From: an uncultured Jannaschia sp.
Lineage (GTDB): Bacteria > Pseudomonadota > Alphaproteobacteria > Rhodobacterales > Rhodobacteraceae
Length of the DNA stretch: 64,000 nucleotides
Direction of reading: 5' to 3'
Assembly (NCBI GenBank): GCA_947494145.1
Contig: CANLTZ010000010.1
Span: 62,001 to 126,000 of the forward strand
The notes beneath the pieces are model-generated. The model was not told the origin of the DNA and made no database searches. It saw only the letters and a program-made list of their open reading frames with translations. Of this stretch, positions 1 through 64,000 are shown piece after piece. A program made the position numbers and the translations under genes. The first letter of the stretch is position 1, and every line of letters begins with the position of its first letter.

Positions 1-157
1 GCCTGAGGGTCAGGCCCGGCTTGGCGCGGTAGCGTGGCCCCATCATGTCCGCGCCCGCGCGGTGCATCTTCCAGGGGATCGGCAGGGCCAGCATCGGGCG
101 CATGACATGACGCGCCAGACGCGCCACGGCCCGGTCGCGCCAGGTGAGGTCGTTCAT
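1..157 (-). CDS. Hypothetical protein, N-terminal part only
   Basis: This is the first 52 codons of a gene that runs off the left edge. Its ATG overlaps the TGA of the upstream exonuclease gene (ATGA), so the two are translationally coupled. The visible residues are basic and hydrophobic (MNDLTWRDRAVARL..., then a WKMHRAG and a PRYRAKPG stretch) with no signal peptide. Ligase-associated exonucleases are usually followed by an ATP-dependent DNA ligase, but this start does not look like a ligase N terminus to me. An alpha/beta hydrolase is possible but not shown. The function is unassigned. Confidence 0.6.
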   Translation of the reverse strand, partial: MNDLTWRDRAVARLARHVMRPMLALPIPWKMHRAGADMMGPRYRAKPGLTLR

Positions 158-1158
158 GCCGGTGCCTCTTCGGCTTCCAGAAGGTCATCTCCGTATTCCG
201 TTTCGACGATTTGGGCGTCGTAGCCTTCCTCCTCCAGCCATTGGCGGAAGGCGGCTGTGTAGCCGTGGGTGGTGAAGATGCGGCTTGCGCCTGTTTCCTT
301 CACGGCTGCGTTCAGGCCTTTCCAATCGGCATGATCGCTGACTACGAAGCCACGATCGGCGGCCCGCCTGCGGCGCACGCCCCGCAACGCCATCCAGCCC
401 GAGGCGATGCCCTGCGATGCCTGGCCAAAGCGCCGCGCCCAGGGTTGTGCCAACGCGCCGGGGGGCGCGACGACCAGGGCGCCGACATGGGCCTTGAGGT
501 CGAGGTCGGGGGTGATCCGAATGGTTTGGGGCAGGGCAATGCCTTGGGCGCGCAAGACCTCGTTGGTGTTTTCGACTGCGCCATGGGTCAGGATGGGCCC
601 GATGGACGGGTCCACCATCGTCATGACCCGCTGTGCCTTGCCTAGCGAATAGGCGCCGAGCATGGAAAACCGTCCCTCGGCACAGTTTGTCTGCCACCAG
701 CCGTTGATTTCGGCCGAGAGCTCGGCATCGTTGCGCCAGTCGAAGATGGGCAGACCGAAGGTGCATTCGGTGATGAAGGCGTGGCAGCGCACCGGGGCCC
801 AGGGCTCTGACAGGGCGTCGGCGGTGGTTTTGTAGTCCCCAGACACGACCCAAACCTCACCGCCGTGCTCGACCCTTATCTGGGCAGAGCCGGGGACATG
901 GCCCGCGGGGTGAAAGCTGACGCGCACCCCATTGATGTCGCGTGTTTCATCGTAAGGCATGCCCTCGATATCGATATCGCCCAGACGATGGCGGATGACG
1001 GGCGCGGCGCCTGCACTGCTGAGGTAGTGGCGATGGCCGGGATAGGCGTGGTCGGCATGGCCATGGGTGACCAAGGCGCGATCGACCGGGCGCCAGGGGT
1101 CGATGTGGAAGCGGCCTGCCGGGCAGTAGATGCCGTCTTCGGTGAATTCTAGAACCAT
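154..1158 (-). CDS. Ligase-associated DNA exonuclease, metallo-beta-lactamase/beta-CASP fold
   Basis: A 334-residue protein of the metallo-beta-lactamase superfamily, resembling mRNA 3'-end processing and SNM1-type nucleases. The metal-binding HxHxDH motif is present as THGHADH (His32, His34, Asp36, His37). A second ligand region is GHVPGSAQ, and GDYK (about residue 108) matches the next conserved aspartate. A C-terminal SDHADW and a THGYTAAF stretch match beta-CASP motifs. In relatives it accompanies an ATP-dependent DNA ligase and is thought to trim DNA ends for repair. Here the coupled downstream gene does not look like that ligase. The start ATG at 1158 gives the normal family length. Confidence 0.85.
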   Translation of the reverse strand: MVLEFTEDGIYCPAGRFHIDPWRPVDRALVTHGHADHAYPGHRHYLSSAGAAPVIRHRLGDIDIEGMPYDETRDINGVRVSFHPAGHVPGSAQIRVEHGGEVWVVSGDYKTTADALSEPWAPVRCHAFITECTFGLPIFDWRNDAELSAEINGWWQTNCAEGRFSMLGAYSLGKAQRVMTMVDPSIGPILTHGAVENTNEVLRAQGIALPQTIRITPDLDLKAHVGALVVAPPGALAQPWARRFGQASQGIASGWMALRGVRRRRAADRGFVVSDHADWKGLNAAVKETGASRIFTTHGYTAAFRQWLEEEGYDAQIVETEYGDDLLEAEEAPA

Positions 1159-1524
1159 GCTGGTTCAGATAGAGGGCGCAGGCGGCTTTCCCAAAACCTT
1201 TGTCGTTTGTCGTTTGGGGCTGTTGCTGCTTGGTGACTGCCACGGTCAACACGGCGATATCTGCTTTGTCTTGTCGGACAGACCAAAGCAGCTTGGCCGG
1301 ATCCTAATGCCGTCTTCATCTTACGGCGTCGGTGGTTTGGCCATCCAGCTTGCCCATAGGCGCAGAAAGAGAGCGCGGTCCAACGCCAAAGCTGAAACTC
1401 ATCAAGCCCCGACACTGCCCGGACATTGACCCGGCCCGCGATGCAGACGCGCCCTGTTTTGGTCGTGCCGCCAACATACAGTATTTCCAGGCCTCTAATG
1501 AGGGGTCAGATGCGGCAGCATTCG
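1159..1524. other. Intergenic region, no gene seen
   Basis: About 365 bases between the exonuclease and the fliG-like gene, both on the minus strand. Short open frames exist on both strands but none has a convincing start, ribosome site or recognisable protein pattern. It presumably holds the exonuclease promoter and the end of the fliG transcript. I see no tRNA or strong terminator. Confidence 0.5.
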
Positions 1525-2556
1525 TCAGTCTTCCGGCATGATGAGTGCGAGTTCGCCCGATTCCTCCAAGTCGCGAATGGCGGCGACGATCTCGCCCATG
1601 GCGGTTTCTGCCTCATCGGCGGGGACATCGGCACGTTCGTTGATTTCGTCGCGGATCTGGTCGGCCAACCTGCTTGAAATCGCAGCAAGCATGAATTCCC
1701 CGACATGGGCCTGTTCGTCCGGGGCACCCTTGAGCGCGGTGACCAACACGGAGTTATCCACCGCGCGCAACACTTTCGGCACATCGCGTGGGGCGACACG
1801 GTCGGCAATGTTTTCAAAGCTGAAGACGGCAGCACGCACGCGGGCAGCGAAATCGGGGCTTTTGCTATCAAGCGTATCAAGAACCGAGCGGCGCAGGCCC
1901 GACGTCGCCTTGTTTAGGATGCCTGCCACGCGGTCGACCGGGTCGCCGCCAAGGCCTGGCTTGGGCCTTACATCGAAGGCACGCACCAGCGCCGTGCCGA
2001 TGGCGGAGACCGCGTCGGGTGTCACGCCTTCGGTGCGCGCAAAAGCTTCGGCAATTGCGTCGGCCCGTTCCTGCGGCAGGTCCGCCATCAGCTCGGCAGC
2101 CCTGCCCGCGGGCAATTTCGACAGCAGGATTGCGCAGACCTCGTCGGTTTCCCCTTCAACCAGGGCAACCATGGCTTCGTTGTCCAATTCCCCCACGCGG
2201 GTCCATACCCCGTCACCCGGGATGGCGTCTGCACCAAGGTCCGCCTGAAGGCCTTCAAGGACTTCGAGGGAGAGCTGCCCGTCAAGCGCGGCCAGAAGTT
2301 TGGCTGGGTCAGAGGGGAAATGCAGGCCGATCCCGTCCAATTCAGATGCGAATTCGGCCACGACAGAGGCCAGCGTCGCGCGGTCCACGAAGCGCAGGCG
2401 CTGCATCTCATCGACAAGTGCGCGCTGTTGGTCAGGCGACAGGTCGCGAAGACCAGGATCGACCCCGCCGGAGATCAACAGATGGATAACGATGGCCGCC
2501 TTTTGCCGCGGACTCATCTGCGTGGGGGGTGGGGCGAAAGGCGAAAGCTCTGACAT
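1525..2556 (-). CDS. fliG: FliG-like flagellar motor switch protein
   Basis: A 343-residue protein with the FliG middle and C-terminal architecture. It shows helical repeats with the ILLSKLPAGRAAELMADLP pattern of the FliG middle domain and a C-terminal RDVPKVLRAVDNSVLVTALK torque helix region. FliG couples the MotAB stator to the rotor at the cytoplasmic face of the flagellar base. I chose the ATG at 2556 (MSELSPFAPPP) over one 14 codons upstream because the extension is low complexity. The usual EHPQ motif of the middle domain reads ETDE. No other flagellar gene is in this window, so it is an orphan or second copy. Family assignment is firm; a motor role is inferred. Confidence 0.8.
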   Translation of the reverse strand: MSELSPFAPPPTQMSPRQKAAIVIHLLISGGVDPGLRDLSPDQQRALVDEMQRLRFVDRATLASVVAEFASELDGIGLHFPSDPAKLLAALDGQLSLEVLEGLQADLGADAIPGDGVWTRVGELDNEAMVALVEGETDEVCAILLSKLPAGRAAELMADLPQERADAIAEAFARTEGVTPDAVSAIGTALVRAFDVRPKPGLGGDPVDRVAGILNKATSGLRRSVLDTLDSKSPDFAARVRAAVFSFENIADRVAPRDVPKVLRAVDNSVLVTALKGAPDEQAHVGEFMLAAISSRLADQIRDEINERADVPADEAETAMGEIVAAIRDLEESGELALIMPED

Positions 2557-2788
2557 GGGGCATTCCAAGGGACCGGATGGGCCCTTGGATGACGCCAAAA
2601 TCTTAAGATCAGGTTGCTGCGCGGTATCCGCTGACCACGTGCGAACCCCATGGCGCTTTCAAAAACCTGAGTGGGGATTCCGAGACGTGCTCCAGAACGT
2701 GTACGGCCGCGCAGGGGGCGCGGCCTTCCACGTCTTCGCGCCGGCAATGATGCTCAGCCCCGCGGCACAGTCGCGCCGCGTCGAATGA

Positions 2789-3070
2789 TCAGAAGCCGAC
2801 GACGTCGTCGTGGCCGTTCAGGCAGAGCACTTCTTCCACGACCCAGGTCGTACCGGGGTTGCATTCGCCACCCTCTTCAATGACCGTTTCGAGTGAGTTG
2901 TCGGGGTCATTGACCGCGGCGACGCCGAGGCTTTCAAGACCATCGGATCGTGCGTTTCCTTCCCCCTGGGAAAAGTTTCCAGTGACGGGTTGTTCGTCGT
3001 TTCCGACGAATTTCTGAGCATGCGCAGCACCTGATGTCAGGGCGAGCGCGAGTATGGCAATGCGGAACAT
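2789..3070 (-). CDS. Small secreted protein of unknown function
   Basis: About 93 residues. The start at 3070 is preceded by a GAGGACG-like ribosome site, and the N terminus MFRIAILALALTSGAAHA is a typical Sec signal peptide with an AHA cleavage site. The mature part is acidic, with Asn/Asp/Glu-rich stretches and two cysteines near the C terminus (ECNPG and VLCLN), which could form a disulfide in the periplasm. No family is recognised. It lies alone between argC and fliG. A GC-rich hairpin (2705-2725) lies downstream of its stop. Confidence 0.6.
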   Translation of the reverse strand: MFRIAILALALTSGAAHAQKFVGNDEQPVTGNFSQGEGNARSDGLESLGVAAVNDPDNSLETVIEEGGECNPGTTWVVEEVLCLNGHDDVVGF

Positions 3071-3140
3071 TCTGCGTCCTCGAATGGCAGTTTCGATTGC
3101 GCTTACCATCCATGAATCGCTGGGCGAAAATATGCTCCGA

Positions 3141-4052
3141 TTAGGTCAGCCCTGAGGTTTCTTCTGTGCCGATCATCATATTCAGGTTCTGAATGGCCGT
3201 TCCTGACGCACCCTTGCCCAAATTATCGAGAATTGCCGCAATCGTGACACGTGCCTCACCATCTCCTTGCACTGTCAGGACCATCCGGTTGGTTCCGTTC
3301 AGGGCCTGAGGATCAAGCCGGTCGCCAGGCAGTTCCACGGACACGAAAGGATCACCGGCGTAGAAGTCGCGCAAAGCAGCCTCGATGCGGGCATAGCCCG
3401 ACACGCCGCCCGGAAGTTGGTCGGCATGCAGGTGCAGTTGCACGACCATCCCTTGATGGAACGCGCCCACTGACGGCTGAAACAGGGGCGGGCGGGTCAG
3501 GCCACCATGTTCCATGATTTCCGGCAGGTGTTTGTGGGATTGGCCCAGGGCGTAAAGGTAGTAATCCGGTCCTTCCCCGGCCTCATATTCCGCGATCAGA
3601 GACTTGCCGCCCCCCGAATAGCCCGACACGCCCGTCAGGGTGGCGGGGTGGTCCGAAGGAAGGATGCCGCAATCAACCAAGGGCCGGATTATGGCGATAG
3701 AGGCCGTGGCGTAGCAGCCCACATTCGCCACCCGGTCGGCATTTGCGATCAAGTCGCGCTGGCCCGGTAGCTCGGGCATGCCGTAGACCCATCCCGGCGC
3801 GACACGATGGGCGGTGGACGCATCGATCAGCCGCGTGCCTTCGGCCAGGGTCACCGCCTCGCGCGCGGGGCCGTCGGGCAGGCACAAGATGCCCACATCC
3901 GCCTCACCGAAGGCGGCGCGGCGGGCGCCTGCATCCTTGCGGCGGTCATCGGGCAACTGGATAAGGCGGATATCGTCGCGGCGTTCCAGACGCTCGCGGA
4001 TTTGCAGCCCGGTGGTTCCAGCTTCGCCGTCGATGAACACGGATGTCGTCAT
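3141..4052 (-). CDS. argC: N-acetyl-gamma-glutamyl-phosphate reductase (type 2 ArgC)
   Basis: Third step of arginine biosynthesis: NADPH-dependent reduction of N-acetyl-glutamyl phosphate to the semialdehyde, in the cytoplasm. The protein is about 303 residues, the length of the short type-2 ArgC family. It has the N-terminal nucleotide-binding start VFIDGEAGTTGLQI, the catalytic cysteine in NVGCYAT (Cys113) and the following SGYSGGGKS loop. The start at 4052 puts the FIDGEAGTTG motif at the usual distance from the N terminus; upstream in-frame codons are basic and unlike the family. No other arg gene is nearby. Confidence 0.93.
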   Translation of the reverse strand: MTTSVFIDGEAGTTGLQIRERLERRDDIRLIQLPDDRRKDAGARRAAFGEADVGILCLPDGPAREAVTLAEGTRLIDASTAHRVAPGWVYGMPELPGQRDLIANADRVANVGCYATASIAIIRPLVDCGILPSDHPATLTGVSGYSGGGKSLIAEYEAGEGPDYYLYALGQSHKHLPEIMEHGGLTRPPLFQPSVGAFHQGMVVQLHLHADQLPGGVSGYARIEAALRDFYAGDPFVSVELPGDRLDPQALNGTNRMVLTVQGDGEARVTIAAILDNLGKGASGTAIQNLNMMIGTEETSGLT

Positions 4053-4133
4053 GTGTGCCTCTGCTACGTTGGGTCGCACGGGCATACGCCTTCGCACGGG
4101 GCGCATGCAAGTTTGCGGTGCTTTGCCCTTTTG

Positions 4134-5090
4134 TCAGGCCAGAATGGCGTGGCCCATCTGCTCAAACAGGTCCACGTAGTCCAGCAGCACCCAGTTTTCG
4201 GCAATGCGCCCGGCCTCGCAGCGGTAAAAATCCATCACCCGCAGGGTCAGCGCCTTGCCGGTGGCCGGAACGCCCAAATAGGGGGCCCGATGCGTCATCG
4301 TCATGGAGGGCCAGCCAGAGACCGCGGCATAGTTCCCATCTCCGATGCGGCAGTAGTGATTGCCGCCCTTGCGGTCGGGGAAGGCCGCAAGAAAGGCGGC
4401 GCGGTGGTCTTTCACGAAGCCGTCCCATTGGAAGTTCGACCCGATACCCCCGGGGCCATACCAGAGCATGTCGTCAGACCAGGTGCCGTCCTGGCCGATC
4501 TGTCCGCGTGAGGCGCCGGTTTCGGGGTCGTATTCGTGCAAGTCGCCCAGCATCCGTTCGACAAGGTCCAGGCTGGCGTGGCCATCCCCCTGGCTGGGGC
4601 AGACGCCGTCATGGGTGGCGGGGCCGGGAAACAGCATCTCGGTTCCCAGACCTTCCTCGAACGGTATGCGCCCGGCTTGACGCATCAAGTCGGGAAGGTC
4701 GAGGATGATGCGGCTTTCGCAGATGCGGCCGTCTTCTGTGATGCGGTGGAATTCCCCCGCGCGCAGGAAGGCCAGGCGGCCCGATGCGGCGACACCCCAG
4801 AGCGGGCCATTGTGCGTGCCGACATAGTGGCTGACGCAGGCCACCCAGTGGCCGCCCACATCTCGGCGGTTTTGACCGCCGACGACGATCTCATCCCGGC
4901 GATGCAGGCCCGTTAACGCCGCGCGCAGGGGGGCGAGAACCTGTAGTTCAATGGCCTCTGGCCCGTCGACGCGGTTCACCGGCGCCATCATGTGCCAGAC
5001 GGCATCGGCGCTGAGAACGACTTCAATGCTTCCCGGATCGGCGAGCAAGCGAGCCAGGCCCAGGGCAGTGGCGGCACGGAAATCGGTCAT
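4134..5090 (-). CDS. NTF2/SnoaL-like protein, two-domain
   Basis: A 318-residue protein that reads as two consecutive NTF2/SnoaL-like cone folds. The first half contains LSADAVWHMMAPVNRVDGPEA and ends near DLMRQAG. The second contains DMLWYGPGG, FVKDHRAAFLAAFPDRKGGN and a RVMDFYRCEAGRIAENW ending typical of SnoaL-type ester cyclases. The start at 5090 has a good AGGGGAT site upstream. It is transcribed away from the ABC binding-protein gene across a 200-bp shared control region, so it probably acts on, or is controlled with, the transported compound. The reaction is unknown. Confidence 0.7.
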   Translation of the reverse strand: MTDFRAATALGLARLLADPGSIEVVLSADAVWHMMAPVNRVDGPEAIELQVLAPLRAALTGLHRRDEIVVGGQNRRDVGGHWVACVSHYVGTHNGPLWGVAASGRLAFLRAGEFHRITEDGRICESRIILDLPDLMRQAGRIPFEEGLGTEMLFPGPATHDGVCPSQGDGHASLDLVERMLGDLHEYDPETGASRGQIGQDGTWSDDMLWYGPGGIGSNFQWDGFVKDHRAAFLAAFPDRKGGNHYCRIGDGNYAAVSGWPSMTMTHRAPYLGVPATGKALTLRVMDFYRCEAGRIAENWVLLDYVDLFEQMGHAILA

Positions 5091-5293
5091 CTTATCCCCT
5101 CGATTCATGCTTGCAGCCGCCAAGCTGGGGCGGATACCGTCTTGCAAGCGTATGCACGCCGCCGGGTGTGTCACGTCGCGCGCCCTGCGTGAAGCGGGTT
5201 CGCGCTGGAAATTCCGGCCTTTGCCCGGCAGGGTATGGGTCATGCGCGCCGACCCGGTCGGTGCAGCCAAAAGACATCGACAGGGAGAGACCG
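5091..5293. promoter_or_regulatory. Divergent control region, NTF2-like gene / ABC importer
   Basis: These 203 bases separate two divergent starts, so they must hold at least two promoters. The plus-strand gene has a clear GGGAGAGA ribosome site at 5283-5290 and the minus-strand gene an AGGGGAT site just outside its ATG. I could not find a convincing palindromic operator, and no regulator gene lies next to it. Confidence 0.45.
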
Positions 5294-6514
5294 ATGCTTA
5301 TGAAGAAACTGGCGCTTGCAGGGGCCTTTGCGCTGGGCGCGTCCACGGCCGCCATGGCCTGCTCATTTCAGAACGACGTCGAAGTCCGCTCGCTTTCGGC
5401 TGGCTTTGAGGCCTGGAAGGCTGTGACCGATGCCATGGCCGAATGCGGCAACGTGCAGGCAGAGTTGGATCAGGAATTCCGCACCAAGCAGCCGGCCGCC
5501 TTCGCCGCCAACCCGTCGCTCTACCATATTGGTGGCGTGTCCAACGGCACGATCACCCCGCTTCTGAATGAAGGCACGATTCGGCCCTTGGACGATCTGG
5601 TCGAGCAATATGGTCAGAACCTGGCCGACAACCAGCTGATCCGCGTGAACGGCAACATCATGGCCGTGGCCATGATGGTGAACACGCAACACATGATGTA
5701 CCGCTCGGATATCTTCGAAGACCTGGGCCTCGAAGTGCCCACCACCTATGACGAGGTGCTCGAAGCGGCCGCCGCCATTCAGGAGGCGGGCGTTGTCGAA
5801 TATCCGCTGGGCGCCACGATGAAGTCCGGCTGGAACATCGCGCAGGATTTCGTGAACATGTTCCAAGGCTACGGCGGTACGTTCTACAACGCCGACAGCA
5901 CGCCGGGCATCAACTCCGAGGCTGGCATCCAGGCGCTGGAAATGATGCAGGCGCTGACGGCCTATATGGACCCGGAATACCTCGTCTCCGATTCCACTTA
6001 CGTGCAGCAGCAATTTCAGCAGGGCAAAATCGCCATGGCCAATCTTTGGGCCAGCCGCGGCGGCGCCATGAACGATGAGGCGGAAAGCCAAGTCGTGGGC
6101 AAGGTCGGCTCGGCCTCTGCGCCCATCGCAGTTGCAGGCAATGCGCCTGCCACCACGCTTTGGTGGGATGGCATCGTGATTGCGGCCAACATCCCCGATG
6201 AAGAGGCCGAGGCCGCGTTCCGCGTCGCCATGGAAGGCCTTGATGAAGAGATGGTGACGGCAAACAACGGCGACGCCATCTGGCTCGTGCCCGGCTACCA
6301 GCCCGATGAAATGGCCCAGGGCGCCATCGCGACTGCGACGTCCGACCCAGCACCGGCAAGCTATCCGTCCACCAGCCAGATGGGTCTGATGCACACGGCT
6401 TTGGGCAACGAGCTGCCCGCCTTCTTCACTGGCGAACAGTCGGCCGAAGAAACGCTGGCCGCGGTCGAGGAAGCCTATACCGCCGCTGCCAAGGAAGCGG
6501 GCCTGCTGCAATAA
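5294..6514 (+). CDS. ABC transporter substrate-binding protein, sugar type
   Basis: A 406-residue periplasmic binding protein of the extracellular solute-binding family 1 (carbohydrate type). It begins with a signal peptide (MLMKKLALAGAFALGASTAAMA) and shows family features: a WxxVTDAMAE helix, QEFRTKQPA, MVNTQHMMYRSDIFEDLGL, PTTYDEVLEAA and a TTLWWDGIVIA segment. The start at 5294 is preceded by GGGAGAGA. It should capture a sugar or similar compound for the permeases at 8959-11145, but a BCCT gene lies between them. Two hairpins follow the stop, a 7-bp GC stem at 6522-6538 and a terminator at 6557, which could keep binding-protein mRNA in excess. Confidence 0.88.
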   Translation: MLMKKLALAGAFALGASTAAMACSFQNDVEVRSLSAGFEAWKAVTDAMAECGNVQAELDQEFRTKQPAAFAANPSLYHIGGVSNGTITPLLNEGTIRPLDDLVEQYGQNLADNQLIRVNGNIMAVAMMVNTQHMMYRSDIFEDLGLEVPTTYDEVLEAAAAIQEAGVVEYPLGATMKSGWNIAQDFVNMFQGYGGTFYNADSTPGINSEAGIQALEMMQALTAYMDPEYLVSDSTYVQQQFQQGKIAMANLWASRGGAMNDEAESQVVGKVGSASAPIAVAGNAPATTLWWDGIVIAANIPDEEAEAAFRVAMEGLDEEMVTANNGDAIWLVPGYQPDEMAQGAIATATSDPAPASYPSTSQMGLMHTALGNELPAFFTGEQSAEETLAAVEEAYTAAAKEAGLLQ

Positions 6515-6556
6515 GCGATGCGCGGCGCGGGGCGCCGCACCTTAACGGAAAATCAG

Positions 6557-6588
6557 GGACCTGGCCGCTAGTGTGGCTGGGTCCTTTT
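6557..6588 (+). terminator. Rho-independent terminator after the binding-protein gene
   Basis: A 10-bp stem (GGACCTGGCC at 6557-6566 with GGCTGGGTCC at 6575-6584, two G-T wobbles), an 8-base loop and then TTTT at 6585-6588. It lies 43 bases after the stop codon. Confidence 0.7.
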
Positions 6589-6605
6589 GATTCGTGCGGT
6601 GGCTC

Positions 6606-6917
6606 ATGCGCGTCGTTCTGTTCCTATCGGTCCTGTTCTGGTCCGTTGCAGCCCCGTCGGCCCCGGCGCAGACAGGGCAATCGGGGCTGTTGCTTGGCCG
6701 CTGCTGGCCTGCCATCGCCCTGCCGGGCCTGCGCCCTGGCGCGATGACCGGCATCCGGCCGGATCGGGGCGGACGCTTCGGGCTAAACGCGGTGCAAGCG
6801 CGGATGCGCGCCTGTGCCGGTGCGGCGCGCGTAGCGCCTTTCAGTGAGCCGCATGACCCCGATGGAATGGCTGAACCGGGTATCAAACCTGTTACCTTAC
6901 CGGAAGACGGGTCCTAA
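6606..6917 (+). CDS. Possible small exported protein
   Basis: An open frame of about 103 codons starting MRVVLFLSVLFWSVAAPSAPAQ, which looks like a signal peptide with cleavage after APAQ. The rest is rich in Gly, Arg, Ala and Pro (LPGLRPGAMTGIRP, VQARMRACAGAARV) with no recognised domain. There is no clear ribosome site, and it begins just after the terminator at 6588, so it would need its own promoter. It may instead be a chance frame in GC-rich DNA. The remaining stretch to 7177 shows only a candidate stem ATCTTT-CGA-AAAGAT at 7077-7091. Confidence 0.35.
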   Translation: MRVVLFLSVLFWSVAAPSAPAQTGQSGLLLGRCWPAIALPGLRPGAMTGIRPDRGGRFGLNAVQARMRACAGAARVAPFSEPHDPDGMAEPGIKPVTLPEDGS

Positions 6918-7177
6918 CCCTGGGCCCAGCCAGTGTTGGGTCGAAACGTTCTATCTTGAACGCCTGCCGGAAGCCTGTGCTTCCAGATGCCCACGCACGT
7001 CGCAGCCCCCCACTGCCTATGCACATGCACCGCAGCAACGATGGCGGCTATCGAGTTCGCGCAGATCATAGAAAAAATCTTTCGAAAAGATAGTCTTTGA
7101 CACTTTTGGTGGTTCGGATGACCCTGAAAGCGCTCGGTAACGACCCCCGACCCGGAGAATCCTGGAGGAGCTAAGTT

Positions 7178-8779
7178 ATGACGTCGTCTGACATTCCACC
7201 CGATGCATTCAGTAAAAGTGTAGAATACTCAACAGATTATGAGATGGGGCAGGACAATATCCGCCCCCTTGGACTGGACATTCACAATCCGGTTTTTCTG
7301 ATTTCGAGTATTCTGATCTTCGGTTTCGTCCTACTGGCACTCGCCAACCAGGAGGCGTCGGCCACGTTCTTCGGATGGCTCAGACCGTGGCTGACCAGCA
7401 CGTTTGATTGGTTTCTCGTCCTGTCCGTCGATGCGATTACTCTCTTCTGCCTGGCGATGATCGTGCTGCCGGTGGGCGCCGTTCGCATCGGAGGCAAGGA
7501 TGCCAGGCCGGATTACTCCTATCCTGGCTGGATCGCGATGATGTTCGCGGCGGGCATTGGCATCGGCCTGCTCTTCTTTGGCGTGATGGAGCCGGTCTAT
7601 TACAACTTCGCCGAAGACGGCGCGGCGCGGCCTTTGAACATCGACATCACGCAACCCGGCAATGAATATGCCGGGGTGGTGGGCACCATTCACCATTGGG
7701 GCCTGCAAGGCTGGGCGATCTATGCCGCCGTCGGCCTGAGCCTGGCGATCTTCTGCTATAACCTCGGCCTGCCGCTGACGCTGCGGTCGGCATTTTACCC
7801 GCTTCTCGGCGACCGTGTCTGGGGCTGGTGGGGCCACGCCATCGATACCTTGGCGGTCTTCGCGACCTTGTTCGGCCTGACCACGTCGCTGGGCCTGGGT
7901 GCGCAACAGGTGGCAGCCGGATTGAAAGAGGTTGCCGGGATCGAGCCATCGAACACGGTGACCGTTTCGCTCATCATCGGGATCACGGCGATCGCACTTG
8001 GGTCGGTCCTCATGGGCATGGACAAGGGTGTAAAGCGTCTGTCCGAGATCAACATGATTATGGCGGTCTGTCTGTTCCTGTTCGTCATCTTCATGACCGG
8101 TGCCGTCACGGCGTTCACCCGCTATTTCGGCATCATGGCCGATTACGTCGTGGCCTTGCCCGCATTGGCGAACCCGTTCGGGCGCGAAGACACAAGCTAC
8201 TTCCACGGTTGGACGACGTTTTACTGGGCCTGGTGGATCGCTTGGTCACCTTTCGTGGGCATGTTCATCGCGCGCATCTCACGCGGGCGGACGGTGCGCG
8301 AATTCATGATCTGCGCCTTGCTGGCGCCGACGGCGGTCTGCGCGCTGTGGATGTCGACCTTCGGCGGTGCGGCCATCGACATGCTGAACGCAGGCGGGGC
8401 CGAGGGCGTGCGTGCCACGGTGATCGACAGCTATGCGCCGGAAGGGGCGCTGTTCGGCTTCCTGGCGGAACTGCCGCTTTACAGCATTGTCGCGCCAATC
8501 TCGCTTGTGCTGATCGTGATCTTCTTCGTTACCTCGTCCGATAGCGGGTCGCTGGTGATCGACACGATCACGGCGGGCGGCAAGATGGACGCGCCGGTGG
8601 TCCAGCGCATCTTCTGGTGCACGCTGGAAGGCCTGGTGGCCATCGCGCTGCTGCTGGGGGGTGGTCTTGCCGCCTTGCAGGGGGCGGCCGTTTCGACGGG
8701 GATCCCGTTCACCTTGGTGGTCCTTATGATGTGCTACTGCCTCTGGCTGGCCTTGCGGTCTGAGCAAGCGAAGCTCTGA
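7178..8779 (+). CDS. BCCT family betaine/carnitine/choline transporter
   Basis: A 533-residue inner-membrane carrier with about 12 hydrophobic segments. Family marks include GIGIGLLFFGVMEPVYY early on, the tryptophan-rich substrate region FYWAWWIAWSPFVGMFIARISRGRT (read in two parts) and a VTSSDSGSLVID helix. BCCT proteins take up betaine, choline, carnitine or DMSP for osmoprotection or as nutrients; substrate cannot be told here. A strong GGAGGAG site at 7164-7170 precedes the ATG, and a terminator follows at 8808, so it forms its own transcript. It separates an ABC binding protein from its permeases, and its first 70 bases are less GC-rich than its neighbours, which suggests insertion into an older operon. 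Confidence 0.9.
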   Translation: MTSSDIPPDAFSKSVEYSTDYEMGQDNIRPLGLDIHNPVFLISSILIFGFVLLALANQEASATFFGWLRPWLTSTFDWFLVLSVDAITLFCLAMIVLPVGAVRIGGKDARPDYSYPGWIAMMFAAGIGIGLLFFGVMEPVYYNFAEDGAARPLNIDITQPGNEYAGVVGTIHHWGLQGWAIYAAVGLSLAIFCYNLGLPLTLRSAFYPLLGDRVWGWWGHAIDTLAVFATLFGLTTSLGLGAQQVAAGLKEVAGIEPSNTVTVSLIIGITAIALGSVLMGMDKGVKRLSEINMIMAVCLFLFVIFMTGAVTAFTRYFGIMADYVVALPALANPFGREDTSYFHGWTTFYWAWWIAWSPFVGMFIARISRGRTVREFMICALLAPTAVCALWMSTFGGAAIDMLNAGGAEGVRATVIDSYAPEGALFGFLAELPLYSIVAPISLVLIVIFFVTSSDSGSLVIDTITAGGKMDAPVVQRIFWCTLEGLVAIALLLGGGLAALQGAAVSTGIPFTLVVLMMCYCLWLALRSEQAKL

Positions 8780-8807
8780 TATCCAAGACGCGTGCGACAC
8801 ATCTTTC

Positions 8808-8830
8808 GGGGGGCCAGTGGCCCCCCGTTT
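8808..8830 (+). terminator. Terminator after the BCCT gene
   Basis: A perfect 8-bp stem (GGGGGGCC at 8808-8815, loop AGT, GGCCCCCC at 8819-8826) followed by a short T-rich GTTT. It is 28 bases after the stop codon. The T tract is weak, so termination may be partial. Confidence 0.6.
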
Positions 8831-8958
8831 CCATTTGCGGGGCCGTGGCCTGGGCGATGCCCCCATGCTTCTCCGGAAATGGCAGGAAAGCCCGTGACAG
8901 TCCTTGACTGCCTATGCAACGGTCCGTGTGGAACACGCAGAGGCCGGGGGGCGCCAGA

Positions 8959-9978
8959 TTGAAATTCCGCACGTTTGCCGCCTTTGTCGGCCCGTCCATT
9001 CTGATGATGCTTCTGTTCATCGCCTTCCCGCTGGTGACGGTCTTCATCAATTCCTTCCAGGTCACCAACCCCGTCTTCACCACGCAAGAGGTCGAAACCT
9101 GCACACCCGGTTTCCTGACCCAGACCTGCACGACTGAGGTTAAGACCATCCCCGTCATTGGCGATGATGGGGAAGTCGTGACCGTCACCGAATGGGTTGG
9201 CTTCGCCAGCTACGCGAATGTTCTGGGCGGTGAGCGAGCTATGAGTGCGCTGGCCGGCTTCGATTTCGGGGCCTTGCTGCGCATCGACTTCTGGAAGGCG
9301 TTGCGTTTCACGCTGACGTTCACGCTTTTTACGCTGCCCTTCGTGCTGGGCCTGGGCCTCGCCATCGCGGTGGTCGTCAACAATGCGGCGCGCCACATCA
9401 AGGGCCCGGTCATCTTCGTCTCGCTTCTGCCCTTCATCATCACGCCCGTGATCGGGGCGCTGTCCATTCGCTGGCTCTTCTATGGCGACGGGATCGTCAC
9501 CGTTTGGCTGGAGGCGTTGATGAACACGGACCTATCCATCGCCGCCAATGGCTGGGCCATTGAGTTTCTGATGATGTTCTACCGCGTCTGGCACGTGGCG
9601 CCCTTTGCCTTCGTCATCTTCTATGCGGGGCTGCAAACCGTGAACCAGGACACACTTGAATCGGCCATCATCGACGGCGCCTCGCGGTGGGAGCGGCTGC
9701 GCTATGTGGTCATCCCGCATCTCATGCCGCTGATCGTATTCATCACCCTCATCCACCTGATGGATGCCTACCGCGCCTTCGAGGAGGTGATCGGCTTCTC
9801 GTCCGAGAGCTACCGCATCACCCTGCAATACCTGACCTGGGACTACCTGACACCCGACGATGCCGGGAACCGGGCGGTCAGTTCCGCCTCGGCCTCGGCC
9901 ATGTTGACGATGATCGGGGTCGTTGTCCTTTTGGCCGCGCCGCTGCGCCGCACCTGGCGCGACCATAGGGGGGCTTGA
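8959..9978 (+). CDS. ABC transporter permease, sugar type (MalF-like)
   Basis: An inner-membrane permease of about 339 residues with six or more hydrophobic segments. The EAA-type loop that contacts the ATPase reads ESAIIDGASRWERLRYVVIP. A periplasmic insert after the first membrane segment carries two cysteines (ETCTPG and QTCTTE) that could pair. I prefer the TTG at 8959 (MKFRTFAAFVGPS), with a run of G upstream, over the ATG at 8914 which lacks a ribosome site; the TTG start fits my memory of related permeases. It is followed after 3 bases by the second permease. The start is uncertain, the family is not. Confidence 0.83.
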   Translation: MKFRTFAAFVGPSILMMLLFIAFPLVTVFINSFQVTNPVFTTQEVETCTPGFLTQTCTTEVKTIPVIGDDGEVVTVTEWVGFASYANVLGGERAMSALAGFDFGALLRIDFWKALRFTLTFTLFTLPFVLGLGLAIAVVVNNAARHIKGPVIFVSLLPFIITPVIGALSIRWLFYGDGIVTVWLEALMNTDLSIAANGWAIEFLMMFYRVWHVAPFAFVIFYAGLQTVNQDTLESAIIDGASRWERLRYVVIPHLMPLIVFITLIHLMDAYRAFEEVIGFSSESYRITLQYLTWDYLTPDDAGNRAVSSASASAMLTMIGVVVLLAAPLRRTWRDHRGA

Positions 9979-9981
9979 GCC

Positions 9982-11145
9982 ATGTCCGACGCATCCTTGC
10001 CACGCGCCATGCGGCAGCCCTTTTCGCTCAAGCTGGCTTCCAACGCGTTTCTTCTGGTCTGGCTTCTGCTGGCCGCTTTCCCGCTGGTTTGGGTGCTGGC
10101 CATGTCCTTCAAGTCGCCGGTGGATGCGTTTTCGTCCAACGCGCTTGAGGTGATCATCGGCCCGCGCACGCTGGCCGACGGCAATGGCGTGTCCATCATC
10201 GATATTGCCCTTGGCATCGCGGTGGCCTGGCTGTCCATCAAGGCCGCCACGCGCTGGCTGATGCCCATGGCCGCAGGTGAGGGCACGCTGCAACGGGTCT
10301 TTTCTTGGGCTGTCATTGCCATTGGGTTTGCGGTTCTGTTCGTGCTGGGCTTCTTCGTGGTCGCCCCTTGGCTTGCGCAACCGTTGGAAGCCCTGCTCGG
10401 CCCCCTTGGCCGCCCCGTCCTGGGCCTGACGACCCAGCATTATGAAGCCGTCTGGATCGAAAACGCGTTCTATGAGAACTTCCAGACCTCGCTTCTGGTA
10501 ACGGCGGGCGTGGTGACCGTGTCGCTGACCGTGGGCACGCTGGCGGGCTATGGGTTGGCGCGGTCGGGCTCGACCCTGGCGTTCTGGATCCTGATCATCG
10601 CGCTCATCTTCCGCGCCTTGCCCCATTCGGTCCTGGTGGCGGGCTATTTGCCGGTTTTCATCAACTCCGCCGAATTGTTGCGGCCTATATTGGGCGAGAA
10701 CGCCCCCACGCTTTACGGCCAACCCCTGGCCGTGATCGCGGTGCTGGTGGCGATCAACCAGCCCTTCACGATCTGGATGTTACGGTCGTTCTTCCAAAAC
10801 ATTCCCGTGGATCTCGACGAGAGCGCACGCGTCGATGGCTGCACCCATTTTCAGGCCTTCCGTTGGGTGATCATGCCGGTCATGTGGCCAGGCGTTATCA
10901 CGACCGGGCTATTCAGCTTCCTTCTGGCCTATAACGATTTTTTGGTGACGTCGCTGCTGCTGGACGCGTCCAACCAGACGATGGTTCCGGCCATTGCGGG
11001 CTACTTCAACCGAGAGACCACGACGACCGACCAAGTGGAGGCTGTGGCCGCCGCCGTTTCCATCACCGCGCCGCTGTTTCTGTTGGTGATGATTTTCCAA
11101 CGGCAGATCGTGTCCGGGCTGACGGCGGGGGCTGTGAAGGGGTAG
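9982..11145 (+). CDS. ABC transporter permease, sugar type (MalG-like)
   Basis: A 387-residue inner-membrane permease, the partner of the preceding one. The EAA loop reads ESARVDGCTHFQAFRWVIMP. It is longer than the usual 280-300 residues because an extra stretch with two or three hydrophobic segments (about residues 50-150) lies between the first membrane helix and the core permease domain. No ATP-binding protein gene follows; the next gene is a phosphoesterase. The importer must borrow an ATPase encoded elsewhere, or its gene has been lost. Confidence 0.85.
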   Translation: MSDASLPRAMRQPFSLKLASNAFLLVWLLLAAFPLVWVLAMSFKSPVDAFSSNALEVIIGPRTLADGNGVSIIDIALGIAVAWLSIKAATRWLMPMAAGEGTLQRVFSWAVIAIGFAVLFVLGFFVVAPWLAQPLEALLGPLGRPVLGLTTQHYEAVWIENAFYENFQTSLLVTAGVVTVSLTVGTLAGYGLARSGSTLAFWILIIALIFRALPHSVLVAGYLPVFINSAELLRPILGENAPTLYGQPLAVIAVLVAINQPFTIWMLRSFFQNIPVDLDESARVDGCTHFQAFRWVIMPVMWPGVITTGLFSFLLAYNDFLVTSLLLDASNQTMVPAIAGYFNRETTTTDQVEAVAAAVSITAPLFLLVMIFQRQIVSGLTAGAVKG

Positions 11146-11155
11146 GACCTGCGTG

Positions 11156-11210
11156 CCGGGGGGCTAGCCCCCCGGACCCCCCAGAGTACTTCTGGACCAG
11201 TGATGAAAGA
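11156..11210 (+). terminator. Hairpin with repeat motif after the ABC permeases
   Basis: A perfect 20-bp palindrome CCGGGGGGCTAGCCCCCCGG at 11156-11175, ten bases after the stop codon. It is followed by CCCCCCAGAGTACTTCTGG and GATGAAAG, a diverged copy of the motif seen after hairpins at 28171 and 52874. Placement at an operon end suggests transcription termination. Confidence 0.5.
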
Positions 11211-11267
11211 ACGTGGCGCATTTCAAAGAGCGTTGCGCGGGGTGCGGGTGCGGCGTAACCCACGGGG

Positions 11268-12083
11268 ATGCGAATTTTGTTTCTTGGAGATGTCATGGGC
11301 CGCGCAGGCCGCTCCGCCGTGTCGGAGCGGCTGGCTCGTTTGCGTGGCGACTGGCGGCTGGATGCGGTCATCGTCAATGGTGAGAACGCATCGTCGGGGC
11401 GGGGGCTCAACGGGTCCCAGGCCAAGGCGCTGTTGGAGGCTGGCGCTGATGTGATCACGTTGGGCGACCACGCCTTCGACCAGAAGGATATGATGCAGGC
11501 CATTGAAGCGGAGCCGCGCATTCTGCGCCCCATCAACTACGCCAAGCAAGCGCCGGGCAAAGGGTGGCGCGTTTTCGATGTTGCGGGGCGGCGGCTTTTG
11601 GTGGCGCAGGTGTTGGGTCAGGTCTTCATGTCGCGGACCTATGACGACCCGTTCAGCGCCATTGAGCCGGTGCTGAAGGCGCATCCGTTGGGCCGCGCGG
11701 TCGATGCCGTTTTGGTGGATGTCCATTGCGAGGCCACGTCGGAAAAGATGGCCATGGGCCATTTCTGCGATGGACGCGCCAGTGTCGTGGTGGGCACCCA
11801 TACCCATGTGCCAACATCCGATGCCTGCTTGCTGCCCGGCGGCACCGCCTTTCAGACCGATGCCGGCATGTGCGGCGATTATGACAGTGTCATCGGTATG
11901 GAGAAGACCGAGCCCTTGCGCCGTTTCGTCACCGGCATGACCCGGGGCCGGTTCGAACCCGCTGCGGGGGAAGCCACGCTCTGTGGGCTGTTTGTGGAAA
12001 CGGACGATGCCACGGGTCTTGCCCGCCACGTGTCGCAAGTGCGCGTCGGCGGTCGGCTGAGCCAGGCGGGGCCCGCCGCTTGA
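11268..12083 (+). CDS. YmdB-like metallophosphoesterase (TIGR00282 type)
   Basis: A 271-residue cytoplasmic phosphoesterase. Metal-binding motifs are in order: LFLGDVMGRAGR at the N terminus, VNGENASSGRG, LGDHAFD and VVVGTHTHVPTSD. In Bacillus the YmdB relative hydrolyses cyclic mononucleotides and affects multicellular behaviour; the alphaproteobacterial members are of unknown role. The ATG at 11268 lies just after GGGG. Its stop overlaps the start region of the downstream SLC13 gene, so they are probably co-transcribed. A 5-formyltetrahydrofolate cyclo-ligase gene, which I recall as a common neighbour, is absent. Confidence 0.85.
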   Translation: MRILFLGDVMGRAGRSAVSERLARLRGDWRLDAVIVNGENASSGRGLNGSQAKALLEAGADVITLGDHAFDQKDMMQAIEAEPRILRPINYAKQAPGKGWRVFDVAGRRLLVAQVLGQVFMSRTYDDPFSAIEPVLKAHPLGRAVDAVLVDVHCEATSEKMAMGHFCDGRASVVVGTHTHVPTSDACLLPGGTAFQTDAGMCGDYDSVIGMEKTEPLRRFVTGMTRGRFEPAAGEATLCGLFVETDDATGLARHVSQVRVGGRLSQAGPAA

Positions 12084-12088
12084 CTTGG

Positions 12089-13858
12089 ATGGACATGGGC
12101 CCGGGGGCCGAGGCCTGGGTAACGCTGGCGACCTTGGCGGTCATGCTGGTGCTGTTCGTGCGCGAAACCTACCCGACTGAGGTCGTGGCCATGGCGGGGG
12201 CGGCGTTTCTGTTGGCCACGGGCATCTTGCCCTATGAGGCCGGGGTGGCGGTGCTGTCGAACCCGGCGCCCTGGACCATCGCGGCCATGTTTTTGCTGAT
12301 GGGGGCGCTGGTGCGCACGGGCGCCTTGGATTGGTTCACGCGATTTGCGGAAGGGCAGGTGGGCACGCGCCCGGGCCTCGCCATCGGGCTTTTGCTCGGC
12401 TTCGTGCTGGTGGCGTCGGCCTTTGTGGCCAATACGCCCGTTGTTGTCGTGATGATCCCGGTTTTCGTGCAATTGGCGGGCGCGTTGGGCACGGTGCCGT
12501 CGAAGCTGCTGATCCCGCTGAGTTATGCGTCCATCCTTGGCGGGATGATCACGCTGATCGGAACCTCGACCAACCTGCTGGTGGATGGTGTGGCCCGCCA
12601 GCGGGGGTTGGAGCCCTTCACAATCTTCGAAGTCTCGCCATTGGCCATCCCGATTGCGCTGGCGGGGATGGCGTATCTCTACTTCGTTGGGCGCCATCTG
12701 CTGCCTGAGCGGACGTCCATGGCGGCGATGCTGGGTCAGCGTAAGGCACTCAAGTTCTTTGCGGAAGCCGTCATCCCACCCGATTCGAACCTGATTGGGC
12801 GGCGCGCCACCGATGTGCGGCTGTTCCAGCGCGAAGGCGTGCGGCTGATCGACGTGGTGCGCGGCGATGCCTCGCTGCGGCGCGAGATGGCCGAGGTTAC
12901 CTTGGAGGTCGGCGATCGCGTCATTCTGCGCACCGAAATCGCGGAATTGCTGAGCCTGCAACGCAACAAGTCGCTCAAACGGCTTGACCAGGTGGGCGCG
13001 GTGGAGACCACGACGGTTGAGGTGCTGATCACCCCGGACGCCAAGATGGTGGGCCGCCGCCTGGGCGCGCTGCGCCTGCGGCGTCGCTACGGCGTCTATG
13101 CCCTGGCGCTGCACCGGCGTGACCGCAACATTTCAGGACAATTGGAAGATGTGGTCGTTCGGGTGGGGGATACGCTTCTGCTGGAAGGCGCTGGCGAAGA
13201 TATCCACCGCTTGGCCGCCGATCTGAACCTGGTTGAAATCAGCCAGCCGCGCGATCAGGCTTTCCGCCGCGAACGCAGTTGGGTGCCGGTGGCGGCGGTG
13301 GCGGGCATCGTGGCGCTGTCGGCGCTGAATCTGGCGCCCATTCTGGCGCTGGCGCTGATGGGCGCGGTGATCGTGCTGCTGGCGCGCGCCGTGGATGCAG
13401 ATGAGGCGTTTGGCTTCGTGGATGGGCGACTGCTTGCCATGATCTTTGCGATGCTCGCGGTGGGTGCGGCGCTCGAGTCCTCGGGCGCGGTGACGATCAT
13501 CGTGGATGCCATGGCGCCGTTCCTCATGGGATTGCCAGGGCCGTTGCTTATTTTCGCGGTCTTCCTGCTGACCACCGTGCTGACCGAAACGGTCAGCAAC
13601 AATGCCGTGGCGGTGGTCGTGACCCCCATTGCCATCGCCTTGGGGCAAAGCCTTGGCGTGGATCCGCGCCCCCTGGTGGTGGCCGTCATGGTGGCGGCAA
13701 GTTGTGCCTTTTCGACACCCATCGGTTACCAGACGAACATGCTGGTCTATGGTCCAGGCGGTTATCGGTTTACGGACTTCGCGCGAGTCGGTCTGGGCAT
13801 GAACCTGATCGTCGCGATTGTGTCTTCGGCTTTGATCCCCGTGATCTGGCCGCTCTGA
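12089..13858 (+). CDS. SLC13/DASS-type transporter with two RCK_C (TrkA-C) domains
   Basis: About 589 residues. Two transmembrane halves flank a cytoplasmic centre with two TrkA-C-like domains, one from VIPPDSNLIGRRATDV to VGDRVILR and one from LITPDAKMVGRRLG to VRVGDTLLLEG. The first half has ANTPVVVVMIPV and GTSTNLL and the second TETVSNNAVAVVVTPIA, the paired substrate motifs of this superfamily. Such proteins are predicted to carry dicarboxylates, sulfate or other anions; RCK_C domains may sense a ligand. ATG at 12089 is chosen; a TTG at 12080 overlapping the previous stop is the alternative. Confidence 0.86.
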   Translation: MDMGPGAEAWVTLATLAVMLVLFVRETYPTEVVAMAGAAFLLATGILPYEAGVAVLSNPAPWTIAAMFLLMGALVRTGALDWFTRFAEGQVGTRPGLAIGLLLGFVLVASAFVANTPVVVVMIPVFVQLAGALGTVPSKLLIPLSYASILGGMITLIGTSTNLLVDGVARQRGLEPFTIFEVSPLAIPIALAGMAYLYFVGRHLLPERTSMAAMLGQRKALKFFAEAVIPPDSNLIGRRATDVRLFQREGVRLIDVVRGDASLRREMAEVTLEVGDRVILRTEIAELLSLQRNKSLKRLDQVGAVETTTVEVLITPDAKMVGRRLGALRLRRRYGVYALALHRRDRNISGQLEDVVVRVGDTLLLEGAGEDIHRLAADLNLVEISQPRDQAFRRERSWVPVAAVAGIVALSALNLAPILALALMGAVIVLLARAVDADEAFGFVDGRLLAMIFAMLAVGAALESSGAVTIIVDAMAPFLMGLPGPLLIFAVFLLTTVLTETVSNNAVAVVVTPIAIALGQSLGVDPRPLVVAVMVAASCAFSTPIGYQTNMLVYGPGGYRFTDFARVGLGMNLIVAIVSSALIPVIWPL

Positions 13859-13877
13859 TCCGCCCAAGGAGGCTGAA

Positions 13878-14339
13878 ATGCGCCCCATCCTGTTATTGCT
13901 TCCGCTCGTCGCCACCGCTGCCTGTCAACCGATTGAGACCCTGACCGACGGGATGCCCCGGGCCGCCGCGGAGCCGTCGCGCGAAACCCGCGTGGAAACG
14001 GTCGCCGTCACCGCCAATCGCGTTACGCTACGCATGACCGACGGCGCGCGCTGTGTGGGTCAACGGCCTGAGGACGTGCAATCGGGTTGGTCGGGCGTCA
14101 CGGACAATTGCGGGTACGAGCTACCCTATACGGTTGTCTTCCGCACGGGCGGCGACCCCGCGCGTTTCCGTATCGAAGCCCCCGGCGGTGCGCCCATCAC
14201 CGAAGATGGCAGCCCGGGCCCCCGCGCGGAGGTCTTTGTGACCGATGTGGATGGCGTGCGGCGGCTGTTTGTGACCGGCCTGAGCGGCAATGTCCGCATC
14301 GAGCGTGCAAGTCCCACGGCGGAGACACCCGAGAGCTGA
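13878..14339 (+). CDS. Small lipoprotein of unknown function
   Basis: A 153-residue protein with a strong AAGGAGG site before the ATG. The N terminus MRPILLLLPLVATAAC ends in a lipobox-like VATAAC, so it is probably lipid-modified at Cys16 and held in the periplasm. The mature part contains a beta-rich domain with two further cysteines (GARCVGQ and DNCGYE) that may pair. It follows the SLC13 gene by 19 bases and may share its transcript. No function is recognised. Confidence 0.7.
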   Translation: MRPILLLLPLVATAACQPIETLTDGMPRAAAEPSRETRVETVAVTANRVTLRMTDGARCVGQRPEDVQSGWSGVTDNCGYELPYTVVFRTGGDPARFRIEAPGGAPITEDGSPGPRAEVFVTDVDGVRRLFVTGLSGNVRIERASPTAETPES

Positions 14340-14394
14340 CGGACGCGGCGTCCCCGGTTCCCAACGTTGGCGCGCAATCTGACGTCGTGCCAAT

Positions 14395-14416
14395 GGATAT
14401 TTTTGCCAGGAAGAAG
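14395..14416 (+). repeat. Gene-end repeat motif (GGATATTTTTGCCAGGAAG family)
   Basis: One copy of the motif GGATATTTTTGCCAGGAAG followed by AAG. It lies between the lipoprotein gene and the convergent gene at 14527. Close copies occur at 28201, 34655, 34716 (inverted), 45430 (inverted) and 52897. The internal T run suggests a terminator role. Confidence 0.6.
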
Positions 14417-14459
14417 ACAGGGGCGGCGACGGGCGGCGCAGAGATCTCTTTGTGATCTA

Positions 14460-14506
14460 TGGCTGTTTTCGAAAAACCTGAGACGTCAGCTTTTTGAGAA
14501 CCGCCT
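14460..14506. repeat. Single-hairpin form of the TA-flanked palindromic element
   Basis: A 47-bp imperfect palindrome, starting TGGCTGTTTTCG and ending TGAGAACCGCCT, flanked by TA on both sides (14458-14459 and 14507-14508). It matches one half of the 110-bp elements at 28649, 29051, 29352, 40216 and 45219, including the AAAAACCTGAG and CGTCAGC interior. Confidence 0.6.
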
Positions 14507-14526
14507 TATTTGCTGGGCAGGTGGGC

Positions 14527-15510
14527 CTATTCGCCGGCCATGCGGGCCTCGATCACCGGCTCTGGGCGCAGACCGGCTGGGGCTGAGTGGCCCGCGGCCT
14601 CTAGATTGGCGAGCGCGGCGTTGAGGCGGCGTCGTGCGGCAGGGTCGTCGCGGCGCTGCAGAAGCGACCCGGCCATAAGCGCCGTGAGCCAAGGACGATC
14701 CATCCGGTCCACCTTGCGCATGAAGGCATCGAGCCAGACCCGGTCTTCGCGGCGGCGGCGGTAGAGTTCCGCGAAGCGCGTGGGTGTCAGATTGCCTGCC
14801 TCGGCGCCTGCGACCAGACGGTTCAAGATGCCAAGACGGTCCAGCGTCGTCCAGATCGCGCCCCCGGCATGGTACGCGGGTAGGCGTGTGACGTGGTCGC
14901 CCTGGAACAAGCTCGCATGCATGGCGTCGGCTGGGATTGTCGGGTCGGTGACGACATATACACGCTCCGCCGCGTCGATCATCCGCGCGGCATTGCCGTA
15001 GCGCGGCCCGAAGGACAGATGCCACGAGGAGCGGAAGCGGCGTTCCCAAGGCGTGATGTCGCGCGCCAAGGTGGCATAGGGCTGTGCCAGGAATACGGTC
15101 GCGCCGGGTGCGGCGACGCTGTAGGCGGCGGCGCCATAGGCGCTCATCCCGCCGCCAGCGAAGATCACCTTGTCGAATTCGTCGAAGAAGCCTTCATCCG
15201 TCAGCTCATCGAAGAACGCCGTCAGCCCGTCGGAGCGGAACCACGTCCGTCCATGGGCCACGATGTCCAGCGTGGACATTCGGCGGCGCCGGGCCAGCGC
15301 ATCGCTCCAGGGAAGGCGGGTGGGGCGGTCGGCGATTTCGGCCTCGGTCTCGAAAGTGACCAGCAGGGTCGGCCCCATGGAGCGGAAGATCGACAGATGT
15401 CGGTCGTCGATATCGCGCACGTAACCCAGCCCGCCCGCATGGCGGGCGAGGGCATCGCGGTGGTCCGCGAAGGCATCACGCGGAGCGTGTGGGTCGGGTT
15501 GGTCCGTCAT
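14527..15510 (-). CDS. Alpha/beta-fold protein, a family often labelled PAPS reductase
   Basis: A 327-residue protein resembling a roseobacter family that databases tend to label phosphoadenosine phosphosulfate reductase; I see no PAPS-reductase motifs. The central segment VIFAGGGMSAYGAAAYS looks like a hydrolase nucleophile-elbow surrounding, without a clear serine in the classic place. Other marks are GPTLLVTFET, PGATVFLAQP and DAMHASLFQGDHVTR. The start at 15510 is the first methionine with family-like sequence. It is divergent from two glycosyltransferases and may belong with them in making or modifying a surface polymer. The function is unknown. Confidence 0.6.
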   Translation of the reverse strand: MTDQPDPHAPRDAFADHRDALARHAGGLGYVRDIDDRHLSIFRSMGPTLLVTFETEAEIADRPTRLPWSDALARRRRMSTLDIVAHGRTWFRSDGLTAFFDELTDEGFFDEFDKVIFAGGGMSAYGAAAYSVAAPGATVFLAQPYATLARDITPWERRFRSSWHLSFGPRYGNAARMIDAAERVYVVTDPTIPADAMHASLFQGDHVTRLPAYHAGGAIWTTLDRLGILNRLVAGAEAGNLTPTRFAELYRRRREDRVWLDAFMRKVDRMDRPWLTALMAGSLLQRRDDPAARRRLNAALANLEAAGHSAPAGLRPEPVIEARMAGE

Positions 15511-15667
15511 CGGATCCTCGGTGCGGCACTTGGGGCAGGATAACCGATTTAAGGCGAGGATCAGGCACAAAATCACCCGAATGGCTTGCCATTTTCGCCC
15601 CATTGTCCCCGTATCTGCAACAACCAAACCGACAGCCTTGCACTGTTCCCAACGGCTCGGAGCCGCT

Positions 15668-16714
15668 ATGCCCGCCCCTTCCATCACTGTGGTGACCTGC
15701 CTGCGCGATGAGGGGCCATATGTCGTCGAATGGCTTTCCCACCTGCTGGAATTGGGGGTGAGTCGCGTGTTGGCTTTCACCAATGATTGCCGCGATGGGA
15801 CGGGCGCCGTGCTGGATGCGCTGGCGCCAGCGGGCGTGATTCATGTACCGCAGGGCGATATTCTGGAAGATAGCGGCCCGCGCCCGCAATGGCGTGCCAT
15901 GGCCGCCGCCTGGGACCACCCGGCCTGCGACGCGGATTGGCTGCTGCACCTGGATGCGGATGAGTATGTGGCCCTTGATGGCCCGGTCGACCTGCCGGGC
16001 TTGATCGATGCGGCGAAGGGCGCCCAGGCAATCGCATTGCCCTGGCGGCTTTTTGGTTGCGCTGGACGGTTTGAGCCGGGCGATGGCCCCACGCCCGCAC
16101 GGTTCAGCCGTGCCGCGCCGCCCGGTCTGGCTTTTCCGGCACTGGCCAGCTTCTTCAAGACGCTGTTTCGGCGCGACGGGCCCTTTACAGGCTTTGGCAT
16201 CCACCGGCCTGTGCAATCCGCGTCACCCATCTTTGCCGACGATACCGGTGCCCGCGACGATGGCTTGGCCGATGCACCGCAGCGCATTCTGCTTTGGCGC
16301 GGGGGGCAGTCGCCGACCGGGCGCTTGGTTCAGCTGAACCACTACTCCACCAGGTCGGTACAGGAGTTTCTGGTCAAACGCGGACGCGGCCTGCCCAACC
16401 ATGTGGGCAAGCCCATCGACCTCACCTATTGGGTGGAGCGCAACTTTAACGACACGGCCTGCACCATGATTGCCTCTCAATTGCCTGCAATGGAGTGTCG
16501 GGCCGCGACCTTGCGCGCCTTGCCGGGCGTGGACGAGGCCGAGGCCCGTGCGAAGGATTGGCACAAGGCGGAATTGGTGCGCATCCTTGCGACACCCGCG
16601 GGGGCGAAGCTTTGCGGGCGGCTGGTTCTGGCGGCCAGTAGCAGGGCACCGTCGCCTGTTCTGGGCCACGCTTTGTTGGCGCAGTATCAAGCCGCGCAGG
16701 CGGGCGGATCATGA
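15668..16714 (+). CDS. Glycosyltransferase family 2-like protein
   Basis: A 348-residue protein of the Glyco_tranf_2_4 type. The nucleotide-sugar domain starts at once with ITVVTCLRDEGPYVVEWLSHLLELGV, and the metal-binding DxD is in LLHLDADEYV (about residue 100). A later GFGIHRP and LNHYSTRSVQEFLVKRGRG match conserved acceptor-side motifs. The ATG at 15668 is preceded by GGAG. It overlaps the next glycosyltransferase by 4 bases (ATGA), so the two are coupled. It likely adds a sugar to a surface glycan; donor and acceptor are unknown. Confidence 0.8.
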   Translation: MPAPSITVVTCLRDEGPYVVEWLSHLLELGVSRVLAFTNDCRDGTGAVLDALAPAGVIHVPQGDILEDSGPRPQWRAMAAAWDHPACDADWLLHLDADEYVALDGPVDLPGLIDAAKGAQAIALPWRLFGCAGRFEPGDGPTPARFSRAAPPGLAFPALASFFKTLFRRDGPFTGFGIHRPVQSASPIFADDTGARDDGLADAPQRILLWRGGQSPTGRLVQLNHYSTRSVQEFLVKRGRGLPNHVGKPIDLTYWVERNFNDTACTMIASQLPAMECRAATLRALPGVDEAEARAKDWHKAELVRILATPAGAKLCGRLVLAASSRAPSPVLGHALLAQYQAAQAGGS

Positions 16715-18954
16715 TCGAGACACGCGCGCTTCACGCCCGGATGGTGGGCGAAACCAAAGTGTTGGACGCGGTGGGTGGGCGCGACGGCCTGCGCGTTTTT
16801 CTGGGCGCAGGCACTGACCCCACGGCGGTGACGGCCAAAGGTGGGGTGGCGCCGCGGCAGGTCATTTCTGTGGCCAAGTCCCTCATGGTGCGCTGCGACT
16901 TAGAGGGGGAGGCGTGCTTGCCCCTGGCCGGGCAGGACACCGATTTGCAAGTGGCCCAGCCTGAACCACAGCTCCTTCGGGGCATGCGCGTGCTCATGGG
17001 CATTCGAAACGGCGAAGACGCGGGCCTTGTTCGTGATTGGCTGGCGCATCACGTGGCGGGACAGGGGGTGGATGCGGCGCTGATCCTGGATCGGACGCGG
17101 CCGGGTGAAGTGCCATTGGCGCCAGCCCTGGAAGCCGCCCTTGCCGGCGCGCCAGTGAACGGGCTGCGCAGGGCGGTCATCGTGACCTGCGCCTTGCCGC
17201 TTGGCGCAGGGTATGCGACCAGTGAGCGCCATCCCTTTCAGGCCCCGGACGCGCCGGGCAAAGATCGGATGATGCATCCTGGCGCCGACCCGTGGACGGC
17301 GCCCCTGTCGGAGTTGATCGTCCTGGAAGCTTTGCGCTGGCGCTTTCTGACACAGGCGCGCGCGGTGGCGTTCCTCGATGTCTCGGACTTGCTTGCGCCG
17401 ATGCCCTTGGGGCGCCGGGCCTTTGATATCATCGAAGGCGCCAAGGTGGGCGTCGTCTCGCTTGTGGGGCGCCGCATCTATCCGTGGCGGGTGCGCAATG
17501 GGCAGGCGGCGGGCTTTGGTGACCATGTCTGCGACCAGTTCGACAATCCCGGCGGTAATCGCCGCTGGGTCGCGGCGCCCGCGCGGTTGCCTGATGACGC
17601 GCCTTTCCGGTTGGTGCGGGTGGGCGGTCTGACGCCAGCGGAACGCGACGTGGCCTTCTTCTACCGTGCCATGGCCGCGCGCACGTCCGAGGCCGGTGAT
17701 CTGCCGCTGGCGCCCAAGGCGGGACTGATTGTGGACGATGACCTGCTTGCGCTGGCGCGCGATGGGTTCGGGGCGGACCCGATCCTGCCGCCGGTGTCGA
17801 AAAGTGCGGGCGGGGGGCTGCCCGCCGCCCTTCCCGGGCGCACGGCCATCGTCACCTGCATGAAGAATGAAGGGCCGTTCGTGCTCGAATGGGTGGCCTA
17901 TCATCGCGCCATTGGGGTCGATGATTTCCTTGTCTACACAAACGATTGCACCGATGGGACGGATACGCTTCTGGATCTGTTGCAAGATCACGGGCTCGTC
18001 GCGCACCGCGAAAACCCGTTCCGCCAGATGCCGGATTTCAAGCCCCAGCACGCTGCCCTCGCCGCTGCCGAGGACGAAAAGATCATGGCTCGCGCCGCCT
18101 GGGCCATCTGCATGGATGTGGACGAGTTTCTGAACATCCATGTGGGGGCGGGCCATCTGCGCGACCTTTATGGTGCCGTGGGCAATGCGAACATGATTTC
18201 CGCCACGTGGCGGCTATTCGGCAATGCCGACCAACATGGCTTTAGCGAAACGCCGACGCCCGAACGCTTCACCCGCTGCGCGCCCCAGCTTATCCGCAAG
18301 CCGCACCAGGCTTGGGGCTTCAAGACGCTGTTTCGCAATCTGGGCATGTATCGCAAGATGGGGGTGCATCGGCCCAAGGGGCTTAAGCCGGACCTGTGGG
18401 AACAGATCGACTGGGTCAACGGCTCCGGTCGGCCCATGCCGAAAGAGATGCTGCGCACCGGTTGGCGGTCGACCCTTGAAACCTATGGCTACGATCTGGT
18501 GACGCTGAACCATTACGCGGTCCGCGATGCGGAAAGCTTCTTGGTCAAGCGCGACCGGGGCCGGGTCAACCATGTGGAGCGGGATCAGGGCCTGGGCTAC
18601 TGGTTTCGCATGAACAATAACGCGGAAGAAGATCGCTCCATCCAACGCAAGCTGCCTGCCATGCGGGCCGAGATGGCGCGATTGCTGGCGTTGCCCGGCG
18701 TGGCCGAGCAACATGCCGCCTGCCTTGCCGCGCACCGCAAACGCATAGCCGAATTGCGGGCAGGGGACGCTTTCGCCGCGTTTTATACCGAGATCACCTC
18801 ACCCCGGATGGAGCGGCTCAGCCGGTTGCACGCGCATTTCGGCGCCAATGTCTTCCTCGCTGGACCCGATTCTGTGCCGGACGACGTGGCCTTCGATGAA
18901 CACGCGCCCGACTTCTTTTTCACCGTCGGGGACGTGGACGAGACGGCGCATTGA
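16711..18954 (+). CDS. Two-domain glycosyltransferase family 2-like protein
   Basis: A 747-residue protein. The C-terminal half (from about residue 380) is a clear Glyco_tranf_2_4 domain: AIVTCMKNEGPFVLEWVAYH, CMDVDEFLNIHVG as the DxD site, MGVHRPKGLK and LNHYAVRDAESFLVKRDRG. The N-terminal half resembles a worn copy of the same fold (MGIRNGEDAGLVRDWLAHHV, VAFLDVSDLLAP) in which the metal site reads DVSD, so it may bind but not catalyse. It is coupled to the upstream glycosyltransferase. It is probably a surface polysaccharide enzyme; the substrate is unknown. Confidence 0.8.
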   Translation: MIETRALHARMVGETKVLDAVGGRDGLRVFLGAGTDPTAVTAKGGVAPRQVISVAKSLMVRCDLEGEACLPLAGQDTDLQVAQPEPQLLRGMRVLMGIRNGEDAGLVRDWLAHHVAGQGVDAALILDRTRPGEVPLAPALEAALAGAPVNGLRRAVIVTCALPLGAGYATSERHPFQAPDAPGKDRMMHPGADPWTAPLSELIVLEALRWRFLTQARAVAFLDVSDLLAPMPLGRRAFDIIEGAKVGVVSLVGRRIYPWRVRNGQAAGFGDHVCDQFDNPGGNRRWVAAPARLPDDAPFRLVRVGGLTPAERDVAFFYRAMAARTSEAGDLPLAPKAGLIVDDDLLALARDGFGADPILPPVSKSAGGGLPAALPGRTAIVTCMKNEGPFVLEWVAYHRAIGVDDFLVYTNDCTDGTDTLLDLLQDHGLVAHRENPFRQMPDFKPQHAALAAAEDEKIMARAAWAICMDVDEFLNIHVGAGHLRDLYGAVGNANMISATWRLFGNADQHGFSETPTPERFTRCAPQLIRKPHQAWGFKTLFRNLGMYRKMGVHRPKGLKPDLWEQIDWVNGSGRPMPKEMLRTGWRSTLETYGYDLVTLNHYAVRDAESFLVKRDRGRVNHVERDQGLGYWFRMNNNAEEDRSIQRKLPAMRAEMARLLALPGVAEQHAACLAAHRKRIAELRAGDAFAAFYTEITSPRMERLSRLHAHFGANVFLAGPDSVPDDVAFDEHAPDFFFTVGDVDETAH

Positions 18955-19120
18955 ATGCTTCAAGGCGCCGTTGGCGTTGCGCGATGTCGTGGGGGACGCT
19001 GCGGAGTGCCCGGATATGATTTGGTAGTCGCACTAGAAAAACTAATGCGAAATTCGACGTGACTGACCGCATTCTGAGAGCTGCCTGGCGATGCACCAGG
19101 CCGATATCTAGCCGTATGTC

Positions 19121-19202
19121 TGGAGCCCGCGGCGAGACTCGAACTCGCATCTGCCTTCCGATTATCTTTGTCCTGGTTCGAAGCCAGGGGGGATACGCGG
19201 GC
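19121..19202 (-). tRNA. Divergent tRNA-like gene lacking a D arm (possible pseudo-tRNA)
   Basis: An 82-base stretch with a perfect 7-bp acceptor stem (GCCCGCG with CGCGGGC), discriminator T, an encoded CCA, and a canonical T arm (GCGAG-TTCGAGT-CTCGC). The middle is abnormal. Only 7 bases separate the acceptor from a perfect CCTGG/CCAGG stem with loop CTTCGAA (anticodon position TCG), and about 23 bases lie between that stem and the T arm. I can draw no D arm. Its 5' end lies one base after the CCA of the tRNA-Arg-like gene. It is either a decayed tRNA or an unusual tRNA-like RNA. Confidence 0.45.
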
Positions 19203-19203
19203 A

Positions 19204-19280
19204 TGGTGTTCCTAGCAGGACTCGAACCTGCAACCTCCGCATCCGCAACGCGATGCTCTGTCCGGTTGAGCTATAGGAAC
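19204..19280 (-). tRNA. tRNA-Arg, anticodon GCG
   Basis: A full cloverleaf: acceptor GTTCCTA/TAGGAAC, discriminator A, encoded CCA, D stem GCTC/GAGC with GG in the loop, T arm GCAGG-TTCGAGT-CCTGC. The anticodon stem TCGCG/TGCGG has two wobble pairs, and the loop TTGCGGA puts GCG at 34-36, which reads CGC and CGU. A20 and C35, arginine identity bases, are present. Bacteria normally read these codons with an ACG (inosine) tRNA, so GCG is unusual. Confidence 0.8.
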
Positions 19281-19602
19281 AATTTGAGGAATGAGTGGCG
19301 TCACGATTTCGCAGGGAAGGCGTGATCAGCTGGAGACCTGATGTCCCCGGCTGTCGGGGCAACATCAGATCTCGGTGATACGCAAGCGCGCTATGTCGAA
19401 CCGATGTGACATGGGGGTGTTCCCTCGTGAATAGAGGTCTCGATAAGGCAGTGGCAAGTGTCAGTCAACATATGAATTCCTTAACTGGGAAGATTTTTCT
19501 GCACCAGATGTGAGGGCTGGGGCGGCTTGGTCGCCACGCGGTCGGCAGGCGAATTCTACGGCAGCAAAATTGAAGGCTTGATCGCCGAGACTTATACTCT
19601 AA
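19281..19602. other. Non-coding stretch between tRNA genes and the Nudix operon
   Basis: I see no gene in these 320 bases. GC content falls toward the right end, which is AT-rich just before the palindrome at 19603. It should contain the tRNA promoter (reading left) and the operon promoter (reading right). A GC hairpin CCCCGGC-TGTC-GGGG lies near 19344. Confidence 0.5.
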
Positions 19603-19616
19603 TTAGTAATTACTAA
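19603..19616. promoter_or_regulatory. Perfect 14-bp palindrome, probable operator of the Nudix operon
   Basis: TTAGTAATTACTAA reads the same on both strands and ends 14 bases before the ATG of the NrtR-like regulator. NrtR-type proteins are known to bind AT-rich palindromes near their own promoters. Autoregulation by the adjacent gene is the simplest reading. Confidence 0.55.
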
Positions 19617-19630
19617 AATGAATATTATAG

Positions 19631-20305
19631 ATGACAAGCCTAGACCAATACCCGAAGCCCAGCGTCGCCGTTGACCTTGCCATCCTGACCATCGTTCAGG
19701 GGCAATTGAAGGTCGTGCTGGTTGAACGCCCGGCCGACGACGTTGCGGGCTGGGCCATGCCCGGTGGTTTCGTGCATGTCGATGCCTCACTTGAGGCAAC
19801 GGTCACCAAGGTCTTGCATGAAAAGGTTGGTTTGAAAGGCGTCCATTTCGAACAACTTGCCACCTATGGCGCGCTGACGCGCGACCCTCGTGGACGCGTC
19901 ATCAGCGTGGTCTACCTGGCCCTCTGCCCCGCTGCTCAACTGGGCGAAACGCCCTTGGCCGACCTCACCGTCGACTGGCCCGGGGAAACCGGCGGCGTGG
20001 CCCAGGCCCTTCGCGACGCCACCCTGCTGCCGCTGGCCTTCGACCACGGGGCTATCCTGGGTGATGTGGTCAAGCGGCTGCGCGGCAAGCTCGACTATTC
20101 GCGCATCGCCTTCGCGTTCCTGCCGGACCGCTTCACGCTCCGCCATGTCCAAGAGGTGCATGAGGCCATTTTGGCCCGTCCGCTGAAGAAACCCCCGTTT
20201 CGACGCAAATTGCTCGACCGGGGGATGATCGCCCCCACGGGCGAATTTGAAACCGGCGGCGCCTATCGCCCCGCCGAATTGTACCAAGTCAAGCCAGAGG
20301 AGTAG
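19631..20305 (+). CDS. NrtR-like regulator: Nudix domain plus winged helix
   Basis: A 224-residue protein. The N-terminal Nudix fold (to about residue 145) holds WAMPGGFVHVDASLEATVTKVLHEKVGL. Against the Nudix box, the REUxEE part reads KVLHEK, so catalysis is probably lost, as in many NrtR-type sensors of ADP-ribose or NAD intermediates. The C terminus has the winged-helix pattern FTLRHVQEVHEAIL, KKPPFRRKLLDRGMI and GGAYRPAELY shared by this family. It begins an operon with an SPFH protein 4 bases away and an NAD-kinase-like protein. A palindrome sits just upstream. Confidence 0.8.
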   Translation: MTSLDQYPKPSVAVDLAILTIVQGQLKVVLVERPADDVAGWAMPGGFVHVDASLEATVTKVLHEKVGLKGVHFEQLATYGALTRDPRGRVISVVYLALCPAAQLGETPLADLTVDWPGETGGVAQALRDATLLPLAFDHGAILGDVVKRLRGKLDYSRIAFAFLPDRFTLRHVQEVHEAILARPLKKPPFRRKLLDRGMIAPTGEFETGGAYRPAELYQVKPEE

Positions 20306-20309
20306 AGCC

Positions 20310-21329
20310 ATGGCCCAGATCAAACGCTACATCGTTGCCAACCAGTTGCGCGCCGAGGCATCCAAGCACATCCAATACTTCCGCAACGGCACCCTCGTGA
20401 AGTCCGGGCGCGGCCTGTCCTTCTGGTTTGATCCCAACGGTGCCTCGCTCACCGAAATTCCCATGAACGACCGAGAGTTGGTCTTCATGATCAAGGGGCA
20501 ATCGTCGGATTACCAGGACTTGGCCATCCAAGGCTCCGTGATCTGGCGCGTGGCCGATGCCGACCGCATCGCGGCCCGGGTCGATTTCGGGATCGACGTC
20601 AACAAGGGCAATCGCCTCGACAAGCCGGAAGAGCAGATCAAATCGGTCCTCACCGGTTTGGTGCGTGAATTTGCGGATACCTATCTGAAGGACAAGGGCG
20701 TGCGCGACTTGCTGGAAGCGGGTTTGGCGCCCGTGCAGGCCGCCATTGCCGACGGGTTCGAACGCGATCCGACCCTGGATGTCATGGGGCTTGAAGTGGT
20801 CAGCATCCGCGTCGCGGCCCTGTCGCCAAGTTCCGAGCTGTCGCGCGCCTTGCAGGCGCCGACTTTTGAGAGTTTGCAGCAGAAGGCCGATGAAGCGACG
20901 TTTTCGCGACGGGCCCTGGCCGTCGACAAGGAACGGGCCATTGCCGAAAACGAGTTGCAGAATCAGATCGAACTGGCTGCCCGCCGCAAAGACCTGATCG
21001 CCCGCGAAGATGCCAATGCCCGCTCCGAGGCGGAGGCGAAGGCCGCCGCCAAGCAGATCCTCGTCGCCGCTGATGCCGAGGCCAAGGTCGTCGCTTCCGA
21101 GGCTGAGGCAAGCCGCATTCGCGCCGTCGAACAGGCGGCGGCGGATATGGAAAAGGCGCGCATGGACGCCATCGCCAATGTGCCGCCCGCCGTGATGTTC
21201 GCGCTGGCCGCGCAGCAATTCGCGGGCAAGCTGGAAAAGGTCGACAGCCTCACCGTCAGCCCCGATATGCTGGCCGGTCTGGTGAGCCAAGCCAAGCAAT
21301 TGATGGCCAACCCATCATCGGAGACGTGA
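20310..21329 (+). CDS. SPFH/band-7 domain protein with long coiled coil
   Basis: A 339-residue protein. An SPFH (stomatin/flotillin) domain covers roughly residues 10-200 (VRFEL-like strands, VIWRVADADRIAARVDFGID, VREFADTYLKDKGV, DVMGLEVVSIRV). Then comes an Ala/Glu-rich coiled coil (about 210-300) of the flotillin type with many EA repeats. I see no N-terminal membrane helix or signal peptide, unlike most bacterial stomatins, so membrane attachment would need another means. It has an AGAGGAG site overlapping the end of the Nudix gene and is followed one base later by the kinase-like gene. It probably forms an oligomeric scaffold; the cargo is unknown. Confidence 0.82.
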   Translation: MAQIKRYIVANQLRAEASKHIQYFRNGTLVKSGRGLSFWFDPNGASLTEIPMNDRELVFMIKGQSSDYQDLAIQGSVIWRVADADRIAARVDFGIDVNKGNRLDKPEEQIKSVLTGLVREFADTYLKDKGVRDLLEAGLAPVQAAIADGFERDPTLDVMGLEVVSIRVAALSPSSELSRALQAPTFESLQQKADEATFSRRALAVDKERAIAENELQNQIELAARRKDLIAREDANARSEAEAKAAAKQILVAADAEAKVVASEAEASRIRAVEQAAADMEKARMDAIANVPPAVMFALAAQQFAGKLEKVDSLTVSPDMLAGLVSQAKQLMANPSSET

Positions 21330-21330
21330 G

Positions 21331-22221
21331 ATGGCCCTGACCCCGCGTGTCGTACTCGTCAGCCGTGAGACGGAATATGCCGCGCTTCTGTCTCGGCATG
21401 GGACGCGGGGGCAGGCGGCGTTCTTCTTGTCGACGCGCGGCCAGAAGATCGAAGACCTGGAGGCGCGGGATGCTTTGCAAACCCGCGCCATCGCCGCTGC
21501 GAAAGACGCCATTCCGTCCGACTGGCCCTTCGCCCATGTCACGCGCGATGATCTGAACCGCTTTCTGTTCGGGCCCGAAGATATCGTGGTGCCTATCGGG
21601 CAAGACGGGCTGGTGGCTAACCTGGCCAAGTATCTGAACGGTCAGCCTGTGATTGGCGTCTCACCTGACCTTGCGAGCTCGGAGGGCGTGTTGACACGGC
21701 ATGGCGTCGACCAATTGCCCGCCTTGATCAAGCGCACCGTCAACAGCGATATCGACCTGCAACCGCGCGCCATGGTCGAGGCGCGGGCGGGTGAAGGGCA
21801 GAGCTTGCTCGCGCTCAATGAAGTGTTCATCGGCCACCGCTCTCATCAATCGGCCCGCTATGTGGTGCGCGCCAACGGGGCCGAAGAGTTCCAATCCTCC
21901 AGCGGGATGATCGTGGCCACAGGGACGGGTCTGACGGGATGGGCCAAATCCATCATGGCCGCCACCCATCGCAGCTTCGACATCGCCCCCGATGATAGCC
22001 GCGCCGCCTTCTTCGCGCGCGAACCCTGGCCTAGCCGAACCTCTGGCTGCGACATTGCCGCCGGCGAAATTGCGCAAGACGGTCGCCTGATCCTGCTGTC
22101 CCGCATCAACGAGGGCGGCGTGGTCTTTGCCGACGGGATCGAGCAGGATTTCCTGCCCTTCGATTGGGGTGCGGAAGCCCAGATCAGGGTGTCGAACAAG
22201 CGGCTGTCACTGGTTGTCTGA
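21331..22221 (+). CDS. Divergent NAD-kinase-like protein
   Basis: A 296-residue protein that keeps the outline of the NAD kinase fold. The usual GGDGT motif reads GQDGL (residues 90-94, in IVVPIGQDGLVANL), the NE/ND motif is ALNEVFIG (161-168), and the TPTGSTAY-like segment is ATGTGLTGW (196-204). The changes at GGDGT make activity or substrate uncertain; it may bind NAD or a related nucleotide without phosphorylating it. Its ATG follows the SPFH stop by one base, so the three genes are one operon. With an NrtR-like regulator, a link to NAD metabolism or NAD-based stress response is inferred. Confidence 0.72.
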   Translation: MALTPRVVLVSRETEYAALLSRHGTRGQAAFFLSTRGQKIEDLEARDALQTRAIAAAKDAIPSDWPFAHVTRDDLNRFLFGPEDIVVPIGQDGLVANLAKYLNGQPVIGVSPDLASSEGVLTRHGVDQLPALIKRTVNSDIDLQPRAMVEARAGEGQSLLALNEVFIGHRSHQSARYVVRANGAEEFQSSSGMIVATGTGLTGWAKSIMAATHRSFDIAPDDSRAAFFAREPWPSRTSGCDIAAGEIAQDGRLILLSRINEGGVVFADGIEQDFLPFDWGAEAQIRVSNKRLSLVV

Positions 22222-22430
22222 TTTGGTGGTTGTTGGATCTGTGGGTGGCGTGGCGGTTTGGACGGCGGAGGTGCCGCGATTGGTCTGACGCATGGCGGTT
22301 TAAGTGGAGACCGTGACAATCAGTGTCCGGCTTGGGGCCGCATTTTGGAGATCTATTTCTGGTCGGCGGGACGAAGCTGACCTTCGGTGCAGTTTGCCAA
22401 GATTGGCGTTCTCCGAGCGGGGTCTGAGCA

Positions 22431-22958
22431 CTATTGCAACGCAAGCTTTCGAACAACGATCGTAAGAGATGCGGTTTGGAGATAGGCAGAAGTCGCATCA
22501 TAGGTCCCGGGGCGCAACTTGATTGGTATACTTGGTGCGACAAGGTCATCACCGATTTCTGCGGCCTGTATGATCCGCATTTCACCAGGTTCGGGAATTT
22601 TGATACTGATGCGTTCCGCTCGTTCGCTGGAAATTAGCTGTTCGAGTTGCTTGGAATGCAACACAGGCAGGATTTCGCGTTCATCATTCACCCCTATCCA
22701 TTGAACTAAGTAACCGCCATTTAATTCCTTTGTGGTTATCCATGACACACGCCCGACGTCTCCTCCGAGAACGTATCCCGTATCTTGGCCACAGCTTATT
22801 GGGCCAATCCAGTCTGAAATATCGCACGCTCGACTGTAGTCACTGGCATCTTCGCCATGTGTCTCAGATGTTCGCCCTTCTGTTCCGCGCCATGACGACA
22901 AGGACTTTTTCGCAAGTAGAAGAAAAGGCCCGCCTTCAGTATCAATCCAATTATGCAA
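22431..22958 (-). CDS. Imm21-like immunity protein
   Basis: A 175-residue protein resembling the Imm21 family of polymorphic-toxin immunity proteins: HNWIDTEGGPFLLLAKKSL at the N terminus, DYSRACDISDWIGPISCGQD, TGYVLGGDVGRVSWI and GGYLVQWIGVNDE. No ATG fits; the frame opens with TTG at 22958 (an in-frame TAA lies just upstream), with AGGG about 12 bases before. Base composition is clearly less GC-rich than its neighbours, which suggests transfer. It stands alone without an intact toxin gene. Immunity function is inferred from motif memory only. Confidence 0.55.
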   Translation of the reverse strand: MHNWIDTEGGPFLLLAKKSLSSWRGTEGRTSETHGEDASDYSRACDISDWIGPISCGQDTGYVLGGDVGRVSWITTKELNGGYLVQWIGVNDEREILPVLHSKQLEQLISSERAERISIKIPEPGEMRIIQAAEIGDDLVAPSIPIKLRPGTYDATSAYLQTASLTIVVRKLALQ

Positions 22959-23122
22959 TTCTGGAATGCGCCCTTATCATTTTCCATCTCTCACCCGGAG
23001 CCGACACTGGTGCAGGTGCGACAAGATGTAAACATGGGTTCCAAACTGCCGACCCTCAATCATCAAAGTTCCAATACGTGTGCCGATGCTTTGTGGCCCA
23101 TCCAAAACGCATCCACTCCGCA

Positions 23123-24112
23123 TCACCCATCGCAAATCCCCCGCAAACTCTGCCAGGCTAGGTCATCGAGCGCGGGCAGTGGGGGTGAGGTCGGGGGTGT
23201 GCCAAGTTCCAGTGACGCAGCCTCGGCATAGGGCGCCCAGGCGAGGCCCGTGGCGGCAAAGGCGGGGCGCAAGATGACCTCATCTGGTTGCGGCGGGTCG
23301 GCCAGCAACAGCGCCTCCACATGGGCTGTGATAGCCCCGTCACCCACCTCGCCCGAAGCGAGCAGGCGACCCAGTTCCAAAGCGCCGAGGCCGCCCAAGA
23401 AGCGGTCAAGCGGGGGCCTGTCGCGCGCGCCGAGCGCGGCCGTCAGCACGTGGCCCGCGGTCACGTCCGGGTCGTCGCGTTCCACCAGCGGGGCGTCCGA
23501 CAGCACGATCAGTCCCCCCGGCAGGGCCAGGGCCGGGACGGGCAGGTCGCGCAGCACTGTCAGCCGCGCGGGTGTGGTCGGCAGGACGCGGTCCTTCAAG
23601 GTCGCTAGCGCTTCAGAGCCCAGGATGGTGCCGCAGGGCGGGCCCGTCAGCAGCGTGATTTCCGCCAGCATCCGCTCGCCGATTTCCACCCGGGCCGGGC
23701 CCGGCATGACATTGGCCGCGTGGTCGCGGAGCGCGCCAGGCAGCCACATCAGAAGTGAGCCCACGGCAAAGCCCGACACCAGCCCCACCGTCAGACGGCG
23801 GATGCGGCCTGGCTTCCGGCGGCCCTTTTCCACCGCGTCGATCACCCGGTCCAGCGCCTCGCTCATCTCGGGCTCTTCGATGTCGAGTTGTTCGCCTGAT
23901 GCCGTCGAGGGCGCGTAGCTGGCGGGCATCGTGCCGGGGTTGAGCCGGATCAGAGCGGGCAGCGACCAATGCGTCAACGGCGCGCCTGCGCGGTCTTGCA
24001 GCACCAGTTCCGCCTCGCCAATGGCGACATAAACATCTTGGCGTTGGGCGTCAGCCGCCGGGCGCCAGAGGCCCGGCGCCTCCAACCGCTCGATCCCGTC
24101 GAGGGCGGTCAT
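23123..24112 (-). CDS. Membrane protein resembling an inactive M48-type protease
   Basis: A 329-residue protein. One membrane segment (about residues 108-127, LTVGLVSGFAVGSLLMWL) separates a cytoplasmic part from a C-terminal domain. That domain reads like an M48 peptidase core, VPALALPGGLIVLSDAPLVERDDPDVTAGHVLTAAL, but the zinc motif HExxH is absent. The N-terminal 60 residues (DVYVAIGEAELVLQDRAGAPLTHWSLPAL) may be a small beta domain. The start at 24112 overlaps the stop of the acyl-CoA ligase (ATGA), so the two are coupled. Function is unknown; a regulatory or scaffold role is possible. Confidence 0.6.
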   Translation of the reverse strand: MTALDGIERLEAPGLWRPAADAQRQDVYVAIGEAELVLQDRAGAPLTHWSLPALIRLNPGTMPASYAPSTASGEQLDIEEPEMSEALDRVIDAVEKGRRKPGRIRRLTVGLVSGFAVGSLLMWLPGALRDHAANVMPGPARVEIGERMLAEITLLTGPPCGTILGSEALATLKDRVLPTTPARLTVLRDLPVPALALPGGLIVLSDAPLVERDDPDVTAGHVLTAALGARDRPPLDRFLGGLGALELGRLLASGEVGDGAITAHVEALLLADPPQPDEVILRPAFAATGLAWAPYAEAASLELGTPPTSPPLPALDDLAWQSLRGICDG

Positions 24113-25725
24113 GCTTTCAGACGCTCCCTCAGCACGAATTTCTGGATCTTGCCGGTGGAAGTCTTGGGCAACTCCCCGAAGATCACCGATTTCGGCGTCT
24201 TGAAGCCCGCAAGCCGGGCGCGGACGAAGGCGATCAACGCGTCCTCGGTGACCTGGGCGCCGTCCTTCAACTCCACGAAGGCGCAGGGCACTTCGCCCCA
24301 ATGGTCGTCGGGCTTGGCCACCACGGCGCAGACCAGCACGGCCTCGTGGTGCATCAGCGTGCCTTCCACCTCGACCGATGACACGTTTTCGCCGCCCGAG
24401 ATGATGATGTCCTTGGCACGATCCGCGATCTGCACATAGCCATCGGGGTGTTTCACACCGATATCCCCGGACCGGAACCAGCCGCCGCGAAACGCCTCCG
24501 CCGTGGCGTCGGGGTTCTTGTAATAGCCCTTCATCACCGCATTGCCGCGCATGGCGATTTCGCCTTGGGTTTCGGCATCTGCGGGGATGGGCGCGCCGTC
24601 AGCGTCGAAAACATCCACCCCTTCCATCATGGGATAGGCCACGCCTTGGCGGGCCTTCAGCGCGGCCTGTTCCTCGGGCGGAAGGGTATCCCATTCGCCG
24701 GGCTGCCAGACATTTTCGACCACATGGCCGTAGGTTTCGGTCAGGCCGTAGACATGGGTCACGTTGAAGCCCAGATCGGCCATCTTGCCCAGCGTTGCGG
24801 CGGCGGGGGGCGCGCCGGCGGTATAGACTTCCACCGCGTGGTCGAAGGGGCGCGGCGCGGGGGCGTTGACCAGCATGTTCAAGACGATGGGCGCGCCGCC
24901 GAAATGGGTGATGCCCTCATCGGCGATGGCGTCGAAAATGCCGTCGGCCGACACGTCGCGCAGGCAATGCACCGTGCCGCCGACCACCGGCATCATCCAG
25001 GAATGGCACCAGCCATTGCAGTGAAACAGCGGCACCACCACCAAGAGCTTTGGATAGAGGACCATGCGCCAGGAAATCACCGTGCCCATCGTAATCAGAT
25101 ACGCGCCGCGATGGTGATAAACGACACCCTTGGGCCGCCCCGTCGTGCCGGACGTGTAGTTCAGCGCCAGGCTTTCCCATTCATCCTGCGGATAAATCCA
25201 GGCGAAATCCGGGTCGCCGTCTGCCAGCAAATCATCATGCAGCATGTGCCGCCCCGAGGCGGGGAAGCCTGCGCCCGGATCGGGCACCTCCACCAGTTTG
25301 GGCTTGGTGTCGAGGGTCGCGCAGGCAGCTTCGGCCAGGTCGAGAAATTGGGTATCCACCAGCAGCACCTTTGCTGCCCCGTGGCCCAGGATATAAGCGA
25401 CCGTATCCACATCCAGCCGCGTATTGATTGTATTCAGAACGGCCCCGCAGGCGGGCACGCCGAAGCTGGCCATGACTTGCGCGGGGACGTTCGGCAACAG
25501 CGTCGCCACCACGTCGCCCGGCTGTACGCCCAGACGCACCAGGCCCGAGGCCTGGCGGCTAACCTGCGCGGCATAATCGGCATAGGTCAGGCGGGTCTCG
25601 CCATAGACCAGCGCCTCGCGTCCGGGCCAGATGCGCACCGCGCGCGCCAGATGCGACAAGGGCGTCAGGGGCACGAAATTGGCCTGCCCCTTGTCCAGCC
25701 CCGTCTCGTCTTCGAGCCAGCCCAT
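24109..25725 (-). CDS. Acyl-CoA synthetase (AMP-forming)
   Basis: A 538-residue AMP-binding enzyme that activates fatty acids to CoA thioesters. The P-loop-like motif is YTSGTTGRPKGVVYHHRG, followed by VYGLTETYG, the GWFRSGDIG adenylate motif, ADRAKDIIISGGENVSSVEVE and the C-terminal lysine segment LPKTSTGKIQKFVLR. It belongs with medium/long-chain acyl-CoA ligases of the AlkK type. The ATG at 25725 is chosen because a G-run lies six bases upstream; another ATG two codons earlier is too close. It is coupled to the membrane protein downstream and divergent from a DMT transporter. Confidence 0.9.
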   Translation of the reverse strand: MGWLEDETGLDKGQANFVPLTPLSHLARAVRIWPGREALVYGETRLTYADYAAQVSRQASGLVRLGVQPGDVVATLLPNVPAQVMASFGVPACGAVLNTINTRLDVDTVAYILGHGAAKVLLVDTQFLDLAEAACATLDTKPKLVEVPDPGAGFPASGRHMLHDDLLADGDPDFAWIYPQDEWESLALNYTSGTTGRPKGVVYHHRGAYLITMGTVISWRMVLYPKLLVVVPLFHCNGWCHSWMMPVVGGTVHCLRDVSADGIFDAIADEGITHFGGAPIVLNMLVNAPAPRPFDHAVEVYTAGAPPAAATLGKMADLGFNVTHVYGLTETYGHVVENVWQPGEWDTLPPEEQAALKARQGVAYPMMEGVDVFDADGAPIPADAETQGEIAMRGNAVMKGYYKNPDATAEAFRGGWFRSGDIGVKHPDGYVQIADRAKDIIISGGENVSSVEVEGTLMHHEAVLVCAVVAKPDDHWGEVPCAFVELKDGAQVTEDALIAFVRARLAGFKTPKSVIFGELPKTSTGKIQKFVLRERLKA

Positions 25726-25800
25726 CTGCATCCCCCCGTTGCACGCCTGCCTTGCGCCCGCGATACTGGCCTGACGCCGGTACAAAGGACAAGGCCGCGG

Positions 25801-26697
25801 ATGCAGAACAGACCCCTTCTGGCCGCAGGCTATATCCTGATGGGCACCGTCACGGTCAGCTTCATCGACCAGTTCATCCGAGTCATCGCGGAACAATCGA
25901 GCTTGTGGACCTTTCACACCATCCGCTCTGTCATGATCCTGGGCGGGGTGCTGATTTGGCTGAAGCTGTCGGGACGCCGTCTGGCGGTGGGCAATCTGGG
26001 GGCGGTGGCCGCGCGGTCAGCGGTGCTGGCAACGGGGTTGATGATCTATTTCGGCTCGCTGGGCTTCATGCCGGTGGCGCAGGCGGCAGCGGGGCTGTTC
26101 ACCGCGCCGATCTGGGTGCTGATCTTTTCGGTGGTGCTGTTCCGGCTGCCGGTGGGGCCGGTGCGGACCTTTGCCGTCCTGGTGGGATTTGTGGGCGTGG
26201 TGCTGGTCTTGTCGCCCGACCCCGCGACTGTTAGTCCCTGGGTCTTCGCGCCGGTTCTGGGCGGTGCGTTCTATGCCATGGGCGCCATCGCCACCCGCGA
26301 ATGGTGCCCGGGCGAGGCGGCCTTGGTACTGAGCATGGGGACCTTCGCGGCGCAGGGTCTCTGGGGCCTGGGCGGCGTGGCGGTCTTGTCGGTGACGGGA
26401 CCCTTGGGCGATGGCTTCCTAAGCCAGGGCTGGGTCGTCCCCGATACCGAGATGCTCCTGTGGTGCGTCATGCAGGCTTTCGGCAGCTTGATGGCGGTGA
26501 TCTGCCTGACAAAAGGCTACCAGACCGCCGAGGCGTCTTTGGTGTCGGTCTTTGAATATTCGGTCCTGGCTTTCTCGGCCCTTTTCGGGTGGCTGGTCTG
26601 GTCGGATGCGTTGACGCCCTTGTCGATGATCGGCCTGATGTTGATCGCGGCAGCGGGCAGCCTGATCGCGCTCCGGGGGCAGGGGGCGTCGTCGTGA
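25801..26697 (+). CDS. DMT/EamA family transporter
   Basis: A 298-residue inner-membrane protein with about ten hydrophobic helices arranged as two EamA repeats (first near ILMGTVTVSFIDQFI, second near FAPVLGGAFYAMGAIATREW). These proteins export metabolites or amino acids, or take up small molecules; the substrate cannot be told. The start at 25801 gives the family length. It lies 75 bases from the divergent acyl-CoA synthetase and its TGA overlaps the GTG start of the sulfotransferase gene. Confidence 0.85.
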   Translation: MQNRPLLAAGYILMGTVTVSFIDQFIRVIAEQSSLWTFHTIRSVMILGGVLIWLKLSGRRLAVGNLGAVAARSAVLATGLMIYFGSLGFMPVAQAAAGLFTAPIWVLIFSVVLFRLPVGPVRTFAVLVGFVGVVLVLSPDPATVSPWVFAPVLGGAFYAMGAIATREWCPGEAALVLSMGTFAAQGLWGLGGVAVLSVTGPLGDGFLSQGWVVPDTEMLLWCVMQAFGSLMAVICLTKGYQTAEASLVSVFEYSVLAFSALFGWLVWSDALTPLSMIGLMLIAAAGSLIALRGQGASS

Positions 26698-27344
26698 TCG
26701 TCTCGCCCGGGCGGGGCTATGTGCTTGTCCATGCGCCCAAGACTGGCGGCACGGCGCTGACCCTCGCCCTGGAGGCGCGAGCGCGGGCGGATGACATCCT
26801 GATCGGCGACACGCCCAAGGCCAAGCGCCGCAAAGGACGTCTGCGCGAGGCGCGCACTGCGGGGCGGCTTTGGAAGCATTCGACTCTGGCCGATATTCGC
26901 GGGCTTTTGCCCGATGACGTACTCGATACGCTGCGCCCGGTCATGCTGGTACGCAACCCTTGGGACAGGGTGGTGAGCTATTATCACTGGCTCAGGGACC
27001 AGACCTTCGATCACCCTGCCGTTGCCACGGCCAAGGCGCTGCCATTTGCAGATTTCGTGATGGATGCGGGCGTCGGCCAACCCTTTCACGCCCATCCCTA
27101 TACGTCCTATGTGGCGGGCGGTCGCGATCCAATCTTCATTCGGTTGGAACATCTGGGGGCCGACCTTGCCCCTTTCGAGGCGCTGCTGGGCTTCCGCTTG
27201 GACGTCCCCGTGGCCAACGCATCGGACCGGGCGCAGGACTGGCGCAGCTACTACGACGCGACCACCCGCGCCCGCGTGGCCGAAGTCTGTGCCGCCGACA
27301 TCGCCGCTTTTTCCTACCACTTCGATGGGACGTCCCGCGCATAA
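26694..27344 (+). CDS. Sulfotransferase family protein
   Basis: A 216-residue protein with PAPS-binding motifs: YVLVHAPKTGGTALTLAL, the 5'-phosphosulfate loop, near the N terminus, and VMLVRNPWDRVVSYYHW, the 3'-phosphate binding segment, about 80 residues in. It would transfer sulfate from PAPS to a carbohydrate or other surface acceptor. The GTG start overlaps the previous stop (GTGA), coupling it to the DMT transporter. Starting later would lose the PKTGGT motif. The acceptor is unknown. Confidence 0.8.
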   Translation: MIVSPGRGYVLVHAPKTGGTALTLALEARARADDILIGDTPKAKRRKGRLREARTAGRLWKHSTLADIRGLLPDDVLDTLRPVMLVRNPWDRVVSYYHWLRDQTFDHPAVATAKALPFADFVMDAGVGQPFHAHPYTSYVAGGRDPIFIRLEHLGADLAPFEALLGFRLDVPVANASDRAQDWRSYYDATTRARVAEVCAADIAAFSYHFDGTSRA

Positions 27345-27445
27345 AACCGCCGATCACGGGCCCGTGACTGGATCGGCATAGGTTTGCCGTAGCGGCAGCG
27401 GCATAGTACGAGACGGGTCGCTGTGGGGGCGAGATAAGGCCAGTG

Positions 27446-28027
27446 ATGGACCAGACATTCCGATTCACGCATCGTCCGATTTCCCTTACGCCCGCGCCCG
27501 CGGATGACGCGGCGCGTTTCCACGCCGGAACGCGGATTTCCACGCCCGAAGGATGGCGCGCCATCGAAACGCTCCAGATGGGCGACGATGTGATGGCCCA
27601 CGGCGAAGGACCCGTGCGCATCACCGCACTCCGCCAGGTGCGCAAGACCCGGGCCGACTGGGCCTACCGGCGGGAAATCTGGCCCGTCCGCGTGCCCGTG
27701 GGTTCGCTGGGAAACCCGCGTCCGCTGCGGCTGGCTCAATCCCAAAAAGTGGTGCTTTCCGGCGATATCGTCGCTGAGACCTGCGGTGCCCGCGATGTGT
27801 CGGTTCCGGTGGGCGAGTTGGTCGGCCTGCGCGGTCTCATCCTGGAGCGTCCCATGGGCGATATCCGCTATCTCGGCGTGGTCGTGTCCCACCCCGCCCG
27901 GATCGAGGCGGAGGGGGTACTTTGCGAAATCGAAGACGTTGCGGAAGGTCCGGTGGATCGCAGCAAGATCCGCGCGGCATTTCACGCCATGCATGCCGTG
28001 GGTGAGCCAGCGCTCAGGGCATTCTAG
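27446..28027 (+). CDS. Hint-domain protein without the catalytic cysteine
   Basis: A 193-residue protein with a Hint (hedgehog/intein) domain of the bacterial Hint_2 type: ARFHAGTRISTPEGWRAIETL followed by QMGDDVMA, then LRLAQSQKVVLSG matching the second Hint block. The position that normally carries the splicing cysteine is Arg-Phe-His here, so self-cleavage is unlikely. There is no long N-terminal region of the usual secreted adhesin type. The ATG at 27446 has AAGG upstream; a GTG one codon earlier is possible. It is followed by a hairpin repeat at 28171. Confidence 0.68.
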   Translation: MDQTFRFTHRPISLTPAPADDAARFHAGTRISTPEGWRAIETLQMGDDVMAHGEGPVRITALRQVRKTRADWAYRREIWPVRVPVGSLGNPRPLRLAQSQKVVLSGDIVAETCGARDVSVPVGELVGLRGLILERPMGDIRYLGVVVSHPARIEAEGVLCEIEDVAEGPVDRSKIRAAFHAMHAVGEPALRAF

Positions 28028-28170
28028 ATCTCTGGCCTGGGAGGGGCCGGAGAGAGGGACGGACGGGGCGGCGGGAGGCGCCCCGTCCGTCATCCTCTTT
28101 CAGATCGTGCCGGTACGGCGCCTGCTTGCAACTGGAAGACTGACCCGTCTTGGTGCAGGCAGCGTCTGGG

Positions 28171-28222
28171 GTGAGGGGCGCTGCCCCTCACACTCCCCGG
28201 AGTATTTTCGCCAGGATGAAGG
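28171..28222 (+). terminator. Hairpin plus T-rich repeat motif
   Basis: A perfect 9-bp stem GTGAGGGGC/GCCCCTCAC (28171-28191), then CCCCGG and AGTATTTTCGCCAGGATGAAG (28201 onward). This is the same arrangement as at 11156 and 52874. It lies after the Hint gene and is likely its terminator. Confidence 0.55.
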
Positions 28223-28648
28223 GGCGGGCCTTGGTTGGGACATCTTGTGGCCAGGGTCGCGTGTTATCGGGCGACCAGAGATCTGATCGTTCACAACTGG
28301 ACATGACATGCGCGTCTGGGCCCTTGTTTCGGCAATCGTGGTCGGTTTGAGCTTGGGCATGGCCCGGGCCGAACCATCGCGGGATGCCGTGGCCGTGGCG
28401 TCACTGATCTTTGATCGTATCATCATATTTTCCCTTGAAGGACGTCTTTCTGAACATGAAGCTGTGATCCGGGCATACCGCAAAGCGATCAGACGGCTTG
28501 GCGGGCGGATCATCGATGTGGACATGTTTGCTACGCTGATCCCAGAAAGCTTTTACGATGACATGCGTAAAGCCGCTGTTGAGGAGTTGGCCATCACGTT
28601 CTCTTCGTTCCTGACGAACGAACAACTGGCCGAAATCGTTTCGTTCTA

Positions 28649-28759
28649 TAACGGTTCTCGAAAAACCTGAGCCGTCAGCTTTTCGAGAAACGGTGCAACG
28701 TCAATGCGATGTCGGGACGTTTTTCGAAAGTACTGATTCAGGTTTTTCGAAAACCGCTT
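28649..28759 (+). repeat. TA-flanked palindromic element, copy A (inside a gene)
   Basis: A 111-bp element with terminal inverted repeats TAACGGTTCTCG and its partner CGAAAACCGCTT, flanked by TA (28647-28648, 28760-28761). It folds as two imperfect hairpins with a linker of about 20 bases. It carries no gene. The flanking TA and the clean join after excision point to transposition, as for IS630/mariner-type miniature elements. Confidence 0.8.
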
Positions 28760-29050
28760 TATCAGTCGCGTCCTGGACAAGCCCTGCGGGGTGTCCGTGA
28801 AGACCGAGGGTTTCCCCTATGGCCGCACAGTGTGAAGGGCGTGTTTCGTTCCGATGTTCTGGGCGATACCCTGGCGGCCGAAGACATCGTGACCTTGGAT
28901 GCTTTCCTGGAAAGCGCGAAAGTGCTCTGGCGCTTCGGCACCATGCGGAAGACCTTGCTGACACGGTGTGGCGTGTCTGGCGGAAGATGAATGGTTTGGG
29001 CTATGCCGGTGACCTGCTGGCGGCGCCTTTTCTGCCGGACATCCTGCTTA

Positions 29051-29160
29051 AAGCGGTTTTCGGAGAACCTGAACCAGTATTTTCGAAAAACGTCCCGCTA
29101 TCGCATTGATGTTGCACCGTTTCTCGAAATGCTGACGGCTCAGGTTTTCGAGAACCGCTA
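29051..29160 (-). repeat. TA-flanked palindromic element, copy B (inverted, inside a gene)
   Basis: A 110-bp copy in the opposite orientation to copy A, nearly identical, starting AAGCGGTTTTCGG and ending CGAGAACCGCTA. TA lies on the left (29049-29050); on the right the expected duplication reads TC. It interrupts the same broken gene as copy A. Confidence 0.78.
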
Positions 29161-29351
29161 TCGGCCGGACATTGTACAGTTTCCCAACCGGATCCACCGC
29201 AATGCGGCGTCGGATCGTTTGGGGGTAGGCGGGCTGTAGGGGCAATGCAATCGGCCCCAGCGTGGTTCATTGTGGAAAGAAACCCCCGAGGTGGCGCGCC
29301 CCGGAGATGTTTGACAGGGGCGGGGCGCCGAGCGCCGCCTGCCGCTATCTA

Positions 29352-29461
29352 TAGCGTTTCTCGAAAAATCTGAAGCATCAGCGTTTCGAGAAACGGTGCA
29401 ACATCAATGTGATGGCAGAAAATTTTCGAAAATACTGATTCAGGTTTTCCGAAAACCGCTT
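29352..29461 (+). repeat. TA-flanked palindromic element, copy C (at the fadB stop codon)
   Basis: A 110-bp copy in the orientation of copy A, starting TAGCGTTTCTCG and ending CGAAAACCGCTT. TA lies on the left (29350-29351) and CA on the right. Its last base forms part of the stop codon of the fadB-type gene on the minus strand. Confidence 0.78.
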
Positions 29462-31647
29462 CAGGCTGCTTGCGCCGCGGCGGCGCTGTAGAAGCTGCTG
29501 CCCTCGGTGGCCATTTTCGTCAGCAGCGCGGGGGTGGCGAAGCGGGGCCCGTGGGCGGCAGCAAGCTCCGCCGTGGTTTCCACCGCCCAATCGGCGCCCA
29601 CGATGTCCAGCCAACCGAAGGGGCCGCCCGACCAGGGCGCGAAGCCCCAGCCAAGGATGGCGCCCACATCGCCTTCGCGGATGTCCAGCAGCACGTCTTC
29701 CTCCAGCGCGCGGACGGCTTCGAGGACCTGGGCAAAGAGTAAGCGGTTCTGCACCTCGTGCAGATCGGGTTGGGTGTCGGCGATGGGGTACTTGGCAGAG
29801 ATGCCCTCCCACAGCCCCTGGCGTTTGCCTTTCTCGTCATAGGCATAGAAGCCGGCCTTGGTCTTGCGGCCCAGGCGGCCTTCGGCCTCCATCCAGAAGA
29901 TGACCTCATCGGCGGCATCATCATAGGCATCGCCCATAGCTGCCTTGGTGGCCTTGGCGATCTTGACGCCCAGGTCGATGGAGGTCTCATCGGTCAGTTG
30001 CAGGGGCCCGAGCGGCATGCCCACCAGTTTGGCCGCGTTTTCGATGAGGGACGGGTTCACGCCCTCCTTCACCATGCGGATCCCCTCATTGATGTAGGGG
30101 ATGATGCAGCGGTTGGCGTAGAAGAAGCGCGCATCGTTGACGACGATCGGGGTCTTGCGGATCTGGCGGACGAAATCGAGCGCCTTGGCCACGGCCGTGT
30201 CGCCCGTGGCCTGTCCCTTGATGATCTCGACCAGCAGCATCTTGTCGACGGGGCTGAAGAAGTGGATGCCGATGAAGTGCTCGGGCCGGACGCTGGCCTT
30301 GGCAAGTTCGGTGATGGGCAGGGTGGAGGTGTTGGTGGCAAAGATGCAATCGGCACCCACGATGGCTTCGACGGCCTTGGTCATCTCGGCCTTGACGCTC
30401 ACGTCTTCGAAGACGGCTTCTACGATCAGGTCGCAGCCCTTTAGCGCGTCCAGGTCGGTGGTGGCGGTGATGCGGCCCAGGACTTGGGCCTTCTTGTCTT
30501 CGGTAACCTTCTTGCGGGAAATCCCCTTGTCGAGGATGCCTTCGGAATAGGATTTGCCGCGGTCGGCGGCCTCCTGGTCGCGGTCGATGAGGACCACGTC
30601 GATCCCCGCATTGGCCGAGACATAGGCGATGCCCGCGCCCATCATGCCAGCCCCCAGGACGCCGACCTGTCTAACCTTCTGGTCGGAGACATCGGGGCGG
30701 TTTGCGCCCTTTTCCAGTGCTTCCTTGTTAATGAAAAGCGACCGGATCATTGCCTCGGACGAGGGGTTCAGCAGCACATGGGTGAACCAGCGCGCTTCGA
30801 TCTTGATGGCAGTGTCGAAGGGCACAAGCGCACCTTCGTAGACGGCCGACAGCAGGGCTTTGGCCGCCGGATAGACGCCTTGGGTCTTGCCGTTGACCAT
30901 GGCCGAGGCGCCCACGAAGGTGGGGAAGCCCGCGGGGTGGTAGGGCGCGCCGCCTGGCATCTTGTAGCCCTTGGCGTCCCAGGGTTTGACGATGTCCTTG
31001 TCGGTTGCTTCCAGCACCCAGGCGCGGGCGGCGGCCACGGGGTCGTCCACCACTTCGTCGATGAGGCCCGCGGATTTGGCCCGGGCCGGGTCGCTCATCT
31101 TGCCTTCCAGCAGGAAGGGCGAGGCGCCCATGGCGCCCAGCTTGCGCGCCAACCTTGTGGTGCCGCCCATGCCGGGGAAGATACCAACCATGATCTCGGG
31201 CAGGCCGATCTTGGCCTTGGGATTGGGCGCGCAGAAGATGCGGTGGCAGGCCAGCGGGATTTCCAGGCCAATGCCCAGGGCGGTGCCGGGCAGGGCGGCG
31301 GCGATGGGCTTGCCGCCCGTCAACTTCTTTGGGTCCATGCCCGCGCGCTCAATCTTGCGCAGGATGCCGTGGCAGCGCATCAGCCCGTCCATCAGGCCCT
31401 GGGCGGGGTTGTCGCCCGCTTCGGCCTTCATGCGGGCGATGATGTTGAGGTCCATGCCGCCTGCGAAGCTGTCCTTGCCCGACGTGATGACCACGCCCTT
31501 GACGTCGTCATCGGCCAGGGCCTGGTCGATACACGCTTCCAGGTCTTCCCAACCCTGGAGGCTGAGGACATTCATGGACTTGCCTTGCACGTCCCAGGTG
31601 ATGGTGGCCACGCCGTCGGCGTCTTTTGCCATGGTGAAATCGGTCAT
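29461..31647 (-). CDS. fadB: Bifunctional enoyl-CoA hydratase / 3-hydroxyacyl-CoA dehydrogenase
   Basis: A 728-residue beta-oxidation enzyme. The N-terminal crotonase domain has SFAGGMDLNIIARM and LGIGLEIPLACH. The 3-hydroxyacyl-CoA dehydrogenase part begins with VLGAGMMGAGIAYVSA (about residue 335), has VEAVFEDVSVK and HFFSPVDKMLLVEI, and ends with the helical C-terminal domain. It converts enoyl-CoA to 3-ketoacyl-CoA for the thiolase encoded upstream. GGAGATCC precedes the ATG at 31647. A small NTF2-like gene lies between it and the thiolase. The stop codon abuts a palindromic element. Naming as fadB rather than fadJ is by general similarity. Confidence 0.92.
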   Translation of the reverse strand: MTDFTMAKDADGVATITWDVQGKSMNVLSLQGWEDLEACIDQALADDDVKGVVITSGKDSFAGGMDLNIIARMKAEAGDNPAQGLMDGLMRCHGILRKIERAGMDPKKLTGGKPIAAALPGTALGIGLEIPLACHRIFCAPNPKAKIGLPEIMVGIFPGMGGTTRLARKLGAMGASPFLLEGKMSDPARAKSAGLIDEVVDDPVAAARAWVLEATDKDIVKPWDAKGYKMPGGAPYHPAGFPTFVGASAMVNGKTQGVYPAAKALLSAVYEGALVPFDTAIKIEARWFTHVLLNPSSEAMIRSLFINKEALEKGANRPDVSDQKVRQVGVLGAGMMGAGIAYVSANAGIDVVLIDRDQEAADRGKSYSEGILDKGISRKKVTEDKKAQVLGRITATTDLDALKGCDLIVEAVFEDVSVKAEMTKAVEAIVGADCIFATNTSTLPITELAKASVRPEHFIGIHFFSPVDKMLLVEIIKGQATGDTAVAKALDFVRQIRKTPIVVNDARFFYANRCIIPYINEGIRMVKEGVNPSLIENAAKLVGMPLGPLQLTDETSIDLGVKIAKATKAAMGDAYDDAADEVIFWMEAEGRLGRKTKAGFYAYDEKGKRQGLWEGISAKYPIADTQPDLHEVQNRLLFAQVLEAVRALEEDVLLDIREGDVGAILGWGFAPWSGGPFGWLDIVGADWAVETTAELAAAHGPRFATPALLTKMATEGSSFYSAAAAQAA

Positions 31648-31693
31648 CTTGGATCTCCGGAATAAGCGGCGCGGGTGGGCCGCGCGGATGGGG

Positions 31694-32146
31694 TCAGCTT
31701 GCCTGCTTGGGCACGCATTGGATGGGGCGGATGGCGGACAGTGCGTCGCTTGGGGCGAGGATCTCGATCTCGCTGGATCGCCATTGGCCGTGGTCTAGGA
31801 CGAGTGTCTGGGTCGTTTCATAGGGATCGACGATGTAGCTGCCACCGCGCAGGATGTAGACGCGGTGGGAACCTTGCACTTCGTCGTGTTCCTCCGATGA
31901 AAATGTCGCCGACAAGGCCACGCGATGGTAAGCTGTCGCGCCCAGGTTCATGATTGCCTCGCGGAAGTAGCGCGCGCCTTCAATCACTTGGTCAGGCGTT
32001 TGGAACACGCGCGTTTCCCCTTCGGCGGTCACCGTGTGCGGACAGATCAGTAACTGGGTCAGCTTGGGGTAGTCCCGCTTCCACAGGGCTTCCGAAGTGG
32101 CATCCAGATGGGCTTGATATATCGCGACGGCGTTTGAGATCGTCAG
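31694..32146 (-). CDS. NTF2-like small protein
   Basis: About 150 residues. The pattern (ISNAVAIYQAHLDATSEALWKRD, then YRGGSYIVDPYETT-like strands and EIEILAPSDALSAI) suggests an NTF2/SnoaL-type cone fold. There is no ATG or GTG at the right place. The most plausible start is a CTG at 32146 overlapping the TGA of the thiolase gene, with AAAGGG just before it. Its place between thiolase and FadB suggests a role in fatty acid oxidation or its control. The exact start and function are uncertain. Confidence 0.6.
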   Translation of the reverse strand: MTISNAVAIYQAHLDATSEALWKRDYPKLTQLLICPHTVTAEGETRVFQTPDQVIEGARYFREAIMNLGATAYHRVALSATFSSEEHDEVQGSHRVYILRGGSYIVDPYETTQTLVLDHGQWRSSEIEILAPSDALSAIRPIQCVPKQAS

Positions 32147-33354
32147 ACCCTTTCGATGATGGTGGCGGCCCCCATTCCGGATGCCACGCAAAGCGTCGCA
32201 AGACCCGTGCCCTGGCCCGTCCGTTCCATTTCATCGAGCAGGGTGCCGATGATGATGGCGCCAGATGCACCCAGCGGATGGCCCATGGCGATGGCGCCAC
32301 CGTTTACGTTTAGCTTGGAATGGTCCACATCGAAAGCTTGCATAAAGCGCAGCACAACCGACGAAAACGCCTCATTCACTTCGAATAGGTCGATGTCGGA
32401 AATCGACATGCCGCTATCTTCCAGGATTTTCCGCGTGGCGGGCACGGGCCCCGTCAGCATGATGGTCGGATCCGTCCCGATCTTGGCGGTGGCACGAATG
32501 CGCGCGCGGGGCGTCAGGCCCCACTTTTCGCCGAATGCCTTGGACCCGATCAGCACGCCCGCCGCGCCATCCACGATGCCCGAGGAATTACCCGCGGTGT
32601 GGACATGATTGATCGCCTCCAGATGGGGGTATTTCATTAGCGCAACTTTGTCGAAGCCGGGCATGACTTCACCCATGGCCTGGAAGGCGGGGTTGAGGCT
32701 GCCGAGGCTCTGCATGTCGGTGCCTGGGCGGATATATTCGTCATGGTCCAGGATGGGCACGCCGTTGACGTCCCGCACCGTGTGGATGGATTTCTCGAAG
32801 CGCTTGGCCTTCCAGGCGGCGGCGGCGCGGTTCTGGCTTTCGACGGCATATTCGTCCACGTCATCGCGGCTGAAGCCGTATTCGGTGGCGATGATGTCGG
32901 CAGAAATGCCCTGGGGCACGAAATAGGTATCCATGGCGATGGACGGATCCACCGCGATGGCCGCCCCATCCGAGCCCATGGGCACCCGGCTCATGCATTC
33001 GACGCCGCCCGCGATATAGGCATCGCCCGCGCCGCCCCGCACTTGGTTGGCGGCCAGGTTCACGGCCTCCATGCCGGACGCACAGAAGCGGTTGATCGAC
33101 AGGCCCGGAATGCGTTCGTCCAGGTCGCTGGCCAGAACGGCCGTGCGCGCCAGACACCCGCCCTGTTCGGCCACCTGGGTCGCATTGCCCCAGATCACGT
33201 CCTCAACCGCGTGGCCCTCAAAACCGTTGCGGTCTTTCAGGGCATCCAGCACACCCGCGCTCAGCCGCGCGGCGGTCACTTCATGGAGCGAGCCATCCTT
33301 CCGCCCCTTGCCACGCGGTGTGCGCACGGCGTCGTAGATATAGGCTTCGGTCAT
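32143..33354 (-). CDS. fadA: Acetyl-CoA C-acyltransferase (thiolase)
   Basis: A 403-residue thiolase that releases acetyl-CoA from 3-ketoacyl-CoA in the last step of beta-oxidation. The nucleophile Cys91 lies in INRFCASGMEAVN, and the C-terminal catalytic motifs NGGAIAMGHPLGASGA and CVASGMGAA are intact. Length and motifs are complete. It starts at 33354 and is followed by the NTF2-like gene with a short overlap and then FadB, so the three form one transcript. The fadA name rests on context; an acetoacetyl-CoA thiolase role is possible. Confidence 0.92.
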   Translation of the reverse strand: MTEAYIYDAVRTPRGKGRKDGSLHEVTAARLSAGVLDALKDRNGFEGHAVEDVIWGNATQVAEQGGCLARTAVLASDLDERIPGLSINRFCASGMEAVNLAANQVRGGAGDAYIAGGVECMSRVPMGSDGAAIAVDPSIAMDTYFVPQGISADIIATEYGFSRDDVDEYAVESQNRAAAAWKAKRFEKSIHTVRDVNGVPILDHDEYIRPGTDMQSLGSLNPAFQAMGEVMPGFDKVALMKYPHLEAINHVHTAGNSSGIVDGAAGVLIGSKAFGEKWGLTPRARIRATAKIGTDPTIMLTGPVPATRKILEDSGMSISDIDLFEVNEAFSSVVLRFMQAFDVDHSKLNVNGGAIAMGHPLGASGAIIIGTLLDEMERTGQGTGLATLCVASGMGAATIIERV

Positions 33355-33456
33355 TGGAGACTCCTCTTCATGGCGGATCCTGCCCGCCGAAAGGTTGCGT
33401 GGCCAGCCGCAGCGGACTGGCCCATGGTCAGGTTGTCGTGAAGTGTTTCAGGCGTC

Positions 33457-33918
33457 TTATCCGCACGAGCAGACGTCGCAGCCTCCGCAGCCAATATCGC
33501 CGTCACAGGGGTTGATGTCGCAGAACTTGGAAGACCCCGCTGCCCCGACCGATCTGGCGCCCGCGCCCGCGCAGGCCCCTGGCAGCAACGTGCAACCTTC
33601 GGCGCCATAGCAGGACGCATCGCGGCAGTTTTTACCGCATTTGCGGTTGCGGTTGCGCTGATTGGTTTGGTGCTTGGTCTTCGCTCGTTCGTCGGTCCGC
33701 TCATTAAGCAGGGTCTCATATGCCAACCGGCAATCGCGGAACCGCGCCCGAATGGCCGGGATCGCGCGCCAAAGCCCGGCCTCGCGGATCGCGTGTTTGG
33801 CATAGCCCGAACAGCCTGTGCCGCCATGGGCCACGGAATAGGCACAGCGATAGCCTTTCCGGGGGCTGAGATAGCGTTGATAGGCCCAGATTCCGCCCAA
33901 AGCGATGTTCGACAACAT
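33457..33918 (-). CDS. yidD: YidD-like membrane insertion factor with cysteine-rich tail
   Basis: A 153-residue protein. Residues 1-70 match YidD: IWAYQRYLSPRKGYRCAYSVAHG, TGCSGYAKHAIREAG and RFRDCRLAYETL. YidD assists YidC-dependent insertion of membrane proteins at the inner membrane. Beyond the usual 80-residue length there is a basic linker (KTKHQTNQRNRNRKCGKNC) and a tail with 11 cysteines in CxxC-like spacings, ending CGGCDVCSCG. The start at 33918 has a good AAAGGGTGA site. It is not next to rnpA as yidD often is. The tail could bind metal. Confidence 0.8.
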   Translation of the reverse strand: MLSNIALGGIWAYQRYLSPRKGYRCAYSVAHGGTGCSGYAKHAIREAGLWRAIPAIRARFRDCRLAYETLLNERTDERAKTKHQTNQRNRNRKCGKNCRDASCYGAEGCTLLPGACAGAGARSVGAAGSSKFCDINPCDGDIGCGGCDVCSCG

Positions 33919-33958
33919 AACGTCACCCTTTCGGGGGCCGAATATGCCGCGCAATCGG

Positions 33959-34588
33959 TCATTTTGAGGGCAGGGCCCGGGGCATCAGGTCGTAGGGGTG
34001 CTTCCAACCCGGAAGTGCGGCGATCCGGTCAAGCCAGACGTCGATATGGGGCCAATCGGTGCGGTCGAAACCGAAGGGCTCAGGATAAAACAGATAGCCA
34101 CAGCAAGAGATGTCGGCATTGGTCAGCCCGTCGCCCACGATCCAATCCCGGCCCGCGAGATGCGCGTTTAGCACCTCATAAGTGCTGCGCAGACGGCCGA
34201 GCTGGAAGTCGATGATGGGCTGGGGGCGCTTTTCCGCAGGCAGGAAGTTCATCAGAAACCGCGTCATCCCGGCATTGGAACTGAGCTTGTGGTTATCCCA
34301 GAGAACCCAACGTAGAACTTGGTAACGGTCATCGCCCGCGCCACCGAACTTGCCCGACTTGTCGCTGACCCATTGCTGGATGGCGCCCGATTGCGACAAC
34401 CGGAAGTCCCCATCCGCCAGAAGCGGCGCTTCACCCATGGGGTTCATGGCGCGCCAGTCATCGGTCCGGGCCTGACCGCCGAAGAAGTCAACGAAAACAG
34501 GCGCCCAGTCGAGGCCCGACAATTCGAGGGCCAGCGCGGCCTTGTAGCTATTGCCGCTTTCGCCGAAGCAGTGGAGTTGGATGGTCAT
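33959..34588 (-). CDS. Glutathione S-transferase family protein
   Basis: A 209-residue GST-fold protein. The N-terminal thioredoxin-like domain starts IQLHCFGESGNSYKAALAL, with a Ser in the usual catalytic area, and contains NPMGEAPLLADGDFRLSQSGAI, the cis-proline and glutathione gamma-glutamyl site. The C-terminal helical domain has LTNADISCCGYLFY. It probably conjugates or reduces a small substrate with glutathione. It stands between YidD and the acyl-CoA dehydrogenase, separated from the latter by a pair of inverted repeat motifs. Confidence 0.85.
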   Translation of the reverse strand: MTIQLHCFGESGNSYKAALALELSGLDWAPVFVDFFGGQARTDDWRAMNPMGEAPLLADGDFRLSQSGAIQQWVSDKSGKFGGAGDDRYQVLRWVLWDNHKLSSNAGMTRFLMNFLPAEKRPQPIIDFQLGRLRSTYEVLNAHLAGRDWIVGDGLTNADISCCGYLFYPEPFGFDRTDWPHIDVWLDRIAALPGWKHPYDLMPRALPSK

Positions 34589-34654
34589 GTTGGCGTCTTC
34601 CTCCCAGATGTCGCCTTATGCCGCCGGTGCCGCGGCGTCGGTTGTTGCGCGTTT

Positions 34655-34745
34655 GGATATTTTTACCAGGAAGAAGCAGGGCGCCGGTTTGACGGGTCTT
34701 GCGCCGTCCTCGGCTTTCTTCCTGGCTCAAATATCCCCCCCGGAG
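34655..34745. repeat. Inverted pair of gene-end repeat motifs
   Basis: A plus-oriented GGATATTTTTACCAGGAAG copy at 34655-34676 faces a minus-oriented copy at 34716-34745 (GGGGGGATATTTGAGCC on the minus strand). The pair lies downstream of the acyl-CoA dehydrogenase and upstream of the GST gene. The minus copy is oriented as a terminator for the dehydrogenase. Confidence 0.55.
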
Positions 34746-34852
34746 GGTGTTGGTCCCGATCACTTAGGCGGTCCGGGGGTCAGATGCGCGTGCAAACCTC
34801 CTCTTGCTCTTGCGATGAAAGCGGGGCCCAGGGGGCCCCGACTGAAGAGCGA

Positions 34853-36628
34853 TCAGAAGGCCGCCGTTTCAAGGCCCATGACGGTATCGGGGCCGGTCCG
34901 GATGCGGGCCAAGTGCATGGATGTCGCCGGAAGCTGTCGCGCCATGTAGTAGCGGCCCGTGGCGATCTTGGCTTCCAGAAAGTCGCGATCTGCGCCCGGC
35001 TCATCGAGCTTCATGTAGGCGACCTTGGCCATGCGGGCCCACATCAGGCCAATGCAGACATGGCCCATCATGTGCATGAAGTCGTAGCTGCCCGACAGCG
35101 CGGCATTGGGGTTTTTCACGCCCTCCTGCATGAAATACATGCCAGCCGCTTGCAGATCCTTGGAGGCCGCCTTGAGCGGATCGACGAAGCCCTTGAGGTT
35201 CTCGTCTTCGCCGTTTTCCTTGCAGAAGGTCTTTACCATCTCGAAGAAGGCCATGACGTGTTTGCCGCCATCGGTGGCCAGCTTGCGGCCCACTAAGTCC
35301 AGCGCTTGGACACCGTTGGCACCTTCGTAGATCTGGGTGATGCGGGCATCGCGGGCGAACTGGGACATGCCCCATTCTTCGATATAGCCATGGCCGCCAT
35401 AGACCTGCTGGGCATTGGTGGCGAACTCAAAACCCTTGTCGCTCATGAAGCCCTTGATCACGGGGGTCATCAACGAGATCAGGCCATCGGCCTCGGCGTC
35501 TTCATTCCGGTGGGCCCGGTCGATCAGGTTGGCGCCCCAGAAGGCGAAGGCGCGGGCGCCTTCCACGAAGCTTTTCTGATCCATCAGGTTGCGGCGAATA
35601 TCAGGATGCACGATCAGCGGATCGGCGGGGCCATCGGGGTTCTTGGTACCGGTTGCATCGCGGCCTTGCAGGCGGTCAAGCGCGTAGGCAAGCGCGTTCT
35701 GATAGGCGATTTCCGCCTGGGCATAGCCTTGCAGGCCCACGCCGATGCGAGCTTCGTTCATCATCGTGAACATGGCGCGCATGCCCTTATGTTCCTGCCC
35801 TAGCAGGTAGCCCGTCGCCTCGTCATAGTTCATCACGCAGGTCGAATTGCCGTGGATGCCCATCTTTTCTTCGATCTTGCCGACCGAAACGCCGTTGCGG
35901 GCGCCCATGTTGCCATCATCATCCACCAAGATCTTGGGCACGATGAAAAGCGACACGCCTTTGATGCCCTCGGGGCCGCCTTGGATCTTGGCCAGCACAA
36001 GATGGACGATGTTGTCAGCCATGTCGTGATCGCCGGCGGAGATGAAGATCTTCTGGCCGGTGATCTTGTAGGAGCCGTCATCCTGCGGCACCGCCTTGGT
36101 GCGCATCAGGCCCAGATCTGTGCCGCAATGGGGCTCCGTCAGGTTCATGGTGCCGGTCCATTCGCAGGTCACCATCTTGGGCAGCCATTTCTGCTTCTGC
36201 GCATCCGTCCCGTGGGCATGGATGGCGGAATAGGCCCCGTGCGTGAGGCCGGGATACATGTTGAAGGCCATGTTGGAGGCCGACATCACTTCGCCCACGG
36301 CCGTCTGCATGAGGTAGGGCAGGCCCTGGCCGCCATATTCTGGGTCGCAATCGAGCGCCGTCCAGCCGCCTTCCCGCATCTGGTCGAAGGCTTCCTTGAA
36401 GCCCGGAGGCGTGCGCACCACGCCGTTTTCCAGCTTGCAGCCCACGCGGTCGCCCACTTCGTTGAGCGGGTGGAGCACTTCGCTGGCCAGCTTGCCGGCT
36501 TCTTCGAGAACGGCCGCTGTAAAATCGCGGTCCATTTCATCGTAGCCGGGAATATCTTGTTCCGAGGCACGCAGGACATCATGCAGGACGAATTGCATGT
36601 CCTTTGTGGGGGCGGTGTAGCTGGGCAT
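34853..36628 (-). CDS. Acyl-CoA dehydrogenase (long-type, with C-terminal extension)
   Basis: A 591-residue FAD enzyme for the first, dehydrogenating step of beta-oxidation. Marks include [20 protein letters not shown] and [15 protein letters not shown] in the FAD domain, [14 protein letters not shown], and [33 protein letters not shown] in the C-terminal domain. About 120 residues follow the core, as in the FadE12/DUF1974-like or AcdB types found in roseobacters. GAGGAGG lies six bases before the ATG at 36628; an ATG two codons earlier overlaps that site. It is next to a MerR regulator that probably controls it. Confidence 0.9.
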
Positions 36629-36692
36629 CGTCATCCTCCTCGGGAACGGTGGGTCCGGGGGGCAGTTGGGCTGCCGCCCCGGTGTTTTGGCA

Positions 36693-37088
36693 TTATCCCG
36701 CTTTGCGGGGCTGCATCTCGGCCATCATCTTCTCGCCCCAGCGGAGTTGTTCCTCCAGGTCGGCGATGGCTTCGTTGAGTTCGTCGCGTTGGGCGATCAT
36801 GCCGACCAAGCGTTCGCGACCGATCTCGTAGGAGCGCGCCAATTGGGTATATTGGCCATCCCCCAAGTCATAAAGGTCGAGAAGTTGGCGGATTTCTTCC
36901 AACGAGAAGCCGAAGCGCTTTCCACGCAGGATCAGCTTCAGTCGGGCACGATCGCGCCGCGTGAACCAGCGTTTCTGTCCCTCGCGCTGCGGAAACAGCA
37001 GCTCTTTCGCTTCGTAGAAACGAAGCGTGCGCGGGGTGACGTCAAAAGCGTCGCACATTTCGCGGATCGTCATTAGGGCGTCCGTCAT
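36693..37088 (-). CDS. MerR family regulator
   Basis: A 131-residue protein with an N-terminal MerR winged helix ([23 protein letters not shown]), a [29 protein letters not shown] segment and a C-terminal coiled coil for dimerisation. No metal-binding cysteines of the MerR sensor type are seen. Relatives of this shape (LiuR/PsrA-like logic) control branched-chain or fatty acid breakdown in proteobacteria. It lies between the acyl-CoA dehydrogenase and a second MerR gene, next to a nested palindrome at 37169-37226. Control of the adjacent beta-oxidation genes is inferred. Confidence 0.85.
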
Positions 37089-37168
37089 TTCATAGTCCTT
37101 GTCCGAGTTACACTCTGGCGCGGGGCCGAAATGCGGACGTCGGGATACTGATACAAGCTAGGATGACG

Positions 37169-37226
37169 CTTACGTAACCGCGACGTAACGTCAAACCCAC
37201 GTTGACGTTACGATTGCACACGTAAG
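37169..37226. promoter_or_regulatory. Nested inverted repeats, probable MerR operator
   Basis: An inner repeat GTAACGTCAA (37185-37194) and TTGACGTTAC (37202-37211), and an outer repeat GCTTACGT (37169-37176) and ACGTAAGC (37219-37226), share one centre at about 37198. The TTACGT/ACGTAA-type half-sites resemble those reported for LiuR-like MerR regulators. It lies between the two MerR genes. Confidence 0.65.
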
Positions 37227-37307
37227 CCTGTGGGTGGCGCAATTCTGTTACTGTTTGAAATCGCGTTAACCACGGATTTAGCGGGGAAATCCCGGGGCGC
37301 GTTCCCC

Positions 37308-37682
37308 TTAGACGCCGTCCAAATCAGCTTTTACACCGTCGCGCAGCGCCTTAAGTTCGGCAATGGCCTCATCAAGTTGTCGGCGGCGTTCTGCCAATTC
37401 CCCCAATTGCTGGTCGGCCTTGTCGATCCAGACTTCCATCTGGGTGCGGCCTTCGGGGTCGGCATCATAGAGATCCAGCCATTGACGGATCTCTTCCAGC
37501 GAGAAGCCAAACTTACGCCCACGCAGAATCAGGATCATCCGGGCGACTTCGCGCGGGCCGTAGAACCGCGCGCGGCCTTCCCGCTCCGGGTGGAGCAGTT
37601 CGATATATTCGTAATGGCGCAAGGTGCGCGGCGTCACGTCGAAGCGTGCGCACATTTGCTTGAAGTCGAGACGATCGGTCAT
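37308..37682 (-). CDS. MerR family regulator (second copy)
   Basis: A 124-residue protein closely similar to the neighbouring MerR protein ([45 protein letters not shown]), followed by a coiled coil (QQLGELAERRRQLDEAIAELKAL). The two probably arose by duplication and may form heterodimers or divide regulation of catabolic genes. The start at 37682 (MTDRLDFKQMC) is chosen because upstream in-frame codons overlap the divergent thioesterase promoter. The nested palindrome lies immediately downstream of its stop and upstream of the other MerR gene. Confidence 0.83.
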   Translation of the reverse strand: MTDRLDFKQMCARFDVTPRTLRHYEYIELLHPEREGRARFYGPREVARMILILRGRKFGFSLEEIRQWLDLYDADPEGRTQMEVWIDKADQQLGELAERRRQLDEAIAELKALRDGVKADLDGV

Positions 37683-37777
37683 GGAGCCCTCTACCCGACG
37701 ATATTCTGGCACGAAGCCGCCCCGCCTGTCCATTGCGAGGCCTTGCGATGCGCTGTGCCGCGCGGCAAGGCTGGGGC

Positions 37778-38218
37778 ATGACCAGTGAGACAAGGGCGCA
37801 TGCAGCGCATCAATTCATCGAGGCGCTGCCCCATTGCCGCGCCTTGTCCATGCGGATCGAAGACATCGGAGAAGGGGCGGCGACGCTATCCATGCCTTGG
37901 GCGGAGGCGCTGGTGGGCGACCCACGCACCGGTGTCATCCACGGCGGCGCGGTGTCGGCCTTGATGGACACGTCGGGGGGCGCGGCGGTGCTTTGCCACC
38001 CGTCGGAGCCCGTGGCGACGGCGACGATGGATCTGCGCATCGACTATATGCGCGCGGCCAAGCCCCATCAGCGCATCACCGCGCGGGCGGTCTGCCACCA
38101 CGTGACCCGTTCGGTGGCCTTCGTGCGCGCCGAAGCCTTCGACGAAGACGGGGAGGGGCCGGTGGCCGTGGCTAATGGGGCCTTTACCTTCGAGCGGCGC
38201 AAGGGGGCAGGCGCATGA
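37778..38218 (+). CDS. PaaI-type hotdog thioesterase
   Basis: A 146-residue hotdog-fold protein. The catalytic region is GDPRTGVIHGGAVSALMDTSGG, with the HGG motif and the acidic residue of the following helix, and the substrate strand TMDLRIDYMRAAKPHQRI. Such enzymes hydrolyse acyl-CoA (phenylacetyl-CoA or medium-chain) to free CoA. The ATG at 37778 follows GGGG. It overlaps the next thioesterase by 4 bases. Both lie divergent from the MerR genes and beside beta-oxidation genes. Confidence 0.85.
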   Translation: MTSETRAHAAHQFIEALPHCRALSMRIEDIGEGAATLSMPWAEALVGDPRTGVIHGGAVSALMDTSGGAAVLCHPSEPVATATMDLRIDYMRAAKPHQRITARAVCHHVTRSVAFVRAEAFDEDGEGPVAVANGAFTFERRKGAGA

Positions 38219-38727
38219 AACGGCCGGAACCCATCCAGGTGGTCAAGCAGCGCCGCGACGCGGCGTTGCGCGCATTGATCGAAGGGGTGCCCTACATCCA
38301 GTATCTGGGGATCGAGTTCGACCGTCGCGGCGATGAGCTGACGGGCGTGCTGCATTTCGACGAAAAGTTGATCGGCAACCCGGCATTGCCCGCTTTGCAT
38401 GGCGGCGTGACAGCAGCCTTCCTGGAGGTCACGGCCATCGTGACGCTGTCATGGGCCATGCTATGGGATGATCTGGAATCGGGGCAATTGGATGCGGAAA
38501 CGCTGACATTCGAGACCTTGCCGCGCCTGCCCAAGACCATCGATTTCAGCGTGGACTACCTGCGTTCGGGCCTGCCACGGGATGCCTATGCGCGCGCCCG
38601 GCTCAACCGGTCGGGGCGGCGATATGCCAGTGTCCATGTGGAAGGGTGGCAGGACAATCGCGCGCGGCTGTTTGCGCAGGCGACGGGTCACTTCCTGATG
38701 CCCGCGCTGACTGACGGTGGCGCGTGA
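38215..38727 (+). CDS. PaaI-type hotdog thioesterase (second)
   Basis: A 170-residue hotdog-fold protein, coupled to the previous one by ATGA. Its motif is ALPALHGGVTAAFLEVTAIV with HGG and a glutamate in the helix. The second domain strand is TIDFSVDYLRSGLPRDAYARA. Two non-identical hotdog chains in one operon often form a mixed complex, which may be the case here. The acyl-CoA substrate is unknown. Confidence 0.83.
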   Translation: MKRPEPIQVVKQRRDAALRALIEGVPYIQYLGIEFDRRGDELTGVLHFDEKLIGNPALPALHGGVTAAFLEVTAIVTLSWAMLWDDLESGQLDAETLTFETLPRLPKTIDFSVDYLRSGLPRDAYARARLNRSGRRYASVHVEGWQDNRARLFAQATGHFLMPALTDGGA

Positions 38728-38896
38728 GCGATGCGCGCGGGCCGGGTGCGATCCTGATCGCGTCTTTCTCGGTGGGTCCGGTTCTCCACAACTTTTCGTA
38801 TGGCGGGTCGTGGTATGGAACGGGTTTTCAATGGGATAACACGCAAGCTGTGCGAATGATGGGGCGGATTTCGGCGCCATCTCACCCGCGTCTTGG

Positions 38897-40216
38897 GTGT
38901 CTGGCGCCGTGACCGGGCTGACCCATCGCCGCGTGCTCAAGATTGCGGTGCCGGTGGTCTTGTCAAATGCGACGGTCCCGATCCTGGGTGCTGTGGATAC
39001 GGGTGTCGTGGGCCAGATGGGCCAGGCCGCACCCATTGCCGCGGTGGGTGTCGGGGCCATCGTCCTAAGCGCAGTCTATTGGATTTTTGGCTTTCTGCGC
39101 ATGGGCACGACGGGGCTGGCTGCGCAGGCCATCGGGGCCGAAGATGATGGTGAACTGGCCGCGCTTTTGACCCGCGCCCTGCTGATTGCGGGGGCGGCGG
39201 GGGCAAGCCTGATCATGCTGCAATGGGTGATTTTCGCAGGGGCCTTCGCCCTGTCACCCGCCGCCCCGGATGTGGAGGCCATGGCGCGCGACTACATGGC
39301 CATTCGCATTTGGTCGTCGCCTGCGGCCATCGCGGTCTATGGTCTGACGGGCTGGCTCATCGCGCAGGAGCGGACGGCCGCTGTACTGGTCGTGCAGGTG
39401 GCCATGAACGGCGTCAACATCTTGCTGGATTTGTGGTTCGTGCTGGGGCTGGACTGGGGCGTGCCCGGCGTGGCCTGGGCCACCTTCATCGCGGAATGGT
39501 CCGGCGCGGCCTTGGGGCTTTGGTTTTGCCGCGCGGCCTTCGCCGTGCCCGCCTGGCGCGATTGGCCGCGTGTTTTCGACCGGGCGCGCCTGCGGCGCAT
39601 GGCGGCGGTGAACGGGGATATCCTTATCCGCTCGGTCCTGTTGCAGGCCACCTTCGTGTCGTTCTTGCTGTGGGGTGGCGAATTCGGGACGGTGACGCTG
39701 GCCGCGAACCAAGTGCTTTTGCAGTTTCTTTACATCACCGCCTATGCGCTCGATGGTTTTGCGTTCGCGGCTGAGGCGCTGGTGGGCCGCTACTTTGGCG
39801 CGCAGCAGCGGCACGCCCTGCGCCGCGCGGTGGTGATGACGAGCCTTTGGGGCCTTGGGACGACCCTTGCCCTCGCCATCGCGTTCGCCGCGCTTGGCCC
39901 CTTGATCGTGGATATCATGGCGACCGACCCGGAGGTGCGCGCAATGGCGCGTCTCTATCTGCCGTGGATGGTGGCCGCGCCATTGATCGGGGTGGCGGCT
40001 TGGATGCTCGATGGGGTTTTCATCGGGGCCACGCGCACGGCAGACATGCGCAACATGATGGTGGTGAGTTTTCTGGCCTATGGGGCGGCCGTCCTGGCCT
40101 TGGTGCCCGCCTTGGACAATCACGGGCTCTGGGCAGCGTTGATGGTGTCGTTCGCGGTGCGGGGGCTGACCCTGGGCTGGCGCTATCCGGCGTTGGAGCG
40201 CGCGGCGGGGGCATAA
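38897..40216 (+). CDS. MATE family efflux transporter
   Basis: A 439-residue inner-membrane exporter with about 12 hydrophobic helices in two halves. Signs include LKIAVPVVLSNATVPILGAVDTGVVGQMG in helix 1, GTTGLAAQAIGAEDDGE and a second-half repeat QATFVSFLLWGGEFGTVTLAANQVLLQF. MATE proteins exchange Na+ or H+ for drugs or metabolites. The frame opens at a GTG (38897) with no good ribosome site; another GTG four codons on is possible. Its TAA stop is formed by a TA duplication plus the first base of the palindromic element at 40216. Confidence 0.85.
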   Translation: MSGAVTGLTHRRVLKIAVPVVLSNATVPILGAVDTGVVGQMGQAAPIAAVGVGAIVLSAVYWIFGFLRMGTTGLAAQAIGAEDDGELAALLTRALLIAGAAGASLIMLQWVIFAGAFALSPAAPDVEAMARDYMAIRIWSSPAAIAVYGLTGWLIAQERTAAVLVVQVAMNGVNILLDLWFVLGLDWGVPGVAWATFIAEWSGAALGLWFCRAAFAVPAWRDWPRVFDRARLRRMAAVNGDILIRSVLLQATFVSFLLWGGEFGTVTLAANQVLLQFLYITAYALDGFAFAAEALVGRYFGAQQRHALRRAVVMTSLWGLGTTLALAIAFAALGPLIVDIMATDPEVRAMARLYLPWMVAAPLIGVAAWMLDGVFIGATRTADMRNMMVVSFLAYGAAVLALVPALDNHGLWAALMVSFAVRGLTLGWRYPALERAAGA

Positions 40217-40328
40217 AGCGGTTTTTTCGGAAAACCTGAATCAGCATTTCCGAAAAACGTCCTGTTATCGCATTGATGTCGCGACGTTTCTCAAAAAACT
40301 GATGCTTCGGGTTTTTCGAGAAACGCTA
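40216..40328 (-). repeat. TA-flanked palindromic element, copy D
   Basis: A 113-bp copy in the orientation of copy B, starting AAGCGGTTTTTTCGG and ending CGAGAAACGCTA, with TA on both sides (40214-40215, 40329-40330). It lies between the convergent MATE gene and the decayed FGE-like gene. Confidence 0.78.
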
Positions 40329-40331
40329 TAG

Positions 40332-41261
40332 CTATCGCAACTCCCGCAGAACGCGGAAACCCGTCCATTGCGTTGCGTGGACTTCGGTTGGGGTATTCGC
40401 AAATGATCGTCGGCCTATTCGCGCGTCCTCCATGGGATACCAACTCGCGCCACCTCGGGTGGATCTTTGGCATTCTGGTGGACCTGCAGCCTCTTTTAGC
40501 CATTGGCTGGTTGTCGACCAACGTTCATACGGCGCGATAAAACACGACTGCCTCCACTCGCGCACGTTGCCCGACTATGCCTAAGGCCCACGGGTTCGCG
40601 GCATCCAGGTCATCCACGGGGACAGGCCCCTGTGCCTTTGGCTCGGTCGCTGGCTCCCCCACCCGGAAAGCAACCACCGAGACCGAAAACTGCGCCTGAT
40701 CTCGCGTCAGTCTATCCCATTGGGCATAGGGTGAACTGGTTCCGGCGCGTGCGGCATGCTCCCACTCTGCCTCACTGGGAAGGCGGTACGATTCTGTGCC
40801 TTTGACCTTGTTCAGCGAAGCTGCGTAGGACAGGGCTTGAGCATATGTGACTGTGGTCACCGGGTGTCGTCCGCCGACCAAATAAACTCGTCGTCCCCTG
40901 GTTCGGCGTTCTGGCGGCCTACGCGGTCTGGCGGGACGTATCCGTTGCATCCCCCACCATCGACGCAGGCCATCCATTCATCGAAGGTGACTTCGTTGCG
41001 GCCCATGGCGATGGGGATATCGACGGCGACGCGGTGCTGCGGCCCCGAAGACATCTCGAAGGGCAGCTTTTTCTTCGGATGGCATGCCCATGGTGAAATG
41101 GCCAATCGGAAGGGCGATCATCTCGGGGCATGCGTCTCATTCGCGGAACACCTCCAACGGCGCGACGCTCTGCCCGTTGGTGAGGGTGTAGGGGGCCGCC
41201 TCGGCGGGTAGGGGACAAGCGCCGCAACCGCGCACCATGCGGGTTTAAGGAACCGCATCAT
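40332..41261 (-). pseudogene. Decayed formylglycine-generating-enzyme-like (SUMF1) gene
   Basis: Fragments in different frames line up in the order of an FGE-sulfatase family protein: a signal peptide from 41261 (MMRFLKPAWCAVAAL), then APYTLTNGQSVAPLEVFRE, an in-frame TGA, DACPEMIALPIGHFTMGMP, SSGPQHRVAVDIPIAMGRNEVTFDEWMACVDGGG (given in parts), YRLPSEAEWEHAARAGTS, then NVREWRQSC-type sequence and the ending GFRVLRELR at 40332. At least three frameshifts and one stop are needed to read it, so it is not functional. Intact relatives modify or mimic modification of sulfatases or bind ligands in the periplasm. Copy D lies two bases past its end. Confidence 0.75.
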
Positions 41262-41333
41262 TCTGCTCACCCAACACTGACCCGATTGTCGCCAAAGAAG
41301 CTGCAACCAAGACGGCCGCGGCGCAAGACGCAG

Positions 41334-42374
41334 CTATAGCCAGGCGTCGCGGTCGGTGCCCACGGCCTCGGCCACATTCTCAAAGCCGTCGCGTGCCAGC
41401 AGGCGGTCGAGGCCGCGTGCGATATCGGCGGCGAGGCTGGGGCCCGCATAGACCAGGGCGGTGTAGAGTTGCACCGCCGAGGCGCCTGCCTTGATCTTGG
41501 CATAGGCATCGCGGGCGGAGGCGATGCCACCCACGCCAATGAGCGGCAGGTCGGTCATCGTGGAAAGGCGGGCCAGGATGCGGGTGGAGCGGTCGAACAA
41601 GGGCGCCCCCGACAGGCCGCCCGCCTCGTTTGCATGGGGTGAGGTGAGGCCATCGCGGGCCAAGGTGGTGTTGGTGGCGATGATGGCGTCGATGCCCTGG
41701 GCGGCCTCGCAGATTGCGGCCAGTTCGTCGTCGGTCAGGTCCGGGGCGATCTTGAGGAAGATGGGGATTTGCCGGGGCAGGGCGGCGCGGGCCGCGATCA
41801 CGCCAGCAAGCAGGGCGCGCAGGGCGGCGGGGCCTTGCAAGTCGCGCAGCGCTTCGGTGTTCGGACTGGAAACGTTGACGGTGGCAAAATCCACATGGGG
41901 ACCGCAGGTTTCCAGGACCGAGGCGAAATCTGCGGCCCGGTCGGCGCTGTCTTTGTTGGCACCGAGGTTCAGGCCGATCACCGCGCGGCGAGGGCGCTGT
42001 GCCAGTCGGGTGGCGATGGCCTGGGCCCCATCATTGTTGAAGCCGAAACGGTTGATCGCGGCGTGGTCTTCGGCCAAGCGAAACAGTCGAGGCTTGGGGT
42101 TGCCGGGCTGGGGGCGCGGCGTGGCGGCGCCCACCTCTAGGAAGCCAAAGGCGCTGCGGGCGAGGCCGTCGAGCGCCTGGGCGTTCTTGTCGAAGCCTGC
42201 GGCCAAGCCCACGGGATTGGGCAGGTCGAGGCCTGCAAGCGTACTGCGCAGCCGGTCACTGGTCAGTGGTCCGCCCCGGGGGCCGAGCCCGGCACGAAGT
42301 GCTGAGATGGCCAGGCCGTGGGCGCGTTCTGGGTCGACACGGCTGAGGAGCGACAGGCCCAGGCGTTCGATCAT
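41334..42374 (-). CDS. pyrD: Dihydroorotate dehydrogenase, quinone-dependent (class 2)
   Basis: A 346-residue membrane-associated flavoenzyme for the fourth step of pyrimidine synthesis, passing electrons to quinone. It has the class-2 N-terminal helices ([23 protein letters not shown]), [38 protein letters not shown] with the catalytic serine, [13 protein letters not shown] and [29 protein letters not shown] (in parts). The start at 42374 is the first methionine with family sequence. It follows a DUF952 gene by about 28 bases on the same strand. Confidence 0.94.
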
Positions 42375-42402
42375 CGCAAGCCTCGCGCGGGCAGGGGCGT
42401 GC

Positions 42403-42738
42403 TCATTCCATCCCGGCGGGGAATTGATGGGCGCCATCTACCAGCGGCAGGGGCTGGGCCCAGGCAACTTGGTCGAGCCGCAGAGGCGCATAGAGATGGG
42501 GGAAATCCTGCCCGCCGCGCGACGCCTCCCAGTGAAGGCTTGGGCCGAGTGCGGCTTCGTCCACGGCGATCAGCCACAGACCTTCTTCGCCAGCGAAGTG
42601 TTTGGCCGCCGTCTCGGCCACCTGAGCGGCGGTGGAAAAATGGATATAGCCGTCGGCCAGATCCACCGGCGCGCCTTGCGTCGTTTCGTCGGCACGCAGC
42701 GCCTGCCATTCTTGAGTGCGGAAAAGCTTGTAAATCAT
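42403..42738 (-). CDS. DUF952 family protein
   Basis: A 111-residue protein matching the DUF952 family: [13 protein letters not shown] at the N terminus, [21 protein letters not shown] in the middle, and [14 protein letters not shown] near the end. The fold resembles glutathione S-transferase-independent RNA-binding folds in some descriptions, but no activity is established that I know of. It is the likely first gene of a two-gene unit with pyrD. The function is unknown. Confidence 0.85.
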
Positions 42739-42854
42739 GGCGACCCCGATGACCTGCCCGCGCCGTCACGTCAAGGCAGGGGCGGCGCCATATCGCTTTG
42801 ACACCGTCCGGCGCCCGTCGCACCATCGCCGCTGTCCAATAGGGGGATACACCG

Positions 42855-44420
42855 ATGAAAAGACTTCTGACAGCCAGTGCCGCACTTGCTTTGACCGCCG
42901 GCATGGCCCAGGCTGAATACACGCTGCACATTCTGCATATCAACGATTTGCACAGCCGGATTGAGCCGATCAACCGTTTCGATTCAACCTGTTCGGCCGA
43001 AGATGATGCCGCGGGCGAATGCTTTGGTGGGGTTGCCCGTATCAAAACCTTCATCGACGGCAAGCGCGCCGAGCTTGAAGGCGAAAACGTGGTGGTTCTG
43101 GATGCGGGCGATCAGTTCCAGGGCTCGCTGATGTACACGACCTACAAGGGCGACGTGGAAGCGGAGATGATGAACGCCATCGGCTTCGACGCCATGGCCG
43201 TGGGCAACCACGAATTCGACGACGGACCCGAGCAATTGGCCGAGTTTGCCGGTGAGGTCGATGTGCCCATCGTGTCCGGCAATCTGGACCTGAGCCAGTC
43301 CAACGTGCTGGGCGACGACCATGTGGCCGACCATTTGATCCTGGACGTGGGCGGTGAGCGGATCGGCATCGTCTCGGCCCTGGCCACGGATACGGTCGAA
43401 ACGTCGAGCCCCGGGCCCAACGTCATCTTCCAAGATGAGGTCGAGGCGCTGCAGGCGGATGTGGATGCGCTGACCGCTGAGGGTGTCACCAAGATCATCG
43501 CGCTGACCCATGTGGGCCTGCCCCGCGACCGCCAGATTGCCGGAGGCGTGACCGGTCTGGACGCCATCGTGGGCGGCCACAGCCACACGACCTTCTCCAA
43601 CACCGAGGAAGGGGCTGAGGCCTATCCGACGATGGTGAACGATGTGCCAATCGTGCAGGCCTATGCCTATTCCAAGTATGTGGGCCACCTGACGCTGGTT
43701 TTTGACGACGACGGCAATGTAACCTCGGCCACTGGTGACACGGCGTTGATGGACGCCAGCGTCGAGCCCGATGCCGGGATCGCCGCGCGCATCGCCGAAC
43801 TTGCTGGCCCGATTGAGGAGTTGAAATCCCGCGTCATCGGCGACGCCGCCGACGCCATTGAGGGCGCACGCGAAGTCTGCCGGGCCATGGAATGCCCCAT
43901 GGGCAATCTGGTGGCCGATGCCATGCTGGACCGGGTCGCCGATCAGGGTGTCCAAATCGCCATTCAGAACGGCGGCGGTCTGCGGGCGTCCATTGATGCC
44001 GGTGAGATCACGATGGGCGAAGTTCTGACGGTGCTGCCATTCCAAAACACGCTGGCCACGTTTAGCGCCACGGGGGCCGATATCGTCGCGGCGTTGGAAA
44101 ACGGCGTCAGCCAGATCGAAGAAGGCGCAGGGCGCTTCCCGCAGGTGGCTGGCATGACCTATGCGTTCGATGCCGCGGCCGAGCCGGGCAGCCGGATCAG
44201 TGACGTTATGGTAGGCGATACGCCCATCGATATGGATGCGACCTATGGCGTGGTCACCAACAATTACGTCCGCAATGGCGGCGACGGCTATGCCATGTTC
44301 TCGACCGCCGCCGATGCCTACGATTTCGGCCCCGGTCTTGAGTTGGTCGTGGCCGATTACATCGCCGATCTGGGCGGGACCTACACGCCCTATACCGATG
44401 GGCGCATCTCCGCCAAGTAA
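42855..44420 (+). CDS. Periplasmic 5'-nucleotidase / metallophosphoesterase (UshA-like)
   Basis: A 521-residue exported enzyme. A signal peptide (MKRLLTASAALALTAGMAQA) precedes the metallophosphoesterase domain with HINDLHSRIEP, DAGDQFQGS, VGNHEFDDG and GGHSHT. The C-terminal nucleotidase domain has QNGGGLRASIDAGEIT, the substrate FQNTLATFSATG loop and TNNYVRNGGDGYAMF. It hydrolyses nucleotides or related phosphate esters in the periplasm, recovering phosphate and nucleosides. It begins at 42855 and is followed after 93 bases by the SRAP gene. Confidence 0.9.
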   Translation: MKRLLTASAALALTAGMAQAEYTLHILHINDLHSRIEPINRFDSTCSAEDDAAGECFGGVARIKTFIDGKRAELEGENVVVLDAGDQFQGSLMYTTYKGDVEAEMMNAIGFDAMAVGNHEFDDGPEQLAEFAGEVDVPIVSGNLDLSQSNVLGDDHVADHLILDVGGERIGIVSALATDTVETSSPGPNVIFQDEVEALQADVDALTAEGVTKIIALTHVGLPRDRQIAGGVTGLDAIVGGHSHTTFSNTEEGAEAYPTMVNDVPIVQAYAYSKYVGHLTLVFDDDGNVTSATGDTALMDASVEPDAGIAARIAELAGPIEELKSRVIGDAADAIEGAREVCRAMECPMGNLVADAMLDRVADQGVQIAIQNGGGLRASIDAGEITMGEVLTVLPFQNTLATFSATGADIVAALENGVSQIEEGAGRFPQVAGMTYAFDAAAEPGSRISDVMVGDTPIDMDATYGVVTNNYVRNGGDGYAMFSTAADAYDFGPGLELVVADYIADLGGTYTPYTDGRISAK

Positions 44421-44513
44421 GGGCCTGCTCGAACCTTGGGCGACGCCTGAATATGAATTGCCTGGGGCGCATCTCGATGCGCCTCAGCTTCTTTCTGGTT
44501 TGGGGGATGTGGC

Positions 44514-45194
44514 ATGTGCGGACGCTTCGTGCTGGCTTTGGATGGGGAAGAGGACGGAGCCCCGAAACTGTCCGAACTGATTGACGACACGGATACAGCC
44601 CCCGCCAACGACCTGCCTCAGACCGGGCCCCGCTACAACGTCTGCCCCACGCAGACGATCCCTGTGGTGGTGCCGGGGCGACGTCTTGTGCCCATGCGCT
44701 GGGGCTTCCTGCCCCATTGGTACAAGACACCCACCGATGGCCCGCTGATCATCAACGCGCGGGCCGAGACAATTGCCACGAAGCCCGCCTTTCGGGAGGC
44801 CGTGCGCATGCGACGCTGCCTGATCCCGGCCACCGGGTTCTACGAATGGACCAAGGCAGAAGATGGGTCGCGGCTGCCGTGGTATTTTCACCCGACGGAA
44901 GACAGGTTCATCATGTTTGCAGGCGTCTGGCAGGATTGGGGGCCTGACGCGCTTTCGACCTGTGCCATCGTCAGCTGCGCCGCTGGGCCCACCATGGCGC
45001 AGGTCCATCACCGAGAGCCTGTGATGCTGGCGCGCGAAGACTGGGCAAGGTGGCTTGGGGAAACCGATGAAAAGGCGGCGCCGCTTATGCGCGCGGCACC
45101 GGAAGATCGAATTGCCCGTTACCGTGTGGACAAGGCGGTCAATTCGAATCGGGCATCCGGCCCTGACTTGATCGCGCCGTTGGGACCGATGTGA
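44514..45194 (+). CDS. SRAP domain protein (HMCES/YedK-like, SOS response-associated)
   Basis: A 226-residue protein of the SRAP family. After removal of Met1, Cys2 (MCGRF) forms a thiazolidine crosslink with abasic sites in single-stranded DNA, protecting them from cleavage. Conserved residues are present: Asn81 in IINARAE, Glu111 in GFYEW and His165 in VHHREPV. The length is normal. It lies downstream of the 5'-nucleotidase gene and is followed by a worn palindromic element at 45219. I see no SOS box upstream. Confidence 0.92.
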   Translation: MCGRFVLALDGEEDGAPKLSELIDDTDTAPANDLPQTGPRYNVCPTQTIPVVVPGRRLVPMRWGFLPHWYKTPTDGPLIINARAETIATKPAFREAVRMRRCLIPATGFYEWTKAEDGSRLPWYFHPTEDRFIMFAGVWQDWGPDALSTCAIVSCAAGPTMAQVHHREPVMLAREDWARWLGETDEKAAPLMRAAPEDRIARYRVDKAVNSNRASGPDLIAPLGPM

Positions 45195-45218
45195 ACCGAT
45201 TTCGTCCAATGCAGCCAA

Positions 45219-45330
45219 TGCGATTTTCGAAAGGCCGACAATCAGTATCTTTGAAAGCCACGCGACATCACATTGATGTTGAAGTGTTTCTCAAGAAGGC
45301 TGGTGGCTCAAGTCTTTCGAGGACCGCTCA
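45219..45330 (-). repeat. TA-type palindromic element, copy E (worn)
   Basis: A 112-bp diverged copy in the orientation of copies B and D, starting ATGCGATTTTCG and ending CGAGGACCGCTC, with the shared interior CACATTGATGTTG. The flanking TA has been lost. It lies after the SRAP gene. Confidence 0.65.
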
Positions 45331-45429
45331 ATAGCTCGGTCAGGAAAGGCGCATTCAGCGATAAGAAGCGCGAGCCTGCACATGCTTGTCGGCCGCTGGT
45401 CACTGTATCGCAAAGGGCCTGACATGCGT

Positions 45430-45480
45430 TTCTTCCTGGCAGAAATATCCCACGGGGGTGCGGGGGGGTGAAACCCCCGC
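45430..45480 (-). terminator. Gene-end repeat motif with hairpin
   Basis: A minus-oriented copy of the GGATATTTCTGCCAGGAAG-type motif (45430-45457), beside a stem GCGGGGG/CCCCCGC (45460-45480). It lies between the SRAP gene and the convergent thrS gene. Confidence 0.5.
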
Positions 45481-45565
45481 TCGGCGGGGCCCGTCTCGTC
45501 AGCGCACCAGCTGAAACCCGTTCGGCTGACACGTTACGGCATGATGCCCACTACGAAGACAGGTT

Positions 45566-45592
45566 CGACCCGCGCGGGAGGGGCGCGGGTCG
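45566..45592 (+). other. Strong 10-bp hairpin upstream of a small open frame
   Basis: CGACCCGCGC (45566-45575) pairs perfectly with GCGCGGGTCG (45583-45592) around the loop GGGAGGG. No T run follows, so it is unlikely to be a terminator. It ends about 16 bases before the ribosome site of the small frame at 45617, so it could act on translation or be part of a small RNA. Confidence 0.4.
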
Positions 45593-45616
45593 ACCAGTAG
45601 TCAGGGAGAGAAGGCG

Positions 45617-45856
45617 ATGATCCAACCGGGGGATCGCTTGGGGGGGAGGATGGTGATCAACCCCGGCCGGATCATTGCCTTGGACCTGTGTTTGCCCGTC
45701 GAATGTGGCGCGATTGGGGCGCGACTGGGGTGGTTTAGGGACAATGTGAAGGAAAGGGCGGATTGTCTCGATCCCGGAAACGTCGAAAGCCAGGGCTGGG
45801 ACGCCGTGCAGCATGCCCGCATCGCGCTGACTTTGATGCCTTTCCCGGAAAGCTAA
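45617..45856 (+). CDS. Possible small protein of unknown function
   Basis: A 79-codon frame (MIQPGDRLGGRMVINPGRII...) with a good GAGAAGG site just before the ATG and G/C-rich third positions in line with neighbouring genes. It contains two cysteines and no signal peptide or known domain. It is convergent with thrS, whose stop lies 24 bases beyond. Whether it is translated is uncertain. Confidence 0.35.
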   Translation: MIQPGDRLGGRMVINPGRIIALDLCLPVECGAIGARLGWFRDNVKERADCLDPGNVESQGWDAVQHARIALTLMPFPES

Positions 45857-45880
45857 CGGAGCAGCCTTCCGGGAAATGCG

Positions 45881-47827
45881 TCAGGAAAGGTCCGGCGGCG
45901 TGGCCTCGGCGCCCAATGCGGCCGTGACCTCATCCAATGCGATGACCTGCGTTGCCTTTTCGCCCAGGCGGCGCAGGGTGACGGTGCGGTCTTCGACCTC
46001 TTTCTTGCCGATGGCGAGGATGACGGGAACCTTGCCGAGCGAGTGTTCGCGGACCTTGTAGTTGATCTTTTCGTTGCGAATGTCAGCTTCGGCGCGCACG
46101 CCGGCCTTGGTCAAAGCGGCCACGACCTCGCCCACGTAATCGTCGGCATCCGACACGATGGAGGCCACGACCACTTGGCGGGGCGCAAGCCAGAAGGGCA
46201 GCTTGCCCGATGAGTTTTCGATCAGAATGCCGATGAACCGCTCGAAACTGCCCAAACAGGCGCGGTGCAGCATGTAGGGGCGGTGCTTGTTGCCGTCTTC
46301 GCCAATGTAAGTGGCGCCCAGGCGTTCCGGCAGGTTCGGGTCCACCTGGAAGGTGCCGCATTGCCAAACGCGCCCGATGGCGTCCGTCAGGTAGAAGTCG
46401 AGCTTGGGGCCATAGAAGGCGCCGTCGCCTTCTTCGATGCGGTAGGGGGCGCCCACCGATTTGATGGCCGATTCCAGCGCGCCTTCCACATGGTCCCAGG
46501 CTTCATCGCTGCCGACGCGCTTTTCGGGGCGGGTGGCGAAAGCGATCTCGAAGCTGTCGAAGCCGAGGTCTTTGTAGACTGAGTCCAGGAAGGTGATGAA
46601 CTTGGCGCATTCCGCCTCGATCTGGTCTTCGGTGCAGAAGATATGGGCGTCGTCCTGGGTGAAGCCGCGCACGCGCATGATGCCATGAAGCGCGCCCGAA
46701 GGCTCATAACGGCTGCATGACCCGAACTCCGCCATGCGCAAGGGCAGGTCGCGATAGGATTTCAGACCAGAATTGTAGACCTGCACGTGGCAGGGGCAGT
46801 TCATGGGCTTCAGCGCATTAATGGCTTTTTCGCGGGCATGTTCCTCGTCCACTTCGACGATGAACATGTGTTCCTGATACTTGTCCCAATGGCCCGATTT
46901 TTCCCAAAGCGCGCGGTCCACGACTTGGGGGGTGTTGACCTCCACATAGCCGTCGGCCCGCTGCTTGCGGCGCATGTAGTCTTGCAGCGTGGTGTAGATG
47001 GTCCAGCCGTTCGGGTGCCAGAAGACCTGGCCCGGCGCCTCTTCCTGCATGTGATACAGGTCCATCTCGCGACCCAGGCGGCGGTGGTCGCGGGCTTCGG
47101 CCTCCTCCAGGAATTTCAGATGCGCCTTCAGGTCGTCGCGGTTGCGGAAGGCGATGCCGTAGATTCGCTGAAGCTGCGGCCGGGTGTTATCGCCCAGCCA
47201 ATAGGCGGCCGACACGCGGGTCAGCTTGAACGCATCCGCTGGGATCTGGCCGGTATGTTGCAGATGGGGCCCGCGGCAGAGGTCTTGCCAATCGCCGTGC
47301 CAATACATGCGGATCGGCTCATCGCCGGGGATGCGGTCGAGGAGTTCGACTTTGAACGGCTCCCCGGCGGCCTCATAATGGGCGCGGGCCTTGTCGCGGG
47401 GCCAGACTTCGGTGCGGACAGGGTCGCGGGCCGCGATGATGCGCTTCATGCGCGCTTCGATTTCGCCCAGATCTTCGGGGGTGAACGGCTCCGCCCGGTC
47501 GAAATCGTAAAACCAGCCGAAATCGCGGACCGGGCCGATGGTGACCTTCACGTCGGGCCAGATTTCCTGCACCGCGCGCGCCATGACATGGGCCAAGTCG
47601 TGGCGGATCAGTTCCAGGGCCGGGTTTTCGTCGGCCATGGTGTTGATGGCGATGGATGCGTCGGCGTCGATGGGCCAGGCAAGGTCCCAATGGGCGCCGT
47701 TCACTTGGGCCGAGATCGCCTTTTTTGACAGTGATTTGGAGATGTCGGCGGCAATTTCGGCGGGTGTGATCCCGGCGGGGACCTGACGCGCATTGCCATC
47801 GGGGAAGGTGAGGGTGATCTGGGACAT
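45881..47827 (-). CDS. thrS: Threonyl-tRNA synthetase
   Basis: A 648-residue class II synthetase. The domains in order are TGS ([19 protein letters not shown]), the editing domain with [15 protein letters not shown], the catalytic core with zinc ligands in [32 protein letters not shown] and [17 protein letters not shown], and an anticodon domain ([19 protein letters not shown]). It charges tRNA-Thr and clears mis-attached serine. The start at 47827 is the standard [11 protein letters not shown]. It stands alone, convergent with the small frame at 45617. Confidence 0.96.
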
Positions 47828-48013
47828 CGCTTTGTCCTCCGTCGTTTTGGCGCCCACGGAACGCCCGGTTGCGGGTATGTGCCCGGCCTTTTGGCGATGG
47901 TGGATGCGCTTGGCAAGCGGTGGCTGCGATCATTCTGGGCGCAGCGGCCATAATTCAGCCCAGAATCGTCCGTAACTATCTGCAAAATTTACAGATTGCG
48001 GGATTTTGGGGTG

Positions 48014-49918
48014 ATGACTGACATCAGGGAACTGGAACTGGAAAACGCAAGCGAGGTAACTGAGCGGCTGGTGTTTCAAGGTGACTTGCTGATCGAGTGG
48101 CAGACGCTGAGCATAGTTGACGGTGACGATGGGCCGGTGGAGGTCTTCAGGCGGTCAGAGGTCTATTCCCATGTCACCGGTCTGCGAGAAGCCGATGAGT
48201 TTTCTGCCCCCGATGGTGTTCGCACGGAGATTGTCGAAGACGAGGACGGCGTCGATCGGTTTGAAACACGCTTCGACGGCGAAGACCGTCCCGTCTACGA
48301 AGAAGTCATTGATCTGGACGGGATTAGCCGTCAATCCCTCACCGATTATGACCGGGACGGCGCTGTGTATCACACGTGGACCGTCGAGGCAGATACTGGC
48401 GACCTTCGGGAATGGGCGTTGCGCGAGACAGTTTTTCAGGCGGGCATTGGGTCTTTCACGCGAACGATTCACGACACCGGCTTGACCATGCACGAGCTCT
48501 GGGACTCGGATGGCGTGCTGGAGGCACGCGCGTTTCAAGACTTCGGCGACGAATTTAACTGGATCCGAAGTGTGGACGTATACGACTCTGTCGGCGCGCT
48601 ACGGCTCCGCGAAGTCACCCGGGACGATGGGCGCGAGGTCATGGACGATTATGACGACGGCAGACTCGTCTCACGAACGATCGAAGACCACCTGGACGCA
48701 TACAGCTACGACGTCATGGAGATCCGTTACGACGCTGGCGGCAACGTCGAAGAGCGTCGTACCTTCCGTGACAACGGGATTGAGACCTGGAGCACTTACG
48801 AAGACGGACAGCTTCTGCGCTCAATCATCACCGACACTGACAATGTTCGCGATTGGTGGCAGGTGGAGGTTGTCTATGGCGCCGATGGCTCCGAGATTGA
48901 GCGGATTGAAACCCCCGATGACATCCGCGAATTCAACATAGAGCTGGACGGTCGCGGCTACAGCTTAGTGTTTCAAGGCGATTTGCTTATCGAACGAGAA
49001 ACGAGGACCGATAACGAGTTCGTTATAAGCGGGCCTGTTATTCTGACGGAATATACGTGGGCGGGTCTAACGGACGTTTCGTATCTAGTACTGCTTGGTG
49101 ATCCGACCGAGGTTGTCAGAGACGTTGACGGTTTCGATCGGATCGAGACGCGGTTCGATAGTGACGGCGAAATCAGGTATGAAGAGTTTGTCGACCTAGA
49201 CGGCGTTAGCCGTCAGACGTGGTATGAAAGCGACCTTACGACCACGATTGAAGCCGATACTGGCGATATCGAAGACTGGGCCCTCCGCGAAAGCGTTGCC
49301 GGTGGCGATCTAGTTAGCATTCTGACGGTTTTCGACAATGGCCAGCATCTATCTGAAATACTTAATACTCTCACAGGTCTGGTTGAGAGCCGCGAGACCG
49401 TTGATCTGCCCGATGAATTCCAATGGATGTCCCGCATCGAGGCATTCGATGATGCCGGGGCCCTGGTCGAACGGATCGACGAATGGGACGATGGGCGCAA
49501 AGTCACCGATGACTACGAGGACGGCGCACTGGTCTTCCGCCGGATCGAAGATCGGGCGGATGCATACAATTACGACGTGATGGAAATCCGCTACGACGCC
49601 AATGGCGACGTCGAAGAACGCCGCATTGTCCGCGACAACGGGATCGACATCGTCCGCACCTTCGAAGAGGGCCGGATGGTCCAATCGGTCGCGACAGACC
49701 GCGAGAACGTGCGCGATTGGTGGCAACAGGAAGAGCAACTTGTCATCCGCGAAAGCGGCGTCGAGGCCCTGCGCGTCTACGAGGACGGCGAGAGGGTCCG
49801 CACGATCCTGACCGATGTCGAGGACGTGCGCGATTGGTGGCAGGTCGAAATCACCCACGGCCGTGGTGGCGTGGAATTGGAGCGGATCGTGACCTTGGAT
49901 GAGGACCTGCTGCTCTGA
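48014..49918 (+). CDS. Large acidic protein with internal duplication, unknown function
   Basis: A 634-residue, strongly acidic protein made of two copies of a unit of about 300 residues. Matching marks are RLVFQGDLLIE near the start and VFQGDLLIE mid-protein, DGISRQS and DGVSRQT, YDVMEIRYDAGGNVEERR and YDVMEIRYDANGDVEERR, and three copies of an NVRDWWQ-like segment. Short YEDGxxxR repeats recall YwqK/MORN-type beta repeats. There is no signal peptide or membrane helix. The ATG at 48014 follows GGGG; a TTG six codons earlier is possible. No family is recognised, and it stands alone between thrS and a USP gene. Confidence 0.75.
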   Translation: MTDIRELELENASEVTERLVFQGDLLIEWQTLSIVDGDDGPVEVFRRSEVYSHVTGLREADEFSAPDGVRTEIVEDEDGVDRFETRFDGEDRPVYEEVIDLDGISRQSLTDYDRDGAVYHTWTVEADTGDLREWALRETVFQAGIGSFTRTIHDTGLTMHELWDSDGVLEARAFQDFGDEFNWIRSVDVYDSVGALRLREVTRDDGREVMDDYDDGRLVSRTIEDHLDAYSYDVMEIRYDAGGNVEERRTFRDNGIETWSTYEDGQLLRSIITDTDNVRDWWQVEVVYGADGSEIERIETPDDIREFNIELDGRGYSLVFQGDLLIERETRTDNEFVISGPVILTEYTWAGLTDVSYLVLLGDPTEVVRDVDGFDRIETRFDSDGEIRYEEFVDLDGVSRQTWYESDLTTTIEADTGDIEDWALRESVAGGDLVSILTVFDNGQHLSEILNTLTGLVESRETVDLPDEFQWMSRIEAFDDAGALVERIDEWDDGRKVTDDYEDGALVFRRIEDRADAYNYDVMEIRYDANGDVEERRIVRDNGIDIVRTFEEGRMVQSVATDRENVRDWWQQEEQLVIRESGVEALRVYEDGERVRTILTDVEDVRDWWQVEITHGRGGVELERIVTLDEDLLL

Positions 49919-50340
49919 CCCCAGCGGCATGGGCGCGGCGAAAGCGACTTTGCGGCCTGGTTCCACACAGTCGGCGCCCCGTTGCTTGAAGCGGTCGTGG
50001 GTTCAGTTCGATGGTGCACTTCTTTCGCAGGCGTCGAAAAGTTATGGATTTCCTGCCGGATGCATCTGTCTGCTGCCGTATGATGAGCGTCCGGCCTAGG
50101 CCAATTTGGGTGTGGTTCATTCTTGGCTTGGTAACCGCCTGGGCCCGTTGGATACCCCCTTGCGCAGCTTGATCGGCATCAAGGCATGCCCGTGACGTTT
50201 GCGTCAGATTGAAGATGCCAGGAGCGCTCTGTCCCCAATTTGGAGGGGGGTGGCTTGGCGAAACATCAATTAGGCGCGTGTGTCTCGGATGGCCGATCTC
50301 TCGGGTTTCTCCGTGAACCGCCCAGGTAGGAGGAAAGCCC
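49919..50340. other. Intergenic region, no gene seen
   Basis: About 420 bases between the repeat protein and the universal stress protein gene, both on the plus strand. No convincing frame or RNA gene is visible. Composition falls below the local average around 50035-50110. The right end provides the AGGAGG site of the USP gene. Confidence 0.5.
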
Positions 50341-52820
<2,480 letters not shown>

Positions 52821-52873
52821 TCGGACAGGTTGTGCTGTGCATCTAACTGGTCCGGGGACGGGGCTCTGCCCCC

Positions 52874-52920
52874 GCTTCGGCAAGCCGAAGCCCCCCGGGA
52901 TATTTTTGCCAGGAAGAAGG
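52874..52920 (+). terminator. Terminator after guaB (hairpin plus T-rich repeat motif)
   Basis: A perfect stem GCTTCGGC/GCCGAAGC (52874-52891), then CCCCCGGGATATTTTTGCC and AGGAAGAAG. A second GGGGC/GCCCC hairpin sits just before. It lies between convergent guaB and ispG. Confidence 0.7.
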
Positions 52921-52964
52921 GGCGATCTTTTCAGATCAACGGCTTGCCATGTGATGTTAAGGTG

Positions 52965-54098
52965 CTACTCGGCGGCCTGTGTCTCGGCGGCACTGGCGGC
53001 TTCCAGTTCGGCCGCCTTCTTTTCAACCTGCTCCACGATGTGGTCGATCATCTGGTCGTTGGAAAGCTTGTGGCTCTGCTTACCGGCAAGATAGACCATG
53101 CCCGCCCCGTTGCCGCCGCCGGTGAAGCCCACATCTGTCATCAGCGCTTCACCCGGGCCGTTGACCACGCAGCCGATGATGCTGAGCGACATGGGCGTCT
53201 TGATGTGTTCAAGACGCTTTTCCAACTCGGCCACGGTGGCGATGACGTCGAAGCCTTGCCGCGCGCAAGACGGGCAAGAGATAACGTTGACGCCCCGGTG
53301 CCGCAGGCCCAGTGATTTCAGGATTTCGTAGCCGACTTTGACTTCTTCCACCGGATCGGCCGAAAGGCTGACGCGGATCGTGTCGCCGATGCCCATCCAG
53401 AGCAGATTGCCAAGGCCAATGGCCGATTTGATCGTGCCGGAGACAAGGCCGCCCGCTTCGGTGATGCCAAGATGGATGGGCGCGTCGGTGGCGTCGGCTA
53501 GGCCCTGATACGCCGCGGCAGCCAGAAACACGTCCGAGGCTTTGCAAGAGATTTTGAATTCGTGGAAGTCGTTGTCTTGCAAGATGCGGATATGGTCGAG
53601 GCCCGACTCAATCATCGCTTCAGGGCAAGGTTCACCATATTTTTCAAGCAGATGCTTTTCGAGGGAGCCCGCATTCACCCCAATACGGATGGAGCAGTTG
53701 TGGTCGCGGGCCGCCTTGATGACTTCGCGCACGCGGTCGGCAGAGCCGATATTGCCCGGATTGATGCGCAGGCAAGCGGCGCCCGCTTCGGCGGCTTCGA
53801 TCCCGCGTTTGTAGTGAAAATGGATGTCGGCCACGATCGGCACCGGCGACTCGGCCACGATTTCCTTGAGCGCGCGGGACGAATTCTCATCAGGGACAGA
53901 GATGCGGACGATATCTGCGCCCGCTTCGGCACAGGCCTGCACCTGGGCAATGGTGGCCGCCACATCGGTGGTCAGCGTGTTCGTCATGGTCTGGACGGTT
54001 ATCGGCGCATCGCCCCCTACGGGGACGTCTCCGACCATGATCTGACGGGATGTGCGGCGGTCGATCTGCCGCCAGGGACGGATGGCGTGAAGCGACAT
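52965..54098 (-). CDS. ispG: 4-hydroxy-3-methylbut-2-enyl diphosphate synthase
   Basis: A 377-residue iron-sulfur enzyme of the MEP isoprenoid pathway, converting MEcPP to HMBPP. The substrate barrel contains [25 protein letters not shown] and LRINPGNIG. The 4Fe-4S ligands are two Cys in [12 protein letters not shown] and one in [12 protein letters not shown], with the conserved glutamate next to it. The start at 54098 fits the family. It lies 65 bases after the RodZ-like gene, a pairing I recall as common in alphaproteobacteria. Confidence 0.95.
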
Positions 54099-54163
54099 GG
54101 GGGATCCTCGCGTGGCTCACCCGACAGGTAGCGGCGGCGCGCAGGGCGCGCAACCGTCCGGGG

Positions 54164-55465
54164 TCACTCGGTCGCGGGAAGCTCGGGCGTGGCGGTCAAT
54201 TCGGCGACGACGCGCGCGAGGTCGCTGTCGCCGTCGATGTCGGCCACGGCGTAGTTCGCCTGCACCGCGTCTGCGGCCAGCGCGATGTTGGACACGACCT
54301 GCGCCCCAGGCGCCACCGGGCCGTAGGTTTCGCCTGCCACCGACAGATAGAGCGCGCCCGAATTGCCGGTGCGCAAGGTGGCGGGGGCCTCAGCCACCGG
54401 GACTTCGTAGGTTTCGCCGGGTTCGAGGATCTTCTCAAAAAGCGTATCGCCTTCGGCAGAGCGGACACGGACCCAAGCCGCGCGCACCGCGATCAGGACC
54501 ACGGCATCGGGTTCTTCGGCCAGGACGCGGGGCGTGTCGGGCGTGTCGGCTTCGGACAAGACCCCACCCAGGGCTTCGCTGAGGGCCGCATCGACGGCAG
54601 ATGCGATTTGCGTGCCATCTGCCACCGCGTCCGGCCCGGCAAGGCCCGACGGCTGGACCGATGCCAGCGCGCCGTAAGCGCCTGGGGCGATGGTGGAAAT
54701 TGGGGCGTCGCGGGCCGTCAGGATAGGCGCGTCGAGGGCTTGGGGTCGGTAGAGACTGGCCAAGGCGTCCACATTTGGCGCGTCGATGCCCGCCCCATCC
54801 GGCGCCGACAACGACATACTGGCAGAGGCCAGGGGGTCCAATTCGGCTACCAATTCGGGCGCCTGTTCGACCGGGGCCACCTGCACGCGCTGGATTTCCT
54901 GCACGACCGTCCAGCCGCCATAGCCAAGGCCGCCGATCAGCAAGGCCAGCACCGCGAGCGAGCCAAGCGCACCCGGTTCAAACCCGGCAAAGACCGGCGT
55001 GGTGCGATTGGCAAACGGGTTGCCAGCGCCCAGAAGCGGGTCATCGGCCTTGGACATCTTCTTGGGCTTCACCGCGAGGCCCGGGCCCGGCGCCGTCAGG
55101 TCGGGGCCCAAAGCGGTGCGGCGGGAGACTTCGGATTCCATCGGTTTGAGGGCGTTTATGCCACCGAAGCCAGATTCCTCGCAAAAACGTGCGAAGACAA
55201 TCTCAGGGTCCATGTCGAGATAGCGCGCATAACTGCGCACATATCCGGCGACGAAGGAAAGTGAGTCGAATTCAGACAAGTCCGCGTTTTCGATGGCCGC
55301 GATATAGCTGGCCTTGATGCGCAATTCGCGCTGCACATCCATAAGCGATTTGCCAAGCGTGGCGCGTTCGCCCCGCATTTCATCGCCCAGACGCATCTGA
55401 AAACTGTCAAAGCCACGGTCGGGCTGTACTGCCTTGGAAAGGAACCTGGATTTCCGGCCAAACAT
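54164..55465 (-). CDS. RodZ-like protein (HTH, membrane helix, DUF4115)
   Basis: A 433-residue single-pass membrane protein. A helix-turn-helix domain of the HTH_25 type (LGDEMRGERATLGKSLMDVQRELRI..., about residues 25-95) faces the cytoplasm. A membrane segment (LGSLAVLALLIGGLGYGGW, near residue 165) is followed by a long Ala/Pro/Asp-rich periplasmic linker and a DUF4115-like end (VLIAVRAAWVRVRS ... ETYEVPVAEAPATLR). RodZ links MreB to the cell wall machinery; whether this protein does so is inferred. The start at 55465 is chosen. It is upstream of ispG on the same strand. Confidence 0.82.
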   Translation of the reverse strand: MFGRKSRFLSKAVQPDRGFDSFQMRLGDEMRGERATLGKSLMDVQRELRIKASYIAAIENADLSEFDSLSFVAGYVRSYARYLDMDPEIVFARFCEESGFGGINALKPMESEVSRRTALGPDLTAPGPGLAVKPKKMSKADDPLLGAGNPFANRTTPVFAGFEPGALGSLAVLALLIGGLGYGGWTVVQEIQRVQVAPVEQAPELVAELDPLASASMSLSAPDGAGIDAPNVDALASLYRPQALDAPILTARDAPISTIAPGAYGALASVQPSGLAGPDAVADGTQIASAVDAALSEALGGVLSEADTPDTPRVLAEEPDAVVLIAVRAAWVRVRSAEGDTLFEKILEPGETYEVPVAEAPATLRTGNSGALYLSVAGETYGPVAPGAQVVSNIALAADAVQANYAVADIDGDSDLARVVAELTATPELPATE

Positions 55466-55601
55466 GGGCCTGCCCCGCAATTTCTGTGGTCGCGCCTCTG
55501 CGTGCACGATTCCAACTATGATGAAGGAAGCCCGACTCCCCATCTGGCTTCCACTGCCTGCCCTAGCTTAGCAGCATATCGCGCACAATGCACGCGTTAC
55601 G

Positions 55602-56828
55602 TCATCCAGCGGCTTGCGCGCGATTTAGCGCACAATGGGACCAGAGTTCATCCATGGCATGGATGAGCCCATCAATCATCAGAGGCGTGTGAACAGGCGA
55701 CGGGGTAAAGCGCAGTCTTTCCGTCCCGCGGGGAACGGTCGGAAAGTTAATGGGTTGGACGTAAATACCATGATCGGCCAGCAGGCGATCTGAAATCATT
55801 TTGCATTTCACCGGGTCGCCCACATGGACGGGGACGATATGGCTGCCATGGTCAATGATGGGCAGGCCCAGGCCGCGCAGCCGCAATTTAAGCACCGCTG
55901 CCCGTTCTTGATGCAGATCGCGAAGCGATTGGTCGCCTTTCAGGTGGGCCACGGAAGCCGCAGCGCCGGCTGCAACGGCCGGGGGCAGGGATGTCGTGAA
56001 GATAAAGCCCGGCGCATACGACCGGATGGCGTCGCACATCTTGGCCGATGCCGCGATATAGCCGCCCATCACGCCGTAGGCTTTCGCAAGCGTGCCATTG
56101 ATGATGTCGAGCCGATGTATGAGCCGGTCCCGCTCGGCCACGCCGGCACCGCGGGGGCCGTACATGCCGACCGCGTGGACTTCGTCGATATAGGTCAGCG
56201 CGCCGAATTCATCGGCCAGGTCGCAAATGGCCTCGATCGGGCCGAAATCGCCATCCATGGAATAGATGGACTCGAAGGCAATCAGTTTCGGCGCCGCAGG
56301 GTCGTCGGCGGCCAGAAGCTCGCGCAGATGGGCCACATCGTTGTGGCGGAAGATGCGCTTGGCGCCGCCATTGCGGCGCACGCCCTCGATCACGGAGGCG
56401 TGGTTGAGCGCATCGGAATAGATGATCAACCCGGGGAAGAGCTTGGGCAGCGTACTCAGCGTCGCGTCATTTGCGATATAGGCCGACGTAAAGATCAGCG
56501 CGGCATCCTTACCGTGAAGGTCGGCCAATTCCGCCTCAAGCGCCTTGTGATAGATGGTCGTGCCCGAAATGTTGCGCGTCCCACCCGACCCGGCGCCCGT
56601 GGCATCGATGGCATCGTGCATGGCGGCAAGCACAGCAGGGTGCTGGCCCATGCCCAGATAATCGTTGCCGCACCAAACCGTAATGTCCTGCTCAGTTCCG
56701 TCAGGGCGCGACCAGGTCGCGTGGGGGAACTGGCCGCGGCGGCGTTCGATGTCGATGAAAGTGCGGTAGCGCCCTTCTTCGTGAAGGGCGTGCAGAGCGC
56801 CGTCCAAAGCGGCCCCGTAGTCGATCAT
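55602..56828 (-). CDS. hemA: 5-aminolevulinate synthase
   Basis: A 408-residue PLP enzyme that condenses glycine and succinyl-CoA to 5-aminolevulinate, the start of heme and bacteriochlorophyll synthesis in alphaproteobacteria. PLP contacts are intact: [13 protein letters not shown], the aspartate in [12 protein letters not shown], and Lys249 in [24 protein letters not shown] matches the substrate site. The start at 56828 gives the typical length of about 407. A small exported protein gene lies upstream on the same strand. Confidence 0.95.
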
Positions 56829-56909
56829 TGCTGCGCCTTCCATCGTCTCAGTCAGGGGTGGGTAAAGCACCGTGCCGGCAAGCGCCAGGGAGCAGATTGT
56901 CGCGTGAAG

Positions 56910-57482
56910 TCAGCGCGCGACTGCAATTTCGCAATCAGAAGCACCTTGGGCGCTGCAGGCGGCAAGTGCGGCATCTTCGTCGTCACCCACAGCCCAGAAA
57001 CCAGTGGATGCGCTGATGGCGAGGCGCCCATCGGGGCCCGCGCGGCGCAGGTCACGGCCCGTCACGGCGCGGCTCGCGTCTTGGCTAAGCGTCAGGCTGC
57101 GCCCGGGTTCAAAGTCGCGCGGGCGGATTTCGGCGACCACAACGCAGGCCGGCCCGCCGGTGCGGGCGCCGTTGCAGGCGGCGATGGCGGCGGCCCGTGC
57201 TGCTTCGAGCGAGTGGAAGTTGAATGCGCCCTGCGTCGCCTCGGCTTGCAAACCGTCCGCCGGGGCGGCGGCCATGGCGCCGTAATAGTTAAGCTGCGCG
57301 ACTTGGGGCATTTGCTGCAACGTGGCCAAGTCAGCTTCCGAAAGGAAGTCCTGGCGAATGATGGCGATATCTGCGTTGCGCGTGCCAAATAGCAGGTCGC
57401 GGGCGGTGTCACGGTCGGGCACGTCCTGGGCGAATGCGGGCATCGCGGCCAGAAGTGCGGTGAACAGGGCGGGTCGAAACAT
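56910..57482 (-). CDS. Small exported protein upstream of hemA
   Basis: A 190-residue protein with a signal peptide (MFRPALFTALLAAMPAFAQ). The mature part has several Cys (AIAACNGART, GPACVVVAEI, ALAACSAQGASDCEIA) and ends with a FWAVGDDEDAALAAC pattern resembling DUF4189-type repeats, implying disulfides in the periplasm. Relatives next to hemA are sometimes mislabelled as aminolevulinate synthase because of position. It may share a transcript with hemA, whose start is 80 bases away. The function is unknown. Confidence 0.75.
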   Translation of the reverse strand: MFRPALFTALLAAMPAFAQDVPDRDTARDLLFGTRNADIAIIRQDFLSEADLATLQQMPQVAQLNYYGAMAAAPADGLQAEATQGAFNFHSLEAARAAAIAACNGARTGGPACVVVAEIRPRDFEPGRSLTLSQDASRAVTGRDLRRAGPDGRLAISASTGFWAVGDDEDAALAACSAQGASDCEIAVAR

Positions 57483-57682
57483 TGTGCGGCACTCCGGTCG
57501 GGCGCGGGTTTTCGAGGTCTTAGCGCGGGCGTCGCCCATATGGAACCGGGGCAAGGTGGCCCGCGCGCGTCGGGCTTTCGCGGGCCCTTTCGGGGCCGCA
57601 GCCCATCTCATGCGCGGCGCCCGCTGGACAGACCGCGCCCGGCATCGCACCAAGGGTGCGACCCATTCGCACCGGAGGCCCC

Positions 57683-59059
57683 ATGACCGACGCCCTTCCC
57701 GCCATTCTCGACCGGATCGACGCAGAACAGCCCAAGGCGCTGGATCGTCTGATGGAGTTGTTGCGCATCCCGTCGATTTCCACCGATCCCGCCCATGCGG
57801 GCGATTGCGACGCGGCTGCCGATTGGCTGGTGGCCGAGTTGACGGATCTGGGGTTTGAGGCATCCAAACGCCCCACACCCGGCCACCCGATGGTGGTGGC
57901 CCATGGCGGGGAAGGCGCACGCCACGTGCTGTTCTACGGCCATTACGACGTGCAGCCCGTGGACCCCCTCGACTTGTGGGCGCGCGACCCGTTCGACCCG
58001 GCCATCGAAAAGACTGCGCGGGGGGACGTGATCCGCGCGCGTGGCGCGTCGGACGATAAGGGCCAGCTTATGACATTCCTAGAGGCCTGCCGGGCCTGGC
58101 GGGCGGAGACTGGGGGCTTGCCCTGCCGGATCACGGTGCTGTTCGAGGGGGAGGAGGAATCGGGTTCACCGTCGCTTGTCCCGTTTCTCCAGGCCAATGC
58201 CGATGAATTGCGCGCCGAAGTGGCGTTGATCTGCGACACCGGGCTCTTCGATGACCGGGTGCCCGCCATCGTCACCACCTTGCGGGGCCTTCTGGGCGAA
58301 GAGCTGACGATCAAGGGCCCCGATAGGGACCTGCATTCCGGCATGTATGGCGGCCCCGCCATGAACCCCGCCCGCGTGCTGACGCGCATTCTGGGCGGGC
58401 TGCACGACGACCAAGGCCGCGTTCAGGTGCCCGGTTTCTACGATGGGGTGGGGGAGCCGCCGACCCAGATCAAGCAAAGCTGGACCGATCTGGGCTTTTC
58501 GACCGAAGCCTTCTTGGGTGAGGTGGGCCTGAGCCATCCTGCGGGCGAGGCGGGGCGCACCGGGTTGGAGATGCTCTGGTCGCGGCCCACGGCGGAAATC
58601 AACGGGATCTGGTCGGGCTATACCGGTGCGGGGTTCAAGACCGTGCTGCCGTCCGAGGCCTCGGCCAAGGTCAGCTTCCGCCTCGTGGGCGGGCAGGACC
58701 CTGAGCGTCTGCGCGACGCTTTCCGGGATTGGGTGATCGGGCAATTGCCGCCCGATTGCCACGTATCTTTCGCCGAACATGGCGCGGGGCCGGCCTCCGC
58801 CATGGACCCGGCCCATCCGGCCTTTTCGGCCGCCCAACTGGCCTTGTCGGAGGAATGGGGCATCCCGGCCGCCTTCATCGGCGGCGGCGGGTCGATCCCC
58901 ATTGCCGGCTATTTCCAGAGCGAGTTGGGGATGCAATCGCTGCTCGCGGGTTTCGCCAAGGATGACGACCAGATCCATTCGCCCAACGAAAAGTACGACG
59001 TGGAATGCTTTCGCAAGGGCGCACGTTCCTGGGCGCGGATCCTGGGGCGACTGGGATGA
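57683..59059 (+). CDS. M20 family dipeptidase/deacylase
   Basis: A 458-residue metallopeptidase of the M20 type. Metal ligands are visible in VLFYGHYDVQPVDP, ARGASDDKGQL, LFEGEEESGSPSL (with the catalytic glutamate) and a C-terminal QIHSPNEKYD histidine. A dimerisation lid domain occupies the middle (DLHSGMYGGPAMNPARVL). It cleaves dipeptides or N-acyl amino acids in the cytoplasm; the substrate is not fixed by sequence. CGGAGG precedes the ATG at 57683. A strong terminator follows. Confidence 0.9.
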   Translation: MTDALPAILDRIDAEQPKALDRLMELLRIPSISTDPAHAGDCDAAADWLVAELTDLGFEASKRPTPGHPMVVAHGGEGARHVLFYGHYDVQPVDPLDLWARDPFDPAIEKTARGDVIRARGASDDKGQLMTFLEACRAWRAETGGLPCRITVLFEGEEESGSPSLVPFLQANADELRAEVALICDTGLFDDRVPAIVTTLRGLLGEELTIKGPDRDLHSGMYGGPAMNPARVLTRILGGLHDDQGRVQVPGFYDGVGEPPTQIKQSWTDLGFSTEAFLGEVGLSHPAGEAGRTGLEMLWSRPTAEINGIWSGYTGAGFKTVLPSEASAKVSFRLVGGQDPERLRDAFRDWVIGQLPPDCHVSFAEHGAGPASAMDPAHPAFSAAQLALSEEWGIPAAFIGGGGSIPIAGYFQSELGMQSLLAGFAKDDDQIHSPNEKYDVECFRKGARSWARILGRLG

Positions 59060-59070
59060 GCCGGACATGA

Positions 59071-59104
59071 AAACGCCCCCCGCAGATATATGCGGGGGGC
59101 GTTT
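59071..59104. terminator. Bidirectional terminator
   Basis: A 14-bp perfect stem AAACGCCCCCCGCA/TGCGGGGGGCGTTT around the loop GATATA, with A and T runs on the outer ends. It serves the M20 gene on the plus strand and the small gene at 59143 on the minus strand. Confidence 0.85.
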
Positions 59105-59142
59105 CATTCGACGCGGGGAGGACGCGCCGGGGAACTGGCGGA

Positions 59143-59496
59143 TTACTCGTTTTCGAGGTTCTGGCGCCGGATATCGTCGAAGATGGCCGCAGCACCCGAG
59201 GCCGGGCTGGCATTGAAGGTCGTGGCGCCGTTCACGCCGCGGATGCCGTCTTGGGTGTCGGCGTCCTGGTTGAACCGCGCAAAGGCGAAGCTGGTCGCAT
59301 TGTCTGACCGGGTCGAGATATCGACGCCCGCATCGACCGAGGCTACGTCCAGTGCGACACGGTTATCTTGGCTGTCATGATCTTGGTTGAAATGCGCGAT
59401 CGCAGAGGCAGCGCCGGTACTGACCTGCTGGGCAGCCACAGGGGCGGCGGTCAGAGCGGCGGCGGCAACGAGGGCGGAAGCGATGACGGTTTTCAT
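59143..59496 (-). CDS. Small exported protein with two FNQDxDxQD repeats
   Basis: A 117-residue protein with a signal peptide (MKTVIASALVAAAALTAAPVAAQ). The mature part contains a duplicated motif, AHFNQDHDSQDNRV and ARFNQDADTQDGIRG, about 40 residues apart, which could bind calcium or form a small repeat fold. No family is recognised. An AT-rich region upstream (59590-59660) probably holds its promoter. It ends at the shared terminator at 59071. Confidence 0.7.
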   Translation of the reverse strand: MKTVIASALVAAAALTAAPVAAQQVSTGAASAIAHFNQDHDSQDNRVALDVASVDAGVDISTRSDNATSFAFARFNQDADTQDGIRGVNGATTFNASPASGAAAIFDDIRRQNLENE

Positions 59497-59981
59497 TGGT
59501 CTAACTCTTTCAATTTGCGGGCGGTTTCGTGGTTGGTGCGCGCCCTGGTGTTTGGTGTGTGGCAGGGTGTTTGCCCTGTCGATGGAGCTAACTTGGCACC
59601 AAGTAACCTAGCTTTCAATGAACATTAACAGGATAAATTGCGATATATCGTGCGCAAATGAACATGAGGGTCACAAGCGAAGCACGCCGCTCACATGGGC
59701 GCGATCGGTCCTCTCATGGCCGTGAGGCGGGGGCCGTTTTCTGAAATGATTGGGGTCTAGGCGTGTGCAGGTGTTCGTTTCTGCTGTCCGGGAACAGGAT
59801 TGCTTGGCTGTCTGCCGAACGCCTCAACAACCAAAGACAATGGGGTGGTCACATCGCCGCTTCGGCTCTGGACCGGAATCAAGCTCGCAAGGGGCCAGTC
59901 CATCGTTGGGCCGTCCCCCGGCCCGTCGATGGACCGGCTTGCGTCCGTTCGGGCCGACGTCGATGCTTGCCGGGACGTCGG
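59497..59981. other. Intergenic region with likely promoter, no gene seen
   Basis: About 485 bases between two minus-strand genes. The left part is AT-rich (near 59590-59660), unusual for this genome, and fits a strong promoter for the small exported protein. The right part (59700-59980) has no convincing frame, RNA gene or terminator. Confidence 0.5.
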
Positions 59982-60605
59982 TCAAGTATCCGGCGCCACC
60001 AGCCCCAGACCGCGTAGGTAGATGCCAATCCCCGCCTCCAGCAAATCCTCGGGCGGGAAGGGCGCGTTGCCGCCGGGATTGCCGCGGGCAAAAAGCTCCA
60101 CCACGCCGTGGGACATGGCCCAGATGTGGGACGAAAACATCGCTGCCGGGGGGCGGCGGTCTGCGGGGATATGTTCGGACAAGGCCTCCGCCGCTTTCTC
60201 CAACACCCCGCGAGACCGACCCACGGCGCGGGCGAGTTCGGGCGTGGCATGGCGCGACAGACCGGATTCGAACATCGCCATGTAGTGGCCGGGATATTTG
60301 CGCGCGAAGGCCAGATAAGCGCGGCCCGTGGCTTCGAATGCGGCCAGGTCCGAGGGCTGGCCGGATTCGTAAGCATATTCCATCAGGTCACCGAAAATGG
60401 CGTGGCCTTGCAGCGCACATTCGATGATCAGGTCTTCGCGTCCCTGAAAATGGCGATAGACGGCCGCCGGGGTCACACCTGCGGATTTCGCGGCCTCCGA
60501 CAAGGTGAACCCCGTGGGGCCCTTTTCCTCGATCAGGGTCAGGGCGGCATCGACCAGCGCCTGGCGCAGGTTGCCGTGATGGTAGCCGCGCTTAGGCACC
60601 GCCAA
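59982..60605 (-). CDS. TetR/AcrR family regulator
   Basis: A 207-residue repressor-type protein. The N-terminal TetR helix-turn-helix reads GYHHGNLRQALVDAALTLIEEKG, FTLSEAAKSAGVTPAAVYRHF and REDLI. The rest is a helical ligand-binding domain resembling TetR_C families with WAMSHGVVELF. Its start lies inside the 3' end of the PPK2 gene (14-base overlap), so it is translated from the same message. It may control that operon in response to an unknown ligand. Confidence 0.88.
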   Translation of the reverse strand: MAVPKRGYHHGNLRQALVDAALTLIEEKGPTGFTLSEAAKSAGVTPAAVYRHFQGREDLIIECALQGHAIFGDLMEYAYESGQPSDLAAFEATGRAYLAFARKYPGHYMAMFESGLSRHATPELARAVGRSRGVLEKAAEALSEHIPADRRPPAAMFSSHIWAMSHGVVELFARGNPGGNAPFPPEDLLEAGIGIYLRGLGLVAPDT

Positions 60606-61464
60606 GCCAGAGGTCGGGGCCGCCCACGATCTTGGGGTCGAGCTTCACAAGCGCGTCGTCGCGACCGGCATAGGGCACCGCGCTCAGCACCGCGCGAATG
60701 GCGCCCAACCGTGCGCGCCGCTTGTCATCGGACCGCACCACCGTCCAGGGCGCGAAGTCGAACGAGGCGTGGTCCAGCGTCTCTCCGATGGCGGCGGTAT
60801 ACGCATCCCATTTCGCAAGGCCCTCCACGTCGATCCGGCTGAGCTTCCAGTGTTTGAGCGGGTCGTTTTCGCGCGCGAGCATGCGGCGCAGCTGCTCTGC
60901 CCGGCCCACATTGAGCCAGAGCTTGATCAGGTAGATGCCGTCATCGGTCAGCAGGCGCTCAAATGCCGGAAGCTGCTGGAAGAAGGCATGGCGCTGATCG
61001 GGGGTGCAGAAGTCGAAGACATGTTCGACGACCGCGCGATTGTACCAGGAGCGGTCATAGATGGCGAGCTGCCCGCCCGTGGGCAGGGCGCGGACATAGC
61101 GCTGGAAATACCACTCACTCGCCTCGGTCTCGGTCGGCTTCGACAGCGCCACCACCTTGGCGGAGCGGGGCGAGAGGTTTTCGCGCAACCGCCGGATCGT
61201 CCCGCCCTTGCCCGCCGCATCCCGGCCCTCAAAGACGGTGACAACCCGCGCGCCGCTTTTGCGCACCCAGGACTGCATCTTGACCAATTCGACCTGCAGC
61301 GCGTCCAGTTCCGCCTGGTAGTCTTTCTTGGGCATCCATTTCTGGTAGGGGAATTCGTCCGTCAGCACGTCGCGCTTGCCGCCGTTTTCCACAGCCGCGC
61401 GGATGTCGGCGGGCGCTTCTTTGGCGAAGAAGCGGCTGATGGCGGCGTCGAAAGGCTTCGTCAT
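60592..61464 (-). CDS. ppk2: Polyphosphate kinase 2
   Basis: A 290-residue PPK2-type kinase using polyphosphate to phosphorylate nucleotides (or the reverse). The Walker A motif is FEGRDAAGKGGTIRRL, the lid has WYFQRYVRALPTGG and Walker B is IYDRSWYNRAVVEHV, followed by LWLNVGRAEQLRRM and SDDKRRARL. The length fits the single-domain class. It helps keep nucleotide pools and handle stress. The start at 61464 is the first methionine with matching sequence. It is followed by an overlapping TetR gene. Confidence 0.92.
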   Translation of the reverse strand: MTKPFDAAISRFFAKEAPADIRAAVENGGKRDVLTDEFPYQKWMPKKDYQAELDALQVELVKMQSWVRKSGARVVTVFEGRDAAGKGGTIRRLRENLSPRSAKVVALSKPTETEASEWYFQRYVRALPTGGQLAIYDRSWYNRAVVEHVFDFCTPDQRHAFFQQLPAFERLLTDDGIYLIKLWLNVGRAEQLRRMLARENDPLKHWKLSRIDVEGLAKWDAYTAAIGETLDHASFDFAPWTVVRSDDKRRARLGAIRAVLSAVPYAGRDDALVKLDPKIVGGPDLWLGGA

Positions 61465-61534
61465 GGGCGTCTCCTGCGTTTGGCCTTATCGCCCGTGACG
61501 GGGGTCGGGGTGAAGCGGAAAAGCGTGCGCGGCC

Positions 61535-62497
61535 TCAGCCCGCCCGGCTGGCGGCGCGGTCGATGGCGGCCAGGACGGCGTCAGGCGCGCTGTGATGGGG
61601 CATGTGGCCGATGCCGTCCAGCATCGTCAGGTTGGTCTGCGGCACCAGGCGTGCGAAGGGATGCGCGTGGATGCGGGCGGGTACCGTTTCATCCGCCGTG
61701 CCGTGCAGCCATTCGATGGGCAGCGTCAGGTCGCCGTAGCCGCGCTGCATCTGCCGTATCTGCGGCTTCAGCGTCTGAAGCTGGCGTGCATTGGCCCGCA
61801 GGCTGCGGCGTCGCAGGGTCAGCATGGCGCCCAGATGGTCTTCGTAGCCGTCGGGCACCGGATTGGGGCGAAAGGTGCGGTCCACGGCCCGGCGCACGTA
61901 GTCTTCCGAAATCGTGGCCGTCAGCCCCGGCGCCACCAGCCCCCCACCCAGGGCGGAGCCCAGCAGCGCATAGGCAGGACCCAATCCGCCAGGCCACACC
62001 ATGGCCGCGGCCCCCGTCAGCACCAGTGCCCGGGGCCCGCCCAGCAGGGCCCAAGCCAGCGCGATGGTGCCGCCGAAGCTGTGGCCCAGCACCAACGGGG
62101 CGGGCGCATCCAGTTGGGCGGCAGCATCTTTGAGAAGCTGCGCCTGTTCCAGCGGCGTCTCGGCCCGGGTGGAGAAGGGCGCGTCATAGCTGGGGTTGGT
62201 GCGGCCCGTGTAACCGAGGCCCGGCCGGTCGAAGGCCAAAACGCGAAAGCGGGGCGCGAGCGCCCCCATGAGCGCGAAGGTGAAATCACGGACATTGCCC
62301 GAGGCGCCGTGGATCAGGACAAGGTCCGGCCCGGTGCCCCGCACGACCCCATGGACGGGGATGCCACCCACATCGAGGATGTTACCTTCCGGCGGAAAGC
62401 GCGCCTCGATCTCCCGCTCCCGGGCGGCGGCGCGGGCGCTTGCAGCTTTGCCGGTGCCAAGGGTTGCGGCTGTGGTAAGGGCGGTTCGCAGAAGCAT
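61535..62497 (-). CDS. Alpha/beta hydrolase
   Basis: A 320-residue alpha/beta hydrolase. The oxyanion strand is VLIHGASGNVRD, the nucleophile elbow LGHSFGGTIAL (GxSxG), the acidic residue lies in IEWLHGTADETVP and the histidine in LDGIGHMPHH. An N-terminal hydrophobic stretch (MLLRTALTTAATLGTG) may anchor it to the membrane. The start at 62497 is chosen; the long upstream open frame has no family features. The substrate is unknown; it lies 70 bases before the PPK2 gene and could be co-transcribed. Confidence 0.85.
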   Translation of the reverse strand: MLLRTALTTAATLGTGKAASARAAAREREIEARFPPEGNILDVGGIPVHGVVRGTGPDLVLIHGASGNVRDFTFALMGALAPRFRVLAFDRPGLGYTGRTNPSYDAPFSTRAETPLEQAQLLKDAAAQLDAPAPLVLGHSFGGTIALAWALLGGPRALVLTGAAAMVWPGGLGPAYALLGSALGGGLVAPGLTATISEDYVRRAVDRTFRPNPVPDGYEDHLGAMLTLRRRSLRANARQLQTLKPQIRQMQRGYGDLTLPIEWLHGTADETVPARIHAHPFARLVPQTNLTMLDGIGHMPHHSAPDAVLAAIDRAASRAG

Positions 62498-62779
62498 GGT
62501 CCATTTTCCGTCGTGCTGTCTTGGTCGATGTCGCTGTGCCCAGCTTCGGGTGGCGAAGGGTAGGTCGAACCATGTCGCTGTCCATTCGATCCCTCGCATG
62601 GCCATGTCAGCCAACCACGGTGCCAGCAGGGCGGGGGCATTTGGCCTGACCTGCTGTGTTTCGTTGGCCTGCAAGACATGTGCGGGCACAAGGGCTATCC
62701 GGTAAATTGCGATTAGCGCACTCTCTGGTTGCTGCTATCGCGATGTTCCGGGGGGCTTTCGAAGATCGGCTCAGGGAGA

Positions 62780-63853
62780 TCAGTGGCCATTTCCCGCTGC
62801 GGAGGGGGCGAGTTGATACCATTGGAGGGCATAGGTCTCAGGGCGGAAGGCGCCTATCTCCGTCCGCTGGGGCCAGTCGAACATGTAATCGATCTGCACA
62901 TCGGCACGGTTGAGGTGGGGGACGGTATTGGCAAGTGTATCGGCGATGGCGGCCTCTAGATGGCTGAGTGAGGCGCTATCGAGCCCCAGTTCGGGCATGG
63001 CGGTGCGCACTATCTCCACAAGCGCTTCATCGCCCTTGGCAACGAAAGTGAGACCATGGAAATCCAACCCATGCAGCCAGATCGGATGTCCATCGGCATC
63101 GAGGACTTCGCCACCGACATCTGCGTTGACAAGGGGCATCCCTCGCAACGTGGTCAGGACCGGGTCGCCCAATGTCCAGACTGTGCCTTCTGGCGGCATG
63201 TTGGCGCGCAACGCGTCGGCCATGGCCTTTGCATGGGCGGCGACCCGTTCCTCCGCATCGGGCATATTGATCGGCAAGATCAGGCCCGGAATGTGGACGG
63301 GCACGGTGCCACGATAGGGGTGGCGACTTTCGAGTAAGGGCCCGATGAAAATCCGGTCCGGATCGGCCTTGATGCGGGCCACTTCGGCCATGTAGCCACC
63401 ATGGCCCGGCTCATGGCTGCCGGAGGTTTGCCGCGCCGGACGCCCAATTGCTGGCAAGCCGCGCAGATCCTGGCGGAAGCCTGGGCCGCCGGGGCAGTGG
63501 GTGACATGGCACCCGAAGATCGCCTCTCGCCCATCCGCCCAAAGAAGCGTTGCCACCGTTCGCTGCGAGATGCGTCCGCTGCCAAAGGGAAAGCGGTCGA
63601 CCACCCGGGAAAGGCGCTGCCAAGTGGCGGGCGGCAAGTCCGTGAAATAGGCGTCGGACGCTGCGCGCAAGGCTTCCGGGTCGGTGATGGCCACCACCGG
63701 ACCATCGCCACGCGGGTCGTTCAGGATGAGCCCGACCGGCATGTCGTCGGCCACGGCTTCGGTCAGGAAATAAACCTTCTGCGGCCCACCCAGAATGCCC
63801 GGCAGCAAAGGCCGCGCCATGGCCCAGATGATGGCGCCAATGGTGGCGGCCAA
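62780..63853 (-). CDS. Hypothetical protein with N-terminal membrane segment
   Basis: A 357-residue protein of unknown function. The first 25 residues (LAATIGAIIWAMARPLLPG) are hydrophobic and could be a signal anchor. The rest has mixed domains with HVTHCPGGPGF and VPVHIPGLILPINMP and no recognised motif. The only in-frame start after the upstream stop is a TTG at 63853; an ATG at 63820 is possible. It follows metA by about 30 bases on the same strand and may share its transcript. Confidence 0.55.
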   Translation of the reverse strand: MAATIGAIIWAMARPLLPGILGGPQKVYFLTEAVADDMPVGLILNDPRGDGPVVAITDPEALRAASDAYFTDLPPATWQRLSRVVDRFPFGSGRISQRTVATLLWADGREAIFGCHVTHCPGGPGFRQDLRGLPAIGRPARQTSGSHEPGHGGYMAEVARIKADPDRIFIGPLLESRHPYRGTVPVHIPGLILPINMPDAEERVAAHAKAMADALRANMPPEGTVWTLGDPVLTTLRGMPLVNADVGGEVLDADGHPIWLHGLDFHGLTFVAKGDEALVEIVRTAMPELGLDSASLSHLEAAIADTLANTVPHLNRADVQIDYMFDWPQRTEIGAFRPETYALQWYQLAPSAAGNGH

Positions 63854-63882
63854 AAAGAAGGGGCCACAGCTTCAAAGCCCGA

Positions 63883-64000
63883 TCAATCCCGCCCGATCAG
63901 ACCCAGATCATAGGGCGTCGTCTGATAGATCTGATTGATCCAGTTGCCATAAAGAAGATGTCCATGGCTGCGCCAGCGATTGAGCGGCGGGCGCGACGGG
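63883..64000 (-). CDS. metA: Homoserine O-acyltransferase, C-terminal end
   Basis: The last 39 codons of a gene entering from the right. The readable end ([20 protein letters not shown] then [12 protein letters not shown]) closely matches the C terminus of MetA, which transfers succinyl or acetyl groups to homoserine in methionine synthesis. The catalytic residues lie outside the window. The succinyl or acetyl specificity cannot be judged from here. Confidence 0.85.

Follow-up and report, generated by a model that had tools for sequence, protein, structure and literature searches.

TA-flanked miniature elements of an uncultured Jannaschia share a one-ended GANTC site with alphaproteobacterial IS630 transposons

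The window analyzed here, a stretch of 64,000 nucleotides from the genome of an uncultured Jannaschia sp. (contig CANLTZ010000010.1), contains five copies of a miniature element, A to E, all located where a preliminary description of this DNA had placed them. The coordinates given are those of the element bodies, with the TA dinucleotides excluded. Copy A (28649..28759, minus strand; 131.5 bits against the family profile) has TA on both sides, at 28647-28648 and 28760-28761, and carries a site for the methylase CcrM, GATTC, at 28735-28739. Copy B (29051..29160, plus strand) is bordered by TA at 29049-29050 and by TC on the other side; its CcrM site is lost and reads GAACC at 29071-29075. Copy C (29352..29461, minus strand) has TA at 29350-29351, CA at 29462-29463 (TG as read from the element) and GATTC at 29437-29441. 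Farther along lie copy D (40216..40328, plus strand), with TA on both sides (40214-40215 and 40329-40330) and GAATC at 40238-40242, and copy E (about 45217..45328, plus strand), which is decayed, has no TA flanks and has lost its CcrM site. Profile scores from nhmmer separate A to D, at 104.7–131.5 bits, from E, at 54.8 bits. These flanks are as first described, with TA on both sides of A and D, and on one side of B and C with one base changed on the other. The same description had A, B and C nearly identical, which goes too far, A and B being 91% identical. It had also found no gene in the copies, and indeed the ORFs listed around A, B and C merely enter or cross them. A half-size (one-arm) relic of the same family, absent from the earlier list, lies at 14459..14503 (minus strand; 29.8 bits, model positions 70-114). 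When the whole window was searched with Rfam at gathering scores, no RNA family fell on the element; the sole match was a tRNA, whose gene is at 19207-19280 (minus strand).

Copies of the element occur in this genome, a draft assembly of 4.9 Mb in 53 contigs, far beyond chance. The pattern of the element ends, with up to three mismatches allowed, has 76 forward and 73 reverse matches, 149 in all, versus 0 for the reversed control pattern. Such a number of end matches implies a family of about 75 copies of roughly 110 bp. BLAST with copy B, in which the best 40 of 101 candidates were scored, returned at least 43 matches, at least 40 of them near full length at 87–100% identity. In the fetched stretches, nhmmer found 68 separate hits, of which 10 fell short of 105 bp; the other 58, minus one at a contig edge, form the set of 57 copies used below. 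One-arm forms are also present in the genome in small number, for example at C12:22764-22808 and C2:239412-239459.

The preliminary description took these sequences for a mobile, MITE-like family that targets TA, and this interpretation is supported by the flanks, by the distribution of the element among congeners and by an uninterrupted homologous site. TA is found on both sides of 44 of the 57 copies (on the left of 49 and on the right of 51), so that it marks insertion sites well outside the window. The left triplet is CTA in 29 copies and TTA in 17, and the right triplet is TAG in 42 and TAA in 8, so that the insertion target is mostly, or close to, CTAG. IS630 elements are known to prefer CTAG. 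One copy interrupts an IS630-type transposase gene (C9:148714), and another (C19:82882) interrupts a gene that, judging from its protein sequence, we take to be IS91-like. Nor are the insertions always orthologous: the element has no match in any of the 19 further genomes examined within the genus, and the congener G018 carries an uninterrupted homologue of the C19:82882 locus. With the element and one TA removed, this locus gives an ungapped 342 bp match at 79% identity to G018, where the target reads CTGG in place of the CTAG of the studied genome. Six joined sites were searched in the genus, scoring 15 candidates per genome, and no site but this matched far through the junction; four others gave matches that were one-sided or ended within about 10 bases of the junction, and one had no listed match outside the studied genome. 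More distant relatives of the element were found in at least 6 of 393 other genomes of the family, a lower bound because two candidates were scored per genome. Across the class, a search with a two-arm model yielded at least 5 of 289 genomes, the studied genome included, again a lower bound given strict filters and 12 scored candidates per genome. Spread by plasmids or phages was considered and set aside, the element being unmatched in plasmid and phage collections, from which close records may be left out.

Each element had originally been described as two hairpins. Compensatory changes across related families favor this anatomy, but the lowest-energy fold of a single copy does not display it: that fold is one long hairpin, with z-scores of -3.7 to -8.5, because the two arms of the studied family resemble each other. 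In an alignment of 34 related elements (A3), two separate arms account for the data well, with 92.7% of cells paired. Of 27 arm pairs, 13 are changed on both sides; none of 500 shuffles, which ignore relatedness, reaches any of the measures, and sliding the arm partners lowers all of them. One caveat to this alignment is that 28 of its 34 rows came from a search pattern that fixes most of the outer strand of the left arm and requires GAATCA, and for this reason the left arm and GANTC are biased in it. The right arm was free in that pattern, and there 10 of 13 pairs are changed on both sides; GANTC was counted on other sets. A single long hairpin as the true anatomy was rejected, since the halves differ in related families while each arm covaries. 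By the classification rule applied to 91 pattern matches, the right end was identified in 67, 6 were one-arm elements and 18 stayed unclassified. Those six are about 50 bp long and TA-ended. One-arm elements of this size were seen at L071, L119, L143, L159, L160, L181 and L201, mostly with TA at the ends, and the stem of L143 has matching changes in both strands. One-arm elements may be deletion products or may be independently mobile. Separately, an intact element lies at 1476-1591 of L124, on a contig labeled as a Verrucomicrobia metagenome bin; mis-binning seems likelier than transfer.

Strong hairpins and covarying arms would also suit host regulatory elements, such as terminators, RNA structures or CcrM-linked control sites, that are not mobile DNA at all. 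In the same direction, 15 of 44 TA sites supply the stop codon for an ORF of 100 codons or more, but this share is hardly above that of control sites (26 of 93), and a preference for insertion at stop codons was discarded as not clearly enriched. Together with the TA flanks, the CTAG target, the absence from all congeners examined, the two insertions into transposase genes and the uninterrupted homologous locus, this makes the regulatory interpretation very improbable in our judgment.

As mobile DNA, the miniature, gene-less elements look like stripped-down IS630-type transposons. A search for an IS630-type transposase with the same ends had been suggested at the outset, and we find IS630s that resemble both ends of the element within the same bacterial family, although the likeness stops short of identity. 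When the N-terminal portion of an IS630 transposase served as query, 39 of 295 genomes of the family gave matches. Three of the elements (L102, L105 and L111, about 1056 bp) start with TAAAG, read from the transposase start, and carry ACCTGAATC or ACTTGAATC about 20 bases into the left end; the right end, read inward, is TAAAGC...ACCTGAGACAT. Miniatures have the same asymmetry, with ACCTGAATCA at one end and ACCTGA with CATC at the other. Counted over 30 bases, these three IS630s agree with the nearest of three miniature families at 24–25 positions on the right and 19–22 on the left; for six other IS630s the values are 16–19 and 15–19. Compared with the studied genome's own family, L102, L105 and L111 agree at no more than 21 of 30 positions at either end. 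In the end-calling procedure described below, L111 passed, and L102 (p 0.20) and L105 (p 0.26) fell below the cut. A DDE_3 domain and weak helix-turn-helix matches are present in the ORFs of L102 and L111, the transposase of the latter lying in two overlapping frames. An intact IS630 partner was not found in the studied genome, where PF13358 matches two places of the 53-contig draft, one broken by a copy of the miniature and the other decayed. The broken element, at C9 (L033 1771-2940; ends CTAGAGCGCGTCTGG), was considered as a direct partner and rejected: its ends (TAGAGCGCGTCTGG) are related but different, and TAAAG-type IS630s fit better.

Comparison of IS630 ends reveals a marked asymmetry of GANTC. 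We assembled 147 IS630 loci from samples of the family, the class and the phylum, and called their ends from the outer 16 bp after TA, outside the GANTC site, against a mispairing null with p at most 0.05. Ends were called at 64 loci (47 of 112 in the class and 17 of 35 others), from 63 distinct genomes. The 83 loci below the cut were left out of the counts; they include carriers of the site by eye (such as L102, L213, L214, L216, L218 and L232), and in many of the 83 no ends were discerned. Within the class, GANTC stands at bases 21-25 after TA in 28 of 47 left ends and in none of 47 right ends. All 28 of these belong to the 29 elements whose left ends begin TA[AG]AG, which form 28 clusters at 80% DNA identity and have the site in 0 of 29 right ends; when those ends are shuffled with dinucleotides preserved, on average 0.18 and never more than 2 of 29 carry it. 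Among the 17 IS630s outside the class, it occurs at no left end and at no right end. The lone exception, L099, reads GGATC. A count on the motif only, with no pairing of ends, gives a similar picture: in the class, the site stands in 46 of 55 left ends but in none of 55 right ends, and outside it in 0 of 8 and 0 of 3. The nine left misses in this count are L099, L256 (GGATC; below the end cut), L289 and six others, which are probably false ends. The end calling assigned L247 a false pair, and its likelier ends carry GATTC. In a second end type, TATACC (L264, L272 and L297), all three left ends show GACTC at this distance from TA, as against 0 of 6 right ends of the class, counts that are too few to stress.

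Column by column, the left ends of the 29 TA[AG]AG elements are variable at positions 7-22, after which come G in 29, A in 28, the variable N, T in 29 and C in 29. The middle letter is A in 22, T in 4 and G in 3, variation that is compatible with what the methylase site allows. In the same columns of the right end, G is found in 26 and C in 27 of 29, but A in 12 and T in 11. This contrast suggests that a factor recognizing both ends could account for the G and C, and that another keeps the A and T one-sided. The right end also encodes the C-terminus of the transposase, which may account for part of its conservation. It is conceivable that GANTC is simply part of the transposase binding sequence at one end and that methylation is irrelevant, an explanation we regard as unlikely. 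The frequent G and C at both ends are contact-like, as this would have it, but A and T fixed only on the left and a varying N are harder to accommodate, as is the absence of the site from the 17 IS630s outside the class.

GANTC is also unevenly distributed inside these IS630s. The first 100 bp, on the side of the transposase promoter, hold 81 sites, or 2.79 per 100 bp, where shuffling gives a mean of 19 and a maximum of 28. The bodies hold 10, or 0.04 per 100 bp, where shuffling gives a mean of 117 and a minimum of 92. Host flanks have 0.17 per 100 bp, so that the bodies are about four-fold lower. A contrast of this kind between end and body is absent from all eight control motifs, of which TCNGA is the highest in the first 100 bp, at 0.97 versus 0.34 in the body. 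A second GANTC occurs at offset 28-40 in 20 of 28 left ends and 0 of 28 right ends. Neither these extra, inner sites nor the nearly GANTC-free body follows from a binding sequence at one end. Both the clustering and its location, with two to five sites (mostly two or three) in the first 100 bp of 28 of the 29 IS630s, upstream of the transposase gene, would suit a narrower account, in which GANTC serves only the transcription of the transposase from a CcrM-dependent promoter and miniatures inherit it with the left end. This version does not exclude wider control by CcrM; taken by itself, we consider it possible but somewhat doubtful. Against it, only one GANTC is at a fixed position, and that one is inside the terminal 25 bases.

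The miniatures of the studied genome carry GANTC at bases 21-25 of one end only, and the site is kept in 43 of 57 copies and lost in 14. Of the 43 copies that are equal in length, 36 retain it, a value at the median for comparable positions. A sub-lineage of four full copies reads GGATC, and therefore the site is not essential for amplification. The site is thus a property of the elements that founded families and is not preserved at each place of insertion. Such ordinary loss is in line with both a binding sequence and a promoter-only role. Among 17 related elements, one of them one-arm and one partial, 13 have the site at one end, 4 have none and none has it at both ends, a count that may lean toward the site, as the elements were found with GAATC-containing queries. 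That gene-less miniatures in different bacterial families of the class keep a one-ended site in this proportion speaks against a role in transposase transcription only. Three of the 17, all in G600, come from a second family of the class and carry GATTC with other surrounding sequence.

Hosts of site-bearing IS630s generally encode CcrM. We looked for the methylase in two ways: its RAMA domain matched in 38 of 64 genomes, in 37 of them over the cut-off, and the full protein matched in 19 of 48 genomes, with 13 of these matches near full length and above 500 bits; weaker methylase matches, of 43–205 bits, were counted as CcrM absent. By either search, CcrM is present in 27 of 28 hosts of site carriers. 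The exception, G470, keeps the site with no CcrM detected, which suits a binding sequence independent of methylation. Of 36 loci with called ends that lack the site, 7 lie in CcrM hosts and 25 in hosts without CcrM (7 of 32 tested). Fisher's exact test for site versus host CcrM gives 1.5e-9, a value that ignores the relatedness of the IS630s, a confounder. Neither search gave a CcrM hit in G546, G579 or G455, which carry site-bearing IS630s below the end cut.

Taken together, we think it probable that the miniatures are moved by an IS630 transposase into TA, preferably CTAG, and that CcrM controls this movement in one way or another. An IS630-type (Tc1/mariner-like) transposase acting in trans would bind both ends of the miniature, excise it and paste it into TA, preferably within CTAG. 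CcrM would methylate GANTC at bases 21-25 of one end, and the methylation state of this site may decide whether the transposase uses that end, whether the transposase is transcribed, or both; in full IS630s, the marked end is the one upstream of the transposase gene. Movement would then be favored after passage of the replication fork and before CcrM acts, so that jumping could be timed by host DNA replication. Possibly only one sister copy would move, as Dam arranges for IS10 in E. coli; with a single marked end, fork passage could license one sister copy alone. Here we infer CcrM-controlled transposition by its parallel to Dam and IS10. Points against CcrM control are the ordinary loss of the site, the GGATC copies, the hosts G470, G546, G579 and G455, the lack of GANTC in L099, L256 and L289, and the relatedness that confounds the host association. 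On the partner side, it also counts against this reading that no intact IS630 was found in the studied genome and that L102 and L105 fell below the end cut. A broader proposition is that alphaproteobacterial IS630s and their miniatures, CIR-like repeats included, are CcrM-gated, with a left end that is usable only when un- or half-methylated and a GANTC cluster that ties expression to the same window of time; it would explain both the movement of CIR-like repeats and their GANTC, and we see about even chances that it is right.

The resemblance to CIR, the Caulobacter CcrM-associated intergenic repeats, and the asymmetry of GANTC both go beyond what the preliminary description had observed. CIR were tied to CcrM sites in 2003 (Chen and Shapiro, via PMC2229807) and, as summarized in the passages of that review used here, are about 110 bp long and consist of two arms and a linker, with TA termini, GANTC at the loop of one arm and no ORF (PMC2229807); their mobility and role are left unexplained in those passages. 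The studied family is alike in its length of about 110 bp, its two inverted-repeat arms and linker, its TA termini, the GANTC of one arm loop, the lack of an ORF and its occurrence in Alphaproteobacteria. It differs in that CIR are listed without a terminal inverted repeat (PMC2229807), whereas folded copies of the studied family form whole-length hairpins, and in that CIR are listed as not intragenic (PMC2229807), whereas copies here lie inside IS630 and IS91-like transposase genes. It also has IS630-like ends, in contrast to the unexplained mobility of CIR in the same source (PMC2229807). Since the comparison is by description and two CIR features are not found, we file the elements as CIR-like and not as CIR. 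CIR-like repeats look like emptied IS630 ends, with the site as part of the transposon end, which offers an explanation both for their movement and for the presence of the site.

The nearest known pairing of a miniature with an IS630 is that of RUP and IS630-Spn1 in Streptococcus pneumoniae. RUP is 107 bp long, has many copies, targets TA and has ends in common with IS630-Spn1, and its insertions inactivate IS transposase genes, as the review reports (PMC2229807). Size, copy number, TA target, shared ends and insertion into IS genes are thus all alike; RUP differs in belonging to another host phylum and in having no DNA motif in Table 1 of that review (PMC2229807). Likeness to the IS630/Tc1/mariner group extends to the TA duplication and to the DDE_3 transposase of the candidate partners. 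In ISY100, an IS630 relative that duplicates TA, the transposase binds and protects 24-bp ends, and 30 bp from either side are enough, according to the sections of PMC2170065 used here. Because ISY100 protects a 24-bp end (PMC2170065), bases 21-25 would fall at the inner edge of the transposase footprint. Unlike ISY100, the elements described here have a one-ended GANTC, a GANTC-rich end on the transposase side and a GANTC-poor body.

Among the titles and abstract openings listed in our literature search, to which subscription journals are mostly outside, none reports a link between CcrM and a transposon, and two papers on CcrM (PMC3973325 and PMC11514494) have 0 occurrences of the string "transpos" in their main texts. 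From the sequences compared, the wider result is a fixed, one-ended CcrM site common to the miniatures and to IS630s of the class. The closest precedent for its use is IS10/Tn10, in which Dam methylation controls both transposase binding and transcription and couples movement to replication, as stated in the portions of the papers drawn on (PMC5371812; for Dam control also PMC9296519). A methylase site at a fixed place in the end, as in 28 of 29 TA[AG]AG IS630s, is the shared feature, and gating is proposed here by analogy. IS10 differs in that its transposase is of another family and its methylase is other than CcrM, with its GANTC site; the fixed site is at one end only in the elements studied here. 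If the control is real, it would place a further methylase–transposon pairing beside those with Dam, with another family of transposase and a methylase that is itself cell-cycle-regulated.
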